From Bacillus sp. V5-8f (GTDB lineage: Bacteria; Bacillota; Bacilli; Bacillales; DSM-1321): a DNA stretch of 64,000 nucleotides. Below, in pieces: positions 1-64,000 of the stretch (position 1 is the stretch's first letter; every line of letters begins with the position of its first letter). Under the pieces are notes generated by a model. That model made no database searches. It saw only the letters and a list, made by a program, of their open reading frames with translations, and was not told where the DNA came from. A program made the translations under genes and the position numbers. The DNA is taken from the NCBI RefSeq assembly GCF_002863565.1, contig NZ_PGUW01000017.1, forward strand, positions 1 through 64,000. Direction: 5' to 3'.

Positions 1-450
1 GATCAATCAGAAGAACCGCCAGCCACTCCGGGCGAAGGAAATGTACCGGGACCGAAAGTAGAAACCCCAACAGGTGATCAATCAGAAGAACCGCCAGCCA
101 CTCCGGGCGAAGGAAATGTACCGGGATCGGAAGGAGAAACCCCAACAGGTGAACAACCAGAAGAACCGCCAGCCACTCCGGGCGAAGGAAATGTATCGGG
201 ACCGGAAGGAGAAACCCCAACAGGTGAACAACCAGAAGAACCGCCAGCCACTCCGGGCGAAGGAAATGTACCGGGACCGGCAGTAGAAACCCCAACAGGT
301 GAACAACCAGAAGAACCGCCAGCCACTCCGGGCGAAGGAAATGTACCGGGATCGGAAGGAGAAACCCCAACAGGTAAACAACCAGAAGAACCGCCGGCCA
401 CTCCGGGTGAAGGAAATCCACCAGGACCGGAAGCAGCACCTCCAACAGGT
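1..450 (+). repeat. 75-bp tandem repeat, six copies, in coding sequence
   Basis: Six in-phase copies start at bases 1, 76, 151, 226, 301 and 376, with a diverged seventh from 451. Each is exactly 25 codons, so copy-number change keeps the frame. Copies differ at only a few positions (for example AAAGTA, GGAGAA or GCAGTA near the end of the unit), which points to recent expansion by slippage or recombination. Confidence 0.95.
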
Positions 451-885
451 GAACAACCAGAAGAATCGCCAACCGCTCCGAGTGAAGGAAGTGCACCGGG
501 ATTGGAAGAGGGGAGTGAGACAGGAACAGAAGAGGAAGTCCCAACAAGTGAACAGCCGACAGAAACCCCAGCAAACAGGGAAGAGGAAACAGTATCGGAC
601 ACGACAGATAGCCAGTCGAATGATAATTCAGTGGGTGAACCTCCTTCTCAGTCAGATAAAGAAGAAACAAACTCCGATTCCGAAAATGGTGCATCAACAG
701 GTAACCAGAGTGAGAATGCTTCGTCTGAATCAAGTGAAAAAGAGGCAGATTCCAATTCTGAAAGTAGTGAAGCGACAGGTAGCCAAAATGATAATACTTC
801 ATCTTTTTCAAATAAAACACAGGTTGCGCATTTTAGAAATAACTATAACGTCAAGGTGACAATTGGGTCTAAAATAGATGACTGA
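1..885 (+). CDS. Repeat-rich secreted protein, 5' truncated, in the tapA position of a sipW-tasA locus
   Basis: The reading frame is open from base 1, so the N-terminus lies outside the window. The first ~150 residues are six near-identical 25-residue repeats (EEPPATPGEGN core followed by ETPTG), then a degenerate seventh, then a Ser/Asn/Glu-rich tail ending in a short non-repetitive segment (VAHFRNNYNVKVTIG). The composition, Pro/Gly/Thr/Glu with no Cys or Trp, suggests an extended extracellular stalk. The stop overlaps the start of the SipW-like peptidase by 8 bases, so the two are translationally coupled. In Bacillus subtilis the gene before sipW is tapA, whose product also has a low-complexity acidic tail. 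I infer a matrix-fibre accessory or surface protein; the diagnostic N-terminal domain is not visible. Confidence 0.75.
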   Translation, partial: DQSEEPPATPGEGNVPGPKVETPTGDQSEEPPATPGEGNVPGSEGETPTGEQPEEPPATPGEGNVSGPEGETPTGEQPEEPPATPGEGNVPGPAVETPTGEQPEEPPATPGEGNVPGSEGETPTGKQPEEPPATPGEGNPPGPEAAPPTGEQPEESPTAPSEGSAPGLEEGSETGTEEEVPTSEQPTETPANREEETVSDTTDSQSNDNSVGEPPSQSDKEETNSDSENGASTGNQSENASSESSEKEADSNSESSEATGSQNDNTSSFSNKTQVAHFRNNYNVKVTIGSKIDD

Positions 886-1453
886 ACTTAAAGTAAAAAA
901 TCGGATGAGGGTGAAATCACTGGTCATAAAAGCAACGAATATTTTGGGGATAATGCTTCTATTAATATTTGTTTACTTGATTCTATTCTCAAAAATTAGT
1001 GGAGGAAGCCCACAGTTTTTTGGCTATCAGTTCATGACGATATTATCGGGTTCCATGGAACCTGAAATCAATAGAGGAGCAGTTGTATTAGTAAAATCAA
1101 TGAAAGACCCAGCAGCACTTCAGGAAGGTGATGTTGTTACATTTCGCTCGCCAAGAGATAGCAATCAACTCATTACACATCGTATCATGGATATTAATGA
1201 ACAAGGAATTCATACCGAGTTTATTACGAAAGGCGATGCAAATCTTACACCTGACGCTAGGCCACTTTCTGCCAATTTAGTAGTGGGAAAATATCAGGGT
1301 GTTACTTTTCCGTATCTCGGTTACTTAATCGAATTTATGAAGTCAAAATTAGGTTTAATCATTTTCTTGATTATTCCTGCCATCTATATAATAGTCTCTA
1401 ATATTAAATATCTTCAAACTGTTGTATCGGATTGTAAAGAGGGAGCCAGTTAA
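878..1453 (+). CDS. sipW: SipW-type (ER-type) signal peptidase I
   Basis: A 191-residue membrane serine protease that cleaves signal peptides of TasA/TapA-type matrix proteins. There is an N-terminal membrane segment at about residues 15-35. The catalytic Ser is in the SGSMEP motif near residue 59, and the ER-type class is shown by the His of LITHRIM in place of the usual bacterial Lys. Asp residues follow in TKGDANLTPD, and a C-terminal hydrophobic segment covers roughly residues 160-180. The ATG overlaps the upstream stop by 8 bases. The TasA-like substrate gene lies 200 bases downstream beyond a hairpin terminator. Length and motifs match SipW, and the gene order matches tapA-sipW-tasA. 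Confidence 0.93.
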   Translation: MTELKVKNRMRVKSLVIKATNILGIMLLLIFVYLILFSKISGGSPQFFGYQFMTILSGSMEPEINRGAVVLVKSMKDPAALQEGDVVTFRSPRDSNQLITHRIMDINEQGIHTEFITKGDANLTPDARPLSANLVVGKYQGVTFPYLGYLIEFMKSKLGLIIFLIIPAIYIIVSNIKYLQTVVSDCKEGAS

Positions 1454-1493
1454 AGGGAATATCATAAAATCTTTGAACAATTATGGCCGTAAC

Positions 1494-1526
1494 AAAAAAA
1501 GGTGAGAAGATTTTCTCACCTTTTTA
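1494..1526. terminator. Rho-independent terminator between sipW and the tasA-like gene
   Basis: A perfect 8-bp stem (GGTGAGAA/TTCTCACC, 1501-1520) with a GATT loop is followed by TTTTT and preceded by a run of A, so it could act on both strands. It should lower read-through from sipW into the tasA-like gene. Confidence 0.85.
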
Positions 1527-1653
1527 AAAATTTAATGATGGAGTTTACATAGGAAGACGATTATAAGTTTTAGTCTTTCAAACAATCAGCAACAAATATC
1601 ATATTTTTCTATTACTCTATAAAGATTATCCATTCGAAAGCTAGGTGATAAAA

Positions 1654-2625
1654 GTGAGTTCTAAATATAAAATTACGAAAGGAATCATCTTTCTCATTAG
1701 TGGCTTTATATTATTAATTTCGGCTGTTATTCCTCAAGGTACATGGTCCCTTTTTAATGACATTGAAACGAAAGGGCACACATTAGCGGTGGGAAAATGC
1801 AATATTGTGGTCTTTTCGGATTTTGATATTGATAACGTAATGCCAATGCAGGTTGAAGAAAGAATATTGACTATAGCGAACAGCGGGTCTTTACCAGTAA
1901 ATAAAGTTTATTTGCATACGAAGTTAAAATTTACAGATGGCACGGATAATAAGCTCAATCCTAAAAATGGAACCACAGCAGAAGAGTTTACTGAACAGTT
2001 CGAAGTAAAATTTCGATTAGATGATGCATATGTAAAAAACGAAGATGGAAGCTTCTTCAAATTGACACTTGCTGAATTAGAGAAAAAGCCACTTAACATT
2101 GCTTCGTGGCTTCCAGGGGGCAAATTGAATGTATCTGAGGGGATTGATCTAGAAATTGAAATTTCTTTTATATCTCAATCAGTAAATAAACATAGAAATG
2201 AAATAAACAATGAAGGGCAATTTCAGGATGATTCTTTATCTGTTGATTTTGATATAGAAGGGATTTGTGGTGGAGGCGACGGTGATGATGACAAGAACGA
2301 TGACGAACCAAAACAATGGGATAAAAGTTCATTAAAATTCATTGACCAAGGTCGTGAGGGTAATGCAATATATGCTGATGTAAAAAATGGGGGCTCAGGA
2401 ATGGGTGGCCCTGTAAAATATGAAGTATACTGGGTTGCACAGGGTAATCCTAAAGGAGGGGAAATTGTAGCAACTGGTACAGTTCCTACTCTAGGTTCCG
2501 GCCAAACATATAAGATTATGTATAATCCAAAAAAATCTGGAACCTATATGATTAAAGCATACCAGCGTCCGGGTCATCGTGGTACAGGGGAATTGTGGAG
2601 TGGAGAAATTAATTTTCCAAAATGA
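1654..2625 (+). CDS. TasA/camelysin-family matrix protein with TapA-like C-terminal domain
   Basis: About 323 residues. An N-terminal hydrophobic segment (residues ~10-26) is followed by GTWSLFNDIET, the hallmark of SipW-processed TasA/CalY (camelysin) exports. The middle (~30-200) is the TasA-like beta domain. An acidic Gly/Asp linker (~204-219) leads into a ~100-residue domain (QWDKSSLKFIDQ ... GTYMIKAYQRPGH ... LWSGEINF). From memory this resembles the folded core of TapA (RWDQSDLHISDQ ... GIYAFKVYKPAGY ... WSEPMRL). The protein therefore looks like a TasA-TapA composite that could both form and anchor or nucleate fibres. AGGTGAT at 1643-1649 sits 4 bases before GTG 1654, so I prefer this start to GTG 1645. 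Confidence 0.85.
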   Translation: MSSKYKITKGIIFLISGFILLISAVIPQGTWSLFNDIETKGHTLAVGKCNIVVFSDFDIDNVMPMQVEERILTIANSGSLPVNKVYLHTKLKFTDGTDNKLNPKNGTTAEEFTEQFEVKFRLDDAYVKNEDGSFFKLTLAELEKKPLNIASWLPGGKLNVSEGIDLEIEISFISQSVNKHRNEINNEGQFQDDSLSVDFDIEGICGGGDGDDDKNDDEPKQWDKSSLKFIDQGREGNAIYADVKNGGSGMGGPVKYEVYWVAQGNPKGGEIVATGTVPTLGSGQTYKIMYNPKKSGTYMIKAYQRPGHRGTGELWSGEINFPK

Positions 2626-2756
2626 AGAGAGTTATATAAGGTAGATGAACTAAAGAAGGACTGATTTGCTTTGGTGAAGTAAATTTCCTGATTTCGTTCT
2701 TTGAGTGAGGGATGTTTCCTTTTTTTAAATAAAGAAAGAATAGCGCAACTGTATAA

Positions 2757-2795
2757 GACCTTGATTGAATAAAAAGTAACAATCAAGGTCTTTTT
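2757..2795 (+). terminator. Terminator after the tasA-like gene
   Basis: An 11-bp perfect stem (GACCTTGATTG/CAATCAAGGTC) with a 12-base loop is followed by TTTTT. It ends the matrix operon. Confidence 0.9.
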
Positions 2796-2850
2796 AAAAG
2801 TATCAATTCTCAATTAAGAACAGATATTTTTTTACAAAGAGGTGATCCAA

Positions 2851-3146
2851 ATGAAACACCTATTCCAATACCTCGCTATTCTCAACCTCCTAGCCGCTTT
2901 CCTTACATATTATGGCTTGCTCAATTCCCATATCACCGAAGCAAATCCTCTTATGAACTCTTTATATGAAACCCATCCTTTTTTGTTTATGACGGTCAAA
3001 TTGACGCTTTCGTTCCTATTATATGTTCTTAGTTTATACATAAAGCCCCGCCCTGCTTATTGGATAAAAGGCATCTCCATTGCGGATTGGCCTTCTATAC
3101 GTTCATATGCTTGCTCCACGGTTATTGGCTGGTCCTCGTTATATAA
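2851..3146 (+). pseudogene. DUF5658-type small membrane protein, frameshifted
   Basis: ATG 2851 follows an AGAGGTGAT ribosome binding site by 5 bases. The first ~72 codons give an intact DUF5658-like start (KHLFQYLAILNLL, then ITEANPLMNSLYETHP, then a second membrane segment). The frame breaks at the AAAA run 3066-3069. Adding one A restores WIKRHLHCGLAFYTF, continuing into LLHGYWLVLVI and a stop at 3144-3146, which is a typical hydrophobic C-terminus for the family. As written, the original frame runs on with nonsense to 3174. It is either a real single-base deletion or a homopolymer sequencing error. The gene would encode ~99 residues of unknown function. Confidence 0.7.
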
Positions 3147-3284
3147 GTTTGCGCCTTTCCCCTATATTGAGTAAAAGGATCGTCCCAATTGTATCATTGA
3201 TTTACTGCGAACATCCTGTGTCCGCCTTCAGGAAGATAGGCGATTTCCCCCTTCGGATGGGGAAGTTCCCCGATATGGAAAACA

Positions 3285-3486
3285 CTATTGTAGGCGAATA
3301 AAATGATTTTTAACATCATGCGGGGATGATAAGCAGAGCGGCCCCCACCGGATAGAGACTGGCGAAAATAGAAGGACTAATCTGGTCGACGGCATGGCTG
3401 ACGATCCGGAAAAGGTGGTGTTTGGGGATGAGGATTTCAATATCCATTGGAAGGATTAGCTGGTCAATGTTATACTGAATGTACAT
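3285..3486 (-). pseudogene. Remnant of an IS1182-family transposase N-terminus
   Basis: Reading the minus strand from ATG 3486 gives the start of an IS1182/DDE-type transposase: LILPMDIEILIPKHHLFRIV. After a stop and frame change, YHPRMMLK-like residues (RMMLKIILFAYN) follow. The rest of the transposase and its catalytic core are absent. Bases down to about 3195 are open in the shifted frame but are not recognisable as transposase. This is the scar of an old insertion between the DUF5658 gene and the SASP gene. Confidence 0.65.
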
Positions 3487-3569
3487 AAGAAAACATTGCT
3501 TTCTCGTATGATTTGGTGTGGTACTTTATTATACCAAAAGGAAATGTTTTCTTATTTTTTTATGCCCAC

Positions 3570-3609
3570 AAAAAAAGAGGCGCCCAAAAGTCACTTTTGG
3601 GACAGCCTC
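3570..3609 (-). terminator. Terminator of the alpha/beta SASP gene
   Basis: On the minus strand GAGGCTGTCCCAAAAG pairs with CTTTTGGGCGCCTC (one internal mismatch) and is followed by seven T residues. It lies 30 bases past the SASP stop. Confidence 0.88.
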
Positions 3610-3639
3610 AATCCATATATCATTAGGTTTTATTGATGC

Positions 3640-3864
3640 TTAACGAGAAGAGTTCGGTGGTGCAACTTGTCCAGACAATTGGGATTGAGCTGTAGCGATC
3701 AGACGTTTTACGATTTCACCGCCTACTGAACCGTTTGCACGCGCTGTTTGGTCAGCTCCAAGCTCAAACCCAAACTCAGCTGCGATTTCATACTTCAGCT
3801 GCTCAATTGCCATTTCTGCACCTTGTACTAAAAGGCGATTGCGGCCTCCACGACGATTAGACAT
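3640..3864 (-). CDS. Alpha/beta-type small acid-soluble spore protein
   Basis: A 74-residue DNA-binding spore-core protein that saturates spore DNA and protects it, and is degraded by the GPR protease at germination. Visible family features are [18 protein letters not shown], carrying the GPR site E-I-A with its downstream E-F, and the second block [17 protein letters not shown]. The start follows an excellent AGGAGGTGA site. It is monocistronic with its own terminator and is probably transcribed in the forespore (sigma G), although I could not place a convincing sigma-G promoter. Confidence 0.97.
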
Positions 3865-3963
3865 GTTTCGTCACCTCCTCATTACCTATGTTCTCTTATT
3901 GTTAAAAACAAATGCATTCAAAATTTTGGAATACGTATCGTTGAACAATTCTGCTATTATAAG

Positions 3964-4270
3964 ATGTTAATTGTTTTTCCCCACTTGAAAGTATATTCGG
4001 TTGCCAAGGGAGATGGGAAACAGATCCAAAATGCGTTCATTCTTAAGGAGGATTTGCAGCAATACGAATTAATGAATGTACTTGATTACGTAAAGCGTAA
4101 AATATTTTGAAGATATGCAACTCTTATTTATTGATAAGAGAACGGGACTTGTTGATGAGCAACTTAATTTTTACTTGCTGTGGGCATTTTCTTGCATGGG
4201 GATTACTGAAAATAGTGGTGTTAAACCAAGCCAAGTTCCTTTTTCAAAAAACTGGCTGAATATGGAGTGA
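3964..4270 (+). pseudogene. Possible frameshifted hypothetical gene
   Basis: From ATG 3964 one frame reads MLIVFPHLKVYSVAKGDG and on to LMNVLDYVKRK, then stops. Removing one A from the AAAA run near 4100 joins it to YFEDMQLLFIDKRTG and LNFYLLWAFSCMGIT, ending at 4270, for about 101 residues. The joined product looks protein-like, but I recognise no family and there is no clear ribosome binding site. It may instead be chance open sequence. Confidence 0.35.
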
Positions 4271-4371
4271 ATATTTTTTTATAAAATCAAAAAAATAGTA
4301 AAAAAATGTATAAAAAAGAGACTCCTGCAAAATCTATAAGTGTTGGTACTAAACTTCAAGGAGGAATCAAC

Positions 4372-5343
4372 ATGTCTCAATCACAACAACAGATGCAACA
4401 AAGAGCACAACAACTAGGGATGCAAGCAGGTGGATTTGGTATGCAGAGCGGAATGTCTGGAGCATTTGGCGGCCCCGTTCAATCTATCACTCAGCCAGGA
4501 TTTGCAGGAACCAGCCCTCAGCAAGTAAGACAAGATATTCAGCGTGACTTGCAATATGGTTCTCTCCAGCAGCAAGGTGGTTTCGGCAGTCAGGCTGGAA
4601 TGCAAGCTGGCGGTTTGGGAATGCAAACAGGTATGACAGGCGGATACAGTTCACAGCAAATGGGCGGTCCTTTACAAGCGGTCATGCAGCCAGGATTTGC
4701 AGGAACAAACCCTCAGCAAGTAAGGCAAGATATCCAACGAGATTTACAATATGGGTCTAGCCAACAGCAAGGCGGCTTCGGGATGCAAGCGGGATCGACA
4801 GGAGGATATGGTTCACAGCAAATGGGCGATTCGATACAATCAGTCATGCAGCCAGGATTTGCTGGAACAAACCCTCAGCAAGTAAGACAAGATATCCAAC
4901 GAGATTTACAATATGGTTCTAGCCAGCAGCAAGGCGGCTTCGGCATGCAGTCAGCTGGAATGCAAGCAGGTGGATTTGGTATGCAGAGCGGAATGTCTGG
5001 CGCATTTGGCGGCCCCGTTCAATCTATCACTCAGCCAGGATTTGCAGGAACGGATTCTCAGCAGGTAAGACAGGATATCCAACGCGACCTGCAATATGGT
5101 TCTAGCCAGCAGCAAGGGGGCTTTGGCATGCAATCAGCAGGAATGCAAGTTGGCGGTTTTGGCAGTCAGGCCGGAATGACAAACGGATATAGTTCACAGC
5201 AAGTGGGCGGCCCCGTTCAATCTATCATGCAGCCAGGATTTGCAGGAACGGATGCCCAGCAGGTAATACAGGAAATTCAAGCAGCTACCGAACAAGCTGG
5301 CCAAACAGGATTTACAAATGGAATTCAAGGTGGTCTTCAATAA
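4372..5343 (+). CDS. Large Gln/Gly/Met/Ser repeat protein, gamma-type SASP-like
   Basis: A 323-residue low-complexity protein. Five copies of a block, QPGFAGT(N/D/S)xQQVRQDIQ, are separated by GGFGMQ/GSQAGMQ-rich linkers. The block resembles the FASETNAQQVRKQNQQ unit of gamma-type SASP (SspE), and the linkers resemble its GQGQFG spacers. SspE has two or three units and fewer than 100 residues, so this would be an expanded form. The acidic residue before the GPR cut site (E-F-A) is Gly here, so GPR processing is uncertain. The fifth block has diverged (QQVIQEIQAATEQ). ATG 4372 sits 7 bases after AAGGAGG; the upstream in-frame ATG 4306 lacks a site. Roles as a spore amino-acid store or spore coat protein are both possible. 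Confidence 0.7.
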   Translation: MSQSQQQMQQRAQQLGMQAGGFGMQSGMSGAFGGPVQSITQPGFAGTSPQQVRQDIQRDLQYGSLQQQGGFGSQAGMQAGGLGMQTGMTGGYSSQQMGGPLQAVMQPGFAGTNPQQVRQDIQRDLQYGSSQQQGGFGMQAGSTGGYGSQQMGDSIQSVMQPGFAGTNPQQVRQDIQRDLQYGSSQQQGGFGMQSAGMQAGGFGMQSGMSGAFGGPVQSITQPGFAGTDSQQVRQDIQRDLQYGSSQQQGGFGMQSAGMQVGGFGSQAGMTNGYSSQQVGGPVQSIMQPGFAGTDAQQVIQEIQAATEQAGQTGFTNGIQGGLQ

Positions 5344-5360
5344 TAGGAACATATTGCGTG

Positions 5361-5389
5361 AATGCCCTTCTTTGTGAAGGGCATTTTGC
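5361..5389 (+). terminator. Terminator after the gamma-SASP-like gene
   Basis: A 10-bp stem AATGCCCTTC/GAAGGGCATT is followed by a short T run. Confidence 0.85.
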
Positions 5390-5485
5390 GTTAATACAGC
5401 TTCAATTGTTAAAGAAGTTCCATCAAGTATTTTCTGGTTAGAGTATAATGGAAAAATAGAAAACAATAGAAGGAGGCAATTCGTT

Positions 5486-5920
5486 GTGAAATTTATTTTT
5501 CCTTTGCTTGCATTAATGGGCGGATTCGCGGTTGCTGTTCAAGCCCAGATAAATGGCGGATTGGGAAAAAAAGCGGGGGCGTTTGAGGGAGCGTTTGTTT
5601 CATTTCTCATTGGGACACTTGCTTTATTCTTTTTGATGCTGTTCTTTGGAAAAGGAAATATTTTAGCGGTGCAAGCTGTGCCCAAATGGCAGCTTATAGG
5701 CGGTTTACTTGGTGCCTTTTATGTCACTGTCATGATTCTCGTAGTCCCAAAGATAGGTGTTGCCCCCACATTGGTTTCTGTTATTGCCGGACAAATTATC
5801 ATAGGGGCCGTCATTGATCACTTTGGATTGTTTGGTGGAGTAAAAATACCAATCGATTTAAAAAAGATTATGGCAATCGTTTTATTATTCGTATCACTCT
5901 ACTTATTTAACTATAAATGA
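5486..5920 (+). CDS. YdcZ-family (DUF606) membrane permease of the DMT superfamily
   Basis: 144 residues with about five hydrophobic helices. The opening (LLALMGGFAVAVQAQINGGLG) is typical of the YdcZ/DUF606 half-size DMT transporters, whose substrates are mostly unknown. The start is GTG 5486, nine bases after AGGAGG. Paralogues often occur as adjacent pairs, but only one is present here. It stands alone and is followed 13 bases later by a truncated STAS gene that is unrelated in function. Confidence 0.85.
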   Translation: MKFIFPLLALMGGFAVAVQAQINGGLGKKAGAFEGAFVSFLIGTLALFFLMLFFGKGNILAVQAVPKWQLIGGLLGAFYVTVMILVVPKIGVAPTLVSVIAGQIIIGAVIDHFGLFGGVKIPIDLKKIMAIVLLFVSLYLFNYK

Positions 5921-5932
5921 CTAAAAGAAAAA

Positions 5933-6439
5933 ATGAGATCCCGTCTTAAAAATGCGAGGGAGAGCGATATTCTAATAATAATAAATTCCAGGATAAGGGC
6001 GTGTGCGCTCGACATCAGTTTGACTGAGACGATTCTTGCTTATGAGGAGTACACAGACAAGATTATCAAAAATAGGAGAACGGAAGCGAATGAGTTATCG
6101 GCACCGGTCGTGCCAATCCAGGACGGGATGGCTGTTCTTCCATTGATTGGGTCCTTTGATCATGACAGAGCCGAACATTTAGTAAATAAGGTAGTCCCAA
6201 AAATCAGTGAACTTGGGGTAGAATGCTTGATTATTGATTTTTTCGGCATTGTAACGATTGATTCAGAGGTTGCCAACCATATCTTTAATGTGTATAAAGT
6301 GCTTCGGCTGCTGGGAATTCAAGTGATTGCCACCGGAATCCGTCCGGATTTAGCAACTAAGGTAATAGGGGGCGGCATGGATTTCTCATCGATCAGAACG
6401 TTCGCAAATGTGAAGCAGGCGATAGAAAGCATTGGGTGA
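5933..6439 (+). CDS. N-terminally truncated RsbR-like STAS protein
   Basis: 168 residues. Residues ~30-55 look like the helical linker of RsbR paralogues (LAYEEYTDKIIKN, then ELSAPVVPI), followed by a complete STAS domain (~58-165: AVLPLIGSFDHDRAEHLV, then IDFFGIVTIDSEVANHIF). Intact RsbR paralogues are about 270-290 residues with an N-terminal globin-like sensor domain, and that domain is missing. The first RsbT phosphorylation position, usually Thr in DTxRA, is His here (DHDRA); the second (DTxVA) is Ser. No ribosome binding site precedes ATG 5933. It is probably a decayed stressosome gene rather than a functional regulator. Confidence 0.7.
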   Translation: MRSRLKNARESDILIIINSRIRACALDISLTETILAYEEYTDKIIKNRRTEANELSAPVVPIQDGMAVLPLIGSFDHDRAEHLVNKVVPKISELGVECLIIDFFGIVTIDSEVANHIFNVYKVLRLLGIQVIATGIRPDLATKVIGGGMDFSSIRTFANVKQAIESIG

Positions 6440-6796
6440 AAACCATATATTTATAGAGTTCCATTAAATAGTAATTACTGAATTTATTAGCATTTTATTA
6501 GATTTCATTTGTACCGCCACTTCAAAACCCAAAACATAGATAACCTTGCAGGACAAAAAGAACAACAGTAAATAAATAAGCTTGAGAAGGAAGTTGAACA
6601 AAGAACGGAAGAACTGGCAGTATGATACCAAAATGACGTAACAATCGATACACAACATTAAATTGAGCCGTTTTTGGCGACGATTTTTTCCATAAGGATT
6701 GAAAGGCCTCCGTCACTTATCGTGATTAGCTGAAAATGGATAGGGTATATAATCGGTGGAAGCTATCAACCATCAATCCATTAGGAGTGATAAACA
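6440..6796. other. Gene-free stretch with a possible kinase-linker relic
   Basis: No supportable gene. Around 6575-6630 a coiled-coil segment (NKLEKEVEQRTEELAV) between stops resembles the linker after PAS domains in sensor kinases; this is weak. The last ~60 bases should hold the promoter of the decarboxylase. Confidence 0.4.
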
Positions 6797-8506
6797 GTGT
6801 TATCTTCAAAGCCCGCAATATCAGCGGAACTTGGACAGACGGATGACATCACGCTTGGCCAGTATTTATTGGACTGCTTAAAGCGTGAGGGCATACAAGA
6901 GGTCTTCGGGGTACCGGGGGATTTTAACTTTACCCTTTTGGATACGCTTGAAAAACAAGCAGATATTCGATTTATCAATGGCCGAAACGAGTTGAATGCC
7001 GCTTACTCAGCAGACGCATATGCCCGATTAAAAGGAATAGGGGCACTAATAACGACCTTTGGAGTTGGAGAAATGAGCGCCTGCAATGCCATTGCGGGTG
7101 CTTATAGTGAAAATGTGCCTCTTATCCATATCGTAGGAACACCAAAGTCAAAGGAACAAAGGGAGAAGAAGCTGCTGCACCATACCCTGATGAATGGGGA
7201 TTATGATGTTTTCCGGAAAGTATATGAGAATATTACCGGCTACACAGTGATATTGACGCCGGAAAATGCGGAGCTAGAAATCCCGGTAGCAATAAGGATT
7301 GCTAAGGAAAAGAAAAAGCCTGTGTACTTGTCAGTCGCCATCGACCTTGTAATGAAACCGATATTGCGGCACAACTTGCAGCCAACTGACGAAAAAAAAA
7401 CAAAAGAAAATTCGTTACGGGCGGCCGTCAGCCATGTTGAGGAAATGTTAGATTCTGCCCGGAGTGTTGTGCTGTTAATAGATACATTAACGATTCGGTA
7501 CGGTCTTCAAAATGCTGCAATGCGTCTAGCTGAAGAAATGCATGTGCCTGTTGCGTCTATGATGCAAGGGAAAGGTGGATTTGATGAAAGCCATCCCCTA
7601 TATATAGGAACATATGGAGGTCCATTCGGAGATAAAGAGGTGTGTGGCATCGTTGAAGGAGCCGATTGTGTCATTATGGTAGGACATGTGAAGTCTGATG
7701 TCAACATGGCAAAATTTACGGCAAAGCTGAATCCGTTGAATACGGTAACGATTCAGCCTCAATTTGTTATAGTCAGCGAAGCTGAATATGAGAATATTTA
7801 TGCAGAGGATATGCTGGATGCATTGCGGAAAAGCGGCTTTCGGCAGCGGGAAACCCCTAGTAGCAAAGGTTTTCCATATGACGTTGTTAGAGGAGGCCAG
7901 GATGAGCTTATTGCTGCCTCATCCTATTATCCCCGGATTCAACAAATGCTGAAAGACAGTGATATCGTAGTAGTCGAAACAGGTACGTTTTCTTATGGAA
8001 TGTCACAGGTTAGACTGCCAAAGGGAGCGAATTATATTGCTCAAGGGGGATGGCAGAGCATCGGGTATGGGGTTCCGGCAGCGTTTGGTGCGTGTCTGGC
8101 GGAAAAGGATAGGCGGGTCCTTCTTTTTACTGGAGAAGGCTCGCTTCAGTTAACGGTACAGGAAATTAGTTCGATGCTGGAAAACGATTGTAAGCCGATC
8201 ATATTCGTTCTAAACAACGAAGGATACACAATTGAAAAATATTTGAATGTAAAGTCTGAAAATCAGAAATATAACCAGATACCCGCATGGGAGTATACGA
8301 AACTGGCTGATATTTTTGGCGGCATTGCGTTTACTGCAAAGGTGCGCACAAATCAGGAGCTGGATGAAGCCATAAAGCAGGCAGAGACTGAGTGCAAGGA
8401 TAAATTGTGCATCATAGAAATGGTCGTTCATGATCCAATGGATGCTCCTGAGTATCTCCAACGTATGCGGAATTATCTGGAGGAGCAAGAGAAATTGCAG
8501 AATTAA
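6797..8506 (+). CDS. ThDP-dependent 2-keto acid decarboxylase (pyruvate/indolepyruvate decarboxylase family)
   Basis: 569 residues. It decarboxylates a 2-keto acid (pyruvate, indolepyruvate or branched-chain keto acids) to an aldehyde. The N-terminal ThDP domain has FGVPGDFNF (~37-45) and the activating Glu65 in GRNELNAAY. The His pair 128-129 (LLHHT) marks the PDC/IpdC/KdcA group rather than acetolactate synthase. The C-terminal domain has GEGS at 446-449 and NNEGY from 473, the Mg-ThDP motif with GEGS in place of GDGS. GTG 6797 follows TAGGAG. It is single and not in a pathway cluster, so substrate cannot be inferred from neighbours. Confidence 0.92.
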   Translation: MLSSKPAISAELGQTDDITLGQYLLDCLKREGIQEVFGVPGDFNFTLLDTLEKQADIRFINGRNELNAAYSADAYARLKGIGALITTFGVGEMSACNAIAGAYSENVPLIHIVGTPKSKEQREKKLLHHTLMNGDYDVFRKVYENITGYTVILTPENAELEIPVAIRIAKEKKKPVYLSVAIDLVMKPILRHNLQPTDEKKTKENSLRAAVSHVEEMLDSARSVVLLIDTLTIRYGLQNAAMRLAEEMHVPVASMMQGKGGFDESHPLYIGTYGGPFGDKEVCGIVEGADCVIMVGHVKSDVNMAKFTAKLNPLNTVTIQPQFVIVSEAEYENIYAEDMLDALRKSGFRQRETPSSKGFPYDVVRGGQDELIAASSYYPRIQQMLKDSDIVVVETGTFSYGMSQVRLPKGANYIAQGGWQSIGYGVPAAFGACLAEKDRRVLLFTGEGSLQLTVQEISSMLENDCKPIIFVLNNEGYTIEKYLNVKSENQKYNQIPAWEYTKLADIFGGIAFTAKVRTNQELDEAIKQAETECKDKLCIIEMVVHDPMDAPEYLQRMRNYLEEQEKLQN

Positions 8507-8548
8507 CAGTACCGTGTTGGAAAATCATGATTATGCTTAATAAAGACA

Positions 8549-8578
8549 AAACCCACTCTTGCTATGAGTGGGTTTAAC
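8549..8578 (+). terminator. Terminator after the decarboxylase
   Basis: A 10-bp stem AAACCCACTC/GAGTGGGTTT with a 7-base loop; the T run is short and the symmetric A/T ends could serve both strands. Confidence 0.75.
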
Positions 8579-8602
8579 AGTTTAAGCTATATAGGACAAT
8601 GT

Positions 8603-8737
8603 CTAAGCAAGCTTTTTAATTTCATGGCGTTGTTCGATTCGTTTATCGATTTTTTCTAATTCTTTTTTGTCGTTAAGTAATTCCTTTTTATTTTCCTGTA
8701 CCAATTCTTCTAATGATTTCGTTAATCGGCGTCGCAT
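8603..8737 (-). CDS. FbpB-family small basic protein
   Basis: 44 residues (MRRRLTKSLEELVQEN, then KKELLNDKKELEKIDKRIE). It matches the small basic FbpB family: an Arg/Lys-rich start, then SLEELVxENKxxLLxD and a coiled-coil tail. In B. subtilis FbpB is Fur-regulated and works with the FsrA small RNA in iron sparing. AAAGGAG lies 9 bases before the ATG. I did not find a convincing Fur box in the AT-rich upstream DNA (8740-8830). Confidence 0.8.
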   Translation of the reverse strand: MRRRLTKSLEELVQENKKELLNDKKELEKIDKRIEQRHEIKKLA

Positions 8738-8862
8738 TATATAGGCACTCCTTTAAGTGTGTGAATTAATATATCTGAAAATAATATATATTTTAAATAA
8801 TATGATATATAAAAGGGAGTATCATTTTAAAAAGTGACAGTTTCATGACATTTTTAAACACT

Positions 8863-9981
8863 TTACCCTATAGCAGTAGATATATCGTAATCTTCTAGAT
8901 TGATTTCCGTTTCCCATCCAAGGGCAAGTCTTGACAGTTGGTCTCCTAAATATGGGCCCATCGTCAAACCAGAAGCACCCAATCCATTTGCAATCAATAT
9001 TCCGTCCCAACCGGGTAGCGAACCTATAACAGGGAGAAATCCAGGTGTATAAGGACGAAAGCCGGCTCGTGCTTCTAAAAATGTACTATTCGTTAAACCA
9101 GGAGCGGTCTCAAGTGACTTGTTGATCACTTCCTGCAATCCTCCAGCCGTAATACGGTTGTCGAACCCTTGTATTTCATTTTCATGAGTAGAGCCAATTA
9201 CAACCCTCTGGTCCTCGAATGCCAGAAAATATTGGTTACTGGATGGCATTGCTACTGGCCATTTACTTGTATCAGTGTCGGGTATGCGTAAATGAACAAT
9301 TTGTCCTTTTTGCAAGCTCACTTTAAAATCAATACCGAGTGGCTCCAACAATTGGTTGGCCCACGCACCGGCACATACTATTACTTTATCAGCAGTATAA
9401 GATTGTTCACCTACAGAAACACCTGTTACATGATCACTGTTAAAGTGAAGGGCAGCGTTGCCGTAAATCAGCGTAGCACCGTGTTTTTGAGCTGCCCGCA
9501 ATAGGGCATCCCGTAGAGAGCGTCCATCGACCCGAGCAGCACCACTTACATGGACAGAGGAATACCCTTCTGCTAGTGGTGGAAAACTTGCCTTGGTTTC
9601 TTCTATGGTAAGACGGTTGATGCTTCCGATTTCCGGTGCTTCCACCTTACGAATTTCCGCACGTTTCTCCATCGCAAGAAGTTTCTTTTCGTCAGTATGT
9701 AAACTAATTGCACCGACCCGGGCATAGCCGGTTTCTGTTTCCCCATCGGCCTCAAGCTGCTCGATCAAGCCAGGGTAAAAGCGGGCCCCTGCTTTTGCCA
9801 GTTGGTACCAAGCCTGGTTGCGCCTTTGGGATAACCATGGGCAAACGATCCCTGCAGCGGCACTAGTGGCCTGACCCGCATCTTTTCGATCTACAATGAG
9901 GACTTCCGCCCCCTTTTTTACCAGCTGGTAAGCAGTTGAAGCTCCTAGGATTCCAGCCCCGACAACAATGAACTTTTTCAC
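8863..9981 (-). CDS. DadA/ThiO-like FAD-dependent amino acid oxidoreductase
   Basis: 372 residues from GTG 9981. The FAD-binding fold starts at residue 3 (FIVVGAGILGASTAYQL) and ends with an Asp/Arg-type acidic position in VLIVDRKDAG. The later block RAGFRPYTPGFLPVIG followed by IANGLGASGLTMGP is typical of the DAO family (D-amino acid dehydrogenase, glycine oxidase). The expected product is a keto acid plus ammonia from a D-amino acid or glycine. GTG 9981 is preceded by AAAGGA at a 9-base spacing; the longer in-frame start at 10077 lacks a site and would precede the dinucleotide fold by 35 residues. Confidence 0.88.
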   Translation of the reverse strand: MKKFIVVGAGILGASTAYQLVKKGAEVLIVDRKDAGQATSAAAGIVCPWLSQRRNQAWYQLAKAGARFYPGLIEQLEADGETETGYARVGAISLHTDEKKLLAMEKRAEIRKVEAPEIGSINRLTIEETKASFPPLAEGYSSVHVSGAARVDGRSLRDALLRAAQKHGATLIYGNAALHFNSDHVTGVSVGEQSYTADKVIVCAGAWANQLLEPLGIDFKVSLQKGQIVHLRIPDTDTSKWPVAMPSSNQYFLAFEDQRVVIGSTHENEIQGFDNRITAGGLQEVINKSLETAPGLTNSTFLEARAGFRPYTPGFLPVIGSLPGWDGILIANGLGASGLTMGPYLGDQLSRLALGWETEINLEDYDISTAIG

Positions 9982-10266
9982 AAGTTTGCATCCTTTCATT
10001 AACGGACTAACTGGGATTGGCTGTAAGCCAAACCGTGAAATTCGTGAATATGAGTAGATATAAAGGAAGTATGTCATTAAAATGACTCCAATGTCAAAAG
10101 CTATAAAGCTTCATCAGAATAATCAAGGGAAAAGCTTTGCAAATACAACCCCTACTATTTTGATAGTTTTATGCTAATGATAGGACCGAAATTCATAGTG
10201 ATTTGCATAACAAACCAAATTTAACAAAAGCTATCCGAAAGAAAAAGTGAATTTCGGAGGCATAAA

Positions 10267-11730
10267 ATGGTTGGAGTATTTAAAAGAAAAAACAAGAAGC
10301 TTACATCTGAGGAAAAAGAGCCTAATATTATTCCAACTCTCGCAGCTATACGGGAGGAATTCAGGGATTGTGCAGATTTGGTGGAAAATGATATCACCCA
10401 TCTATCGTTACAATACACGTATATAGAGAATCTCGTAAAGGAAGCAAAAGTACAAGAGCTCCTTGTTGAACCCTTTGACAAAGGAAAACCAGACGATGTA
10501 ATAAAAATACTTTCAGAAACAAGATATCAGGAAGTAGCGGATAATGAAACCCTGTGCCAGGGGGTGTTAGATGGAAAAGCTGCTATATTTTATAAAGAGA
10601 AAGCTTATTTGGTAAATGTGTTTGGGCCGGAAGCCAGATCAATTGCTGAATCGCAAACGGAATCGGTCATCATTGGCCCACACGATTCATTTGTAGAATC
10701 TGCGGGAAATAATCTCTCTCTTATACGAAGGCGAATTAAGAGTTCCAGCTTGAAAACGTTAAAATTTCGTGTAGGTAACGTATGTAACACAGATGTCTAT
10801 ATTGTTTATATTGAAGGAATAGCAAACCCCGAATTCGTATCACTTACGAAAAAACGGATACTAGCGATTGGAAGAGACGGGATCATTGATTCTGCTATGC
10901 TCGTTCAAATGATTGATGACCAGCCATATTCTGTTTTTCCGCAATTCTTGACGACTGAAAGGCCCGATTCCACAGCTTCCAAACTTTTAGAAGGGAAAAT
11001 CGTCATTATGGCTGACGGGAGCCCTTCCGTCATAATTGCCCCAACCAGTTTTTTTGAATTCTTCAATACCTCGGAGGATTATTACCAAAGATGGGCAGTT
11101 GCCACTTTTTTACGAATCCTTCGGTATACGGCATTCTTTATTACCATTTTTTTTACGGCCTTTTATGTTGCCGTGACAACGTTTCATTACGAAATGATTC
11201 CGCGGCCCCTATTGATGACGCTTCTTAAATCACGGATGCGAGTTCCTTTTCCGCCTCTGTATGAGGCATTGTTAATGGAGGTAACGGTGGAATTATTACG
11301 GGAGGCAGGAGCTAGGCTGCCTACGAAAATTGGCCAGACAATTGGCATTGTTGGAGGTATTGTGATTGGGGAATCAGCGGTACAGGCGGGTTTAACGAGC
11401 AACATTTTGATTATCTCCACCGCCATTTCGGCCATTGCCTCTTTTGTCATTCCGAGCTATATGATGAGCCAGTCGATACGCCTGGTTCGTTTTGGTATCA
11501 TTCTGCTGGCAGGAATCTGGGGGAATTTCGGCATTATGATAGGCCTTGGGTTTGTGCTTATTCATTTGGCAAGCCTGACAAGTTTAAAAACATCTTATAT
11601 GACACCGATTACTCCGATGGCCTTTGGTGATTTGAAGGATATCCTCATTCGTGCCCCATTTTCTAAATTGAGAACGCGACCTTCCCAGTCAAGAACCGAT
11701 CATTCTATTCGCAGGAAAAACGGAGAGTAG
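10267..11730 (+). CDS. Spore germinant receptor A subunit (GerA/GerKA family)
   Basis: 487 residues. The soluble N-terminal domain (~1-280) is followed by five to six membrane segments from ~290 (FLRILRYTAFFITIFF) to ~450. Conserved receptor motifs include MIPRPLLMTLLKSRMRVPFPP, the EALLMEVTVELLREAG block, and GQTIGIVGGIVIGESAVQAG. The A subunit forms a complex with B and C in the inner spore membrane and gates germination in response to nutrients. CGGAGG precedes ATG 10267. The order A-B-C is that of gerA, gerB and gerK operons; the germinant cannot be predicted. Confidence 0.96.
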   Translation: MVGVFKRKNKKLTSEEKEPNIIPTLAAIREEFRDCADLVENDITHLSLQYTYIENLVKEAKVQELLVEPFDKGKPDDVIKILSETRYQEVADNETLCQGVLDGKAAIFYKEKAYLVNVFGPEARSIAESQTESVIIGPHDSFVESAGNNLSLIRRRIKSSSLKTLKFRVGNVCNTDVYIVYIEGIANPEFVSLTKKRILAIGRDGIIDSAMLVQMIDDQPYSVFPQFLTTERPDSTASKLLEGKIVIMADGSPSVIIAPTSFFEFFNTSEDYYQRWAVATFLRILRYTAFFITIFFTAFYVAVTTFHYEMIPRPLLMTLLKSRMRVPFPPLYEALLMEVTVELLREAGARLPTKIGQTIGIVGGIVIGESAVQAGLTSNILIISTAISAIASFVIPSYMMSQSIRLVRFGIILLAGIWGNFGIMIGLGFVLIHLASLTSLKTSYMTPITPMAFGDLKDILIRAPFSKLRTRPSQSRTDHSIRRKNGE

Positions 11731-11738
11731 GGACACGT

Positions 11739-12821
11739 ATGAAAGAAAAATTGCATTCATTTCATCTTGTTATACTGGTTTACTTGACTCAAACCGGCGT
11801 TGTCCTGTTTGCCCTTCCCCACACACTGGCGGTACATTTTGGTACAAATGGATGGCTTGCGTTGTTTCTTGTGTCAGCTCTGGCTTATCTCAATATATTC
11901 TTAATAGGAGCCGCATACAGGAGAGCAAAGGGACAATGTATCTTAGACCTTATTGAGGAGCGTTTCCAGCGTGTAGCGGCCTACCTACTTTTTGGATTTC
12001 TTGCTGTGGTTTGGAGTGTGATTGCCTGCCTAATTGCCAAACAGTATGTAACCCTCTACCAGCTTTTGTCGTATCACTCAACGCCTACCCTGGCGTTAAA
12101 ATTAGCATTTGATCTTCTTGTGTATATGCTTGTGATAAAAGGAATTTATATTATCGCAAAAACATCCACTTTCATTTTTTCCATCTCGGTAATATTGTCC
12201 GTCCTATTCATGTATTTTTTCAGGGAGATCGAATTGGCCCGTTTTACTTCATTCGTATTTAAGGAAGGGGATGGGTGGACAAGGGGCATATTTCAAACAT
12301 ATTTAACGTTTATCGGGTACGAGCTCTCCATTCTTTTTTTTCCGTTTACAAACAGGGAATCCAAGTTCTTCAAATCGCTTATGCTAGGACAGTTGGTCAC
12401 AACCATAATCTACGCCTACACGTCTATTATTTGCTTTGGCTTTTTTGGCCACCAGTATTTAAAGAAAATACTATTTCCCTTATTGGATGCCCTTTCTTAT
12501 ATTCAGTTCCCTTTCGTGGAACGATTGGAAAACTTCCTTTATGGTTTATTTTTATTAAAGACTCTCATTTCTGTTACGGTGTTTTATTGGGCTTCTATTC
12601 AGGCTGCAAATCGAATCTTTAAAACAATAAACCGGAATTTCCTGTCTGCACTAATCATTGCCGGGACACTGGCCATTTCGGCATTTGCCTATTCAATGGA
12701 GGAAGTGGAGAATTGGTTGACTAATTTATCCATCGTTGAGATGGGCATCGGATTTTTGCTGCCTGCTATCACTATACTGCTAACACGCCAGCGGCAAGAA
12801 AGAAGGCAAGTAGATGGATAA
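11739..12821 (+). CDS. Spore germinant receptor B subunit (endospore germination permease)
   Basis: 360 residues with about ten membrane helices of the amino acid/polyamine/organocation permease fold, as in GerAB/GerKB. It opens with LVILVYLTQTGVVLFALPH, the usual helix-1 signature. In the family this subunit carries the germinant-binding pocket. It begins 8 bases after the A subunit and overlaps the C subunit by 8 bases, so the three are translated together. Confidence 0.95.
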   Translation: MKEKLHSFHLVILVYLTQTGVVLFALPHTLAVHFGTNGWLALFLVSALAYLNIFLIGAAYRRAKGQCILDLIEERFQRVAAYLLFGFLAVVWSVIACLIAKQYVTLYQLLSYHSTPTLALKLAFDLLVYMLVIKGIYIIAKTSTFIFSISVILSVLFMYFFREIELARFTSFVFKEGDGWTRGIFQTYLTFIGYELSILFFPFTNRESKFFKSLMLGQLVTTIIYAYTSIICFGFFGHQYLKKILFPLLDALSYIQFPFVERLENFLYGLFLLKTLISVTVFYWASIQAANRIFKTINRNFLSALIIAGTLAISAFAYSMEEVENWLTNLSIVEMGIGFLLPAITILLTRQRQERRQVDG

Positions 12822-13917
12822 ATATAGAAAGTGGCTGATTTTACTAATCCTCCTGACGGGTTGCGGAGACCAGCGAATTCTGGAGGATCAGGCAATGGTT
12901 CAGACGATCACGTATGATTTAGCGGGGAAACAAAATGGGATGGATCAGATCCAGGTCAGTGCAGCCCTCCCCCTTGCGAAAAAGGAGGAATCTCAGAAAA
13001 TCATTTCCACCAAAGCAAAGAGCATGCTGGAAGCACAAATGAAAGCGTCAGAACAAACAGACTGGGACATTGTGCATGGGCAGCTAAGAACTGTGTTATT
13101 CGGGAAGAGTGTCGCTAAAAAAGGTCTCTCAAGTTACTGCGATACACTTGAGAGAGACCCTTCAGTCGGACATCGAACGCACATCATGATTACTAATGGA
13201 AACGCTGCAAAGATGCTTTTTGACAATTATCAACAGCAAAAGGGTACCTATGAGTATATCGACCAATTGATAGAGAAAGAAAGCAAAAATAATCGCCTGC
13301 CTGAAATCAATAGCTATCAATTCATGAGGGACCTGTATGATGATGGAATTGATCCAGTCGCCCCGCAACTGGTTAAAAAGAAGAAGCATGTAGAGGTAGA
13401 CGGAATTGCCTTATTCCGTGATGATCATTATATCACCTATTTAGATTCTTCCATGGGTCCCTTTTATATGCTTCTAACAAAAACGGTCAAAAAAGGGCGT
13501 CTGACTTTTACATGGGAGGGAGGCAAGAATCGGGAAGCGGAGTTATTGACATTTTCCATTACGGACAGTGACCAGAAAATAGATATAAAACGCTCTGTCC
13601 GCCATCCTTTTGCTCTCGTTATTTCGGTAAATGTGAAAGGCACGGTTCTGGAGTATATGGGAGAAGGCAATATAGCAAACCCTAACCAACATAGCCGTAT
13701 TGAAAAGAAGATGGAAAAACATTTAAAGGAAAAGATGAAAAAAGTTGTTGCCTTTACACAGAAACATAGGGTCGATTCACTTGGTATTGGAAAAGTGGTC
13801 CGTAACAGCTTGAACTATGAAGAATGGAATAAGCTAAATTGGCGAGAAACATATTCAAATATCCCGATAACAATACATACGGATGTTCAACTGCGGGATT
13901 ACGGAAGAGTGAACTAG
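12814..13917 (+). CDS. Spore germinant receptor C subunit lipoprotein, Ger(x)C family
   Basis: 367 residues. The signal peptide ends in the lipobox LLTGC (Cys17), giving a diacylglycerol anchor on the outer face of the inner spore membrane. It has the three-domain Ger(x)C layout: the N-terminal region (DQAMVQTITYDL), a DPSVGHRTHIMIT segment, and the C-terminal domain with YGRVN at the end. The 8-base overlap with the B subunit shows an operon. It completes an apparently intact receptor set. Confidence 0.95.
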   Translation: MDKYRKWLILLILLTGCGDQRILEDQAMVQTITYDLAGKQNGMDQIQVSAALPLAKKEESQKIISTKAKSMLEAQMKASEQTDWDIVHGQLRTVLFGKSVAKKGLSSYCDTLERDPSVGHRTHIMITNGNAAKMLFDNYQQQKGTYEYIDQLIEKESKNNRLPEINSYQFMRDLYDDGIDPVAPQLVKKKKHVEVDGIALFRDDHYITYLDSSMGPFYMLLTKTVKKGRLTFTWEGGKNREAELLTFSITDSDQKIDIKRSVRHPFALVISVNVKGTVLEYMGEGNIANPNQHSRIEKKMEKHLKEKMKKVVAFTQKHRVDSLGIGKVVRNSLNYEEWNKLNWRETYSNIPITIHTDVQLRDYGRVN

Positions 13918-14054
13918 TAGTGGGACTCTGAAACTTATGGGAATTTATAGTGTAAGGGGGCTAATGTCGTTAAAAATTGCCACCACTGCATTCATAATCT
14001 ATGTTTTTAACCGATATAGAAAAGAAAGATATAAAGAAGAGTGGGGATACAACT

Positions 14055-14423
14055 TTGAACATCAAGGATTTATTACTGAAAATCAACCAATCTGTAAATG
14101 AACTTGACCTAGTGACCACCAGGAAGTACATTGAAGAAAATTTAGAGATCCTGAATGATAATAGAAATCTATTGAAGGGAAATGCTCGTGTGTTGCTTGA
14201 GTTTCTTACTAACAGAAGGGACGCAGGCCATGAACCTCTTACAAGGGGGGAAATGGCTACAGCAAGTGCCATTAATTCCTTTGCTTCCAAGTTTGATGTA
14301 AGATCCGTTAAAGTAACGATAAAAGATAAGGAGAAGCTGCTCATGCGGAAAGATTTTATCGATCACTTGAATGCTGATGCGAAGATCATTCTGGAAGGAA
14401 TGGGAGCAATCCAAAAGGGATAA
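14055..14423 (+). CDS. Conserved-looking hypothetical protein
   Basis: 122 residues, mainly helical and charged: IKDLLLKINQSVNELDLV, then YIEENLEILNDNRNLLKGNARVLLEFL, then a short beta-like segment (VRSVKVTIKDKEKL). There is no signal peptide and no membrane segment. TTG 14055 follows a GTGGGG-type site, while the upstream in-frame ATG 14001 has none, so I choose the TTG. I do not recognise a family and the neighbours offer no clue. It has its own terminator. Confidence 0.7.
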   Translation: MNIKDLLLKINQSVNELDLVTTRKYIEENLEILNDNRNLLKGNARVLLEFLTNRRDAGHEPLTRGEMATASAINSFASKFDVRSVKVTIKDKEKLLMRKDFIDHLNADAKIILEGMGAIQKG

Positions 14424-14435
14424 ATTTTATTGATA

Positions 14436-14470
14436 GGACAGGAATATTAAGTGTTCCTGTCCCTGTTTTT
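14436..14470 (+). terminator. Terminator after the hypothetical gene
   Basis: A 9-bp stem GGACAGGAA/TTCCTGTCC is followed by CTGTTTTT. Confidence 0.82.
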
Positions 14471-14638
14471 CTCTGCCATCTGAAAGCTACTATTTTCTAA
14501 TGTGCCAGAATCTATGCTGTTCATCGCACATCTGTTGCTGGCCGACCGGTTTACAAACAATATTCCTCCTTATTTCTCAGGACTACTAATTCCATCGATT
14601 GAACTCAGCTTAATCGAAAGAGTTCCGATTATAAAAGT

Positions 14639-14667
14639 AGCCTGCGGAAAGTAGCTCCGACAGGCGT
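14639..14667 (-). terminator. Probable terminator of the Mn catalase gene
   Basis: On the minus strand GCCTGTCGGAG pairs with CTTTCCGCAGGC (imperfect) and a T-rich stretch (TACTTTTAT) follows. Confidence 0.5.
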
Positions 14668-14680
14668 TCTTAGAAGGGGA

Positions 14681-15571
14681 TTAAATATTGCTCATTAACC
14701 TTTTTAAGATTCTATCATAATCGTCTCTATCAATGCCAGGAGCAAATTGCTCAGGCTTTTCCTCAAAGTCAGGAATAGGCGCTCCTTCAGGGATTCCATC
14801 AATTACCCTCAATGGTTCACCAGTTTCTGGGTTTTTCCCTTTCCATATCATGCTGATGTCTCTATATTCAGGTTCATCCCATGTATACAGTACATTGTGC
14901 AGGCCTTGATCCATATATTTTTTTGCAGCATCAAATTTATAATTGTCCAAACTTGGGACTGGCAGCATCTTGCCTACTTCAACCCCTGTTGCGACCTCAA
15001 GTGCTTTGGCATAAGCAAGAATATGCGTACCTCCGCGAACGAGAAGAAACCCGCACAGTTCCCTTGCAGTAGGATGGTCTGTCATTTCATAAACCCTCAT
15101 CTTGTGGGTCCGTGCACCAATTTCCAGCATGTAATTATACAATAAATCCTCAACCAAAACGCCTGTGTTGGTCACATATTCACCGTTCCATGGCCTTCCC
15201 ATTGAATCACCCGGATAAGCTGTTTGTGCCTGAAGTGTATAGTACAGGGAATACCTTGCATCTTTACCTTCCTGCAAAGGTGCCGCATCAGGATCTGCCG
15301 GATAGGTATTTCCGAAAGTTAAAAGATTAATGGTATTGGCTACAAGCTCAACATGGGCAAACTCTTCTGCTGATATGCTCGCAATTAGATCGTGGAAAGG
15401 CTTTAATTTTTTCTTGCCGCGAAAGTTAAAGGATTGGAACATATAGTTATTCAAAGTGGACATTTCACCGAATTTGCCGCCTAATAAATCTTGTACCGCT
15501 GAGGCAGCGTTTGGATCTCCGTGTTCGGGCCGTGGAAGCTCCACTTGTAGCCTATTTATGCGTTTAATCAT
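14681..15571 (-). CDS. Manganese catalase
   Basis: 296 residues; a non-haem catalase that dismutates hydrogen peroxide with a di-Mn centre. Expected ligands are all visible: Glu36 (GKFGEMSTL), Glu70 and His73 (AEEFAHVE), Glu151 (YNYMLEIGA) and His184 (RGGTHILAY). It matches the size and sequence style of the Bacillus YdbD/CotJC group, so a spore coat or spore-associated role is possible. ATG 15571 is preceded by GGGGGATT. An in-frame longer start at 15610 has no site. Confidence 0.94.
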   Translation of the reverse strand: MIKRINRLQVELPRPEHGDPNAASAVQDLLGGKFGEMSTLNNYMFQSFNFRGKKKLKPFHDLIASISAEEFAHVELVANTINLLTFGNTYPADPDAAPLQEGKDARYSLYYTLQAQTAYPGDSMGRPWNGEYVTNTGVLVEDLLYNYMLEIGARTHKMRVYEMTDHPTARELCGFLLVRGGTHILAYAKALEVATGVEVGKMLPVPSLDNYKFDAAKKYMDQGLHNVLYTWDEPEYRDISMIWKGKNPETGEPLRVIDGIPEGAPIPDFEEKPEQFAPGIDRDDYDRILKRLMSNI

Positions 15572-15634
15572 AATAATCCCCCGATCGTATAAGGTTTGTG
15601 CATACATCAATGCATATGTCGGGGGAAGTTTGTA

Positions 15635-15859
15635 TTATTCCAGTGTATAAGAGGGATTCGGAACCACCCAAACAATTTCCTTTGTCCTAATAAAAAAATT
15701 ATTGCCGCCCATTTCCACAACGATATGGTCGGGCATGGCGTTTTTTAGGATGCCTCTTACTAAGAATTTAGTTGTTTGCACGGCTACATGCGCTCCTACA
15801 ATTGATGATAATGTTTGATAAACATATGGATCTTCCAGTTTCCATTCAACCTCTTCCAT
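15635..15859 (-). CDS. DUF2642 family protein (YuzF-like)
   Basis: 74 residues from ATG 15859, which follows a GGGAGCGGAG site. The core (YVYQTLSSIVGAHVAVQ, then VRGILKNAMPDHIVVEMGG, then FFIRTKEIVWVVP) is the DUF2642 Sm-like small beta-barrel pattern found in several Bacillus spore or coat-associated proteins (YuzF, CotP neighbours). It lies just upstream of, and co-directional with, the Mn catalase, so joint expression is likely. Biochemical function is unknown. Confidence 0.85.
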   Translation of the reverse strand: MEEVEWKLEDPYVYQTLSSIVGAHVAVQTTKFLVRGILKNAMPDHIVVEMGGNNFFIRTKEIVWVVPNPSYTLE

Positions 15860-16101
15860 CTTCTCCGCTCCCTTTTTATCAATTTCCACTGTGCATTATA
15901 TGAACAGGATACAGAAATGGGTATTTGTCTTGATGAAAAATTTAGCGGCCAGCCATTGAGCGAGCAGACCCATCGACACGGTGGCGTATTAAATACGGTG
16001 GGGATGTGATCCCACTCGACAAATTTAGTGGAATAATTCCAGAAAATCTTATAAGCTATAGTTTGAAGGTTCTTTTTATAATATATTGGAGGTTGAATGG
16101 A

Positions 16102-16725
16102 TTGATCCGACAGGAAAAGTTGGGATTGCTGGTGGACGTTGAAACCACGGGATTGGGTCCTGCGACTGACGAAATAATTGAACTTGCTGTCAAGTTATTT
16201 TCCTTTAATGAAGATACAGGAGAGATTATAGAGGTGATCGAGGAAGAGTCTTTCCTGAGAGAACCGTTATCACCTACTGCAAAACGAAATTATCCAAATG
16301 CCTACCGGGTTCATGGAATACCTTATGATTTAGTGGAAGGCAAGAGCTTCCTGGATGATAGAATTAAAGCTTACTTTCACCAGACGGATGCTGTCTTTGC
16401 CCATAATGCTTCCTTTGACCGAAGCTTTCTCTATCATATGTATCCTGAAATTAATGATGCAAAATGGTATTGTACGATGCGGAATGTACCCTGGAAAAAC
16501 TATGGATTTGCAGATAGCAAACTGCTAACCCTGCTTAAAGCGCATAATATAACGAGTTACCAATCACACAGGGCGATGGATGATATTACATACTTGATGG
16601 AGCTGTTAAGTCAAATCAATCCCGCCGGTGATACCTATCTTAAAGAAGTCGTTTCCTATGGCCATATGAGAAGATACCAGCCTTCAGCTGCAAAACGGGG
16701 GAACTGGGTGAAAAGAAAAGCATAA
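16102..16725 (+). CDS. DEDDh-type 3'-5' exonuclease
   Basis: About 207 residues in the RNase T/DNA polymerase III epsilon fold. Exo I is LLVDVETTGLGP (Asp and Glu), Exo II is FAHNASFDRSFL (Asp), and Exo III is SHRAMDDITYLMELL (His and Asp). All four acidic residues plus the His of the DEDDh subgroup are present. TTG 16102 lies 9 bases after GGAGG (16088-16092); the longer open frame from 16006 has no site and would add a non-conserved leader. It is a stand-alone exonuclease, not fused to a polymerase or BRCT domain. Confidence 0.88.
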   Translation: MIRQEKLGLLVDVETTGLGPATDEIIELAVKLFSFNEDTGEIIEVIEEESFLREPLSPTAKRNYPNAYRVHGIPYDLVEGKSFLDDRIKAYFHQTDAVFAHNASFDRSFLYHMYPEINDAKWYCTMRNVPWKNYGFADSKLLTLLKAHNITSYQSHRAMDDITYLMELLSQINPAGDTYLKEVVSYGHMRRYQPSAAKRGNWVKRKA

Positions 16726-16727
16726 AT

Positions 16728-16775
16728 AAAAAGGGTCAGAATCACCGCCTTAAGTCGCGGGGGTCTGACCCTTTT
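16728..16775. repeat. Dispersed palindromic repeat, copy A (also a bidirectional terminator)
   Basis: AAAAGGGTCAGA and GGTCTGACCCTTTT form outer arms around an inner ACCGCC/GGGGGT region. It lies between two convergent genes and would terminate both. It is related to copies near 19.6, 22.7 and 24.1 kb. Confidence 0.8.
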
Positions 16776-16785
16776 ATTGCTATGT

Positions 16786-18120
16786 TTATGATGCTTTCAT
16801 TTCTACTTCTTCCGATGCTTTTCCCTCACTGCCCAAATGGCTTAGGATGATGCCAATTGCTGTACCGACAAGGGCCGGTACAATCCATTGAAGACCCACT
16901 GATGAAAGCGGTAGGAAATCCCTGATCGTCTGCAATGGCCCCAAGTTAATGCCAAACGTTGCTAACCCATCGATTACAGCAAAAACACCTGTGAATAACA
17001 TAGCACTGCCATATACTTTTCTTGAATTCCTAAAGAATCGATTGAAGAATGTTAAAGCGATTAGAACAATTGTTAATGGATAAGCCGTGACCAGGAATGG
17101 TACGGAAACTTTTAAAATTTGAGCCAAACCTAAGTTTGAAAGAGTAAAGCCTACTAAAGTTACAGCTAATACCACGGTTTTATAGCTTGCTTTCGGGATA
17201 AGGTTTGAAAAATATTGCCCGCAGGCAGTAGTTAACCCGACAACCGTCGTGAAACAGGCCAATGTGAAAATGAACCCTAGCAGCGTTTTACCGCTTTGAC
17301 CCAATAAAAGTGTGGAAGCGGCAGATAGGATCTGTGTTCCGTTTTCAAAAGAACCTTCAGACCCCATTTTTCCACCAATTAGTCCAAGGCTGATATAAAC
17401 CAATGATAATAATGCACCGGCAATCAAACCGGCTTTCAGTGTATAGCTTGTCAATTGCTTTCTATCACGTATGCCCCTTTGCTGAATGGAAGTGAGGATA
17501 ACGATTCCAAACGCCAAGGCGGCCAATGCATCCATAGTGTTGTATCCTTCAATGAATCCTTTAGAAAACGCCCCGGATTCGTACGCGGCTGTAGGAGCTT
17601 GTAAAGGAGTGTCCAATTTTACAAAGCCTACAACGCATAGGACAACCATTGCTAGGAGAAGGGCTGGTGTGATCCATCGACCCATGTACTTCTCCATTCT
17701 GGTTGGGTTTAAGCTGATTACATAGGCCAGGGTGAAGAATACGGCTGTGAATAGTAATAAATATAAAGATGAACTTTGCGATTTACCTAGAAAAGGAACA
17801 ATTCCCATTTCAAAAGCAACATTGGCATTTCGCGGGATGGCGAGAAACGGCCCGATACTTAAATAGATGACCACCATAAAGATTGTGCTAAATAAAGGAT
17901 GAACGCGATTTCCAATCGTTTGAACACCGTCCTTTACAAGTGATACAGCATACAATACGGCAAATGGTAGCCCTACCCCCGTCAAGATGAAGCCCGACAT
18001 CGCGAGCCAATAAGAAGTGCCTGACTCTGCACCCAAGAAGGGTGGGAAAATCAAATTGCCGGCACCAAAAAACATGGAAAATAACATCAAACCAATAAAT
18101 AAAGTGTCTAATTTCTTCAT
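16786..18120 (-). CDS. brnQ: Branched-chain amino acid transporter, LIVCS family
   Basis: 444 residues, about 12 membrane segments; a sodium- or proton-coupled importer of Leu, Ile and Val. The N-terminus (LDTLFIGLMLFSMFFGAGNLIFPP) is diagnostic for BrnQ, followed by FLGAESG and LAIPRNANVAFEMG. A T-box leader of about 270 bases with its own promoter lies upstream, so expression should rise when the cognate tRNA is uncharged. GGAGAAA precedes ATG 18120. Downstream is a shared terminator-like repeat. Confidence 0.96.
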   Translation of the reverse strand: MKKLDTLFIGLMLFSMFFGAGNLIFPPFLGAESGTSYWLAMSGFILTGVGLPFAVLYAVSLVKDGVQTIGNRVHPLFSTIFMVVIYLSIGPFLAIPRNANVAFEMGIVPFLGKSQSSSLYLLLFTAVFFTLAYVISLNPTRMEKYMGRWITPALLLAMVVLCVVGFVKLDTPLQAPTAAYESGAFSKGFIEGYNTMDALAALAFGIVILTSIQQRGIRDRKQLTSYTLKAGLIAGALLSLVYISLGLIGGKMGSEGSFENGTQILSAASTLLLGQSGKTLLGFIFTLACFTTVVGLTTACGQYFSNLIPKASYKTVVLAVTLVGFTLSNLGLAQILKVSVPFLVTAYPLTIVLIALTFFNRFFRNSRKVYGSAMLFTGVFAVIDGLATFGINLGPLQTIRDFLPLSSVGLQWIVPALVGTAIGIILSHLGSEGKASEEVEMKAS

Positions 18121-18144
18121 TGTAATTTCTCCTTTTTGTTATTT

Positions 18145-18420
18145 TAAAATAAAAAAACTCGTCCCTATAGCCAGGGACGAGTTTGTGCTCGCGTTACCAC
18201 CCTTATTCCGTCTCTTCCACTTAAAAAGATAAACGGCTCTCAGTCAACGTACAATCATACGTGCTCCAAGGTAACGGCGGAAAACCCGTCAAAGCTTACT
18301 ACATTCGGCTTTGCATCTCAGAGATGATCTTCGGATAAGTCTTGTGCACCTGCTCCCACCAAACGCAGGTTCTCTGTAGGACAAGGATCCCATCTTACTC
18401 TTCTCATCATTGATTTTTTT
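18145..18420 (-). promoter_or_regulatory. T-box riboswitch leader of brnQ
   Basis: On the minus strand the T-box core GGGTGGTAACGCGAGCAC is followed by a strong terminator: ACTCGTCCCT pairs with AGGGACGAGT, then TTTTTTT (18145-18190). Upstream lies a Stem I region beginning GATGAGAAGAGTAAG and closing near CGAAGATCATCTCTGAG. The specifier is probably an AUC (Ile) within that last segment, judged only from position and the transporter's role; the full fold was not modelled. Confidence 0.92.
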
Positions 18421-18431
18421 AATATAAAAGT

Positions 18432-18460
18432 AATTTACCAGAGCAAAAAAGTTATGTCAA
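18432..18460 (-). promoter_or_regulatory. Sigma-A promoter of the brnQ T-box leader
   Basis: On the minus strand TTGACA and TAAATT are separated by 17 bases, placing the start about 10-15 bases before the T-box Stem I. Confidence 0.75.
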
Positions 18461-18480
18461 TATATTTTGACAGTTGAAAT

Positions 18481-18875
18481 AATTCCCCTTTTTCTTTATT
18501 GAAGGAAAAAATACTATAATTAATTAGGAAAACGAGAATGTAAAGAGGGGCTTGAAAGCACCATAAAAAGCACAAAAGGGTTATGAACGTGGTAAATGTC
18601 CTGGCTATTAAAAAGTAACTTCCAGGTCTATTTTTTGTTTTGCTTGATTTTTTTACTTTTAGATGTTATTGCTTGAATTATAGAATTTTGGGGTGGCTTG
18701 TGAAAGTTGAAAATTTGAATGCAATATCCATTAGCATAAGTTTTCTCACACATACACGGAATGTATCGAGTAAATAAGCGGTGCTAATCCCGGTGAACGT
18801 CTTAAAAAGTTTTTCAGCTTGCCCTTTAAGCAGAAGAACATTCATTAGAACTAACGTAAAAGAAGGAAGGATTTT
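18481..18875. other. Gene-free stretch
   Basis: 395 bases without a supportable gene. It is AT-rich, with a promoter-like region before the HTH gene and no repeat, hairpin terminator or known RNA motif that I could recognise. Confidence 0.6.
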
Positions 18876-19106
18876 ATGTATTTAACCATAAAAGAAACTG
18901 CGGAATATTTATCGCTGACAGAGGCGCATGTAGAGAGCTTGATCCAGCAGAAGCGGATTCGGACGGTCCATGATGGTGACCAGTTCTTAATCTATAAAGA
19001 ACAGTTCAAAAGCCATTTTGAACAGCTTGAAAAGTATAAACAGCAACTTGCTGACGAGCAGGGAGAACCGATTCCAGATGATCCTGATGTGAAGGACGAG
19101 GATTAG
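18876..19106 (+). CDS. Excisionase-type helix-turn-helix small protein
   Basis: 76 residues. Residues 2-50 fit the MerR/excisionase winged-helix fold used for DNA binding (LTIKETAEYLSLTEAHVESL, then RIRTVHDGDQFLIYKEQF). A charged helical tail ends in an acidic stretch (DDPDVKDED). AGAAGGAAGG precedes the ATG. There is no integrase or other mobile gene nearby, so this is more likely one of the chromosomal helix-turn-helix 'excisionase family' regulators common in Bacillaceae than a phage remnant. Confidence 0.85.
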   Translation: MYLTIKETAEYLSLTEAHVESLIQQKRIRTVHDGDQFLIYKEQFKSHFEQLEKYKQQLADEQGEPIPDDPDVKDED

Positions 19107-19157
19107 AATCCAGAACCTTCCCCTACTATATCTGTACCTATAAAAAATACAAATATG

Positions 19158-19188
19158 GATATAGGGTAGCGGGGCCTACCCTTTTTTC
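19158..19188. terminator. Terminator between convergent genes
   Basis: GGGTAG and CTACCC flank GCGGGGC and are followed by TTTTTT. It serves the plus-strand HTH gene and possibly the convergent minus-strand gene. Confidence 0.75.
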
Positions 19189-19206
19189 TAGTCAGCCCCG
19201 TGACCC

Positions 19207-19476
19207 TTATCCCTTGTACAAAGATTGAATTTCCTTTAAATCCTCTAACAGCTGATGTATTTCATTTTGGCTAAGCCTTACGGGCATTTGATCATACAGT
19301 GTGATGATCTGCCCGTCTTGATCATTTTGGTTCTTCTTTAAATATTCATACAAATTGGCCAGCTGTTTTTGATTGATCACTGATTGTGTATGGAAATCCT
19401 TCACTTTTTGTATCGAAAATTCATTTGAATCGCCATCAAATTCTCCAGATAAAATGTTTCCTTCCAAATAATACAT
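19207..19476 (-). CDS. Hypothetical protein, 89 residues
   Basis: Begins MYYLEGNILSGEFDGD and continues as a mostly helical charged protein (QKQLANLYEYLKKNQND, then IHQLLEDLKEIQSLYKG). A good AGGAGTGG site precedes the ATG. There is no signal peptide, membrane segment or cysteine. I do not recognise a family. It is monocistronic and convergent with the HTH gene. Confidence 0.7.
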   Translation of the reverse strand: MYYLEGNILSGEFDGDSNEFSIQKVKDFHTQSVINQKQLANLYEYLKKNQNDQDGQIITLYDQMPVRLSQNEIHQLLEDLKEIQSLYKG

Positions 19477-19580
19477 GAACCACCACTCCTTTTATGTTAT
19501 TTTCCCTTAAAATCGGGTAAATATTTCAAAATGGAAAATTTTGATTGGGGTTCAATCTCCCAGCTGAATTACCCCTTTAA

Positions 19581-19640
19581 AGCGGCGGGGGTCAGGCCCT
19601 TACTAGTTTAACGCGTCACCGTACTGGGGGACTGACCCCT
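19581..19640. repeat. Dispersed palindromic repeat, copy B
   Basis: GGGGGTCAGGCCC and GGGGGACTGACCCC flank a core containing TTTAACGCGTCACCG. The core is the reverse complement of the core in copy C (CGGTAACGCGTTAAACTA), so B and C are the same element in opposite orientation. Confidence 0.85.
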
Positions 19641-19847
19641 ATTTATGACGTCTATGTACCTGTTATTATTACAATATAGTAAAATATGATAAGTAATTGT
19701 AAGGTGAATGAAACTTTTGATAAGTAATGGTTTGGTAAAATAGTAAGTTAGAGATTATATATATTTCAATTTCGAATAGATGTTCTAATTATGTTTTAAA
19801 AGCATAGACATTACTTTCAATATTTTTTATGGCGGAGGATAACCAAG

Positions 19848-22607
19848 ATGGAGGAAAATACTTTCATTACTAAAAAGTATTATGAAACATTGCTTGATTC
19901 GGAAAAACCAGTGAATCCGCTCGAGGCACTGGGCGATGCTTTTTTAGCCGAGCAGAAGAAAGAAATTCCTGATTTGACGCCGCTTCGCTTTGCGCAGGGA
20001 GAGGTATATTTTCATTACAAAGACTATGAAGCTGCCATTTTTAAATGGGGCAATGTAATAGGCGAACTTGAGCAGTGGGCGAAAAAAAATATTGCTGACG
20101 CTTATTATGAAATGGGAATACTCTCCACTGCTGAAGAAATGTATAAAAGCATTTCAACTGACAGCCTGGTCCTTCGGGCTGAAGTTGCGTTGCAATTGTT
20201 TTCCCTATACATAGAGGAAGAAAGATTCGATTTGGCATCGCGAACAATCAAGGAAGTTGTTTCCTTCCATCCTGATTATCCAAATGTTACGGATCTTGCA
20301 CGCGTCTTTTTCGAAGAACAAAAGGATTACAGCAGTGCAATCGAGCTTGCGGTTAACGAAAGCATCCGCACAGAGTCACTGCGTTGGTTTGATGCACTGC
20401 AGATATATGTTGAAGAAGGGTATACAAAGGACCTGCCTCCAGAGTATTTCCTGCAGGTGATGCAAACGATGTTCAAATCTGATCATGCGCGGTTTGAAAA
20501 GCTAGTCCTTTCACTATGGGATATTTATAAACAACAGGATGCTTATTTCTCTTGGCTTGTATCGCTAAACCATTTCTTTCTACAGGAAGAAATCGGGGAA
20601 TATGATAAGTTTCAAGGTTTATCTACAGCCTATAAGGATACGTATCTCGAATTGATAGACGGGAGATATTTCATCAGGGAAATTGAGGGACTCGTTCCTG
20701 GTTTGTTGTCTAGCTGGCTGAAGCTTGTTGATGAAACCAATGCCTTGTTTTCCTCTGCTTCTGTTCTGTCCTGGAGCGAAATTTTCCCTGATAAAGTACA
20801 CTCACTGCCTGTGAGCGATGCAGAACATCTTCTTATGAACTCCAGGAATTATATGAAATCCCTAGAGGAGTCACAGGCCTTGTTGGGAGCCATTGAGCTG
20901 TGGGCCGAACAGCGCGAAGTACAAATAAGCCAAAAAGACAAATGGATGGTGCGTCAGCTATTGAATTTAGAGACGAAGCATTTATTGCTTGCGGGTCCCG
21001 GCGGCACTGGCAAATCTTCTTTCATTAATACAGTACTTGGAGAAGAGATTATCCAAGATACTACTTCGGCCTTCGTTTTTGTAAAAGATAGTGACCAATC
21101 CGGGATATTGGAGATTTCCGATAATGAGATTAAGGATCTGCCGGATCTGGAGAGCATCTCCAAGAATCGCAGTCAGCGGGACTCCTTTTTTGAAATTGGA
21201 TTCCCTTCCGAATTTTTGCATCGAAATGGAATATCCTTGATTGATACACCAGGAGTAAACGGAAACGAGCTTGTAAAATATGAGATTTACAATTTGCTCA
21301 ATGCTTCTGATGGCCTGCTTTTCGTTTTGGATGCACAATCGCCGTTCACAGACCGTGAACGTGACATGATCATAGACATGAAAAGGAAGTCACCTTATAC
21401 GCAGGTTCATTTCCTGTTGAACAAGATGGATAAGGTAAACAATGATCAGGATGCTCTCCGAATACTAGAGGAAACGACAGCAAGGATACAATCATTTTTA
21501 CCTAAGTCGAAGGTATTCGCGTTTTCTGTAGATTACAATAATAGAAAAAACCTGGACGATTTAGCCCAGTTTCTATCAAAAAATTTCCAAGCGGCACACC
21601 ATGAGGACGAACGAGCGGACAAACTTTTGTATTTTATCCGGAAAGTGTTGACTTCCATGCTGGATAAACGGGTGGAAATGGAAAGCAAGCTGGTTGACTC
21701 TATCAGCTGGAATGAAGATATGGTCGTTAAACTCAATGGTGCTATCAATCAGTTAAACGATCTGGAAAAGGAAAAAACCAGAAACATCAAAAACTCCTAC
21801 CGCCTAATCAAGGAGGACGTGAAAAAAGAGTTGAACGCCAAAATCCCGGAAATACTGCGGGATTGTGCAGAGATGCTTAAAGAAGACAGCGACTTCCGTA
21901 GGATCCATATCGAATTGAATGAAGCCATGAATGATCGAATTCAGGAGTATATCAACCATACCGCACTGCCGAAGTTCTATACATCGCTTAAAGGGTGGAT
22001 TTCAGAGGCTAAGGAAGAATTCAGCCAGAGCCAGTACTATTTAGAAGAAATGGCCGATGGATTCAACTCTATGTATGGCACAGACAGAATGAATCTGGAA
22101 TGTGACTTCAAGGTGCTTGATGACTGGCGCCGAGACGCAGACCGATTGACAAGCGGCGCGTATATAGAAGAGGTCAATATACTTATGCGGCATACGCCTG
22201 CACAATTGCTTTTAAAGAGTGCAGGGAAATTATTCGGAGCGATCGGCCAAAATAACACGGCTTTGTATACAAGATACAAAAAGTTTTTAGAGACTCAGGA
22301 TTACGAGGACGTAACAGCTTCCATTATCCGTAAATTCTTTTCCCAATTTGAATTGTTTGAGAAATCGATTGATCGAGATATTAGCTTGTTTTTTAGAAAT
22401 CCTCTTAGCAACCTAAATGATGCGGTCGAAGAAGCTCATACCGAAATCAAAGACAATAAGGCAGCTCTCCAGAAAATGCGAGAAAAACCAGAGTTGTTCC
22501 GTGACCCGATTAACCTGTTTGAAGTCCGTTTGCGACAATATGAATGGATGCTGAATGCTAGGGAAATCAACAATAATCCTCAGCTTCATTCCATAAAATC
22601 AAGTTAA
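19848..22607 (+). CDS. TPR-containing dynamin-like GTPase
   Basis: 919 residues, soluble. Residues ~40-200 are helical repeats of the TPR type (AQGEVYFHYKDYEAAIFKWG, DAYYEMGILSTAEEMYKSI, EVALQLFSLYIEEERFDLA). The GTPase domain starts near 375, with G1 GPGGTGKSS at 383-391, a candidate G2 Thr in DTTSAF, G3 DTPG at 466-469 and G4 NKMD at 525-528. The C-terminal third (~600-919) is long helices with many Glu/Lys, as in bacterial dynamin-like proteins. Such proteins remodel or repair membranes; fusion to a long TPR array suggests partner binding. No second DLP gene is adjacent. The start follows GGCGGAGGA. Function in this lineage is unknown. Confidence 0.85.
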   Translation: MEENTFITKKYYETLLDSEKPVNPLEALGDAFLAEQKKEIPDLTPLRFAQGEVYFHYKDYEAAIFKWGNVIGELEQWAKKNIADAYYEMGILSTAEEMYKSISTDSLVLRAEVALQLFSLYIEEERFDLASRTIKEVVSFHPDYPNVTDLARVFFEEQKDYSSAIELAVNESIRTESLRWFDALQIYVEEGYTKDLPPEYFLQVMQTMFKSDHARFEKLVLSLWDIYKQQDAYFSWLVSLNHFFLQEEIGEYDKFQGLSTAYKDTYLELIDGRYFIREIEGLVPGLLSSWLKLVDETNALFSSASVLSWSEIFPDKVHSLPVSDAEHLLMNSRNYMKSLEESQALLGAIELWAEQREVQISQKDKWMVRQLLNLETKHLLLAGPGGTGKSSFINTVLGEEIIQDTTSAFVFVKDSDQSGILEISDNEIKDLPDLESISKNRSQRDSFFEIGFPSEFLHRNGISLIDTPGVNGNELVKYEIYNLLNASDGLLFVLDAQSPFTDRERDMIIDMKRKSPYTQVHFLLNKMDKVNNDQDALRILEETTARIQSFLPKSKVFAFSVDYNNRKNLDDLAQFLSKNFQAAHHEDERADKLLYFIRKVLTSMLDKRVEMESKLVDSISWNEDMVVKLNGAINQLNDLEKEKTRNIKNSYRLIKEDVKKELNAKIPEILRDCAEMLKEDSDFRRIHIELNEAMNDRIQEYINHTALPKFYTSLKGWISEAKEEFSQSQYYLEEMADGFNSMYGTDRMNLECDFKVLDDWRRDADRLTSGAYIEEVNILMRHTPAQLLLKSAGKLFGAIGQNNTALYTRYKKFLETQDYEDVTASIIRKFFSQFELFEKSIDRDISLFFRNPLSNLNDAVEEAHTEIKDNKAALQKMREKPELFRDPINLFEVRLRQYEWMLNAREINNNPQLHSIKSS

Positions 22608-22613
22608 TAGTAC

Positions 22614-22647
22614 AAGGAGGGAGAAATTAAACCCTCCTTATTTTTTT
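22614..22647 (+). terminator. Terminator of the dynamin-like gene
   Basis: An 8-bp stem AAGGAGGG/CCCTCCTT with a 10-base loop and TTTTTTT. Confidence 0.88.
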
Positions 22648-22664
22648 GGTACCAAATATATAAA

Positions 22665-22710
22665 CCGGGGTCAGACCCCTGAGACGGTAACGCGTTAAAC
22701 TATTAGGGAT
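22665..22710. repeat. Dispersed palindromic repeat, copy C
   Basis: CCGGGGTCAGACCCCTGAG is followed by the core CGGTAACGCGTTAAACTA, then TTAGGG. The distal GGGACTGACC arm seen in copies B and D is missing or degraded here. Confidence 0.8.
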
Positions 22711-22796
22711 AAACCACTCAAACATATAAATTTTGAATTTTCAGATTAAAATTGATAAACTTGGTCTTATAATTCTTATTTTTGAAGGGGGAAATT

Positions 22797-24056
22797 ATGA
22801 AAGCGTTAACAAAAGTGTGTTTGGCGGTAGGAATTGTTTTGTGCCTTGTTTTTTCCCAGACTGATTTTGCCTTTGCCGATGAGGTGGAGCCTATGAAGAA
22901 GAATAGTTATCCAATCGTTCTTGTACACGGTCTTACTGGCTGGGGAGAAGATGAAATGCTTGGATTCCGGTATTGGGGAGGAAATCGAGATTTAAATGAT
23001 TTCCTTAATAGCAAAGGGTATGAAGTCTATACTGCTACTGTAGGGCCTGTGTCCAGCAACTGGGATCGTGCCGCAGAACTTTACGCCTATATTAAAGGCG
23101 GAACGGTCGACTACGGGGCAGCCCATGCCAAGAAACATGGACATGCCCGATTTGGCCGGACCTATGAAGGGCTGTATCCCGAGTGGACCGACAACAGCAA
23201 AATCCATTTGGTAGGCCATAGTATGGGCGGTCAGACATCAAGAATGTTGACGGAACTATTAAGAAGCGGCAATGAGGAAGAACTGACTTACCATAAGCAA
23301 CATCCGGAAGAAAAGGAAATTTCGCCTCTTTACCAGGGGAAGAAAAAATGGGTACACAGCATCACTACGATTGGAACTCCGCATAATGGCTCTACCTATG
23401 CTGACAATATCGATATTTTTATGCCATTTTTGAAAGACCTGATCCTGACAATGGGTGTGTTATCCGGACAAGGTCCAACTTCAATGGTATACGATTTCAA
23501 ACTGGATCAATGGGGACTAAAGAAACAGCCTGATGAAACCTTTCTAGAATATGCAGACAGGGTATACCAAAGCCCTGTCTGGAAATCCAGGGACATCAGT
23601 ATACATGATTTATCCACTTATGGTGCGAAGGACTTAAATACGAAAATGAAAACCTATGACGATATGTACTATATTTCTTATACCGGGGATGCATCCTACA
23701 AATCGCTTTTGACCGGGCATTATCTGCCGTTAGCTGACATGATTCCATTATTCCTTGAGCCAAGCAGATTCATAGGAAGCTATTCTCGTAACCAATTCGA
23801 ACCATATATTGATAAAAGCTGGTGGCCGAATGATGGCCTTGTAAGTGTCATTTCTTCTCTATCTCCTGCCGGTCATGAAGCTGTTCCGTTGAATGGGACA
23901 ATCGCAAGGGGGATGTGGAATTATACGGCTCCCAAATATCATTGGGATCATATGGATTTAGTGGGTATCGGCAGGGTTACTGATAGCTTAAACATAAACC
24001 AGGTTGAAGACTTCTATATTTCTATTGCACAGGAATTGTCCTCTTTGCCAAAATGA
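22797..24056 (+). CDS. Secreted lipase, Bacillus/Geobacillus family I.5 type
   Basis: 419 residues. The signal peptide covers ~1-27 (cut after AFA). The mature start YPIVLVHGLTGWGEDEM carries the oxyanion-hole HG. The nucleophile is Ser142 in GHSMGG, the acid is in WPNDGLVSV and the His is in WDHMDLVG. The HAKKHGHARFGRTY segment and the large inserts match the zinc-containing I.5 lipases of thermophilic Geobacillus, although those carry AHSQGG at the nucleophile elbow. Ester hydrolysis outside the cell is expected. ATG 22797 follows AAGGGGG; the earlier in-frame start at 22782 would place the site inside the gene. Confidence 0.93.
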   Translation: MKALTKVCLAVGIVLCLVFSQTDFAFADEVEPMKKNSYPIVLVHGLTGWGEDEMLGFRYWGGNRDLNDFLNSKGYEVYTATVGPVSSNWDRAAELYAYIKGGTVDYGAAHAKKHGHARFGRTYEGLYPEWTDNSKIHLVGHSMGGQTSRMLTELLRSGNEEELTYHKQHPEEKEISPLYQGKKKWVHSITTIGTPHNGSTYADNIDIFMPFLKDLILTMGVLSGQGPTSMVYDFKLDQWGLKKQPDETFLEYADRVYQSPVWKSRDISIHDLSTYGAKDLNTKMKTYDDMYYISYTGDASYKSLLTGHYLPLADMIPLFLEPSRFIGSYSRNQFEPYIDKSWWPNDGLVSVISSLSPAGHEAVPLNGTIARGMWNYTAPKYHWDHMDLVGIGRVTDSLNINQVEDFYISIAQELSSLPK

Positions 24057-24071
24057 TAGACCGGCTCTTAC

Positions 24072-24124
24072 GGGGTCAGTCCCGTACTGCGTTTTTGCTT
24101 TAAAGCAGTGGGGGACTGACCCCA
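24072..24124. repeat. Dispersed palindromic repeat, copy D
   Basis: GGGGTCAGTCCC and GGGGGACTGACCCC flank TGCGTTTTTGCTTTAAAGCA. The CTTTAAAGC(A/G)G inner arm also occurs at the left end of copy B. It follows the lipase stop and could act as its terminator. Confidence 0.85.
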
Positions 24125-24305
24125 AATTTGTTGTTATAGTAGAAATATTATTAACAGGGTGGTTTTTCCTTCACTACTCCTAATTTATAATTTTATGCTT
24201 TCTTGCTTTAAAGTAATCTCTTTACTAGAATAAAAAAAATGTTATAATATTTTTAAATATACCAAATTACTGCATGATTATACCGGATGAAACGAGGGGA
24301 ATTTA

Positions 24306-25127
24306 ATGAAAAAGGTAGTTATATTTGCTATGACATTTGTTTTCTCCGTATTCTTGGCTGCCTGCGGGTCAGAGAAGACTGAAAGCAATGGTAATACAAC
24401 AGGTGGTTCAGAGGGCGAGAAGAAGACGGTCAGGGTCGTAACGGATGCGGCCTATGCACCTTTTGAGTCAATGAAGGGTGATGAAGTTGTCGGATTTGAT
24501 GTTGATTTCACAAAAGCAGTCGCAGAAGAGGCCGGTTATGAGGCGGAAATCGAGCATGTCGGTTGGGACCCTTTATTTGTAGAAGTGAAGAATAAGAGAG
24601 CGGATTTTGGGATGTCAGCCATTACGATAAATGACGAACGGAAACAGACATATGATTTTTCTGTCCCATATTTCCTATCAACCAACAAGATTTTAGTTCC
24701 TAAAGGCAGTGATATCAAATCGGCTGCCGATCTTAAAGGTAAAACAGTTGCTGTACAGAATGCCACTACCGGAGCTGAAGCGGTTGAAAAATTATTTGGC
24801 AAAAACAATAAAGATATGAAGAAATTTGAGAATACTAACCTGGCTATCATGGAGCTGAAAAGCGGCGGTGCAGATGCAGTTGTTGCAGACAACACTGTAA
24901 TCGAAGAGTATGCAAAGAACAACCCGAAAGACAAACTAGTCGTCATCGAGGACACTAACGCATTTGAATCCGAGTTTTACGGACTCATGTTCCCGAAGGA
25001 CAGCGAAATGAAAGCGGAGTTTGATGAAGCGATCAAAAAAGTAATGGAAAATGGTAAATATGCTGAGATTTATAAAAAGTGGTTCAAGGTAGAACCAGAT
25101 CTTGATAGATTAAAAGAACAACAATAA
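24306..25127 (+). CDS. Amino acid ABC transporter, substrate-binding lipoprotein
   Basis: 273 residues. The signal peptide ends in the lipobox LAAC (Cys20), then a Ser/Gly/Glu linker. The SBP_bac_3 domain starts near residue 40 (VRVVTDAAYAPFESM, then VVGFDVDFTKAVAEEAG) and includes FGMSAITINDERKQTYDFS. This matches polar or basic amino acid binders such as ArtP. It delivers substrate to the permease and ATPase encoded next. A hairpin at 25138-25177 separates it from the permease gene. Confidence 0.93.
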   Translation: MKKVVIFAMTFVFSVFLAACGSEKTESNGNTTGGSEGEKKTVRVVTDAAYAPFESMKGDEVVGFDVDFTKAVAEEAGYEAEIEHVGWDPLFVEVKNKRADFGMSAITINDERKQTYDFSVPYFLSTNKILVPKGSDIKSAADLKGKTVAVQNATTGAEAVEKLFGKNNKDMKKFENTNLAIMELKSGGADAVVADNTVIEEYAKNNPKDKLVVIEDTNAFESEFYGLMFPKDSEMKAEFDEAIKKVMENGKYAEIYKKWFKVEPDLDRLKEQQ

Positions 25128-25137
25128 GAAAACAGAG

Positions 25138-25177
25138 AATTGCGTAGCCCATCCCAATGATGTGTTACGCAATTTTT
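25138..25177 (+). terminator. Attenuating hairpin between binding protein and permease genes
   Basis: A 9-bp stem AATTGCGTA/TACGCAATT is followed by TTTTT inside the operon. It probably lets part of the transcripts end here, so the binding protein is made in excess over the membrane components. Confidence 0.75.
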
Positions 25178-25199
25178 GACTATCTGGGGGAGAAAATGA

Positions 25200-25856
25200 A
25201 TGGATTTTCGCTTTGATATTATCGTCGAATATGCCCCTTTCTTTCTGGAAGGAACCCTGCTGACGATCGGCTTGTCACTGGCGGGCATAGCACTTGGCAC
25301 CTTGCTTGGTTTATTCATTGGTTTAGGAAAAATGATGAAGAACAAATGGCTGGCATTCCCGTTTGAATGCTACATAACGATTTTTCGGGGAACACCCCTT
25401 ATGGTTCAAATCTTATTGATTCATTTTGCGGTTGTGCCATTTTTTATTGGAGATACAAATGGAGTTGCTGCAGCCATCATTGCTCTTTCTTTGAATGCGG
25501 CTGCATACATTGCCGAAATTTTCCGGGCTGGGATCCTTTCCATCGATAAGGGGCAAATGGAGGCTGCCCGTTCTCTTGGGATGAACCATGTCCAGGCTAT
25601 GAGATATATCATCTTGCCGCAGGCATCAAAAAGGATGATACCGCCGCTTGGTAATGAATTTATTATATTGATTAAAGACTCATCTTTGGCTTCGCTAGTA
25701 GCAGCGCCAGAAATCATGTATTGGGGACGAGCTATGAACGGGCAATACTTTGCAGTGTGGGAGCCGTACCTGACTGCAGCAGTTATTTATCTAGTATTAA
25801 CTCTCTCATTGAGCTTTTTATTACAGCGTTTGGAAAGAAGGCTGGCAACGGAATGA
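25200..25856 (+). CDS. Amino acid ABC transporter, permease
   Basis: 218 residues with about five membrane helices. The HisM/ArtQ-type start ([19 protein letters not shown]) is present, and the EAA loop reads [22 protein letters not shown], the contact with the ATPase. A single permease gene implies a homodimer. Its stop overlaps the ATG of the ATPase gene (ATGA). Confidence 0.95.
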
Positions 25857-26575
25857 TAAGAGTAGAAAAACTAAAGAAGTCATTTGGTACAAACGAAGTT
25901 TTAAAAGATATCAATATTACAATCCAGCCGAAAGAGGTGGTCGTAGTAATTGGCCCTTCCGGTTCCGGAAAATCGACATTCCTTCGATGTATAAACAGGC
26001 TTGAGTCTATAACGGAAGGGCATATTTATATAGAAGGCAAGGATATCACTGATAAAAACACAGACATTAATAAAATCAGGGAAGACGTCGGAATGGTGTT
26101 TCAGCAATTTAACCTCTTCCCGCATAAAACGGTCATAGAAAATATCATGCTGGCGCCTTTGAAGGTGAAAAAAGCAAAAGAAGCAGAAGCCAGAGAAAAA
26201 GGAATGGTCCTGCTTCGGAAAGTTGGGCTTGAAGAAAAGGCGAATGTCTATCCTGACTCTCTATCCGGCGGGCAAAAGCAGCGCGTCGCTATTGCAAGGG
26301 CGCTCGCCATGGAGCCAAAGATTATGCTGTTCGATGAGCCTACGTCGGCTCTTGACCCGGAAATGGTGGGAGAAGTTCTGGAAGTTATGAAGCAGCTTGC
26401 AAAGGAAGGAATGACAATGGTCGTGGTTACCCATGAAATGGGCTTCGCGCGTGAAGTGGGAGACCGGGTTATCTTTATGGATGGCGGCTACATTGTCGAA
26501 GAAAATATTCCAAAAGCGCTTTTCGAGAATCCACAGCAGGAAAGAACAAAATCTTTCTTGGGAAAAGTTTTATAG
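25853..26575 (+). CDS. Amino acid ABC transporter, ATP-binding protein
   Basis: 240 residues. Walker A is GPSGSGKST (~33-41), the Q-loop is in [12 protein letters not shown], the signature is [16 protein letters not shown], Walker B is [14 protein letters not shown] and the H-loop is [10 protein letters not shown]. It belongs to the polar amino acid uptake (GlnQ/ArtR) subfamily. ATG 25853 overlaps the permease stop by 4 bases, which fixes the start; a longer open frame upstream lies inside the permease gene and is not used. Confidence 0.96.
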
Positions 26576-26610
26576 AAAAGAAAGACTCGAAAACAATAAG
26601 AAAAAACCAG

Positions 26611-26637
26611 CCCTTGAGATTTTTCTCTCAAGGGTTT
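26611..26637 (+). terminator. Terminator of the ABC importer operon
   Basis: A 9-bp stem CCCTTGAGA/TCTCAAGGG with short T run. Confidence 0.78.
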
Positions 26638-26666
26638 AGTTTATATATTCTATATGCTTTATATCT

Positions 26667-27035
26667 CTATTTGAATTTTTCAATTTCCTCATCCTGCATG
26701 GATTCATCTTCTTCCAAAATCCCCATTTCTTCGATATGGCGTTTTGCTTCCATATCGCCTAATTGATAGATCATCGCATATATTTTTTTCATGCTCTGGT
26801 CGTATCTGTCGTTAGCTGGATCTTTATGATATTCAACATAAGGGATATGAGAACGTACGTATGCTTGCAAATCCGCGGTGTAGCTTTCCTGTAAATAGGT
26901 CCTTAACTCATGTAGCTCCATATCTGTCGCTTCTATTTTAAAGCTTGGATTTTCTTCAATTGCACGGCGGTCAAGCACATCTCCACTGACAAGGTCCACA
27001 TAATAAGTTTTCTTCCCTGGATTCAATAAACTCAC
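26667..27035 (-). CDS. Conserved-looking hypothetical protein, 122 residues
   Basis: Begins with a beta-like segment (KKTYYVDLVSGDVLD), then ATDMELHELRTYLQESYTAD, then HIPYVEYHKDPANDRYD and a helical tail ending EEDESMQDEEIEKFK. It appears soluble with no cysteines. I recall similar proteins in other Bacillaceae annotated as hypothetical or loosely as hydrolase, but no catalytic motif is visible. Monocistronic, convergent with the ABC importer operon. Confidence 0.8.
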   Translation of the reverse strand: MSLLNPGKKTYYVDLVSGDVLDRRAIEENPSFKIEATDMELHELRTYLQESYTADLQAYVRSHIPYVEYHKDPANDRYDQSMKKIYAMIYQLGDMEAKRHIEEMGILEEDESMQDEEIEKFK

Positions 27036-27187
27036 TCCTATCCATTTTTATCCTCTATTTACCACAAATTATGAAAAAGTAACCACCGGTTAAGAAAGAG
27101 GTTGTAAGGAAGAAGCAGGTAAACAGTGAAAAATAACGAATTAATAATAGGTTAATATTTCTAATAGAAGAAGTTGGAGGGGAAGGT

Positions 27188-27934
27188 ATGGAGGAACAAT
27201 ATTCAGTATTAGAGGGAGCAGAGCCATTTTATTTTGAAGGAAACAAAGTTGGAATCTTGGTTTCCCACGGTTTCACAGGATCCACTCAAAGCATGAGGCC
27301 GTTAGGGGAAGCATATGCAAAAGCAGGATATACGGTGTGCGGCCCGAGACTTAAAGGCCATGGAACGCATTATGAAGATATGGAAATAACAACATACCAG
27401 GATTGGATTGTGTCCGTCGAAGAGGGGTATCAATGGCTAAAAGAGCGTTGTGAGGTCATTTTTGTAACTGGGTTATCAATGGGTGGAACCCTTACTCTAT
27501 ATTTAGCGGAGAACCATCCGGAAATCAAAGCAATCATCCCGATAAACGCGGCAATTGAAATTGACAATATGGCCGCAGCCCAAAACGTTGAGGTGCGGTT
27601 TTTGGATGCGATCGGATCGGATATAAAGAAACCGGAAGTAATAGAACTTGCATATGAAAAAACTCCTGTCCGCTCCATAGGTGAAATTGTAAAGTTAATG
27701 GGACAGGTGAAAGGGGATCTTAAAAAAATCACATGCCCGGCATTGATTTTTGTATCCCGGGAAGATCATGTCGTGCCGCCGGATAATTCGCAAATCATTT
27801 ATGAACAAATTTCGTCCCAAGAAAAAAGGATTGTTCACTTGGATAATAGTTATCATGTAGCCACGCTGGATAATGACCAAGAACTTATTATTTCAAAAAC
27901 GCTAAGCTTCATTGAACAGATTTTACAAAAATAA
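27188..27934 (+). CDS. Alpha/beta hydrolase, Est30/YvaK-type carboxylesterase
   Basis: 248 residues, no signal peptide, so cytoplasmic. SHGFTGSTQSM (~26-36) gives the oxyanion hole, the nucleophile is Ser97 in GLSMGG, the acid is the Asp in SREDHVVPP and the His is in NSYHVATLD. Length and motifs match the Est30 carboxylesterases of Geobacillus and YvaK of B. subtilis, which hydrolyse short-chain esters. GGAGGGG precedes the ATG. In B. subtilis yvaK lies next to rnr and secG; here those neighbours are absent. Confidence 0.93.
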   Translation: MEEQYSVLEGAEPFYFEGNKVGILVSHGFTGSTQSMRPLGEAYAKAGYTVCGPRLKGHGTHYEDMEITTYQDWIVSVEEGYQWLKERCEVIFVTGLSMGGTLTLYLAENHPEIKAIIPINAAIEIDNMAAAQNVEVRFLDAIGSDIKKPEVIELAYEKTPVRSIGEIVKLMGQVKGDLKKITCPALIFVSREDHVVPPDNSQIIYEQISSQEKRIVHLDNSYHVATLDNDQELIISKTLSFIEQILQK

Positions 27935-27937
27935 AAA

Positions 27938-27990
27938 TAAGGGCTGAAAGCTAGGGGGGCTGATTCTCCCGTTAGCTCAGCCCTTTTTGT
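27938..27990. terminator. Bidirectional terminator
   Basis: AAGGGCTGA and TCAGCCCTTTTT form the outer stem, with an inner AGCTA/TAGCT pairing; it separates the convergent esterase and M14 peptidase genes. Confidence 0.85.
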
Positions 27991-27995
27991 ATCTT

Positions 27996-30377
27996 TTATT
28001 TGTCAAAAATGGAATTAGAAAGCAGGCGGAACAGATAGTCCGTGTGGTCACGGAATCCAGGCTCTAAGCCGATCAGGGTTACGTCTTTATCATTTTCCTG
28101 CACTACAACAGCCTTGCCCTGTGCGTCATTCCTATTTGCCCAGTGGCCGGCTATAAAGAAGCCTGGTGAATTATCAAGGGTTGCTAACACCTTATCATTT
28201 TCTGTTCCGGTATACCATGTAGGACGATATACAAAGCCGATATCATCATTTTTATAGCCGGTTGTCACATCTGTTCCCGTGTAATCAACCTTAACAATTC
28301 CGTTGCTGTTTGAGCCGCCGGTATTGACTGTGTCATCCGTTAGACCAAGAATAAAAGAAGCTTTTGATGCGCCAGCACCAACGGCAATATATTTCCCGCC
28401 TTGTTTCAAAAAGCTCTCAACATTTGCTTTAAACACATCAAATTGTTCATTCGTCTCAAAACCAAATTCTTTATTAGCAGCACTCAGTTTTTCTGGCAGT
28501 GCGATTAGACTCTCAGTTCCGCTGTATACAAACACATTGAAGTTTTGCAGGCCTTGCTTTGCCACTTCTACAGATGTAACCTCAGTTACATTGAAGCCCA
28601 GTCTCCGTAAGGCGAGCTTTGTTCCTGAGTGGGACTGCTGCTTGCCCATACCGCCATCTTTTAGGATCGCAACCTTTAAATTGGATATCTTGACCGCATC
28701 CTTAGGATACTGGGCGGTTGTCACTTGAACGCCGGAAGCTTCGACCTCTGCAGCAATTTTATTTGCTGTTGTTATTGCATAAAAATCCCCTTTGGAATCA
28801 CGTTTGATTTGGACTCCCTTTTGAAGCAGGGAGTTAACCAGTGCCACAGCCTTTACTGAACTGTTTTTAATTAGGTAAGGTCCTTTTCCTGTAACTGCTC
28901 CCTGATAATCGACCTCTTTTACCTTGATGGTTGTTACGTTAATTTCACTTTTTACAGGGTTTGCCTCAAAGCCCCATAGTTCAGGGAGGCTCCATGCGGA
29001 AATATCATACATGGCCGGCGTATCATCGGTAATGTCTTCTCCATCCCAAAGCATCGTATTCGCAAGTCCAGCTTTTGCCTGATTCATCTTTACAATATAC
29101 GTTCCCTTTGGATAAGATTGCCCTTCAGCTGTAAAATCTTTAGAGGCCTTCACAACCTCGATGTCGTTTTTAATAAAGTGGTTGACGGCTTTCTCAGTCA
29201 CGGTTGGATCAATTTTATCAACCGGTAAAACATAAGCTCTAGGGAAGAATCCCTGCTGATGGAATGGGTGATCAAAATTAATGCCACGCTTAAACATCTC
29301 AAGCTGGTCTGTGATCATTCCCTGTTTATTATCAGTGGCATACTGCAACGCACCCATTATCGCGTCATATTGCCAGCGAACGCCATCCAAGTCATTAGTA
29401 GGCGCTTCTAGTGTGTGCCCATATGCACCATGATACATGGCATACATAGGTGTAAAGATTGGTGGATAGTCATCCCAGCCGGCAGAATCGTCACGCTGAG
29501 GAATATAGGATCCTTCCATTTCCTTGTAGAGAGTGCCAGTATACTTGCCTTTATTTTTCATAACTTCAGCTTCCATGGCTTCTGCTTGCTTATACGCCCA
29601 CTTGTTGTACAAGTCATATTCGTAATTAGGATTATGAGGTGGCGTACAAGGCTCAATTAATCCTTGCAGATTTGGTGCATAGTTTTTTACATAGCCGTGA
29701 GTATCAAGGAATACCATTGGATTCCATTCTTTAATAAGCTGAACAGTTTCCTGTGTCTCTGGCTGCGACTGTGTGATGAAATCACGGTTCAAATCGATCC
29801 CTTGTCCATTAAAGCGAGTGGCATCAATTCTTCCATCAGGGTTTTGAACGACATTAAAGATAAGTATGTTGTTTGCCAGTATCTTTTTTGTCTGTTCATC
29901 ATTCTGTGTCGCAAAGCGTTCAATTAACTGAATAACCGCATCAGTTCCGACAAACTCAGTTCCATGAATGGAGCCATTAATCATGATCGGCACTTTGAAA
30001 TCAGGATTATCCTTGATCCAGTCCTGTGCTTTTTGTGGATTTTTGAACATTTGCTTTCTTAAAGTCTTGTTTTTTCCAAAATTCCCCTGGGCTTTAGGGT
30101 CGGAAATGGTTACTACATAAAGCGGGTGTCCGTCAGCTGATTTGCCTTTCACTTCAACTTTTACGCGTTTTGAGTTACCTGCTATTTGCTGTAGCGTTTC
30201 GCCAATTTTTGAGAACTTAAGATAATCATAGTGTTCACTGTTGAATTTACTGTGATTTTGTTCTTCATATGTATTAACATTTGTCGACTGTGGAGCAACT
30301 GCAAAAGAGCTTGTCCAAGGCGCGGATGTAAGTATACTTGCTGCGATAACACCGGTTAACAATTTCTTTTTTTTCAT
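27996..30377 (-). CDS. Secreted M14-family zinc carboxypeptidase
   Basis: 793 residues with a Sec signal peptide (~1-26, cut near SFA). The catalytic domain (~50-350) holds Zn ligands His138 and Glu141 (NGSIHGTEFVG) and His227 (DTHGY), the substrate Arg in LNRD (~198) and the catalytic Glu324 (HTLEAPT). The C-terminal half includes a segment that looks like a class-I glutamine amidotransferase-like beta/alpha domain (VAILKDGGMG, then GGKYIAVGAGAS). The total size is about twice a plain carboxypeptidase and matches large Bacillus M14 peptidases. It probably trims extracellular peptides. AGGGAGGA precedes the ATG. Confidence 0.93.
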   Translation of the reverse strand: MKKKKLLTGVIAASILTSAPWTSSFAVAPQSTNVNTYEEQNHSKFNSEHYDYLKFSKIGETLQQIAGNSKRVKVEVKGKSADGHPLYVVTISDPKAQGNFGKNKTLRKQMFKNPQKAQDWIKDNPDFKVPIMINGSIHGTEFVGTDAVIQLIERFATQNDEQTKKILANNILIFNVVQNPDGRIDATRFNGQGIDLNRDFITQSQPETQETVQLIKEWNPMVFLDTHGYVKNYAPNLQGLIEPCTPPHNPNYEYDLYNKWAYKQAEAMEAEVMKNKGKYTGTLYKEMEGSYIPQRDDSAGWDDYPPIFTPMYAMYHGAYGHTLEAPTNDLDGVRWQYDAIMGALQYATDNKQGMITDQLEMFKRGINFDHPFHQQGFFPRAYVLPVDKIDPTVTEKAVNHFIKNDIEVVKASKDFTAEGQSYPKGTYIVKMNQAKAGLANTMLWDGEDITDDTPAMYDISAWSLPELWGFEANPVKSEINVTTIKVKEVDYQGAVTGKGPYLIKNSSVKAVALVNSLLQKGVQIKRDSKGDFYAITTANKIAAEVEASGVQVTTAQYPKDAVKISNLKVAILKDGGMGKQQSHSGTKLALRRLGFNVTEVTSVEVAKQGLQNFNVFVYSGTESLIALPEKLSAANKEFGFETNEQFDVFKANVESFLKQGGKYIAVGAGASKASFILGLTDDTVNTGGSNSNGIVKVDYTGTDVTTGYKNDDIGFVYRPTWYTGTENDKVLATLDNSPGFFIAGHWANRNDAQGKAVVVQENDKDVTLIGLEPGFRDHTDYLFRLLSNSIFDK

Positions 30378-30640
30378 GATTGTCCTCCCTAGTAAAAATC
30401 CATAGTTTTGTATAAATATTCTATAAGGCTAATTTTAATTCACTAATGTGATAGGAACAATAGGACCATGTTACCTATAAAAAGACAAAATCTCATTTTT
30501 CATATGGAAAACACACGCATATTGATGCATTTATAAGAGACTTACCATTTCGCAAGAGACCAACCGTATAAATTAAGCAGCTTAACAAACTCATAAAACT
30601 TAAAAAGTAAATATTACCTTCCATTAGGCTAACGTATTTT

Positions 30641-30678
30641 TTGACAAACAAACCTCGATTTGAATAATATAATTCAAA
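30641..30678 (+). promoter_or_regulatory. cad-type promoter and operator, apparently intact
   Basis: TTGACA (30641-30646) and TAATAT (30665-30670) are 18 bases apart. A perfect palindrome TTTGAAT-N6-ATTCAAA (30659-30678) overlaps the -10, as expected for a CadC/ArsR-family operator. It sits 33 bases before the cadC start. Confidence 0.7.
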
Positions 30679-30710
30679 CAGAGATTTGATTATTTAAAGT
30701 GGTGAAATCA

Positions 30711-31811
30711 ATGAATCAACAAGACGTTTGTGAGATAACCTGTGTGGATAAGGAAAAGGTGAACCGGTCCAAGGGAAGATTGTTCAGCAAAAGGTTTGAG
30801 GCTGCTTTAAAAATTTTCAAGGCATTATTTGATGAAACTAGAATGATCCATCTGGAAGAGACTGGGGGCTTAAAAGCCATTGCTTTTGATAAGACAGGGA
30901 CTCTAACGAAAGGAGTACCTGCCGTTACAGATTTTACCGTTTTAGAGGAAAATAGATACAAGAGCACTTTTTTCATATATAGCGGCACTTGAGTATCGTT
31001 CGCAGCATCCTCTTTCCTCAGCCATTCTGAAGGGACGAAAGACCTTTTAAAGAAGTAGCAGTAGAAGGCTTCACTTCAATTACTGGAAAAGGGATTAAAG
31101 GGATCATTAAGGGAACGACGTATTACGTTGGGAGTCCAAAATTGTTTGAGGAAGTTCAAACAACTTTATCAGAAGATATAAAGGCTACTATTGCAACTCT
31201 TCAAAGTGCTGGGAAAACTGTAATGGTTACGGGAACGGATGAGAAAGTATTGGCTTTAATTGCAGTTGCTGATGAAGTCAGAGAAAGCAGCCGTGAAGTG
31301 GTCCGGAAACTTCATGATCTGGGCATAAAAAAAACAGTCATGCTTACAGGTGACAATAAGGGTACCGCTCAATGCCATCGCGAAACATGTGGGTGTGAGT
31401 GATTTCCAAGCGGAATTGTTGCCGCAAGATAAACTGAATGTGATCAAGTCGCTTCGTAAAGACTTTGGAAAAGCAGTGATGCTCGGCGACGGTGTGAACG
31501 ATGCACCGGCATTGGCAGCTGCAACTGTAGGAGTTGCGGTGGGTGGAGCGGGTACAGACACCGCATTGGAAACAGCTGATATTGCCCTTATGGGTGATGA
31601 TTTGAGAAAACTTCCGTTCACCATAAAATTGAGTAGAAAAGCGTTGGAAATTATCAAGCAAAACATTAGTTTTTCAATAGGCATTAAACTGTTGGCCCTC
31701 CTGTTGGTAATCCCAGGCTGGTTAACACTCTGGATTGCTATTTTTGCAGATATGGGGGCAACGCTGTTAGTGACAATAAACAGCCTGCGTTTACTTAGGG
31801 TGCAAGATTAG
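30711..31811 (+). pseudogene. cadC-cadA deletion fusion, further frameshifted
   Basis: Codons 1-~44 are the start of a CadC repressor ([18 protein letters not shown], then [12 protein letters not shown]). Then the frame runs directly into the P-domain of a CadA-type P1B ATPase ([22 protein letters not shown], with the phosphorylated Asp). The rest of cadC and the CadA metal-binding and first six membrane segments are gone. After ~30955 at least three frame changes separate recognisable pieces: [63 protein letters not shown], and the last two membrane helices to the normal stop at 31811. It cannot encode a pump. Confidence 0.88.
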
Positions 31812-31872
31812 ATGGGTTTCCTTGTAAAACGGAAAACCTTTTCACTTTGGGGTATTTTATATAAAGATGAAA

Positions 31873-32010
31873 TTACGGTTGAAATAATAAATTTAGAATG
31901 CGTAGCCGAGTCGGGTCCGATAAGGCCTTAAAGGTTTGGGAGACGATGAATAATGTCTCTTCATCTAGATCGCCTGCGGCTGCCGGCTGGTTCTATTTCT
32001 CATGTTCCAT
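31873..32010 (-). pseudogene. Fragment of a CzrA-like ArsR-family metal repressor
   Basis: From ATG 32010 (after GGGAGG) the minus strand reads MEHEK, an in-frame TAG, then [19 protein letters not shown] and [17 protein letters not shown] before it is lost. The conserved part matches the first ~40 residues of B. subtilis CzrA, a Zn/Co/Ni-sensing repressor of cadA and czcD. The DNA-recognition and metal-binding helices are absent. It faces the cadA pseudogene. Confidence 0.8.
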
Positions 32011-32056
32011 TGTAATCAACCTCCCTATGCAACATTATAACGATAATAAGAAAGAA

Positions 32057-32094
32057 AAAAAATCATGGTTCCTTTTGGAGTCATGATTTTTCGC
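32057..32094. terminator. Bidirectional terminator
   Basis: AAAAATCATG and CATGATTTTT flank GTTCCTTTTGGAGT; runs of A and T on both sides suit either strand. It lies beyond the stop of the minus-strand YetF-like gene. Confidence 0.8.
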
Positions 32095-32123
32095 TTTCCT
32101 AACAGGTAGGTATATATACACTT

Positions 32124-32828
32124 TTATTTGTAGAAAAATACTTTCACACAACCGTGATCATCAATCGTTGCTAGCAAAATATCTTTTATGTCCGTATGAA
32201 ATGTTCTCTTTATCTGCATTTTAAGCCACATTTCATCTTTTTTCATCTCCCTTAATACATCAAACTCAATTTTTCCTTCCTTAATGATCGTTCTGGGAAA
32301 AAGAAAAGGCTTAGATTCGAGGTTCATGTCCATTGGAGTGACCGCTTGGTTTTTTGGATCTAAAAAAAATGAAATAGTCCCATCTGCCTCCCATAAAGCG
32401 AGGGACACCTTTTGCACATCTACCACCTGGTTTTTTCTTAACTCTAATAAAACAAAGTCAAGTGGAATCTTTGCTTTCTTCAGATTTTTAAAGATAAATT
32501 GTCCATCTTTGATAAGGGGAAAGGGAGAAGGATCAAGAAAGCCTCGGACCGTTTTTGATTTAAGACACAAAAAAACACCTATATTATGTAAAACCACTAA
32601 TCCAATGATTGAAATAAAGGATCCCTTTAACCCTAATTTCGGGTCAGACAAGGGATGGGCAATGATATTTCCAAATACTAATGCAATAATAAAATCAAGT
32701 AACCTTAACTGGGAAATGGACCGTTGACCCATTATTTTGACCGTAACAAGCAAAAAGAAAAAAGAACAAACCACCCGCAAAATCCACTCAAGGGTGGTTA
32801 GTGATTCCTGGCTGAATAGAAAACCCAT
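32124..32828 (-). CDS. YetF-family (DUF421) membrane protein
   Basis: 234 residues. Three N-terminal membrane helices (~15-95) surround the family signature KIMGQRSISQLRLLDFIIALVFGN, shortened here to its core. They are followed by the soluble DUF421 domain with PLIKDGQF and LLELRKNQVVDVQKVSLALWE. In Bacillus, YetF/YrbG/YkjA/YdfS-type proteins are linked to spore and germination physiology, but the activity is not established. No obvious operon partner. Confidence 0.92.
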   Translation of the reverse strand: MGFLFSQESLTTLEWILRVVCSFFFLLVTVKIMGQRSISQLRLLDFIIALVFGNIIAHPLSDPKLGLKGSFISIIGLVVLHNIGVFLCLKSKTVRGFLDPSPFPLIKDGQFIFKNLKKAKIPLDFVLLELRKNQVVDVQKVSLALWEADGTISFFLDPKNQAVTPMDMNLESKPFLFPRTIIKEGKIEFDVLREMKKDEMWLKMQIKRTFHTDIKDILLATIDDHGCVKVFFYK

Positions 32829-33030
32829 TAAAGTATCACTTCCTTAGTTATTCATAATTCAATTCATTTTTTAGATGTACCCACATGGGATGTTCAATAA
32901 AAAACTTTTCTAATATATATACAATTGGGTAGATGCGAAAAATGTCAAGAAAAATATGTTTAAAACTACTGAAAAAGTTTGACAATATTGTGAACTAGAG
33001 GAATAATATATACAAAGGAGGTTGAGTAAG

Positions 33031-33285
33031 ATGGATGTAAGAATACTCAATGCTGTAAAGTATATTGGTGGTACAGTACTTACGATTGGCACTATTATAT
33101 TTTTGTTCGGCTTTTTTGAAAGCGGTTACAGCTTGTTAACTCCTATTGGAATCGGAACAGTTGTCGGTGCTACTTTTATTTTTCTAATGGGTGTATTCCT
33201 GGTAGCAACTCAAGAGATGTTAGAAAAAACACATAAAGGGAAAAAGGTAGTATTAATGAAAAGAAAAAAAGGAGCACCTTTCTAG
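33031..33285 (+). CDS. Small two-helix membrane protein of unknown function
   Basis: 84 residues from ATG 33031, eight bases after AAAGGAGG; the in-frame TTG 33022 overlaps the site and is rejected. Two hydrophobic segments (TVLTIGTIIFLFGFF, then IGTVVGATFIFLMGVFLVA) are followed by a strongly basic cytoplasmic tail (KGKKVVLMKRKKG). No family recognised. It has its own terminator and lies convergent to the qox operon. Confidence 0.75.
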   Translation: MDVRILNAVKYIGGTVLTIGTIIFLFGFFESGYSLLTPIGIGTVVGATFIFLMGVFLVATQEMLEKTHKGKKVVLMKRKKGAPF

Positions 33286-33298
33286 GTGCTCCTTTTGG
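33265..33298. terminator. Bidirectional terminator between small membrane gene and qoxD
   Basis: AAAAGGAGCACCT pairs with AGGTGCTCCTTTT; the stem begins in the last codons of the upstream gene. Confidence 0.88.
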
Positions 33299-33307
33299 TT
33301 AAAAGGT

Positions 33308-33592
33308 TTAAATATAACCCCAGATCATACATAGTAGTGTACCAAAAACGGTAATTAATGCGACGAATACTCCGTAATATACATTCGTATAGATTGCTGC
33401 TTTATCCTCAGATTCACCAGCATGCATAAACACAACCAATTGAAGGCCTGCTTGTACGAATGCTGTTACAAGCAGGATTGTCATACCGAGTTCAAAAGAC
33501 ATGTCCCATAAAGCAACCGAAAGAGCTACTACAGTCAGGACCAGAGAAAATACAAAGCCCATTACTTGTTTAGCAGGAAATAGTTCTTTCAT
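33308..33592 (-). CDS. qoxD: Cytochrome aa3 quinol oxidase subunit IV
   Basis: 94 residues with three membrane helices (QVMGFVFSLVLTVVALSVAL, LGMTILLVTAFVQAGLQLVVF, VYYGVFVALITVFGTLLCMI). It is a small accessory subunit that aids assembly of the oxidase. It is the last gene of the A-B-C-D operon, two bases after qoxC. Confidence 0.95.
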   Translation of the reverse strand: MKELFPAKQVMGFVFSLVLTVVALSVALWDMSFELGMTILLVTAFVQAGLQLVVFMHAGESEDKAAIYTNVYYGVFVALITVFGTLLCMIWGYI

Positions 33593-33594
33593 GT

Positions 33595-34191
33595 TTACAT
33601 CATTCCTTTCAGGTAGATGAAGCTGAAAATGAAGATCCAGACTACATCAAGGAAATGCCAGTATAGAGAGAAAATGAATGATTTATTGGCAGTTTCCGGA
33701 GTCAATCCGCGTTTTTTAACTTGCAGCAGGATAAATAATCCCCAGAAGAAACCAAGTGTAACGTGCGCTCCATGTGTTCCTAATGTAGTTAAGAGGATCG
33801 AAGTGAAGGCACTTGTTTGTATTCCTGCTCCTTCATGAACATAGTGAACAAATTCATATATCTCAACACCCAAGAATACAGCACCGAGAAGAAGGGTAAC
33901 ACCAAGGAAAGTCAGCATGGCTTTCTTGTTGCCCAGACGCATTGCATGAACTGCAAGCCCAATGGTAAAACTACTTGTCAAAAGGACGAATGTTTCAATA
34001 AGAACAGGCGCTATTTTGAAAAGCTCTGCTCCATCAGGCCCTCCCGCCGTACGATCAACCAATGTGAAGTATGAGGCGAAAAGTGTTCCGAAAAGCATGA
34101 TTTCAGCACCCAGGAAAATCCAAAAACCTAATATCTTTAAGCGATTTTCTTCAGTACTATATTCAAGTGGAAGCGAGTTATCTATTTTCAT
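33595..34191 (-). CDS. qoxC: Cytochrome aa3 quinol oxidase subunit III
   Basis: 198 residues with five membrane helices of the heme-copper oxidase subunit III family (ILGFWIFLGAEIMLFGTLFA, then LGTHGAHVTLGFFWG, and YWHFLDVVWIFIFSFIYL). The ATG overlaps the qoxB stop by one base, so translation is coupled. Confidence 0.96.
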   Translation of the reverse strand: MKIDNSLPLEYSTEENRLKILGFWIFLGAEIMLFGTLFASYFTLVDRTAGGPDGAELFKIAPVLIETFVLLTSSFTIGLAVHAMRLGNKKAMLTFLGVTLLLGAVFLGVEIYEFVHYVHEGAGIQTSAFTSILLTTLGTHGAHVTLGFFWGLFILLQVKKRGLTPETANKSFIFSLYWHFLDVVWIFIFSFIYLKGMM

Positions 34192-36137
34192 TATTTAGCA
34201 CCTCGCAATTTTGTTTCAGTTTCTTCAACTTCTTCAACGGAAATGTAATGACCATGATCCTTTTCAAATGAACGGAGGGCCATACATACAAAGATGCCAA
34301 TCGTTGTAAGAATCAAAGGAATCCAAAGGCCGAATACAAATGAGAAGCCCCAAGCGAAGAAGATACAACCCATTATAAACGGAATCCCGCTGCTGTTTGG
34401 CATATGGATCTTTTGATATTTATCTTTAAACAGAACGTGGCCTTTTTTCTTAGAATCCCAATATGCTTCAATTGAGTTAACCTGTGGCACAACCGCAAAG
34501 TTATATTCAGGTACAGGAGTATGGGTAGCCCATTCAAGAGTACGTGCATCCCATGGATCTGAACCGATGTCTCTTGAAGCATAACGAGTGCTGTAGTAAA
34601 TGTTATATACGATTAAAGCAAATCCTACAGCAAGTATTAATGCTCCGATAAATGAAACCATATTTAAAGGACCATAACCACTTGCTTCAGAGTATGTGTA
34701 CATACGTCGTGCCTGGCCGTCTAAACCTGTGAAGAACATTGGCATGAATGCGACTAGTGTACCAACTGCAATTAACCAAGCCGCCCATTTTCCAAGTCTT
34801 TCATTAAGCATAAATCCGAACATCTTCGGCCAATAGTAGGTTAGGCCGGCAAGCATAGCGAATACCACACCAGGAATGATAACCATGTGGAAGTGAGCTA
34901 CTAAGAACATCGTATTATGATATTGATAGTCAGCTGCTGACATTCCAAGCATAACCCCAGTAACCCCGCCGATAGTGAAAAGCGGAATGAAAAGAATTGC
35001 GTATAGCATTGGAGAGGTAATTTCTATTTTCCCTTTCCAAAGCGTAAACAACCAGTTAAAGATCTTGACTCCGGTCGGAACGGCAATCGCCATTGTCGTA
35101 ATCGAGAAGATGCTGTTGGTTAATGCTCCCTGACCCATTGTAAAGAAATGGTGTGCCCATACCATGAATGAGTAGGCAGCTATGATAACCATGGAGTAAA
35201 CCATTGCTTTATAACCATATAGGTTACGGCGTGAAAAAGTAGAAATAATCTCACTGTAAATACCGAATGCCGGTAAAATCAAGATATATACTTCAGGGTG
35301 TCCCCAAACCCAGAACAAGTTCGCCCAAAGCATATCCATACCGCCATTATCTATAGTAAAGAAGTTTGTTCCAAATAGACGGTCCATTGTACCCATCGCT
35401 AGCGCAACTGTTAATACTGGGAAAGCGAAAACGATGATAAGGTTAGCGACAAGTGAAGACCAAGTGAACATTGGCATTTTCATCAAGGTCATCCCAGGTG
35501 CTCTCATCTTAAGAATGGTAGTCATAAAGTTGATACCGGTCATCAATGTACCGATACCGGCGATTTGAAGCGCAATCATATAATAGTTTGTTCCGACTGA
35601 TTCACTAAAATCATTGCCTGCAAGCGGGAAATAAGAAGTCCAACCCGCATCAGGAGAACCGCCGACTACGAATGAGATGTTGAACAACATCGCACCCATG
35701 AAGAATAACCAGAAGCTTAGTGCGTTCAAACGCGGGAATGCTACGTCACGTGCACCTATCTGTAACGGAACCACAAAGTTCATTAAAGCTATGATAAATG
35801 GCATAGCCATGAACAGGATCATTACAACCCCATGAGTCGAAAACACTTCGTTATAGTGCTGTGCATCCAATAGCTTGGATTCAGGAGTAGCGAGCTGCGC
35901 GCGCAGCATGATCGCGTCGACTCCACCACGGAATAACATAAGCAAGGCAGAAATCAGATACATAATACCGATACGTTTATGGTCTACTGTTGTTAACCAT
36001 TCACGCCATAAATAACCCCATTTTTTAAAATAGGTCAAGCCGGCTACTATGGCGACCATTGTCAGAGCAATGGCAACCATGGATGCGTAAATCGCAGGGC
36101 TTGGATGTGGTATGGCGAATCTATCAAAAAAGTCCAT
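34191..36137 (-). CDS. qoxB: Cytochrome aa3 quinol oxidase subunit I
   Basis: About 648 residues, 14-15 membrane helices; the catalytic heme-copper subunit that reduces oxygen to water and pumps protons. Visible marks are the haem/Cu-B block WGHPEVYILILPAFG, the His pair in VWAHHFFTMG, TGVKIFNWLFTLWKG, and the haem ligand region VAHFHMVIIPGVVFA. ATG 36137 is preceded by AAAGGAGTC; the earlier in-frame start at 36197 has no site and would add a leader not found in QoxB. Confidence 0.96.
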   Translation of the reverse strand: MDFFDRFAIPHPSPAIYASMVAIALTMVAIVAGLTYFKKWGYLWREWLTTVDHKRIGIMYLISALLMLFRGGVDAIMLRAQLATPESKLLDAQHYNEVFSTHGVVMILFMAMPFIIALMNFVVPLQIGARDVAFPRLNALSFWLFFMGAMLFNISFVVGGSPDAGWTSYFPLAGNDFSESVGTNYYMIALQIAGIGTLMTGINFMTTILKMRAPGMTLMKMPMFTWSSLVANLIIVFAFPVLTVALAMGTMDRLFGTNFFTIDNGGMDMLWANLFWVWGHPEVYILILPAFGIYSEIISTFSRRNLYGYKAMVYSMVIIAAYSFMVWAHHFFTMGQGALTNSIFSITTMAIAVPTGVKIFNWLFTLWKGKIEITSPMLYAILFIPLFTIGGVTGVMLGMSAADYQYHNTMFLVAHFHMVIIPGVVFAMLAGLTYYWPKMFGFMLNERLGKWAAWLIAVGTLVAFMPMFFTGLDGQARRMYTYSEASGYGPLNMVSFIGALILAVGFALIVYNIYYSTRYASRDIGSDPWDARTLEWATHTPVPEYNFAVVPQVNSIEAYWDSKKKGHVLFKDKYQKIHMPNSSGIPFIMGCIFFAWGFSFVFGLWIPLILTTIGIFVCMALRSFEKDHGHYISVEEVEETETKLRGAK

Positions 36138-36209
36138 ACTTTGCTGACTCCTTTCGGAAATTGTATTTCTAAGCTTGTCTAAACTATCATCTATCAATCT
36201 TCCAAAATG

Positions 36210-37136
36210 TTAGTGATTTTTATGTTCTGAATGTTCATGAGAGTCATGCTCAGCATGCTCGTCATTCTGATGTTCCTCAGATTCATTCGATCCATGGTCA
36301 TGGCCGCCATTTTCACCTGTCGGCGGTGGGCTGAATTCCAGATGAGTGCCTGTATATGTTGATTTCCCAAGGTGGCCTGGCTCTAATAAATCATCGAATT
36401 TTTCTTCAGTAAGAGGTTTAGCAGTAGACTTAACTTCTTCTACCCATTCATCAAATTCAGCCTCAGGCATTGCTTTTACGTCGAAGGTATTTTCAGCAGT
36501 TCCTTTACCACTGAAGTTTGCATTTCGCCCGAAGTATTCCCCTGGAACGTCAGCGGCTAAATGCAATGTAGTCACCATGTTTGCCATCGCGTATTTTTGT
36601 CCTCCAAGCTGCGGAATCCAGAAGCTTGTGATTGGCCCGTAAGAATATAATTTGAATTCAAGAGGGCGGTCAGTTGGAATATATAAGTAGTTCACAGTTT
36701 CGATATCTTCTTCTGGGTAGCTAAAGTGCCATTTCCAGTTAGATGAAGAAGCATAAACGACTAAAGGTTCTTTATCCTCGTATCCTTTTGGTGTTGCCTC
36801 TACTTCATAATTTGATTTAACAGATACATAGGAAAGGAACGCAACGATCAAAATCGGAATCCCAATACAAATTGCTTCAACAAGCTTATTTCCCTCAATG
36901 TGTGGAGGTTCATAATCTTTGCTTTGTTTTGAAGCACGGAACTTTACTAACATATATACTAATAGTGCAAAAACGACAAGGACAATAAACAACATGATCC
37001 AAATCGACAACATGATGTCATCTGCTTGCGTCTGGGCTTGTGGTCCTTTAGGATCCAGCACCATTAAGGGTTCACAACCCGTTAATACGGTGACAATAGT
37101 AAAAAGTACAGTTATTAAAGCCCATTTTAATCTCAT
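36210..37136 (-). CDS. qoxA: Cytochrome aa3 quinol oxidase subunit II
   Basis: 308 residues. A lipoprotein signal with LTGC (Cys21) is followed by two membrane helices (~45-115) and a periplasm-facing cupredoxin domain (NWKWHFSYPEEDIETVNYL, IPTDRPLEFKLYSYGPITSFWIPQLGG). The CuA ligand motif CxxxC is absent, so electrons come from menaquinol rather than cytochrome c. The last ~35 residues are a His/Glu/Asp-rich tail (HDHGSNESEEH, then HSEHKNH) that may bind metal. First gene of the operon; Rex-like operators lie upstream. Confidence 0.95.
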   Translation of the reverse strand: MRLKWALITVLFTIVTVLTGCEPLMVLDPKGPQAQTQADDIMLSIWIMLFIVLVVFALLVYMLVKFRASKQSKDYEPPHIEGNKLVEAICIGIPILIVAFLSYVSVKSNYEVEATPKGYEDKEPLVVYASSSNWKWHFSYPEEDIETVNYLYIPTDRPLEFKLYSYGPITSFWIPQLGGQKYAMANMVTTLHLAADVPGEYFGRNANFSGKGTAENTFDVKAMPEAEFDEWVEEVKSTAKPLTEEKFDDLLEPGHLGKSTYTGTHLEFSPPPTGENGGHDHGSNESEEHQNDEHAEHDSHEHSEHKNH

Positions 37137-37176
37137 AATGTAACCCCTTTCTTAAATAGTGACTACTAAACTACAA

Positions 37177-37247
37177 TGTGAAATATAAATTTTTACTATT
37201 TCACAATTGTATTGTAAATGTTTGTAAATTTGTTAATGCGTTCACAA
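37177..37247 (-). promoter_or_regulatory. Rex-like operator region upstream of qoxA
   Basis: TTGTTAA-N4-TTCACAA (37230-37247) fits the Rex box TTGTGAA-N4-TTCACAA with one mismatch. A second perfect inverted repeat, TGTGAAATA-N11-TATTTCACA (37177-37205), lies nearer the gene. Both use the TGTGAA half-site. Rex is the NADH-sensing repressor of respiratory genes in Firmicutes. No protein evidence is available from the window. Confidence 0.5.
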
Positions 37248-37507
37248 ATCGACATCTTTATATTAGTACCATATAGGAAAAAAAACAAATGAAATTGTAC
37301 TATGTCACAAAACGTTCAATATTAGAGAGGGAAGGGGTGGTAGCGCAGTATAAATGTGGTGAGATTGCTAAAGAGGAGATGATGAGGAAAAGGTAACTTG
37401 CTAACTATTTTATTAAAATAGTGATGGAACCATTTTCTTCTTTTTGCGGGACAAATGCAAATATTGGCGAAATGAAGAAGCAGGTACCTTTGGTTGCCTG
37501 CTTGACT

Positions 37508-37642
37508 TTAATCCGTCCATTGTTTTTGAACCTGTTCGAGGGCCTTTCGGAAAATTTCTTCCTCAGCTGCGTCATGTTTCGCAAGTACATTCGTTTGATA
37601 GCTCTTACCTAAATAATCAACTTTTACAGTTACTTGAACCAT
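37508..37642 (-). CDS. BA3454-type small stress response protein
   Basis: 44 residues: MVQVTVKVDYLGKSYQTN, then AKHDAAEEEIFRKALEQVQKQW. The pattern of a VxVxVxYxGKxYxTNV strand pair followed by an EEEIFxxALEQVxKQW helix matches the small proteins named BA3454 family stress response protein. ATG 37642 follows AGAGGATG. An imperfect hairpin (AAGCAGG/CCTGCTT, 37478-37503) downstream may terminate it. The function is unknown beyond the family name. Confidence 0.7.
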   Translation of the reverse strand: MVQVTVKVDYLGKSYQTNVLAKHDAAEEEIFRKALEQVQKQWTD

Positions 37643-37894
37643 GTTTGTCATCCTCTCAGTTGAAATATGCCTTACGCGTTATTGATACCTTCTATTAGTG
37701 AAATATAAACCTGGGAAAAAGAGGAATATATTTAGTGATAGTGAGTATTCCAGTTTTATGTTCAAAACTCAAATATTTTCATTGCATGATAGGATTGTGA
37801 CTTTCTATTTCTGCAGGAATTTCGCAGGTTTTCTATTACATTCCAATTTAAATTTCATTTTATTCGCCGCTATGTTTGTTTATGGCAAAAGTCG

Positions 37895-37923
37895 TTGACA
37901 GGGTTTGTATTTTTCTCTATAGT
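37895..37923 (+). promoter_or_regulatory. Sigma-A promoter of the queF leader
   Basis: TTGACA (37895-37900) and TATAGT (37918-37923) are 17 bases apart, about 30 bases before the preQ1 aptamer. Confidence 0.8.
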
Positions 37924-37961
37924 GTCTTTGATAAAATGATTTTTATTCCCGTGTACATGGG

Positions 37962-38050
37962 AGAGGTTCATAGCAGCACCCTCTATAAAAAACTATGGCT
38001 TTGATTACGTGTGAATCAACCATATCAGAGGAGATATGGTTATTTGTTTT
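37962..38050 (+). promoter_or_regulatory. preQ1-I riboswitch with terminator
   Basis: AGAGGTTCATAGC, then ACCCTCTATAAAAAACTA (37962-37996), is the compact preQ1 class I pseudoknot aptamer: P1 AGAGG/CCTCT and the A-rich tail. It is followed by a hairpin AACCATATC/GATATGGTT (38018-38041) and a T-rich tract. Bound preQ1 should favour termination before queF. Confidence 0.93.
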
Positions 38051-38115
38051 CGCGGCTGCTTTTTTTATGGAAGTAATCCTCTTTTATGGCACGGTTATTA
38101 TAGGGAGGGTTTATT

Positions 38116-38613
38116 ATGTCTGGCAGGACAGATGAGGAATTACAAGACATTACACTATTAGGAAATCAAGGGACTAAGTATTTATTTGAATATTCACCTG
38201 AGATTCTAGAGTCGTTTGATAATAAACATCCAAACCGTGATTATTTCGTGAAATTCAATTGTCCAGAATTTACGAGCCTTTGTCCAATGACGGGCCAGCC
38301 GGATTTTGCGACGATTTATATTAGTTACATCCCCGGACAAAAGATGGTGGAATCAAAGTCGCTTAAGCTATATTTGTTTAGCTTCCGCAATCACGGCGAC
38401 TTCCATGAAGATTGCGTAAACATCATCATGAACGATTTGATTGAATTGATGGATCCAAAATTTATTGAAGTATGGGGGAAATTTACCCCAAGGGGCGGAA
38501 TTTCCATAGACCCATATACGAATTACGGAAAGCCAGGAACCAAATATGAACAAATGGCTGAGCATCGAATGATGAATCACGATATGTATCCTGAAAAAAT
38601 CGATAACCGTTAA
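38116..38613 (+). CDS. queF: NADPH-dependent 7-cyano-7-deazaguanine reductase
   Basis: 165 residues; reduces preQ0 to preQ1 in queuosine biosynthesis. Catalytic Cys56 and Asp63 are in [13 protein letters not shown], and the QueF signature [20 protein letters not shown] follows. This is the short unimodular form found in Bacillus. It is the only queuosine gene here and is controlled by the preQ1 riboswitch directly upstream, so product feedback is expected. GGGAGGG precedes the ATG. Confidence 0.97.
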
Positions 38614-38711
38614 TCATCCAAACATGCCGAAGAAGGAAAAAGTCAGCAAAATATGTTTAGATTGCTCTAAATATGGCACTCTAAGAGTGAGATTATCTTA
38701 GGAGGTGCTGT

Positions 38712-38855
38712 ATGAGGGACGAAAAGAGCAAGATTCAATATGATGCCCAGGGAAATGTGATTCCTGCCTTCGCAAAAGGAAAGGAAGCAGAGCTCGATTC
38801 CAAACGCGGGATACAGGACGAGAAAAATCCTGATGATTTTGACATCTACGAATAA
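38712..38855 (+). CDS. Small hypothetical protein, 47 residues
   Basis: MRDEKSKIQYDAQGNVIPA, then FAKGKEAELDSKRGIQD, ending DDFDIYE. It is highly charged, soluble and probably disordered. The ATG lies 6 bases after AGGAGGTG, and a hairpin plus T run follows the stop, so the transcription and translation signals support a real gene. No family recognised. It sits between queF and a spore-protein-like gene. Confidence 0.7.
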   Translation: MRDEKSKIQYDAQGNVIPAFAKGKEAELDSKRGIQDEKNPDDFDIYE

Positions 38856-38868
38856 GGAAGATTGGCAA

Positions 38869-38896
38869 GGAAGGCTGGTGCGGCCTTTCTTTTTTT
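38869..38896 (+). terminator. Terminator of the 47-residue gene
   Basis: GGAAGGC/GGCCTTTC stem followed by TTTTTTT. Confidence 0.75.
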
Positions 38897-38971
38897 ATTT
38901 TCTAATGGGTATTTTTAACGGAGATACATGTGAAAGGTTGCGGGTAAATTAAAGGCCTGGAGGTGGTTGCA

Positions 38972-39208
38972 ATGGCAGGGACCAATCAAACTCAGACCAG
39001 CACCAACGCAAAAGGAGCGAGGGAACTCCAAAGGAACCAGGCTTGTATCAACCAGTCTGTGGAGAACTCTGATTACGCTCCAGGAATGAATGCGGCCGCA
39101 ACCTGTGACAATCAGGCGGAGGCAGCACAGAACCAAGCTGGATCTTCAGGTCGTTTTGGAGACGAATTTCCGAGCGTTGATAACCAAGTCAATAAAAAGT
39201 TAACATAA
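38972..39208 (+). CDS. Small Asn/Gln/Ala-rich protein, possibly gamma-type SASP-like
   Basis: 78 residues with little hydrophobic content: MAGTNQTQTSTNAKGAREL, two Cys, then a C-terminal block SSGRFGDEFPSVDNQVNKK. That block resembles the gamma-type SASP unit GQFGTEFASETNAQQVRKQ and keeps the acidic residue plus F at the GPR site. It is otherwise unlike classical SspE, so the assignment is tentative. GGAGG lies 8 bases before ATG 38972, and the in-frame GTG 38963 overlaps the site. Confidence 0.65.
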   Translation: MAGTNQTQTSTNAKGARELQRNQACINQSVENSDYAPGMNAAATCDNQAEAAQNQAGSSGRFGDEFPSVDNQVNKKLT

Positions 39209-39238
39209 ACAAGGTACCCACTTGGGTGCCTTGTTTTA
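39207..39238 (+). terminator. Terminator after the 78-residue gene
   Basis: AAACAAGGTACCCA pairs with TGGGTGCCTTGTTT and is followed by TTA; stem of about 13 bp. Confidence 0.85.
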
Positions 39239-39314
39239 TTGATTTTCACTGTTGGAATGTATCAATAGTGAAACATTTTATATCCTTTATTGCTGACTCC
39301 GCCAGAGAATGATG

Positions 39315-39343
39315 AAAAGAGTAACCATAAAGGCTACTCTTTT
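39315..39343 (-). terminator. Terminator overlapping the 3' end of the minus-strand small gene
   Basis: AAAAGAGTA/TACTCTTTT stem; the left half on the minus strand includes the last codons and stop of the gene at 39334. Confidence 0.75.
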
Positions 39344-39525
39344 ATAAAAACACGGAAGTTTTCACGATTGACTGCCAGCTGTTCCTGGGTCATTCCAACA
39401 TGATTCAAGAATGAATCGGCATCCATTCCTAACTGGAAGCTATCCAATTCATGGTTATTTAACATGAAATCTCTATGGAAGGTATTCCCCTCGATAGGCC
39501 TTAGCACACCATCTTCTCTAGGCAT
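39334..39525 (-). CDS. Small hypothetical protein, 63 residues
   Basis: MPREDGVLRPIEGNTFHRD, then LDSFQLGMDADSFLNHVGM, then TQEQLAVNRENFRVFIKE. Acidic, probably soluble, no cysteine. AGGAGGTGAG lies 5 bases before the ATG, and the gene ends in its own terminator. No family recognised; the size and isolated monocistronic setting resemble sporulation or stress small proteins of Bacillaceae, which is only an impression. Confidence 0.75.
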   Translation of the reverse strand: MPREDGVLRPIEGNTFHRDFMLNNHELDSFQLGMDADSFLNHVGMTQEQLAVNRENFRVFIKE

Positions 39526-39539
39526 GGTTACTCACCTCC

Positions 39540-40171
39540 TACATATATGGTGTGGAGTAGATAAAACTATCATGACAGGGAGTAACAGGAAATGGTGAAA
39601 TGGAATGAAATGATACATTGTCCCATCTTACAGGATGATAAAACTTTAGTTATGGAAGAGACTTATCGAACTTGACATTTGTTGCAATATAAATCAAAAG
39701 AACAAGGTCTAATATCGCTATGAAAACAAGAGAGATAATTTTCTGTTCTTTTCTGTTTCTATCAAAACAATTTGCGCGGATTACAGTAATTTCATTATAA
39801 AGCTTTTTATGTAGATAAAACGATGGGACATCAACAAATTTCTATAGGTCTGTTGTTGTTGTCGGAGTAGAAGATTGTGCAAAAAAATGAAGGAACATGT
39901 GGAAATGTAAATTATCTAAAAATTCTGCTCGTGGTGATAAATAGTTTCCTTTTATTTCCATAAAAAAACCCCCAATAAATTTGGTATGGTAAAATATAAT
40001 GGGTTTTTATACAAAGTAAATATAATAAATACTTTTAAAAGAAATTTAAGTCCTCCGTGCGAATACATTTGTTTTTATATCGTGGAATTTTTAACTTGAT
40101 TGTTTGGTGAAAAAGAGTAAAATAAAAGACAGTGATTTTACTGATAATTTTAAAAATTAGGGGATGTAAGC
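39540..40171. other. Gene-free stretch upstream of aspartokinase
   Basis: 632 bases, AT-rich, with no gene I can support and no lysine riboswitch, T-box or other known leader motif, although these often control aspartokinase genes. An imperfect AAAAAACCC/GGGTTTTT pairing lies at 39962-40007. Confidence 0.6.
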
Positions 40172-41536
40172 ATGAAGGTTGTAAAATTTGGCGGTTCTTC
40201 GCTGGCGTCAGGTATGCAGGTTAGAAAGGTGCTTGATATTGTTACGGCAGACCCGCAAAGAAAGGTAGTCGTGGTATCGGCTCCAGGAAAACGGTATGCT
40301 GATGATGTTAAAGTAACCGATTTATTGATAGAATGTGCCAACCAGCATTTGCAGTCCGGTGAAGCACCGGAACTTGAGGATGCGATTGTAAATAGATATG
40401 GAAGCATCGCTAAAGAATTACATTTGCCTGAAACCATTGTGGAACAAATAAGGGAGGATCTCCTCACTCTTCTACGTGGTGATAAAAGCAACCCTGACAG
40501 ATTTATGGATGCCGTTAAGGCTAGCGGCGAAGATAATAATGCCAAATTGGTGGCTGCTTACTTCCAAAGCGAAGGCTTGGATGCCGTTTATGTGAATCCT
40601 AAGGATGCGGGATTAGTTGTTAGTAACGAAGGAGGTTATGTCCAAATTCTTCCTGAATCCTATGATAATCTGTATAAATTACGGGATGAGCCTGCAATAG
40701 TGGTTTTCCCAGGTTTTTTTGGATATAACAAGGCTGGCGAGATTGTGACTTTCTCAAGGAGCGGATCCGATATAACTGGGTCAATCCTGGCCAATGGCGT
40801 AAAAGCGGATTTATATGAAAATTTCACGGATGTTGATGCCGTATACTCTGTGAATCCGAATGTGGTGGAGAATCCAAAAGAGGTCAGGGAGCTTACATAT
40901 CGGGAAATGAGGGAGCTTTCATATGCCGGTTTCTCGGTGTTTCATGACGAGGCGTTGATTCCTGCTTTTCGGGCGGGTATCCCTGTGAATATCAAGAATA
41001 CGAACAATCCATCTGCAGAAGGCACCAAAATCGTGAATAAGCGGGATAATACGAACGGACCTGTCATTGGTATTGCGAGTGATAATGGATTTTGCAGTAT
41101 TTATGTGAGCAAATATCTAATGAACAGGGAGATCGGATTCGGGCGAAGGCTGCTGCATATCTTAGAGGAAAACGGAGTCTCCTATGAACATATCCCTTCA
41201 GGAATTGACGATATCTCGATCGTATTACGCCAGGGACAGCTAGACCAAAACCTTGAGGACAAAATTGTTTCCCGCATATACGAGGAACTGCAAGCTGATG
41301 AGGTAAAAGTGCAGCATGACCTATCTCTGATCATGATCGTTGGGGAAGGCATGAGGCAAAACGTAGGAACAACGGCGAGGGCTTCCAAGGCACTGGCAGG
41401 GGCGCAGGTGAATATTGAAATGATCAACCAAGGCTCCTCAGAAGTGAGCATGATGTTCGGGGTGAAAAATAAGGATGAAGCAACAGCGGTCCGGGCATTA
41501 TATGAAGAATTTTTCGCCGCGGTCCCGGCTACATGA
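40172..41536 (+). CDS. Aspartate kinase, class III type (ThrD/YclM-like)
   Basis: 454 residues; phosphorylates aspartate at the head of the Lys/Thr/Met pathway. The kinase domain starts MKVVKFGGSSLA and includes VVVSAPGKRYADD and the block FSRSGSDITGSILANG. Two ACT domains occupy ~310-450 (GFCSIYVSKYLMNREIGF, then LSLIMIVGEGMRQNVGT). The size and N-terminus match B. subtilis YclM (aspartokinase III) rather than the two-subunit LysC or DapG forms. AGGGGATG precedes the ATG. Monocistronic with terminator. Confidence 0.95.
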   Translation: MKVVKFGGSSLASGMQVRKVLDIVTADPQRKVVVVSAPGKRYADDVKVTDLLIECANQHLQSGEAPELEDAIVNRYGSIAKELHLPETIVEQIREDLLTLLRGDKSNPDRFMDAVKASGEDNNAKLVAAYFQSEGLDAVYVNPKDAGLVVSNEGGYVQILPESYDNLYKLRDEPAIVVFPGFFGYNKAGEIVTFSRSGSDITGSILANGVKADLYENFTDVDAVYSVNPNVVENPKEVRELTYREMRELSYAGFSVFHDEALIPAFRAGIPVNIKNTNNPSAEGTKIVNKRDNTNGPVIGIASDNGFCSIYVSKYLMNREIGFGRRLLHILEENGVSYEHIPSGIDDISIVLRQGQLDQNLEDKIVSRIYEELQADEVKVQHDLSLIMIVGEGMRQNVGTTARASKALAGAQVNIEMINQGSSEVSMMFGVKNKDEATAVRALYEEFFAAVPAT

Positions 41537-41549
41537 TGACATAACTTCT

Positions 41550-41580
41550 AACCCATTACATTATATGTAATGGGTTTTTT
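41550..41580 (+). terminator. Terminator of the aspartokinase gene
   Basis: An 11-bp perfect stem AACCCATTACA/TGTAATGGGTT, followed by a T run. Confidence 0.92.
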
Positions 41581-41683
41581 ATGGCAGGAAATTGGCTTAT
41601 TAAAAGAAATAAATATAAGATTGTATACTAAGAGGTATGTTTCCAAAAAAGAGGAAAGCTTGTAATAAGGGAAGGGAAATCTG

Positions 41684-43414
41684 GTGAAAGATATGAGAAA
41701 ACTTGCTTTTTTTCTAAAGCCCTATAAGCTCCCTATTGCCGTCGCGCTTTTTTTGATGCTCTTTGAATTGGCAGTCGAGCTCATCCAACCGCTTTTAATG
41801 GCGAAAATCATAGATGAAGGGGTATTGCAGAAAGATCTGCGGGTGGTGTATCTGTGGGGAAGTATCCTCGTAGGTGTGTCTATCCTCGCTTTTATCGGCG
41901 GTATTGTTAACTCCTATGCTGCGGCCCACGTCAGTCAAGGTTTCGGATTTGATATGAGGAAGAGCTTATTTCATAAAGTCCAATCCTATTCATTCACGAA
42001 TCTTGATAAATTTCCCGCATCATCCCTGATTACCAGACTGACAGGAGATGTCACCATTCTTCAAAATACAGTGTTTATGGGCCTGAGAATTATGATGCGA
42101 GCCCCTCTGCTCGTCATTGGCGGGACAGTTATGGCTTTGTTGGTAAATGCGAAATTAGCATTCATTCTGCTGATTACAATCCCTATCCTGGTTTATTTCC
42201 TTTTCTGGATTATGGGCAGGGCCGGGCGGCTATTTAGGGAGGTCCAGTCAAGGTTGGACACCGTGAACGGCATCATGCGGGAAAATTTAAATGGAATGCG
42301 CCTTATCAAGGCATTTATCAGACAAGACTTTGAAAATACAAGGTTCCGGCATGCTACTGAACGGTTAAAGGAAAAAACCGAGGCTTCTTTAAGATTAATA
42401 GAAACGACACTACCCATCTTATTGTTCGTTTTAAATATAGGTGTTATCGTGATCCTTTGGTTTGGAAGCCAACAGATCATCTCGGGGGATGCGCAGGTCG
42501 GGGAAGTTGTTGCGATAGTCAATTATGTAACGAGAATTACCGCATCATTCTCTGTTTTTTCCTGGCTTATTATGGCCATGTCAAGGGCTGGGGCTTCAGC
42601 TCAGCGCTTAAACGAGGTATTTTCTACAAACATCGATTTACTAGATTTGGAGGATGGGGATGAATCTTGTGAAATAAAGGTTGGAAGCGTAGAATTTTGC
42701 CAAGTTTCGTTTCAATATCCAGCCGCTGCAACACATGTTTTGCAGAACATATCGTTTGTGGTGAAGCCAGGCGAAACGGTGGCTATTCTAGGAGGTACAG
42801 GTTCAGGGAAAACGTCCCTTTTCCAATTGATTCCCCGTCTGTATGATCCTGATGGGGGAAAGGTTCTTATTGATGGCACAGATGTCAAAAAGTTTAAGCT
42901 TGATACATTAAGAAAACAGATTGGTGTTGTCCCGCAGGAGGCGCATCTCTTCACCGGTTCGATACGGGAAAATATTGCCTGGGGAAAAGAAGAGGCAACA
43001 GATGAAGAAATTTTAACAGCTGCCAAGGATGCACAAATCCATGGCACAATAGAAACACTCCCGAAGCGATATGAAACAATGGTTGGACAAAAGGGCGTTA
43101 ATCTATCAGGCGGCCAAAAACAGCGGTTATCCATCGCAAGGGCCCTGGTCAGGAGACCAAAGATTCTTCTTCTGGACGACAGTACCAGTGCACTGGATGC
43201 CAATACGGAATCCCGTCTTCTTGAGGCATTGGAAAAGTATCAGTGCACTACTTTTATTATCACTCAGAAAATTATTACAGCCAAAAGTGCGGATTTGGTT
43301 TTGCTCCTCGATAATGGTGTTCTTATAGCACAGGGCAGTCATGAAGAGTTGCTTAGAAGCGAGCCGCTTTATAAAAGTATTTTTGAATCACAGTATAGAG
43401 AGGAGGCCCTTTAA
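41684..43414 (+). CDS. Heterodimeric ABC exporter, YfiB-like half
   Basis: 576 residues: six membrane helices (~15-300), then an ATPase domain. Walker A is GGTGSGKTS and the signature is a perfect [10 protein letters not shown]. Walker B is ILLLDDSTSALD with Asp in place of the catalytic Glu, and the H-loop reads IITQK with Gln in place of His. This half therefore carries the degenerate catalytic site typical of heterodimeric exporters. GTG 41684 follows GGGAAGGG. The stop is one base from the ATG of the partner. Drug or lipid export is likely; substrate unknown. Confidence 0.93.
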   Translation: MKDMRKLAFFLKPYKLPIAVALFLMLFELAVELIQPLLMAKIIDEGVLQKDLRVVYLWGSILVGVSILAFIGGIVNSYAAAHVSQGFGFDMRKSLFHKVQSYSFTNLDKFPASSLITRLTGDVTILQNTVFMGLRIMMRAPLLVIGGTVMALLVNAKLAFILLITIPILVYFLFWIMGRAGRLFREVQSRLDTVNGIMRENLNGMRLIKAFIRQDFENTRFRHATERLKEKTEASLRLIETTLPILLFVLNIGVIVILWFGSQQIISGDAQVGEVVAIVNYVTRITASFSVFSWLIMAMSRAGASAQRLNEVFSTNIDLLDLEDGDESCEIKVGSVEFCQVSFQYPAAATHVLQNISFVVKPGETVAILGGTGSGKTSLFQLIPRLYDPDGGKVLIDGTDVKKFKLDTLRKQIGVVPQEAHLFTGSIRENIAWGKEEATDEEILTAAKDAQIHGTIETLPKRYETMVGQKGVNLSGGQKQRLSIARALVRRPKILLLDDSTSALDANTESRLLEALEKYQCTTFIITQKIITAKSADLVLLLDNGVLIAQGSHEELLRSEPLYKSIFESQYREEAL

Positions 43415-43415
43415 T

Positions 43416-45218
43416 ATGAGACGGGTAAACCCTTCAACAGGTCCCGCCCATCACCACGCCCCTAAAACTCCGATAAAGCCGCGTAATGGGGCGTCTACCA
43501 TTAAGCGTATCTGGATGTACCTGTGTAATAAAAAAAGGGTTTTAATCCTTGTTTTATTAATGGTGGTTTTAAGCTCCTCGTTAAGCCTGCTAGGCCCGTA
43601 TCTCGTGGGAAAGGCAATAGATAACTTTATTGTGACGGGGGAAAACAGCGGCCTGATTGCGCTGTTGCTTTCTTTGGTGGTCGTTTATTTCGTGCATTCC
43701 CTTACAGTATGGCTACAGAATTTCTGGATGATTGGAATCGCTCAGGATACGGTAAAAACAATGCGAAACGAAGTGTTCGGGCATCTGCATACATTACCGA
43801 TCAAGTTTTTCGACGACCGGCAGCATGGAGAATTGATGAGCCGGGTTATCAATGATATTGAAAATGTCAGCTCCACTTTGAATAGCTCGGTTATCCAGAT
43901 ATTCTCTAGCCTTCTGACATTGGCAGGGACCGTAGCCGTTATGATTTGGTTAAGCCCATTGCTGACATTGCTGACGCTTTTGATCGTGCCCTTGATGTTT
44001 GGAGGAATGAAGTGGATCACTAGCAGGACAGGCAGGCTGTTTAAGGAGCAGCAGAGGAATCTTGGAGAATTAAATGGATTCATTGAAGAAACTATTTCAG
44101 GACAGCGCATTGTGAAGATATTCTCCCAGGAAGAGAAAGTCCTCGGCCGTTTTGTTGATAGAAGTGAAAAACTTAAGCAGTCAGGATATCTTGCCCAGGC
44201 TTATTCAGGTTTTATTCCTAAATTAATGAATGTATTAAACAACCTTAGTTTTGCGATCATTGCCGGTGTTGGCGGGATATTGGCCGTGAAAGGAGCCATC
44301 TCTATCGGGACGATTGTGATTTTTACGGAGTATTCAAGGCAGTTTACCCGTCCATTAAGCGACCTTTCGAATCAATTTAATACCTTGCTTTCAGCAGTTG
44401 CCGGTGCAGAAAGGGTTTTTGAAATTCTAGATGAGGAAGAAGAAGAGGAAGATAAAAAAGAAGTTGAACATCTAGAGCAAATGAGGGGTAGAGTGTTTTT
44501 TGAAAATGTTTGTTTTTCCTATGAAGAGGGTTCAAATACACTCAACAATGTTAGTTTCCACATCAACAATGGGGAAACAGTTGCCCTTGTAGGTCCGACA
44601 GGGGCCGGGAAAACAACCATCATCAATCTTCTCACCCGTTTTTACGAACCGGATAGCGGCCGGATTTTGATTGATGGCCATGATACCAGAAATGTTACAA
44701 GAGGCAGCCTTCGAAAGCATATGGGCTTCGTATTGCAGGATTCTTTTTTGTTCGAGGGAAGCATCCGCGAGAATATTCGTTATGGCCGGCTTGAAGCCAC
44801 GGATGCCGAGGTGGAGGAAACGGCTAAGCTCGCTAACGCTCATTCCTTCATCATGAAACTGCCGCAAGGATATGATACGGTCTTGAAACAAGATGGCGGA
44901 GGGATCAGCCAGGGACAGCGGCAGCTGCTATCTATCGCTCGAGCCCTATTGGTTGATCCGAAGATTTTAATTCTAGATGAAGCAACCAGCAGCATCGATA
45001 CCATCACTGAACTACAAATCCAGGAGGCATTGGAGCATTTAATGCAAGGGAGGACCAGTTTTGTAATTGCGCACAGGTTAGGTACCATCCGGAAGGCTGA
45101 CCAGATACTTGTCCTCCAGGATGGGCGCATTATGGAAAGGGGCACTCACGATTCATTGCTTCGCCAACAAGGTTTATATTACGGGCTCTATAACCGCCAG
45201 CACACTGAAGGGTTTTGA
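43416..45218 (+). CDS. Heterodimeric ABC exporter, YfiC-like half
   Basis: 600 residues from ATG 43416 (after AGGAGGCCC). An N-terminal extension of ~30 residues is rich in Pro/His/Lys (GPAHHHAPKTPIKPRNG), followed by six membrane helices and the ATPase. Walker A is GPTGAGKTT, Walker B ILILDEATSSID has the catalytic Glu, and the H-loop is VIAHRLGTI. The signature is the altered ISQGQRQLLS. Together with the upstream half this gives one consensus and one degenerate ATP site. An acidic loop (EEEEEDKKEVEH) lies before the ATPase. Confidence 0.93.
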   Translation: MRRVNPSTGPAHHHAPKTPIKPRNGASTIKRIWMYLCNKKRVLILVLLMVVLSSSLSLLGPYLVGKAIDNFIVTGENSGLIALLLSLVVVYFVHSLTVWLQNFWMIGIAQDTVKTMRNEVFGHLHTLPIKFFDDRQHGELMSRVINDIENVSSTLNSSVIQIFSSLLTLAGTVAVMIWLSPLLTLLTLLIVPLMFGGMKWITSRTGRLFKEQQRNLGELNGFIEETISGQRIVKIFSQEEKVLGRFVDRSEKLKQSGYLAQAYSGFIPKLMNVLNNLSFAIIAGVGGILAVKGAISIGTIVIFTEYSRQFTRPLSDLSNQFNTLLSAVAGAERVFEILDEEEEEEDKKEVEHLEQMRGRVFFENVCFSYEEGSNTLNNVSFHINNGETVALVGPTGAGKTTIINLLTRFYEPDSGRILIDGHDTRNVTRGSLRKHMGFVLQDSFLFEGSIRENIRYGRLEATDAEVEETAKLANAHSFIMKLPQGYDTVLKQDGGGISQGQRQLLSIARALLVDPKILILDEATSSIDTITELQIQEALEHLMQGRTSFVIAHRLGTIRKADQILVLQDGRIMERGTHDSLLRQQGLYYGLYNRQHTEGF

Positions 45219-45511
45219 CCGGATGAAGGGGACGTTTATGTCCTTTTTTTGTGAAGAGGGGAATGAATAGGGTTTTGGGGTTTCAAGAAAAGGAAAAATT
45301 TGTAGTACTAAATATTTTCAATAAATGTTAGGCCGGGCGGTTCGGTACGAAAGGACTGTTTATACACCAAGATGAAACGAAATGTCCCGGTGATCGTATA
45401 GTCTTGAAAGGCGCCTTCGGCTTAAGTGTATCAAAATGGCAAGGTAAAACAAAAATTTTTCCTTTTTTCATGCTATAGGCTAGTACAAGTAAATGAAGGA
45501 GGTTTATGAGA

Positions 45512-45937
45512 ATGAAGCGAATTGGTGAATATGTTTTAGGAATCATTGGAGTCATTTTGTCGGGGCTGATGCTAATATGCGGATTATTATTTTTATTTAT
45601 CGAGGGAAATGAAGAGATGAAATCGGAAATGGATAAAATGATGCAGAGTGATCCGGCTCTAACAGGTACCGATATAACAGCTGTGCTGAACATGTTCGGG
45701 GCGATTGGATGGGCGTTTACGATTGCGTCCATTCTTGGTCTTGTGCTCGGGCTAGTTGCCATTTTTGTACTAAAGGCGCGAAAGCCAAAAGCAGCCGGAA
45801 TACTTTTTATATTGGCTGGCGTCCTCGTAGCGCTGGTTTCGATATTAGCGGGGTTTTTACCAGGTATTCTTTATCTGATTGCAGGAATCATGTGTCTGGT
45901 GCGTAAACAGCGGCCAAGTGATTTAGTTTCCAGTTAA
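45512..45937 (+). CDS. DUF4064 family membrane protein
   Basis: 141 residues, four hydrophobic segments in two pairs (YVLGIIGVILSGLMLICGLLF; WAFTIASILGLVLGLVAIFVL; AAGILFILAGVLVALVSIL). The opening MKRIGEYVLGIIGVILSG is the DUF4064 signature. ATG 45512 lies 9 bases from GGAGG; ATG 45506 is only 3 bases away and is rejected. Function unknown. Confidence 0.88.
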   Translation: MKRIGEYVLGIIGVILSGLMLICGLLFLFIEGNEEMKSEMDKMMQSDPALTGTDITAVLNMFGAIGWAFTIASILGLVLGLVAIFVLKARKPKAAGILFILAGVLVALVSILAGFLPGILYLIAGIMCLVRKQRPSDLVSS

Positions 45938-45967
45938 ATATATTTTGCAAGACTGAACGCTAACAAA

Positions 45968-45999
45968 AGCTTGCATAGTTCTATATGCTGGCTTTTTTT
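45968..45999 (+). terminator. Terminator of the DUF4064 gene
   Basis: AAGCTTGCAT and ATGCTGGCTT form an imperfect stem, followed by TTTTTT. Confidence 0.7.
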
Positions 46000-46180
46000 A
46001 AGTGAAATTCTCGGTAGAAAAAGGGGTAGTTCAAAAATAGAAATTGCATTTATGAGAAAAAATATTTTATAATTGAAAATAGATAGAAAATTCTTAACTT
46101 TAAAGAAAAGAGGGGTTATTAGTAAAAAACAGAATATCATGTAAAGAAAAAAATTATATTTGAGAAAGAGGTGGGGAAAA

Positions 46181-48232
46181 ATGAAAGCGCTTAAATCAAT
46201 AGTGCTGTGGGGAGTTATTTCTGCTATCGGGGCTGTTAGCTTTAGTTATATTGCCTTGAAACGCGGAGAGAGCATTAATGCAATCTGGATATTGACTGCT
46301 GCTGTCTGTGTATATGCGGTTGCCTATCGTTTTTATAGTAGATTTATCGCCAATAGGGTATTTGAGTTAAATGACGATCGCATTACTCCGGCAGAAGCTA
46401 ATAATGATGGAAAAGACTATGTACCGACAAATAAATGGGTCCTGTTTGGGCACCACTTTGCTGCTATTGCAGGTGCAGGCCCTCTTGTAGGCCCAATATT
46501 GGCTGCGCAAATGGGTTATTTGCCTGGAACCCTTTGGATTGTAGTAGGAGTTGTTTTGGCCGGTGCCGTTCAGGACTTTGTTATTTTATTCGGCTCCATG
46601 AGACGAAACGGGAAATCACTTGGTGAAATGATAAAAGAAGAAATCGGCCCTGTCACAGGGACAATTGCAATGTTTGGCATTCTCGGAATCATGATTATTT
46701 TATTAGCAGTTCTTGCTTTGGTTGTGGTTAAAGCGCTTGTAGGAAGCCCTTGGGGTATGTTCACCATCGCGGCCACGATCCCTATTGCGATTTTCATGGG
46801 GATTTATATGCGTTACATAAGACCTGGCCGGGTTGGGGAAGGTTCGATTATCGGGATTGTGTTATTGCTTCTATCCCTATATGGAGGCCAATTGGTTTCT
46901 AAGAGTCCGACACTTGCTCCCATGTTTACATTTAGCGGGGAATCGATTGCCCTTATGATGATTGCCTACGGTTTTATTGCTTCCGTTTTGCCTGTATGGC
47001 TTTTGCTCGCCCCGCGTGATTATTTAAGTACTTTTTTGAAGGTCGGAACCATTATAGGCCTTGCTTTAGGTATTCTTATTGTGGCACCAAACCTGGAGAT
47101 GCCCGCTGTAACCAAGTTTATTGACGGAACAGGGCCTGTTTTCGCCGGAAATCTGTTTCCGTTCTTATTCATAACAATAGCTTGTGGTGCTATCTCAGGT
47201 TTCCATTCACTCATCTCATCAGGTACCACACCTAAAATGATCGAGCGGGAAACGCATGCCCGGCCCATTGGTTATGGGGCGATGCTTACCGAATCCTTCG
47301 TAGCTGTTATGGCTATGATTGCTGCATGTGTATTGACGCCTGGTATTTATTTTGCGATCAATAGTCCGCCTGCAGTAATTGGTCCAGATGCAGTTACGGC
47401 TGCAGCCACTATTTCTGACTGGGGCTTCAAGCTGACTCCGGACGATTTAACAGGTTTGGCTGATAAAGTAGGAGAAGAATCCGTTATTTCACGGACTGGC
47501 GGTGCGCCGACCCTGGCAATTGGGATGGCGGTTATTTTTGCTGAGGTTATCGGCGGGAATGCTATGATGGCATTCTGGTATCACTTTGCGATACTCTTTG
47601 AAGCATTATTTATCTTGACCACGATTGATGCAGGAACCCGGGTAGGTCGCTTTTTGATCCAGGATCTTGTTGGAACCTTCTACAAGCCTTTTGCAAATAC
47701 TGAAGCGTGGGTTCCGAATATCATTGCAACGGCGCTTTGCGTGTCAGGCTGGGGTTATTTCTTGTATCAGGGTGTAATCGATCCATTAGGCGGTATTAAT
47801 ACTTTGTGGCCATTATTTGGCATAGCAAACCAAATGCTTGCCGGAATTGCGCTTCTACTCGGGTCCACCATCCTGTTCAAAATGGGGAAGAAGGCATATA
47901 CATGGGTTACGCTCATTCCTACTACCTTTGTGTTGATCGTAACAATGACCGCCGGATGGCAAAAGCTGTTTCATGAAAACCCAAGGATCGGTTTCTTGTC
48001 GCATGGCCAGGTTTTCAAGGATGCGATTGATAAAGGTGAAGTACTGGCTCCTGCCAAAACTATGGGGCAAATGAGGCAGGTCTTGTTCAACGATTATGTG
48101 GATGCGGCCCTGTGTGCCTTCTTTATGTTAATTGTTATAACAGTATTTATTTCAGCAGTCCGTTTATGGATGAAGGTGTTGAAAAACCAGGAGGTTACGC
48201 TCCATGAAACTGTCCATACACACCGGGCCTAA
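46181..48232 (+). CDS. cstA: Carbon starvation protein CstA, peptide/pyruvate transporter family
   Basis: 683 residues, about 16 membrane helices. The family block HHFAAIAGAGPLVGPILAAQ lies at ~85-105, followed by GAVQDFVILFGSMRR and the later GFHSLISSGTTPKM. CstA-type proteins import peptides or pyruvate under starvation. A YbdD-like partner follows within 15 bases. ATG 46181 lies after AGAGGTGGGG; an earlier in-frame start at 46160 has no site. Confidence 0.96.
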   Translation: MKALKSIVLWGVISAIGAVSFSYIALKRGESINAIWILTAAVCVYAVAYRFYSRFIANRVFELNDDRITPAEANNDGKDYVPTNKWVLFGHHFAAIAGAGPLVGPILAAQMGYLPGTLWIVVGVVLAGAVQDFVILFGSMRRNGKSLGEMIKEEIGPVTGTIAMFGILGIMIILLAVLALVVVKALVGSPWGMFTIAATIPIAIFMGIYMRYIRPGRVGEGSIIGIVLLLLSLYGGQLVSKSPTLAPMFTFSGESIALMMIAYGFIASVLPVWLLLAPRDYLSTFLKVGTIIGLALGILIVAPNLEMPAVTKFIDGTGPVFAGNLFPFLFITIACGAISGFHSLISSGTTPKMIERETHARPIGYGAMLTESFVAVMAMIAACVLTPGIYFAINSPPAVIGPDAVTAAATISDWGFKLTPDDLTGLADKVGEESVISRTGGAPTLAIGMAVIFAEVIGGNAMMAFWYHFAILFEALFILTTIDAGTRVGRFLIQDLVGTFYKPFANTEAWVPNIIATALCVSGWGYFLYQGVIDPLGGINTLWPLFGIANQMLAGIALLLGSTILFKMGKKAYTWVTLIPTTFVLIVTMTAGWQKLFHENPRIGFLSHGQVFKDAIDKGEVLAPAKTMGQMRQVLFNDYVDAALCAFFMLIVITVFISAVRLWMKVLKNQEVTLHETVHTHRA

Positions 48233-48246
48233 AAAGGAGGGAAAAG

Positions 48247-48450
48247 ATGCTTAAGAAAATATCAGAGATACTAAGCTATCGAAAGCAATTTATCAGCCTT
48301 CTAGTGGGGGTGCCCTCGTATGAAACGTATGTCGACCATATGCGTTCACATCATCCGGGTGAGCCTGTAAAGAGTCGCAAGGAATTTTTCTGTGAAGCAC
48401 AAGAAAACAGATTTAATGCAAAGGGTGGGAAAGTCTCCCGGTGCTGTTAA
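48247..48450 (+). CDS. YbdD/YjiX family small protein
   Basis: 67 residues: GVPSYETYVDHMRSHHPGEP, then EFFCEAQENRFNAKGGKVSRCC. This is the DUF466/YbdD family, whose members sit next to CstA or BtsT transporters and are needed for their activity in enteric bacteria. Here it follows cstA by 14 bases and ends in the usual Cys-Cys. It supports transport function of the pair. Confidence 0.94.
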   Translation: MLKKISEILSYRKQFISLLVGVPSYETYVDHMRSHHPGEPVKSRKEFFCEAQENRFNAKGGKVSRCC

Positions 48451-48485
48451 TCAAAAAAGAGATCTGAATAAGCAACTCAAAATGA

Positions 48486-48520
48486 ATGGTACTCTCCTCA
48501 TGAGGGTATCTTTTTTTTAT
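48486..48520 (+). terminator. Terminator of the cstA operon
   Basis: GGTACTCTC/GAGGGTATC imperfect stem around CTCATGAG, followed by TTTTTTTT. Confidence 0.82.
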
Positions 48521-48530
48521 AAAAAACTAA

Positions 48531-48547
48531 TGTAAGGAAACATAACA
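48531..48547 (+). promoter_or_regulatory. TnrA/GlnR-like box 1
   Basis: TGTAAGGAAACATAACA keeps the TGTNA...TNACA ends of the TnrA box (TGTNANAWWWTNTNACA) with two mismatches inside. It lies about 70 bases upstream of the predicted start of amtB transcription. Confidence 0.45.
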
Positions 48548-48574
48548 TAAAATTGAAAATTATTGAAATTTTAC

Positions 48575-48603
48575 TTGAAATTTAATTATTTAGACTTTAT
48601 GAT
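48575..48603 (+). promoter_or_regulatory. Probable sigma-A promoter of amtB-glnB
   Basis: TTGAAA (48575-48580) and TATGAT (48598-48603) are separated by 17 bases. Confidence 0.6.
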
Positions 48604-48621
48604 AAGTTTAACAACAAATTA

Positions 48622-48638
48622 TGTTAGAAAACGTAACA
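48622..48638 (+). promoter_or_regulatory. TnrA/GlnR-like box 2
   Basis: TGTTAGAAAACGTAACA fits TGTNANAWWWTNTNACA with a single mismatch. It lies 31 bases before the amtB ATG and just downstream of the predicted promoter, unlike the -49 activator position in B. subtilis nrgAB. Confidence 0.6.
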
Positions 48639-48669
48639 TTAAAACAAAAACAAGAAAGGGTGGAATGAT

Positions 48670-49896
48670 ATGGAATTAGGAGATGCGGTGTTTATGTTTA
48701 TCGCAACATTGTTGGTCTGGTTAATGACTCCAGGAATTGCGCTATTTTACGGAGGAATGGTTAGAAGCAAAAATGTGCTGAGCACAGCAATGCATAGTTA
48801 TATGCCAATGGCAATTGTATCGGTTTTATGGGTGCTGGTAGGATATTCGCTTTCTTTCTCTACTGGAGGCAATGCTTTTATAGGGAACCTTGACTGGGTA
48901 GGGTTAAAAGGAGTAACATTTGAACCCAATGGGGACTATAGTGCCACCATTCCACATAACATGTTCATGATGTTTCAAATGACCTTCGCGGTTTTAACGG
49001 TTGCCATTATTTCAGGAGGCTTTGCTGAACGGATGAGGTTTTCAGCATTTATCGCTTTTATTATAGCTTGGTCGTTGCTTGTATACGCTCCAGTAGCCCA
49101 CTGGGTATGGGGAGTTGGCGGATGGTTGCGGGAGCTGGGTGCCCTGGATTTTGCGGGAGGAAATGTTGTCCATATATCCTCTGGTGTAACAGGTTTGGTG
49201 TTGGCAATTCTTTTGGGGAAACGCAAGGATCTAGAGTCAAGCTCCCCACACAATCTTCCATTAACCTTTTTAGGAGCAACCTTGATCTGGTTCGGATGGT
49301 ACGGCTTCAATGTCGGCAGTGCTTTAACAATTAACGATGTTGCCATGACGGTGTTCGTCAATACAGCAATTGCTGCTTCCGCCGGAATTATCGGATGGTT
49401 GTTGGTTGAATTTATGGTAAATAAAAAGCCCACAATGCTTGGGGGCCTCTCAGGAGCGATAGCCGGCCTGGTCGGAATCACACCGGCGTGCGGGTTTGTC
49501 ACACCTTCAGCATCCATTATTATTGGGTTTGTCGGAGGGATGGCATGTTTCTGGGGAGTAACGTATCTAAAGAAGAAACTAGGCTACGATGATGCGTTGG
49601 ATGCGTTTGGTTTGCATGGGATTGGCGGCGTATGGGGTGGCATTGCCACAGGCCTTTTTGCAACAACATCTGTTAATTCCGCCGGCGCCAATGGCCTTTT
49701 TTATGGCGATATAAGCCTTTTGTGGAAACAGGTAGTGGCAATACTAGCGACATTTATCTTTGTCTCTCTCGTAACTTACTTTATCGCCAAGTTGATTAAT
49801 GTGGTAGCACCAATCCGCGTAGACGAAGAACAAGAATCTCTTGGGCTTGATTTAACGCTGCACGGTGAAAAAGCATATCATGAAACAAATTTTTAA
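48670..49896 (+). CDS. amtB: Ammonium transporter (AmtB/NrgA)
   Basis: 408 residues, 11 membrane helices. The start MELGDAVFMFIATLLVWLM and GIALFYGGMVRSKNVLS are family signatures, with the pore His pair in VNxxFDxHG-like and ALDAFGLHGIGGVWGG segments (second pore His in LHGIGG). It conducts ammonium uptake at low supply. It is followed 12 bases later by a PII gene, as in nrgAB of B. subtilis, with TnrA-like boxes upstream. GAAAGGGTGG precedes the ATG. Confidence 0.97.
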   Translation: MELGDAVFMFIATLLVWLMTPGIALFYGGMVRSKNVLSTAMHSYMPMAIVSVLWVLVGYSLSFSTGGNAFIGNLDWVGLKGVTFEPNGDYSATIPHNMFMMFQMTFAVLTVAIISGGFAERMRFSAFIAFIIAWSLLVYAPVAHWVWGVGGWLRELGALDFAGGNVVHISSGVTGLVLAILLGKRKDLESSSPHNLPLTFLGATLIWFGWYGFNVGSALTINDVAMTVFVNTAIAASAGIIGWLLVEFMVNKKPTMLGGLSGAIAGLVGITPACGFVTPSASIIIGFVGGMACFWGVTYLKKKLGYDDALDAFGLHGIGGVWGGIATGLFATTSVNSAGANGLFYGDISLLWKQVVAILATFIFVSLVTYFIAKLINVVAPIRVDEEQESLGLDLTLHGEKAYHETNF

Positions 49897-49908
49897 GGGG
49901 GACCTAAG

Positions 49909-50271
49909 ATGGGAGAGGCGTTAACAAAAATAGAGATTGTCACACGTCCGAGCAAATTTGATCAGTTCAAACAGGAACTGGCGAAAATAGGCGTCAGTGG
50001 AATCACGGTTTCTGATGTAAAAGGAACAAGCTTACAAAAAGGACTTATCGAGACATACCGGGGTATGAAGCGGGAAATCACACTTTACGACCGAATTAAA
50101 ATTGAAATCGTCGTATGTGAAGTGCCTGTAAAGGATGTGGTTGAGGTTGCGAGACGATTTTTAAATACTGGCGAGCCCGGGGATGGAAAGATATTTATCT
50201 ATGAACTTTCAAATGTCATTAAAATCAGAACAGGTGAAGAAGGGCATGATGCGTTAAAAGATGATAAATAA
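49909..50271 (+). CDS. glnB: Nitrogen regulatory PII protein (GlnB/NrgB family)
   Basis: 120 residues. The trimeric PII fold is indicated by KIEIVTRPSKFDQFKQELAK, VKGTSLQKGLIETYRG for the T-loop region, and TGEPGDGKIFIYELSNVIKI, the B-loop nucleotide site. It should dock onto AmtB and block ammonium flow according to 2-oxoglutarate and nucleotide state. In B. subtilis this protein also anchors TnrA at the membrane. Coupled with amtB. Confidence 0.95.
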   Translation: MGEALTKIEIVTRPSKFDQFKQELAKIGVSGITVSDVKGTSLQKGLIETYRGMKREITLYDRIKIEIVVCEVPVKDVVEVARRFLNTGEPGDGKIFIYELSNVIKIRTGEEGHDALKDDK

Positions 50272-50304
50272 CTTCCAGGCGGACTGTTGTGCAGGAGGGG
50301 GACG

Positions 50305-50457
50305 ATGGGAAAGTTAGTGAAGCTAGTTAACACGGAAAAGTTAAAGATAATAAACTTACTTATTCGTGAGAAGGCATATCAACCTGATGATCGCAACTAT
50401 TTGTTTAGCCTGCCGTTAAAAAACTTGGAGGAAAGGCTTGAGCAATTGAAAAAATAA
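50305..50457 (+). CDS. FbpA-like small protein
   Basis: 50 residues: LVNTEKLKIINLLIREKAY, then DDRNYLFSLPLKNLEERLEQL. The pattern of a basic helix, LIxxKxYxxDDRxLFxLPLxxLExR, resembles the Fur-regulated basic protein FbpA family, which has a similar length. AGGAGGGGG lies before the ATG. It may be cotranscribed with glnB, 33 bases upstream, which would be an unusual context for an iron-sparing protein. No Fur box seen. Family assignment is from memory. Confidence 0.6.
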   Translation: MGKLVKLVNTEKLKIINLLIREKAYQPDDRNYLFSLPLKNLEERLEQLKK

Positions 50458-50467
50458 TATAAGAGAA

Positions 50468-50498
50468 AAAGAAGCAGAAACGTGGTTTTTGCTTCTTT
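50468..50498 (+). terminator. Terminator of the amtB-glnB region
   Basis: AAAGAAGCA/TGCTTCTTT, 9-bp stem with flanking A and T, 10 bases after the small gene's stop. Confidence 0.75.
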
Positions 50499-50530
50499 AC
50501 TTCCTTTTTAATGTAAAGAAAAATAAATGA

Positions 50531-50893
50531 TTACCCTTTTATCAAAAATGAATTTCCGTCTTCATCTTTAAAGGTAGCGAAGGTTCCCCATTGCATTTCA
50601 TTCAGCCCGCCCTCGAATTGTACTCCATTATCCTTCATTTGTTGGTAACTCTCTTTTACATTGTCGGTTTCGAACACAATCGATGGCTTCAGTTCCGCCC
50701 AATTTTTCATCATGCGTTTCGGGTAAATTACAAGAGCTGTTTCCGCCCCTTTAGGACCTACTTCCAGCCAATAGCTGCCCGGCGCCATTTCTCTTTCCGC
50801 GAAAACATCAAAACCAACTTTTTCTGTCCAAAAAACCTTGGCTTTTTGCTGGTCTTCCACATAAATAGCTGCAGTTGCGATTTTAGTAATCAT
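50531..50893 (-). CDS. VOC-superfamily (glyoxalase/bleomycin-resistance fold) protein
   Basis: 120 residues in two beta-alpha-beta-beta-beta modules: ITKIATAAIYVEDQQKAKVF and FWTEKVGFDVFAE, then IVFETDNVKESYQQMKDNGV, ending in WGTFATFKDEDGNSFLI with the C-terminal Glu/Asp metal position. The expected first-strand metal His is absent (AAIYV), so enzymatic activity is uncertain. Substrate unknown. Monocistronic, AAAGGAG before ATG. Confidence 0.9.
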   Translation of the reverse strand: MITKIATAAIYVEDQQKAKVFWTEKVGFDVFAEREMAPGSYWLEVGPKGAETALVIYPKRMMKNWAELKPSIVFETDNVKESYQQMKDNGVQFEGGLNEMQWGTFATFKDEDGNSFLIKG

Positions 50894-51087
50894 GAATTTG
50901 CTCCTTTACAAAAATTTTCAATAACTTTATTTTATCGGTTATTCATACACGTTATCAAGTGAACTTTGCGGACGATGGTTTCACCTGGATTTTTCTGAAA
51001 TTTAAAATTTTTATGCTGCCATGAATGAAAGAACTTTAAAGGAGATCCATCCGCGTGCTGGAGGGAACAAAGAAAAAGGATTGCTAG

Positions 51088-51240
51088 GATGCAAATTTAT
51101 ATGATGGTAAGGATTCGTTTGTTTCAAGGTTTGGTGAGGGTTAGATTGAACTATTAGCACCAGTCCCTTGAAGAGCGGATTCTTGACTTAGGATGTGGCA
51201 CAGGTGATTTAGCCAATAAACTTTTGCATAGCGTATACCT
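51088..51240 (+). pseudogene. Relic of a class I SAM-dependent methyltransferase
   Basis: Pieces in two frames read DANLYDGKDSFVSRFGEG, an in-frame TAG, IELLAPVP, then after a frame change ERILDLGCGTGDLANKLL, which is SAM-binding motif I. The remainder of the enzyme (~200 residues) is missing. Further upstream (51040-51087) AAAGGAG and a few plausible first codons are present. Confidence 0.75.
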
Positions 51241-51312
51241 ACCCTACAAAAAACTGAAACGCAATCACTAATATGTTAAGGATGCATATTTTATTTCATG
51301 GGGTGGGCTAGA

Positions 51313-51705
51313 ATGGTGAACTATGCAAATTCAAACAGCATTAAAAAAGAAAACAAAATTGCCGAGCTAGAGAAGCAGGTCTCTTTAGGGCTTTGGATTC
51401 AATCAATCGGACAGATTATCGAACTTAGCGGGTTATCAGGTCTGTTACAATTGGAGGATGGAGATTTAACTGGTGAAAAACAAATATTAAGCGGTGTTTG
51501 GATTAAGACAATTGGCCAGGTATTGGAAGCCATCTCTGTATCAAGGCAGATAGGAGAAACAGATAAGGCAAAATTGTTTGAAGAACAAAAAATCGCCATA
51601 ACAGGAGATTTGCTTGTGTCTATAGGGGCTGCTATAGAAGTGGCAGGAGGAATAAAAGCGTTGTCTGAAGAGGGAATTTCAGGGATTCCTTTGATAATTC
51701 CATAA
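51313..51705 (+). CDS. Small internally repeated protein, possibly DUF6944-like
   Basis: 130 residues with three related segments: GLWIQSIGQIIELSG, GVWIKTIGQVLEAIS and LLVSIGAAIEVAG. Each is an amphipathic helix with a W/V-I-x-x-IG core, separated by charged linkers (GEKQIL, EEQKIAITGD). The pattern recalls Bacillus 'repetitive' proteins of the DUF6944 type. There is no signal peptide. ATG 51313 has only a weak GGGTGGG site, and the in-frame ATG 51298 lacks one. Function unknown. Confidence 0.7.
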   Translation: MVNYANSNSIKKENKIAELEKQVSLGLWIQSIGQIIELSGLSGLLQLEDGDLTGEKQILSGVWIKTIGQVLEAISVSRQIGETDKAKLFEEQKIAITGDLLVSIGAAIEVAGGIKALSEEGISGIPLIIP

Positions 51706-51767
51706 CGAAGAAAGCTGCTGCAGTACCCCCAGTTCGCAGGAAGAAAGACAGAGATAACAGTTACTAT

Positions 51768-51826
51768 AACAGTTGGGATCCTCGGCAACCCAGTGGAGAG
51801 AAGGGAGGGACCCAACTGTTTTGGTT
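51768..51826. terminator. Terminator between convergent genes
   Basis: AACAGTTGGGATCC and GGGACCCAACTGTTTTGG form a long stem with a ~25-base loop between the repeated protein and gabD. Confidence 0.75.
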
Positions 51827-51898
51827 ATCGTTTCAAAATACTTTCTGAACGGCCAAATTGTCGATCCGCATGCTTCTCCATGCGGTCTTCAGTTTGTC

Positions 51899-53314
51899 CT
51901 ATAAGCCCAGTGAAATATATTTCACTTCTAAAAACTCGTCAATTCCAAAATGGCCGCCTTCGCGACCTAGGCCGCTTTGTTTAAAGCCGCCGAATGGAGC
52001 CTGTGGGGTTGATGGCAGACCGTCGTTTAGCCCGATAATTCCATATTCCAGGGCTTCGACTACTTGAATACCCTTAGTTATATTTTCTGTGAAGACATAT
52101 GCTGCAAGTCCGTATATTGAATCATTGGCCCGTTGAATGGCTTCTTCAGTTGTTTTAAATGTAGAAATCGGCATCAGTGGCCCGAATGTTTCCTCCTGCA
52201 TGCAAAGCATCTTGTCATTAATATTTGAAAGCACTGTTGGTTCGATAAAAAGGTCCTTGCTCGTACCGCCGGTTTCAAGCTTTGCCCCAAGTGTGATTGC
52301 ATCATCAATGTGGGCCTGCACTTTATTGATAGCCTTCTTATTGATTAAAGGCCCAATATCCGTTCCTTCCTCTAGACCGTTTCCTACCTTTAGTTGTTTT
52401 ACTTTTGGTATAAGTCTATCAATAAATGCCTGATAAATTGATTCGTGAACATACACTCTGTTCGAACAAACACAGGTCTGGCCTGCGTTGCGGAATTTTG
52501 AGGTGATAACACCGTCAACAGCTTTGTCCAAATCCGCATCTTCAAGGACGATAACAGGTGCATGGCCCCCTAACTCCAGGGATATTTTCTTTACGGTTTC
52601 TGCAGAACCTCTCATCAACAGCTTTCCAACTTCGGTTGAACCGGTAAAGGTGAATTTTCTCACACGCTCATCCTCAAGCCAAGCTTCCCCAATTTCTTTG
52701 GCGTCACCAGTCACGACATTAATAACCCCTTTTGGAATACCTGCTTTTTCGCTGAGCTCTGCCAGTTTTAAAGCGGTGATGGGAGTTAATTCAGCAGGCT
52801 TAATGACTGCCGTGCAGCCAGCTGCCAGGGCAGGTGCGATCTTACGGGTAATCATTGCTGCAGGGAAATTCCAAGGAGTGATTGCCGCTACCACACCAAC
52901 CGGCTGCTTTGAAACAAAAAGCCTCTTATTACGGTGGGTTGCCGGGATTGTTTCTCCATATACACGTTTCCCTTCTTCCGCATACCAGGATAAGAATCCA
53001 TTGGCATATGACATTTCCCCTCTTGCTTCTTTTAAAGGTTTTCCTTGTTCGGTTGTCATCGCTACAGCCAGATCTTCCAGATTCTCGTTGATTAAATCGT
53101 ACCACTTCCGGATAAGTTCTGAACGTTCGTATACGGAATAAGCGGACCAATCACTAAATGCTGCATGAGCAGCATCCACCGCAAGCTTAGCTTCATGCGA
53201 ACCACCGTTTGGGACCGTCGCAATGACCTCACCCGTAGCCGGATTTTCTACCTCGATTGTATTAAAACCTTCACCGACCCATTCGCCATTAATAAACATT
53301 TTATAATGCTCCAT
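51899..53314 (-). CDS. gabD: NAD(P)-dependent succinate-semialdehyde dehydrogenase
   Basis: 471 residues of the aldehyde dehydrogenase superfamily; oxidises succinate semialdehyde to succinate in the GABA route. ITPWNFPAAMITRKIAPAL is the cofactor region typical of GabD, the catalytic Glu is in SLELGGHAPVIV, and the nucleophilic Cys is in NAGQTCVCSNR with the second Cys two residues on, as in redox-regulated SSADHs. ETFGPLMPI follows. No gabT is nearby. AAGGGAGG precedes the ATG. Confidence 0.94.
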   Translation of the reverse strand: MEHYKMFINGEWVGEGFNTIEVENPATGEVIATVPNGGSHEAKLAVDAAHAAFSDWSAYSVYERSELIRKWYDLINENLEDLAVAMTTEQGKPLKEARGEMSYANGFLSWYAEEGKRVYGETIPATHRNKRLFVSKQPVGVVAAITPWNFPAAMITRKIAPALAAGCTAVIKPAELTPITALKLAELSEKAGIPKGVINVVTGDAKEIGEAWLEDERVRKFTFTGSTEVGKLLMRGSAETVKKISLELGGHAPVIVLEDADLDKAVDGVITSKFRNAGQTCVCSNRVYVHESIYQAFIDRLIPKVKQLKVGNGLEEGTDIGPLINKKAINKVQAHIDDAITLGAKLETGGTSKDLFIEPTVLSNINDKMLCMQEETFGPLMPISTFKTTEEAIQRANDSIYGLAAYVFTENITKGIQVVEALEYGIIGLNDGLPSTPQAPFGGFKQSGLGREGGHFGIDEFLEVKYISLGL

Positions 53315-53744
53315 GTAAAAACCTCCCTTTGTATTCTAAAATATCTACTTTGTAAATAGTAATTGTGTCCTTCATGATGGCTATTTCTTTTCATTATAAA
53401 TGATTCGCATCCCAGGCCGGAAAAATTTTGCCTTAATAAATGAAGGACAAATGGTAGAGTAGGAAATTCTGGATAGAAGATATAAACCCAAATACTAGAA
53501 TTTATAGACATTTCCTACTTAAAAAAACATTTCTTTAAACAGTGGTGCAGAAACGCCATTAACATTAATATTCTCATCAGGTCCAGTTTTTGACAAAAAA
53601 AATATGATTGCCAACGGGGGTCTTTTTCGTTAGATTGAGGATTACTCCGAGATGAGAAATAGAATTAAATTCATAGAATTGGAATGACATAAAGGTTTAC
53701 CTGAACGACTTATAAATGATGAATCTTGTAAAATTCCGAAATGC
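53315..53744. other. Gene-free stretch
   Basis: 430 bases, AT-rich, upstream of gabD. A distant inverted repeat GTAGGAAAT/ATTTCCTAC is seen at 53459-53518. No gene supported. Confidence 0.55.
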
Positions 53745-53866
53745 GGATTTAACCCGGAACAGATTTCAGAAGGTGTCGGCCTCTTCAGTATGGAAGAGAG
53801 GGCGCGGTCTGCAGTTGGGAAAACTGAAATCCATTCCTCCTCAAATAATGGAAAAAAATTATTTTA
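53745..53866 (+). pseudogene. Relic of a sensor histidine kinase ATPase domain
   Basis: The frame reads GFNPEQISEGVGLFSMEERARS, in pieces GFNPEQISEG and GVGLFSMEERARS, then VGKTEIHSSSNNG. This is the G-box end of a NarL-type (HisKA_3) kinase, normally GIGLxSMxERAxxxGG. No other kinase domain or partner regulator remains. Confidence 0.75.
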
Positions 53867-53979
53867 AAAGCGCCAAAAACCTATAGATGAAAAAGAACCG
53901 GGCAACACAGCTGACTCAAGGCGATCCTGTAGGTGAGGGAGCTATTTTTTAATTCCGAGTATTTTAATCAGAAAACTTA

Positions 53980-54007
53980 TTGACATGACCAAATATTATG
54001 ATATTAT
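53980..54007 (+). promoter_or_regulatory. Sigma-A promoter of the cysH operon
   Basis: TTGACA (53980-53985) and TATTAT (54002-54007), 16-base spacing, just before the SAM riboswitch. Confidence 0.75.
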
Positions 54008-54019
54008 TTAAAATAATTA

Positions 54020-54160
54020 AACTTATCAAGAGCGACGGAGGGGATTGGCCTGATGAAGTCCGGCAACCTGCAAGGTGCTCCATCCAACAAAATGCAATTG
54101 GAAGATAAGGAATGTTTGGTACATTGCCTAAACTTATCTTTCCGAAAAGGAAAGTTTTTT
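54020..54160 (+). promoter_or_regulatory. SAM-I riboswitch (S-box) with terminator
   Basis: CTTATCAAGAG and AGATAAG close P1. Inside are GGAGGGGATTGGCC, TGATGAAGTCCGGCAACC and AGGTGCT, the S-box core, at 54021-54109. A hairpin CTTTCC/GGAAAG plus TTTTTT follows (54138-54160). High SAM should stop transcription before cysH. Confidence 0.95.
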
Positions 54161-54325
54161 AAATGGGTAATATAGAAATATTGGGCTTAACAATGATTGA
54201 TTTTGGGTAACAGCACACCTGTCGCCGGAATATATTTTTACAAACAAATAAGGATGGCTGACTAGACAAACTACAGGCGGTATTGACGTTTTTTGGTTGA
54301 TGCTGCTTTTTTGGGGGCATATTAC

Positions 54326-55039
54326 ATGGACAATTTATTGGTTTATGATCGTTATGATACGTTTTCCCCTGTGGATTTTTCAATTGATAACGACACAAAA
54401 GGGGCGTTGGAGGTCTTAGAGTGGGCGTATGGACACTATGGGGATGACCTGGTGTATGCCTGCAGTTTCGGGATTGAGGGAATCGTATTGATCGACTTGA
54501 TTTCCAAGGTTAATGAACGCGCGAAGATCGTGTTTTTGGATACAGACCTTCATTTTAAAGAGACTTATGCCTTAATAGAACAAGTAAAAGAGCGATATCC
54601 GCTGCTGCAGATCGAAATGAAAAAGCCGGTGTTTTCGCTTGAAGAACAGGCAGCTCAGCATGGAGAGGCTTTATGGGAAACTGCACCGAACAAATGCTGT
54701 GAAATCAGGAAGGTCATCCCACTTAATGAAGCTTTATCAGGAGCCAAAGCTTGGTTATCTGGACTGAGAAGGGAACAGTCAGAAACAAGAAAAAACACCC
54801 AATTTATTAATAAAGACAACAAATTCCAATCGGTTAAGATTTGTCCGCTCATCCACTGGACATGGAAGGATGTCTGGCGCTATGCCCATAAAAACGGGCT
54901 ACCGTATAATGTTCTTCATGACCGCGGATATCCGAGCATAGGTTGTGAAAAATGCACCCAGCCAGCCTTCACTGAAGATGATTTAAGGTCTGGGCGTTGG
55001 AGCGGAAAAGGGAAAACGGAATGCGGACTTCATTTGTAA
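54326..55039 (+). CDS. cysH: Phosphoadenylyl/adenylyl-sulfate reductase
   Basis: 237 residues; reduces activated sulfate to sulfite. Cys pairs CC 124-125 and C207/C210 (GCEKC) are the iron-sulfur cluster ligands of the plant/Bacillus type that can use APS, and the catalytic Cys233 is in [19 protein letters not shown] is the phosphate-binding loop. ATG 54326 follows GGGGG by 8 bases; an in-frame ATG-like start at 54293 lacks a site. First gene after the SAM riboswitch. Confidence 0.95.
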
Positions 55040-55112
55040 TCAATTATTAAAAGATTGATGAGCCTTATTCTTTCTAACATCAAAAATTGTAAATCAAAAT
55101 GGAGGTATAATA

Positions 55113-56261
55113 ATGACAATTAGCAAACCGCATGGAGGAACCTTGATCAATCGTTGGAACCCGGAATATGATTTCTTCCACATCGATAAGGAAATTGAAT
55201 TGGATGCAATGGCACTTAGTGATCTGGAATTAATCGGCACTGGAGGATATAGCCCAATAAAGGGATTCCTTGATCAAAAAGATTATGATTCCGTTGTCAG
55301 CGGAATGCGCCTGGGGGACGGAACGGTTTGGAGTATCCCGATTACGTTGCCTGTTTCTCAAGAAGTGGCGAGCAGCCTTGCAATTGGCGAAGAAGTCAGA
55401 CTAGTTAACGACGGAGTAACGTATGGTGTCATTAAGGTGTCGGATATTTATCAGCCGGATAAGAAACATGAAGCAGTGGAAGTCTATCGTACAGACAGCG
55501 ACGAGCATCCTGGTGTACAAAAATTATATAGCAGGGGCGATACCTATATCGGGGGAGAAATCCAACTTGTTAAGAGAGTTTCTCGCGATAAATTTGCGGA
55601 ATTCCATCTAGATCCGGAAGAAACAAGAAAGGTATTCCAAGAAAAAGGATGGAGCACAGTTGTTGGTTTCCAAACGAGGAATCCAGTTCATCGTGCACAT
55701 GAATACATCCAAAAGACAGCTCTCGAGATTGTCGACGGCTTATTGTTGAATCCGCTAGTAGGAGAAACGAAGTCAGATGACATCCCTGCAGATATCAGGA
55801 TGGAAAGCTATCAGGTTCTTCTTAAAAATTATTACCCAGAAAACCGTGTATTCCTATCGGTATTTCCAGCAGCGATGCGTTATGCAGGCCCAAGGGAAGC
55901 AGTGTTCCATGCGCTTGTAAGGAAGAACTACGGTTGCACCCATTTTATCGTAGGCCGCGACCATGCTGGAGTAGGCAACTACTACGGAACATATGATGCG
56001 CAAAAGATTTTCACCAACTTTACGGAAGATGAATTGGGAATAACCCTCCTTTTCTTCGAGCACAGCTTTTATTGCACCAAGTGTGAAAACATGGCATCTA
56101 CGAAAACATGCCCTCACGGTAAAGAGGACCATGTGATTCTTTCTGGAACGAAAGTAAGGGAAATGCTGCGTAACGGTGAGGTTCCGCCAAGCACATTCAG
56201 CCGGAAAGAAGTAGTAGAAGTGTTGATTAAAGGCATGAAAAAAGATACGGTACAGGTTTAA
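55113..56261 (+). CDS. sat: Sulfate adenylyltransferase (ATP sulfurylase)
   Basis: 382 residues; forms adenylylsulfate from ATP and sulfate. The motifs [16 protein letters not shown] (with HxxH-like nucleotide contacts) and [17 protein letters not shown] are present, along with the zinc-like cluster [15 protein letters not shown] typical of dissimilatory-type Sat proteins and also found in Bacillus. GGAGG precedes the ATG, 70 bases after cysH. It feeds both cysC and cysH. Confidence 0.97.
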
Positions 56262-56281
56262 CCTGTGATGGAGGGCTAAAA

Positions 56282-56878
56282 ATGGCAAGTACAAATGTTA
56301 CATGGCATGATTCTTCAGTTTCAAAAGATGTCCGCAGGGGCCAAAACGGGCACCACAGTTTTGTCATCTGGTTTACCGGCCTTTCGGGTTCAGGAAAATC
56401 GACAGTTGCCAATGCAGTGGCTTCCAAGCTTTTTAAAGATCGAATCAGTAATTATGTGCTGGATGGGGATAACATCCGGCACGGTTTAAATAAAGATCTT
56501 GGGTTTTCTGAAGAAGACCGCAAAGAAAATATCCGCCGGATCGGTGAGGTTTCTAAATTGTTTGTAGATAGCGGACAGGTTGTACTGACTGCGTTCATTT
56601 CTCCTTTCCAGGCAGACCGCGATATCGTCCGGGACCTGCTTGAAGAGGACGAATTTATTGAGGTTTACGTAAAATGCTCTCTGGAAGAATGTGAAAAACG
56701 TGATCCAAAAGGTCTATACCAAAAAGCAAGGGATGGATTGATCAAGGACTTCACCGGCATTGACTCTCCATATGAGGAGCCAAAAAAACCGGAATTTGTA
56801 CTTGAAACCGACCGTTTTTCCGTTGATGAGTGTGTCGAACAGTTAGTTAACTATTTAACGGAACGGAATTTTATTTAA
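56282..56878 (+). CDS. cysC: Adenylylsulfate kinase
   Basis: 198 residues; phosphorylates APS to PAPS. Walker A is GLSGSGKST (33-41), followed by [17 protein letters not shown] and the [14 protein letters not shown] segment, with [10 protein letters not shown] as the CysC signature. It starts 20 bases after sat. Since CysH here has the iron-sulfur ligands that allow direct APS use, CysC may supply PAPS for other uses. Confidence 0.97.
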
Positions 56879-56943
56879 AAAAAGGGATAACATACTAAAA
56901 TCCGCGTTCACGGAATTTTATCGATAAATCGCGAGGGATTAAA

Positions 56944-57678
56944 ATGGATGCTATTCTATATATCTGCCATGGGAGCAGGGTAAAAAAAGCATGCGAAGAG
57001 GCGATTTCCTTTGTTAAAGCATGTATGAAGGATAACCCGGCTCCCATACAGGAGTATTGCTTTCTTGAACTGGCAGAGCCGACAATTGAAGAAGCATATA
57101 AAAGATGTGTCGAGCGAGGCGCAACAAGGATTATTGTGGTCCCTATTTTACTCCTGACCGCGGTTCATGCAAAAGAAGATATCCCTAATGAACTGAAAAG
57201 GATAGGCACCGCTTTTCCTGATGTTCATATGGTATATGGAAGGCCAATCGGCGTTCACCCATATATGATTGATATTCTAGTTGAACGTATTTCGGAAACA
57301 GGAAAAAAAGTCGACGAAGACTCCGTGGTACTAATCATTGGCAGAGGAAGCAGCGACCCGGATGTAAAACGTGATTTATCCGAAATAGCTGGACTACTGA
57401 AGCAGAAAACAGGAGTTAGCAAGGTGGAAACATGTTTTTTAACAGCGGCTGAACCAAGTTTCGAAGAAGCTTTGGAAACTGTAAAAGAAAGCAGCTTTAA
57501 AAAAGTATTTATCATTCCCTATCTTCTGTTTACTGGCATTTTGATGAATTCCATCCAGCAAACAATTAAAAAAAGTTTCCCAGATGGAGAGAAAGAGTAC
57601 GTATTGTGTAATTATCTTGGATATCATCCTTTAATCGGCGAGATATTGCAAGAGCGCGTTGAAGAATTATCGGGTTGA
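56944..57678 (+). CDS. sirB: Sirohydrochlorin chelatase (SirB/CbiX family)
   Basis: 244 residues, two CbiX-type halves. The metal His is in ILYICHGSR (His9), and a second is in LLTAVHAKEDIP (~77). It probably inserts iron into sirohydrochlorin to make siroheme, the cofactor of sulfite reductase, as B. subtilis SirB (YlnE) does. The partners SumT and SirC that follow or precede it in B. subtilis are missing from this operon, so siroheme synthesis must be completed from elsewhere. Confidence 0.9.
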   Translation: MDAILYICHGSRVKKACEEAISFVKACMKDNPAPIQEYCFLELAEPTIEEAYKRCVERGATRIIVVPILLLTAVHAKEDIPNELKRIGTAFPDVHMVYGRPIGVHPYMIDILVERISETGKKVDEDSVVLIIGRGSSDPDVKRDLSEIAGLLKQKTGVSKVETCFLTAAEPSFEEALETVKESSFKKVFIIPYLLFTGILMNSIQQTIKKSFPDGEKEYVLCNYLGYHPLIGEILQERVEELSG

Positions 57679-57747
57679 ACGCCGGAATGATACGTTCAGA
57701 TTGTGGGATTTCCCTGGACGCAGCCTGGCCGACAAAAGGAGGGTGTA

Positions 57748-58653
57748 ATGAAAAAGTTACTTGTTTTGGCTTTTATTGGTTTTCTTGCGCAATTGATTGA
57801 TGGTTCGTTAGGAATGGCTTATGGAGTTACCTCCTCTTCCCTTTTACTGGCCTTTGGTATTGCTCCCGCTGTAGCCTCTGCTTCTGTTCATTTATCTGAA
57901 GTGGTAACGACGGCAGCTTCGGGGATTTCCCATATCCGGTTTGGAAATGTAGATAAGAAAATGGTGTTTCGTTTGATTATACCAGGATCTGTCGGTGCTT
58001 TTGCTGGTGCCTGCTTTTTAAGCAATTTGCCAGGGCATCTGGTAAAACCATATGTTTCTACATTTCTTTTAATACTTGGAGTTTATATCATACTCAGATT
58101 TCTGTTTTTATTTAAGCCGACCGAGGAGCGGGAAGCCCCGCCCCTGCCATACTCCCAATCTATTCCGTTAGGATTGATTGCCGGTTTTGCCGATGCCACT
58201 GGAGGGGGCGGCTGGGGGCCGATTGCAACTCCGATCCTTTTATCGAAAAAAGGAATGACCGCCCGCAAGGTAATTGGGACGGTCGATACTACTGAATTTG
58301 CTGTCGCATTGTCAGCTACCCTTGGTTTTGTCATTTCCCTAGGTTGGGACGTAGTGAATTGGATGTGGGTAGCTGCCCTAATGATTGGCGGCGTGATTGC
58401 AGCCCCTATCGCAGCATGGCTTGTGAGAATCATACCTGGGCAATTAATGGGTGTTTTCGTCGGGGGTTTCATTATTATTGTCAATGCACGGACAATACTA
58501 AGTTCTTGGCTGCCTAACTCTGCTGAGCACTATCCAATGATCTACACTATCTTTTTCATATTGTGGGGAACTGCAGTAGCATTTTCAGTAAAAAAATATA
58601 TCTCAGTCACAAAAAATAATAGTCTCGTAAGTGAAACAACGATTCAGAAGTAA
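57748..58653 (+). CDS. TauE/SafE-family sulfur-compound transporter
   Basis: 301 residues with about eight membrane helices. FLAQLIDGSLGMAYGVTSSS opens the first TauE/SafE repeat and AGFADATGGGGWGPIATPI opens the second. Members move sulfite, sulfonates or sulfate. It is the last gene of the sulfate operon and there is no cysP, the sulfate permease found in the B. subtilis operon, so it may be the sulfate importer or a sulfite safety valve. ATG 57748 follows AAAGGAGGG; the open frame from 57703 has no site. Confidence 0.92.
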   Translation: MKKLLVLAFIGFLAQLIDGSLGMAYGVTSSSLLLAFGIAPAVASASVHLSEVVTTAASGISHIRFGNVDKKMVFRLIIPGSVGAFAGACFLSNLPGHLVKPYVSTFLLILGVYIILRFLFLFKPTEEREAPPLPYSQSIPLGLIAGFADATGGGGWGPIATPILLSKKGMTARKVIGTVDTTEFAVALSATLGFVISLGWDVVNWMWVAALMIGGVIAAPIAAWLVRIIPGQLMGVFVGGFIIIVNARTILSSWLPNSAEHYPMIYTIFFILWGTAVAFSVKKYISVTKNNSLVSETTIQK

Positions 58654-58657
58654 AGAT

Positions 58658-58684
58658 AGCCCAATAAATTGGGCTCTTTTTTAT
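58658..58684 (+). terminator. Terminator of the cysH operon
   Basis: AGCCCAAT/ATTGGGCT with a short loop and a TTTTTT tract. Confidence 0.9.
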
Positions 58685-59376
58685 GTTTCTAACAAATAAA
58701 AGGGAACTTAGTATGAAAAAATCGCTTGAAAGGAGGGCTGGTTGGACGAGAACCGTCTTTATGCCAGATCATTTGGGGTGGCTTCAATACAGTAGATGGA
58801 CGAAATTAGTCTTTATGTTCGGAGAGACCCCATAAACTGTGATAAATACAAAACGAAATTCTGCATTTATCAATAAACCATTTGGTGGGATATCAACATT
58901 TTTTGTTTTCATCAGTAGAAGGACATTTTCCTATCCTTTTGTTTAGAAATTGTCCTTCATAGTCCCGATGAAAGACATTTTCCTTCCCCGTAGCTAAGAT
59001 TTTGTCCTTCATAACACCGATGAAGGACATCTTCCTTCCCGGTAGCTAGATTTTTCATTCATAACACATGACAATAAGTGAGCTGTAGGGGCTAACGTTA
59101 ACAACTATTTCTCTCATGGAAATCGCACGGTGCTTCGTCTTAAAGGAGTAATTACACGAGTCACAAATGGCAGGTTGCATCTATAATCTCCTCTAAAGCC
59201 AATTTCAGAACATTGATATGAGAAGTGTGCGCTTTAAATAGAAAAGTCGAAGGAATCCTCAAGTAAACTTTCTGGAAATGAATCGGCATTGGGTGAATGA
59301 AAAACTGAGCAGTCTACATACACAACTTGTAAAAATGAAAAAACAATTCGGTGTGCAACAAGATACCTATGGAACA
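58685..59376. other. Long gene-free stretch with repeat and possible gene scrap
   Basis: No supportable full gene. It holds the 52-bp tandem repeat at 58918-59073 and an open 43-codon frame at 59278-59409 (MNRHWVNEKLSSLHTQLVK, then FGVQQDTYGTIGQKISGL) without a ribosome binding site. That frame may be the tail of a lost gene. Confidence 0.5.
58918..59073. repeat. 52-bp tandem repeat, three copies
   Basis: Copies start at 58918, 58970 and 59022, each beginning GAAGGACATTTTCC (or close) and containing TGTCCTTCAT near the end. The start and end of each unit are complementary (GAAGGACA/TGTCCTTC), so each junction or unit can fold into a hairpin. It is intergenic. Confidence 0.85.
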
Positions 59377-59433
59377 ATAGGACAAAAAATAAGTGGCCTT
59401 ATCCTTTAGAATAAAGGGTTAAAGCCACTAGTG
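59377..59433 (-). terminator. Terminator of the dicarboxylate symporter gene
   Basis: On the minus strand AGTGGCTTTAACCCTTTA pairs with TAAAGGATAAGGCCACT (one bulge), followed by TATTTTTTG. Confidence 0.85.
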
Positions 59434-59494
59434 TTTTCTTACATAAAATGCTGTCTATGTAATAGGGTAGACTTACTTTTTAACTTTGAACATA

Positions 59495-60760
59495 TTAATT
59501 TTGTAAAACAGAGCCTTTATCCAAGGTAGCTTTGGCAGCTGCTTCCGAGTCGAACTCTCCTTCTGATTTTGAGACCACAACGGTTGCAACACCGTTTCCG
59601 ATTAAGTTAGTGATCGCACGCGCTTCCGACATGAATCGGTCAACACCTAGCAGGAGAGCGATTCCTTCTACAGGGATCATTGGGAAAGCCGCAAGTGTCG
59701 CTGCAAGTGTGATAAAACCGGACCCTGTAACACCAGCAGCCCCTTTAGATGTTAACATTAACACACCGAGAAGCGTGATTTCCTGCCAGATGGTTAAATC
59801 AATGCCGTATGCCTGGGCGATAAAAATGGCAGCCATCGATAGGTATATAGATGTTCCGTCCAGGTTAAAGGAATATCCGGTCGGAACCACCAATCCTACA
59901 ACAGGTTTTGAGCAGCCGTATTTTTCTAGCTTGTTCATCATGCTTGGAAGAGCGGATTCTGAAGAAGAGGTTCCTAGTACCAATAGGATTTCTTCTTTGA
60001 TGAAAGCAATGAACTTAAAGATATTAAACTTATAGAATTTTGCTATTGCGCCGAGAACAATCACGATAAACAAGAACATTGTAATATACACGGAACCCAT
60101 TAATTTTCCAAGGTTAATAAGTGAACCAAGGCCGAATTTTCCGATCGTATAACTCATGGCGCCAAATGCCGCAATTGGAGAAACCTTCATAATCATATTA
60201 ACAATACCGAAAAAGATATCCGTCATTCGTTCAAAAAAAGTTACAACAGGCTTAGCTTTTTCACCCATAGCAGCCATGGATAGGCCGAATAATACAGCAA
60301 AAAACAGGATTGGCAGCAGTTCGCCTTTTGCCATTGCGGCAACGACGTTGTCCGGGATGATGTTTACTATGAAATCTATTGTACCATGGCTTGTCTCTTG
60401 TGCGGCTGATGTATATTGAGAGACGTCTCCACCTTCAACACCTTCTTTGTTGAATCCTTCGCCGGGCTTAACAAAATTAACAACCAGTATTCCGATTGCA
60501 AGGGCAAAGGTAGTGACGATTTCAAAGTAAAGTAAGGCCTTTCCACCGATCCGGCCGACTTTTTTCATGTCTCCCATGCTTCCGATACCGATAGCGACGG
60601 TAAAGAACACAATCGGGGCAATGACCATTTTAATGAGTTTAATAAAAACGTCAGCGAGCACTTTCAACTGTTCGCCAAAGGCAGGAAAAATTAAACCGAC
60701 AATAATACCTAACACAATACCGATTACAACCTGAACAGTTAGGTTCTTTAATATTTTCAT
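59495..60760 (-). CDS. Dicarboxylate/amino acid:cation symporter (GltP/DctA family)
   Basis: 422 residues, eight membrane helices and two hairpin loops. [19 protein letters not shown] is the Ser-rich HP1 motif and [23 protein letters not shown] contains the transport-core NMDGT-type motif (NLDGT here). [19 protein letters not shown] lies near the end. Import of glutamate, aspartate or C4-dicarboxylates is expected. ATG 60760 follows AAGGAAGTG. A cre-like site lies 26 bases upstream of the start. Confidence 0.94.
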
Positions 60761-60785
60761 ATATGTCACTTCCTTGTAAAAGATT

Positions 60786-60799
60786 TGGTAGCGCTTTCT
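60786..60799 (-). promoter_or_regulatory. Possible CcpA cre site
   Basis: On the minus strand AGAAAGCGCTACCA matches TGWAANCGNTNWCA except at two positions, with the central AAGCGCT intact. It lies just before the symporter gene, where carbon repression would be plausible. Confidence 0.45.
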
Positions 60800-60907
60800 T
60801 ATAATTATATGATAGCAGAAAGTTCAGAAAATACTTGTTTATGGTTATATTGTTCTTATTGGTCTTTTTGGTCTTGGTAAAGAAAATTTTAAGATTATAA
60901 AAATAAA

Positions 60908-60937
60908 AAAGTATCGGAAAAAATCCCCGATACTTTA
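60908..60937 (-). terminator. Terminator of the panE-like gene
   Basis: AAAGTATCGG/CCGATACTTT stem around GGATTTTTT on the minus strand, followed by TTTATTTT. Confidence 0.88.
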
Positions 60938-60945
60938 AATAGATT

Positions 60946-61857
60946 TTATTTTTCGAAAGGTTTTATTAATCCATATAGCGTTTCCACAATAGGGAGGGAG
61001 ATGCCTGCTTCACTTGCAAGTCTTAAAGCCCCACCCTGCAGGTGTTCAACTTCCAAGGTCAATCCTTTACGTCTGTCCTGATGCATGGAAGAAGTGGCGG
61101 TAGCCGGGAATTTGTTAAATTTCACAAATGCTTGTGCAACTTCTTCATCAGAAAGGGTAACTCCCTGCAAATTGGCGAGATTCTGCATTTCTACTAATAC
61201 TTTTTTCAACAATTCAGCTGTCGGCGGTGACGAGAGGATATCTCCAATTTCCAGGTCTGACGCTGTTGTCACTCCGGAGAATGCAGTGATAAACATGTAT
61301 TTGTTCCATAATTCCTGAAGGATTTCATAGGAAAGTCTGCTATTCATTTTCGCATCCCTGGAAACAGCTTCAAGCTCTGAGCAAATTTCCTTCTGGGAGG
61401 AATGGAGCGGACCAAACACGATGTCATGCTGATCACTTGAATGTACGACATGCCCTTTTTGATCCAATGTGGCAATTATATAAGCGCTTCCCCCGATGAC
61501 CGCTTCTTCACCTAGTTCCTTCTGCAGAATGTTGATATGCTCGATGCCGTTTAAAAGTGGAAGGACCTTTGCCCCGTTCTCAACAAGTATTTTTAATGAA
61601 GGGATTGTCCCTTTCAGATGATAACCTTTTACTGCCAAGACCACTAAGTCTGGATTTTCAATTTCACCAGCATCTCCAGTAAAATATAAATGATCAAAAT
61701 GATAATTCCCATGGGTACTGTTTATGTATAATCCGTTTTCTTCAAGCTGCTGAGCCCGGGCTTCCCTCACCAAAAATTGTACCGATTGTCCGGCTTCAGC
61801 CCATCTGCCTCCATAGTAGGCACCTACCGCACCTGCTCCCATGATAACTATATTCAT
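60946..61857 (-). CDS. panE: 2-dehydropantoate 2-reductase (PanE/ApbA family)
   Basis: 303 residues. The NADPH fold starts MNIVIMGAGAVGAYYGGRW, followed by VLAVKGYHLKG with the catalytic Lys region and PLLNGIEHINIL. The C-terminal helical domain has WNKYMFITAFSGVTTASDL and SSMHQDRRKGLTLEVEHLQG, typical of ketopantoate reductases. It makes pantoate for coenzyme A. Bacillaceae often carry two such paralogues, so a different 2-keto acid substrate is possible. Monocistronic. Confidence 0.9.
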   Translation of the reverse strand: MNIVIMGAGAVGAYYGGRWAEAGQSVQFLVREARAQQLEENGLYINSTHGNYHFDHLYFTGDAGEIENPDLVVLAVKGYHLKGTIPSLKILVENGAKVLPLLNGIEHINILQKELGEEAVIGGSAYIIATLDQKGHVVHSSDQHDIVFGPLHSSQKEICSELEAVSRDAKMNSRLSYEILQELWNKYMFITAFSGVTTASDLEIGDILSSPPTAELLKKVLVEMQNLANLQGVTLSDEEVAQAFVKFNKFPATATSSMHQDRRKGLTLEVEHLQGGALRLASEAGISLPIVETLYGLIKPFEK

Positions 61858-61954
61858 AGACAGTCCCTCGCTTTTTTACTGCTATTATATCATTTATGTA
61901 ATTGTTTGAATATTCTCGAATGAAGCCTCAAGCAGACAAACACCTGGGAACGAA

Positions 61955-61983
61955 AAAAGCCTGCAGCAATGCAGGCTTTTTGA
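61955..61983 (-). terminator. Terminator of the LysM-3D protein gene
   Basis: AAAGCCTGCA/TGCAGGCTTT stem followed on the minus strand by TTTTTT. Confidence 0.9.
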
Positions 61984-61984
61984 A

Positions 61985-62560
61985 TTATTTCTTATAAACC
62001 TTGATTGTTACAGTCCTATTTCCCCATAGTTGAGCTTTTGATTTTGAAGGGATGAACAAATCAATCTTTTTGCCTCTCATGGCGCCGCCAGTATCACCAG
62101 CAACTGCCATCCCGTAGCCCGGCACATAAACCTTTGAACCAAGCGGTATTACTTTCGGATCAACCGAGATTACTTTCGCGTTTGGGTTTTTCTTTAAATT
62201 GATTCCTGTAGCAGTGATTCCGCTGCAGCCTTTACAGCTTGCCGTATAAGCGGTAGCTTTTACCGTCATGGTTTTGTATGATGCACTGCTTGCTGCTGCC
62301 GTTTTTACTGCTGTTGTTTTAACAGGTGATGCCGTCTTTGCTGCTGTTCCTGAAGTCTTTAGTACCTGCTTAGGCTTTATGGTATCGCTCTTAAGTTTGT
62401 TCCAGCTCTTAAGCTGGCTGACTGTTACTTTATGTTTTTTTGATATGCTCCACAAGGTGTCTCCGCTCTTTACCTGATATGTACCAGCTGCCGATGCTGC
62501 CCCTGAAAATCCAAATACTAAAAAGAATGCCGAAGTCGTTAACAGTAGGAATTTTTTCAA
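61985..62560 (-). CDS. Secreted LysM and 3D-domain cell wall protein (YocH-like)
   Basis: 191 residues. The signal peptide (~1-25, cut near ASA) is followed by one LysM repeat (~27-70: YQVKSGDTLWSISKKHKV), an Ala/Thr/Lys linker and a 3D domain (~95-188) with three Asp: ISVDPKVIPLGSKVYVPG, AGDTGGAMRGKKIDLF. The 3D domain is the lytic transglycosylase-like core of YocH, Rpf/Sps-type muralytic enzymes. It should bind peptidoglycan and cleave or remodel it. Bacillus yocH is under WalR; I did not find a clear WalR box. Confidence 0.93.
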   Translation of the reverse strand: MKKFLLLTTSAFFLVFGFSGAASAAGTYQVKSGDTLWSISKKHKVTVSQLKSWNKLKSDTIKPKQVLKTSGTAAKTASPVKTTAVKTAAASSASYKTMTVKATAYTASCKGCSGITATGINLKKNPNAKVISVDPKVIPLGSKVYVPGYGMAVAGDTGGAMRGKKIDLFIPSKSKAQLWGNRTVTIKVYKK

Positions 62561-62787
62561 AATATAAAATCTCCTTTTGTTTTATTCGTAAACATAGAAT
62601 AACAGCTTAATATAACAGGCATGTTTCAAAGGATTGCTAATTATGTTACAAATTGAAGACATTAATAGGTCTTTTGTAACAAAAAAGATAGCATTAATAT
62701 ATTTGCCAGCTAAAAAAACAGGTTCTAATGGGAAACGTACTCATTTTTTTATTCTCCATATGCTGTAAAAAGAATAGGGGGTATATT

Positions 62788-63223
62788 ATGTATTATGATT
62801 ACCGTTATTACTCACGCCAACCCAACTATGATTTCATCTCCAATATAGCGAAGGCAATAGATGGGGAATTCAGTGCGATCCAATGCTATAACAAGCTGGT
62901 CAAAATGGTGCCTACGGAAAAAGAAAAAAGTGTCATTACAGAGATTATTAAGGATGAAAACAACCATTTGGATAATTTTACACAGATTTATTACAGCTTG
63001 ACTGGCCGGCAGCCGGATATATCTAAATCGCATGAATGCCCAACAAGGTTGAAGGATATATTAGAGTATTCTTTTGAGGACGAGCAGGAGTCAGTTGATT
63101 CTTATATGGATATCGCTTATTCCACTGATGATCAAAACATAGAAGGTTTTTACCCGCGCCGCAACAGATGAACAAAACCACGCAATATGTTTTTTATACT
63201 TCCTAACAAAGACAAGGCTATAA
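62788..63223 (+). pseudogene. Ferritin-like domain protein, C-terminus frameshifted
   Basis: ATG 62788 opens MYYDYRYYSRQPNYDFISN, then a ferritin-like helix pair: AKAIDGEFSAIQCYNKLVKM and VITEIIKDENNHLDNFTQIY, with ExxH-type metal positions, then FEDEQESVDSYMDIAYS. The written frame stops at 63171 after IEGFYPRRNR. A frame change (+1 or -2) near 63138 restores FTRAATDEQNHAICFLYFL and TKTRL, stop 63221-63223, supplying the last ExxH helix. The gene is either recently broken or carries a sequencing error. The start at 62728 lacks support. Confidence 0.75.
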
Positions 63224-63252
63224 AAAAACCCTCCACTCGGGAGGGTTTTAGG
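63224..63252. terminator. Bidirectional terminator
   Basis: AAAACCCTCC/GGAGGGTTTT, with A and T runs on either side, between convergent genes. Confidence 0.88.
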
Positions 63253-63256
63253 AAAC

Positions 63257-64000
63257 TTAAACGTGTATTTTCGGTTTCGAAAATTCTGTTGCAAAATCAA
63301 TTAACATTTCTTCATAAACCGATACTGAATCGAGTTCTACATATTCATTGTCACCATGCCAGTTTGCACCGCTAGGGCCAAATTCGATAGCTGGTATGCC
63401 TAAAGCGGCAAAATAGACCGTATCAGCAGCACCGTGCTGCCCGAATATTTCAGCCTCTTTATTTGTATGTCTTTCAATCACTGGCCGCAGTAGGGAAACG
63501 TATGGATTATTCACATTTGTACTGACGGGAAGGCTGAACATTTTTTCTATAACCTTTCCATCGGTGGCACTGCTTATTTGTCTAATTATTTCGTTTTTCT
63601 GCTGGGAAGGGAGGTAACGGATATCAAAGCTGATCAAACATTTATCAGGAACTTTATTATAAACCTCGCCTGCCCTTATTTTTGCAAGATTAACAGAAGG
63701 GGATGCATAGAATTCCGTCTCTTCTCTTGTAAAGGGGAGATCAAGGATCTTTTCATATACATGATACGCTTTTTCAATAGCATTAATTCCTTCCCAAGGA
63801 CGGCTGCCATGGGAGGACTTCCCGCTTATTTCGATGTCTGCTTGAAGAACTCCTTTTGCCTGAAGGCCAATGCCCAGCTGTGTCGGCTCGGAGCAAATGA
63901 CGAAATCTCCCACAAAGCCCTGTTTTACAAGATGCCTGGAGCAATTGAATCCTCCTGTTTCCTCATCTGATACTATTTGCAGCTGGATCTTCAGTCCGAG
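63257..64000 (-). CDS. M20-family metallopeptidase (ArgE/DapE-like), N-terminus beyond window
   Basis: The C-terminal ~247 residues are present and the frame stays open to the window end. The catalytic Glu pair is in VSDEETGGFNC, and FVICSEPTQLGIG supplies the next metal ligand. The dimerisation domain follows (VLQADIEISGKSSHGSRPWEG with the conserved His), and GPSGANWHGDNEYV carries the last metal His. Members hydrolyse acetylornithine, succinyl-diaminopimelate or peptides; the subfamily is not clear without the start. Confidence 0.9.
   Translation of the reverse strand, partial: LGLKIQLQIVSDEETGGFNCSRHLVKQGFVGDFVICSEPTQLGIGLQAKGVLQADIEISGKSSHGSRPWEGINAIEKAYHVYEKILDLPFTREETEFYASPSVNLAKIRAGEVYNKVPDKCLISFDIRYLPSQQKNEIIRQISSATDGKVIEKMFSLPVSTNVNNPYVSLLRPVIERHTNKEAEIFGQHGAADTVYFAALGIPAIEFGPSGANWHGDNEYVELDSVSVYEEMLIDFATEFSKPKIHV

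Follow-up and report, generated by a model that had tools for sequence, protein, structure and literature searches.

A TasA-type fibre protein joined to a TapA-like folded core in one predicted secreted chain of Bacillus sp. V5-8f

TasA and TapA of Bacillus subtilis are two separate proteins, and an earlier note on this DNA, made from the sequence alone, had proposed that a single gene joins them into one chain that both polymerises and nucleates or anchors a matrix fibre. The locus raises the question whether such a fusion is real and, if so, what its TapA part would add to a fibre subunit. The window that we analysed covers the first 64 kb of contig 9, which belongs to a draft genome of 4.43 Mb, and the gene in question is an uninterrupted ORF (Table 1). 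GTG 1645 is its start in the output of the ORF lister; we consider GTG 1654 the likelier start since AGGTGAT (1643-1649) lies four bases before it.

Table 1. Features of the fusion locus (positions in the window)
Feature	Position	Strand	Basis or remark
CapP/DUF4047-like secreted protein, 3' part	1..885	+	weak DUF4047 match of the contig 3 part; relatives
sipW2, SipW-type signal peptidase I, 191 aa	878..1453	+	TIGR02228 141.6 bits (cut-off 51.85); NF046067 173.7 (cut-off 190)
13-bp hairpin, 3' arm ending in a T run	1496..1525	+	-16.5 kcal/mol, z -4.73
TasA-TapA fusion gene	1654..2625	+	probable GTG start, 323 aa; both families matched
SipW-type signal peptide, residues 1-32	1654..1749	+	TIGR04088; predicted site by alignment
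TasA/camelysin domain, residues 33-205	1750..2268	+	LFNDIE donor-strand motif at start; C49, C205
Acidic Gly/Asp linker, residues 206-221	2269..2316	+	sequence
TapA-type Ig core, residues 222-323	2317..2625	+	TIGR04087, non-fusion core profile, AlphaFold2

Both halves of the protein were recognised by family profiles. A SipW-type signal was found over residues 19-48 (TIGR04088, 21.0 bits, cut-off 19) and a TasA/camelysin domain over residues 24-203 (PF12389, 49.5 bits, cut-off 22.5), bearing out the signal and layout that had been read in the N-terminal part, and the acidic hinge described between the two halves is present. The search of the C-terminal domain against the TapA family, which the earlier note had suggested, gave a match of residues 215-319 to positions 65-176 of the 186 in TIGR04087 (E 4.3e-20). 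Its score of 72.1 bits lies below the curated equivalog cut-off of 80 bits; among the other two fusions described below, the Schinkia azotoformans copy exceeds this value (83.1 bits) and the other copy does not (70.0), so such fusions may be filed in databases as plain TapA. The TasA equivalog NF046066 (cut-off 450) was not reached by the fusion, at 39.5 bits, and the TasA of Schinkia itself scores 194.8 bits. Of the motifs that had suggested TapA, WDxSxLxFxDQ (222-232) and WSxE (315-318) occur as written, while GxYxxKxYxPxG is only approximate: residues 296-307 read GTYMIKAYQRPG, with P one position off.

As a control, we used profiles of 46 TapA cores and 67 TasA-type proteins from which the three fusions and the rows of a further TasA-TapA protein (L109, see below) were excluded. 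The C-terminal domain scored 128.5 bits and the N-terminal domain 55.6, compared with best scores of 9.5 and 13.7, respectively, for 1000 shuffled sequences each against the matching profile; against the other domain's profile, the two gave -3.0 and 0.6 bits. These shuffle controls, together with two full-length homologues, rule out a chance resemblance of the halves. We also rejected an unrelated Ig/CARDB domain at the C terminus, given that CARDB reached 14.3 bits (cut-off 22.7) and the TapA match was far stronger. When a profile of the three fusions was compared with solved structures, its N-terminal part found TasA (8aur, E 3.7e-6) and its C-terminal part TapA (6qay, E 7.2e-6; 8aif, 8.1e-5), and the five chains with E <=1 were every one TasA or TapA. 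The single fusion protein matched TapA 6qay weakly (E 0.0045), and the C-terminal domain by itself was not decisive, with TapA chains at E 0.083, 0.16 and 0.56 and an amylopullulanase chain between them at 0.11. AlphaFold2 folded the TapA-type core into seven strands (pLDDT 78.9); the full-chain model was weak (61.5, and about 34 for the first 20 residues), and two structure comparisons had no TapA entry among the 50 matches listed. Taken together, these results confirm, at the level of sequence, that one predicted secreted chain joins a TasA-type domain to the folded core of TapA, which are normally two proteins. The original observation was right and is firmer than had been claimed.

Residue W222, with which the TapA part begins, is the aligned counterpart of W74 at the beginning of the folded core of TapA. 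The part of B. subtilis TapA that promotes assembly is reported to be residues 44-57, and a strain secreting only these residues formed a proper biofilm (PMC10151520). Since it begins at the W74 equivalent, the fused part does not contain this segment; directly before the core, where TapA has its N-terminal donor segment, the fusion has the TasA domain instead, and the profile match starts at position 65. The proposal that the TapA part nucleates fibres is not supported, for the equivalent of residues 44-57 is absent from it. The sole donor strand of the fusion is its TasA-type N terminus, which would be freed by cleavage before L33, as judged from the alignment with B. subtilis TasA. In B. 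subtilis, a TasA subunit gives its N-terminal strand to the next subunit (PMC9674648), and TasA F29, P62 and F200 have reported roles in the subunit interface (PMC10151520); the alignment places F34, P64 and F172 of the fusion as their retained equivalents. The C-terminal segment of TasA, described as becoming ordered in the fibre (PMC9674648, PMC10151520), is absent and the linker begins in its place. With the TasA-type donor strand and groove kept and the TapA strand missing, the chain should be able to polymerise like TasA, and the TapA part would contribute the role of the Ig core rather than nucleation.

The fusion protein of the window has two cysteines, C49 and C205, which align with TasA L44 and Q232, respectively. 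In an alignment of 73 TasA-type proteins, the first position holds Cys in three of the 72 proteins with a residue there, and the second in three of 46 (the other 27 rows being gapped); in both cases the three are the fusions. Gln occupies the Q232 position in 40 of these 46 proteins, and Q232 is reported to belong to the most conserved subunit contact (PMC10151520). It is plausible from the alignment that a C49-C205 disulfide pins the donor-strand linker, and it may lock the subunit. AlphaFold2 modelled the stretches around the two cysteines at pLDDT of about 33 and 42 and could not position one against the other. An equivalence with C58 and C68 of TapA was dropped: the spacing counted from the donor-strand Phe is as in TasA (15), unlike that in TapA (13).

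Full-length homologues with 47-48% identity occur in S. azotoformans LMG 9581 (G209, contig33) and in a congener (G096, same genus code). Matches of some kind were found in 141 of the 397 genomes of the order, and the full-length fusion in three, namely these two and the window genome; this corresponds to two of seven genomes in the family of S. azotoformans, two of the four with the Schinkia genus code and one of 36 in the window's own genus. The single chain, in place of the two B. subtilis proteins, is indeed a different design, as had been suggested, and a rare one. No further full-length fusion was among the matches listed for 398 genomes drawn from the class, and no relatives were found in a viral-contig scan or in a genome-contig scan with the single protein as query. 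Titles and abstract openings of the open-licence PMC literature that we searched gave no description of TasA and TapA in one chain. Between the window fusion and the other two, the TapA core is 57-60% conserved and the TasA domain 38-42%, which argues for constraint on the appended domain. In a tree of 64 rows (L109 excluded, two fusion rows having unusual composition), the three fusions group by their TasA halves in one clade (support 100/99). The tree of 50 TapA cores was poorly resolved, joining the three fusions in 2% of bootstrap trees, and its resolution is insufficient to name the source subfamily of the fused core.

The order CapP-like gene, sipW and fusion gene is kept in the three genomes, with the fusion gene downstream of sipW, unlike the upstream gene position of TapA. 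In both Schinkia-genus genomes the locus runs sipW1, tasA, a sortase-type wall protein, a coiled, Pro-rich repeat protein, sipW2 and the fusion; S. azotoformans has a third sipW between the last two, and its wall protein carries an LPxTATN signal (47.2 bits, cut-off 32). The same genes are split in the window genome across contigs 3 and 9. The 5' part of the repeat protein lies at the end of contig 3, whose final bases, GATCAATC, recur as the window's first eight; this end (L087 8953-9945) probably holds the 5' part of the window's CapP-like ORF. About 6.7 copies of a 75-base repeat lie at the window's end of the gap (window 4-508) and probably caused the assembly to break here. The sipW1 and tasA genes of contig 3 are broken, their frames being split (L087 6326-7400); the wall-protein counterpart is open (L087 7926-8552) and gave no match to a sorting signal. 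The hairpin between sipW2 and the fusion gene is a possible terminator or attenuator, none being listed there by the consensus terminator scan, and its strength suggests that the two genes may be transcribed unevenly. A scan with a SinR-box motif was uninformative, because the motif occurred in 103 of 111 loci and, within L001, was not found ahead of the fusion gene.

Judging from its relatives, the repeat protein is probably a member of the CapP/DUF4047 group. With the DUF4047 profile (PF13256, cut-off 22.1), the contig 3 part of the copy in the window genome scored 14.9 bits, and neither Schinkia-genus copy had a listed match. A search with a profile built from all three gave matches in 26 of the 397 genomes, the three query genomes included; of 12 distant loci, ten were scanned, and five exceeded the DUF4047 cut-off while the other five show no DUF4047. 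CapP of B. cereus (BC1280) is reported to be a chaperone-like factor for TasA/CalY filaments (PMC13082335). The fusion loci would be similar to that system in pairing a probable DUF4047-type repeat protein with TasA-type proteins processed by SipW, and differ from it in that B. cereus is reported to be without TapA; the consulted sections on that system make no mention of a fusion (PMC13082335).

A full TapA encoded elsewhere, with the domain studied here belonging to an unrelated family, had been named as one outcome that would overturn the fusion. A second tapA does exist: contig 11 of the window genome carries a canonical cluster of tapA, sipW and a camelysin-like gene, its tapA interrupted by an in-frame TAG in the signal region (L045 2841-2843) that could be either a genuine lesion or an error of assembly. 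For its part, the fused domain matches the TapA family rather than an unrelated one. Behind the interrupted tapA, the sipW and camelysin-like genes look open. In the two Schinkia-genus draft genomes, we found no TapA core besides the fusion, the only other TapA-profile match of S. azotoformans (E 0.009, profile 5-72) lying at its TasA; in both, an open tasA stands 3-4 kb upstream of the fusion.

The TapA core occurs in SipW-type TapA proteins, in secreted proteins of non-SipW type and in sortase-tailed proteins, and its motifs WDKSSL, N245, GNPKxG, Q304 and GHPGxGELWS are mostly common to these groups. Among 68 non-redundant TapA-core ORFs, taken from part of all TapA-core matches, a tail motif indicates sortase-type tails in about ten, and PF00746 was above its cut-off in both of the sortase-tailed proteins checked (n=2). 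These proteins (L008, L017, L029, L101 and others) share with the fusion the same Ig core without an adjoining TapA donor strand; unlike the fusion, they have a wall anchor and not a TasA domain. One, a 550-aa LPKTG wall protein of G176 (L017 679-2331 (-), the same as L052 16005-17657 (-)), has three tandem cores. In G139, an ORF of 474 aa (L068 5104-6528 (+)) combines TapA and SipW in a single frame, with the TapA core at 87-170 and the signal peptidase at 293-449.

A TasA domain is present in four of the 68 ORFs, which are the three C-terminal fusions and a protein of G430, a genome of another order (L109 1084-2181 (-)); three others have weak TasA-profile matches in the signal and donor region. 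The G430 protein likewise unites TasA with a TapA core in a single chain; unlike in the fusion, where the core is appended, its core (residues 120-228) sits between two TasA halves (1-101 and 241-365), with PF12389 at 68 bits in two stretches. This architecture was found in one of 15 genomes of its order. From the difference between the two arrangements, a TasA-type subunit would have acquired a core on at least two occasions. Inspection by eye places a TasA gene and a sipW-like end upstream of the G430 gene, and a protein of LPxTA type downstream of it.

Considering the above, we favour, with about even confidence, a reading of the fusion as a donor-strand fibre subunit of TasA type that displays a C-terminally appended TapA Ig core. 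The chain would be exported, and the neighbouring SipW2 would trim it; the N-terminal strand thereby released (LFNDIE...) would enter the next TasA-type domain at its open sandwich, as happens in TasA fibres. The appended TapA core is complete in itself and should accept no strand; it would hang from each incorporated subunit on the flexible Gly/Asp linker and might bind a partner such as the wall, a polysaccharide, a second fibre or the CapP-like product of the neighbouring gene. Of the two roles first proposed for the TapA part, anchoring would fit better than nucleation, since the same core is found in proteins with sortase-type tails, and its spread across protein groups would be more in keeping with a binding module than with an assembly factor. 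The change of the interface Gln to Cys in the three fusions, the loss of the C-terminal TasA segment, the weak full-chain model and the rarity of the architecture weigh against display. A bolder version, in which a cysteine-locked fibre is decorated with TapA cores and the core is a transferable module that reached its hosts by at least two routes (appended and inserted) as well as entering wall proteins, is tentative and, as a whole, rather unlikely. If it is true, the core of B. subtilis TapA, dispensable for biofilm in the published assay, would be a binder with a ligand yet to be found.

One may instead suppose that the fusion serves these bacteria as their TapA. It would then be a minor component at the base of the fibre, acting as starter or anchor: its N-terminal strand would seed the first TasA, its TapA core would hold it at the cell surface and its TasA domain would be a built-in first subunit. 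This would agree with its being the only TapA core found in the Schinkia-genus drafts, with an open tasA close upstream, and with the near identity of the donor starts of TapA (AFHDI) and TasA (AFNDI) reported in PMC10151520. We nevertheless consider it unlikely, although it deserves attention: a natural starter would not be expected to need a strand before it can extend its own, as a TasA domain does (PMC9674648), the gene lies on the other side of sipW from tapA, the CapP-like protein of the same locus could do the seeding, and the window genome still has its canonical tapA, albeit TAG-interrupted.

The cysteine pair that may pin the donor-strand linker in the preferred reading could also prevent polymerisation. 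The fusion might act as an adhesin, secreted or on the surface, or as a cap terminating fibres, with the putative disulfide and the loss of the interface Gln leaving it monomeric or able to join at one end. The three fusions alone, among the aligned TasA-type proteins with a residue there, have lost the Q232 equivalent and gained two Cys, and the C-terminal TasA tail has gone as well; yet the donor-strand start and the interface P and F are kept, and a conserved FND strand start would be needless without polymerisation, so that we regard this as improbable. Ordinary domain shuffling, giving a protein without a specific role and heading for loss, would account for the rarity of the fusion in the order, the genus and Schinkia, and for the broken sipW1 and tasA on contig 3. 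It is the least probable of these explanations and a very unlikely one, as the core, the ORF and the synteny are conserved between families at the identity given above.

Compared with known proteins, the fusion resembles TasA/camelysin (CalY) of Bacillus (PF12389; 8aur, 5of1/5of2) in its SipW-type signal, FNDI donor strand, beta-sandwich and residues equivalent to F29, P62 and F200; unlike TasA, it has Cys for the interface Gln, a second Cys at the L44 position and an extra C-terminal Ig core in place of the C-terminal tail. With TapA (YqxM; TIGR04087; 6qay, 6hqc, 8aif) it shares the Ig core, the WDKSSL start equivalent to W74 and the GxYxxKxY and WS motifs. Unlike TapA, it has no donor segment before the core and no acidic tail, its gene is downstream of sipW and its core is attached to a TasA domain. 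Since the N-terminal strand alone gives a normal B. subtilis biofilm, the purpose of the conserved TapA Ig core is a question in itself, and a natural protein that attaches the core, without the TapA strand, to a fibre subunit keeps the two functions apart and opens this question to testing. Adhesive pili carry display domains, and the fusion suggests that donor-strand fibres of Gram-positive bacteria can bear them too.

Elsewhere in the window, the ORF at 4372-5343 encodes a Gln/Gly-rich protein with repeated QPGFAGTxxQQVRQDIQRDLQYG units (periods of 162 and 183 bases); it matched no Pfam family above cut-off, and we take it to resemble an expanded gamma-type spore protein.
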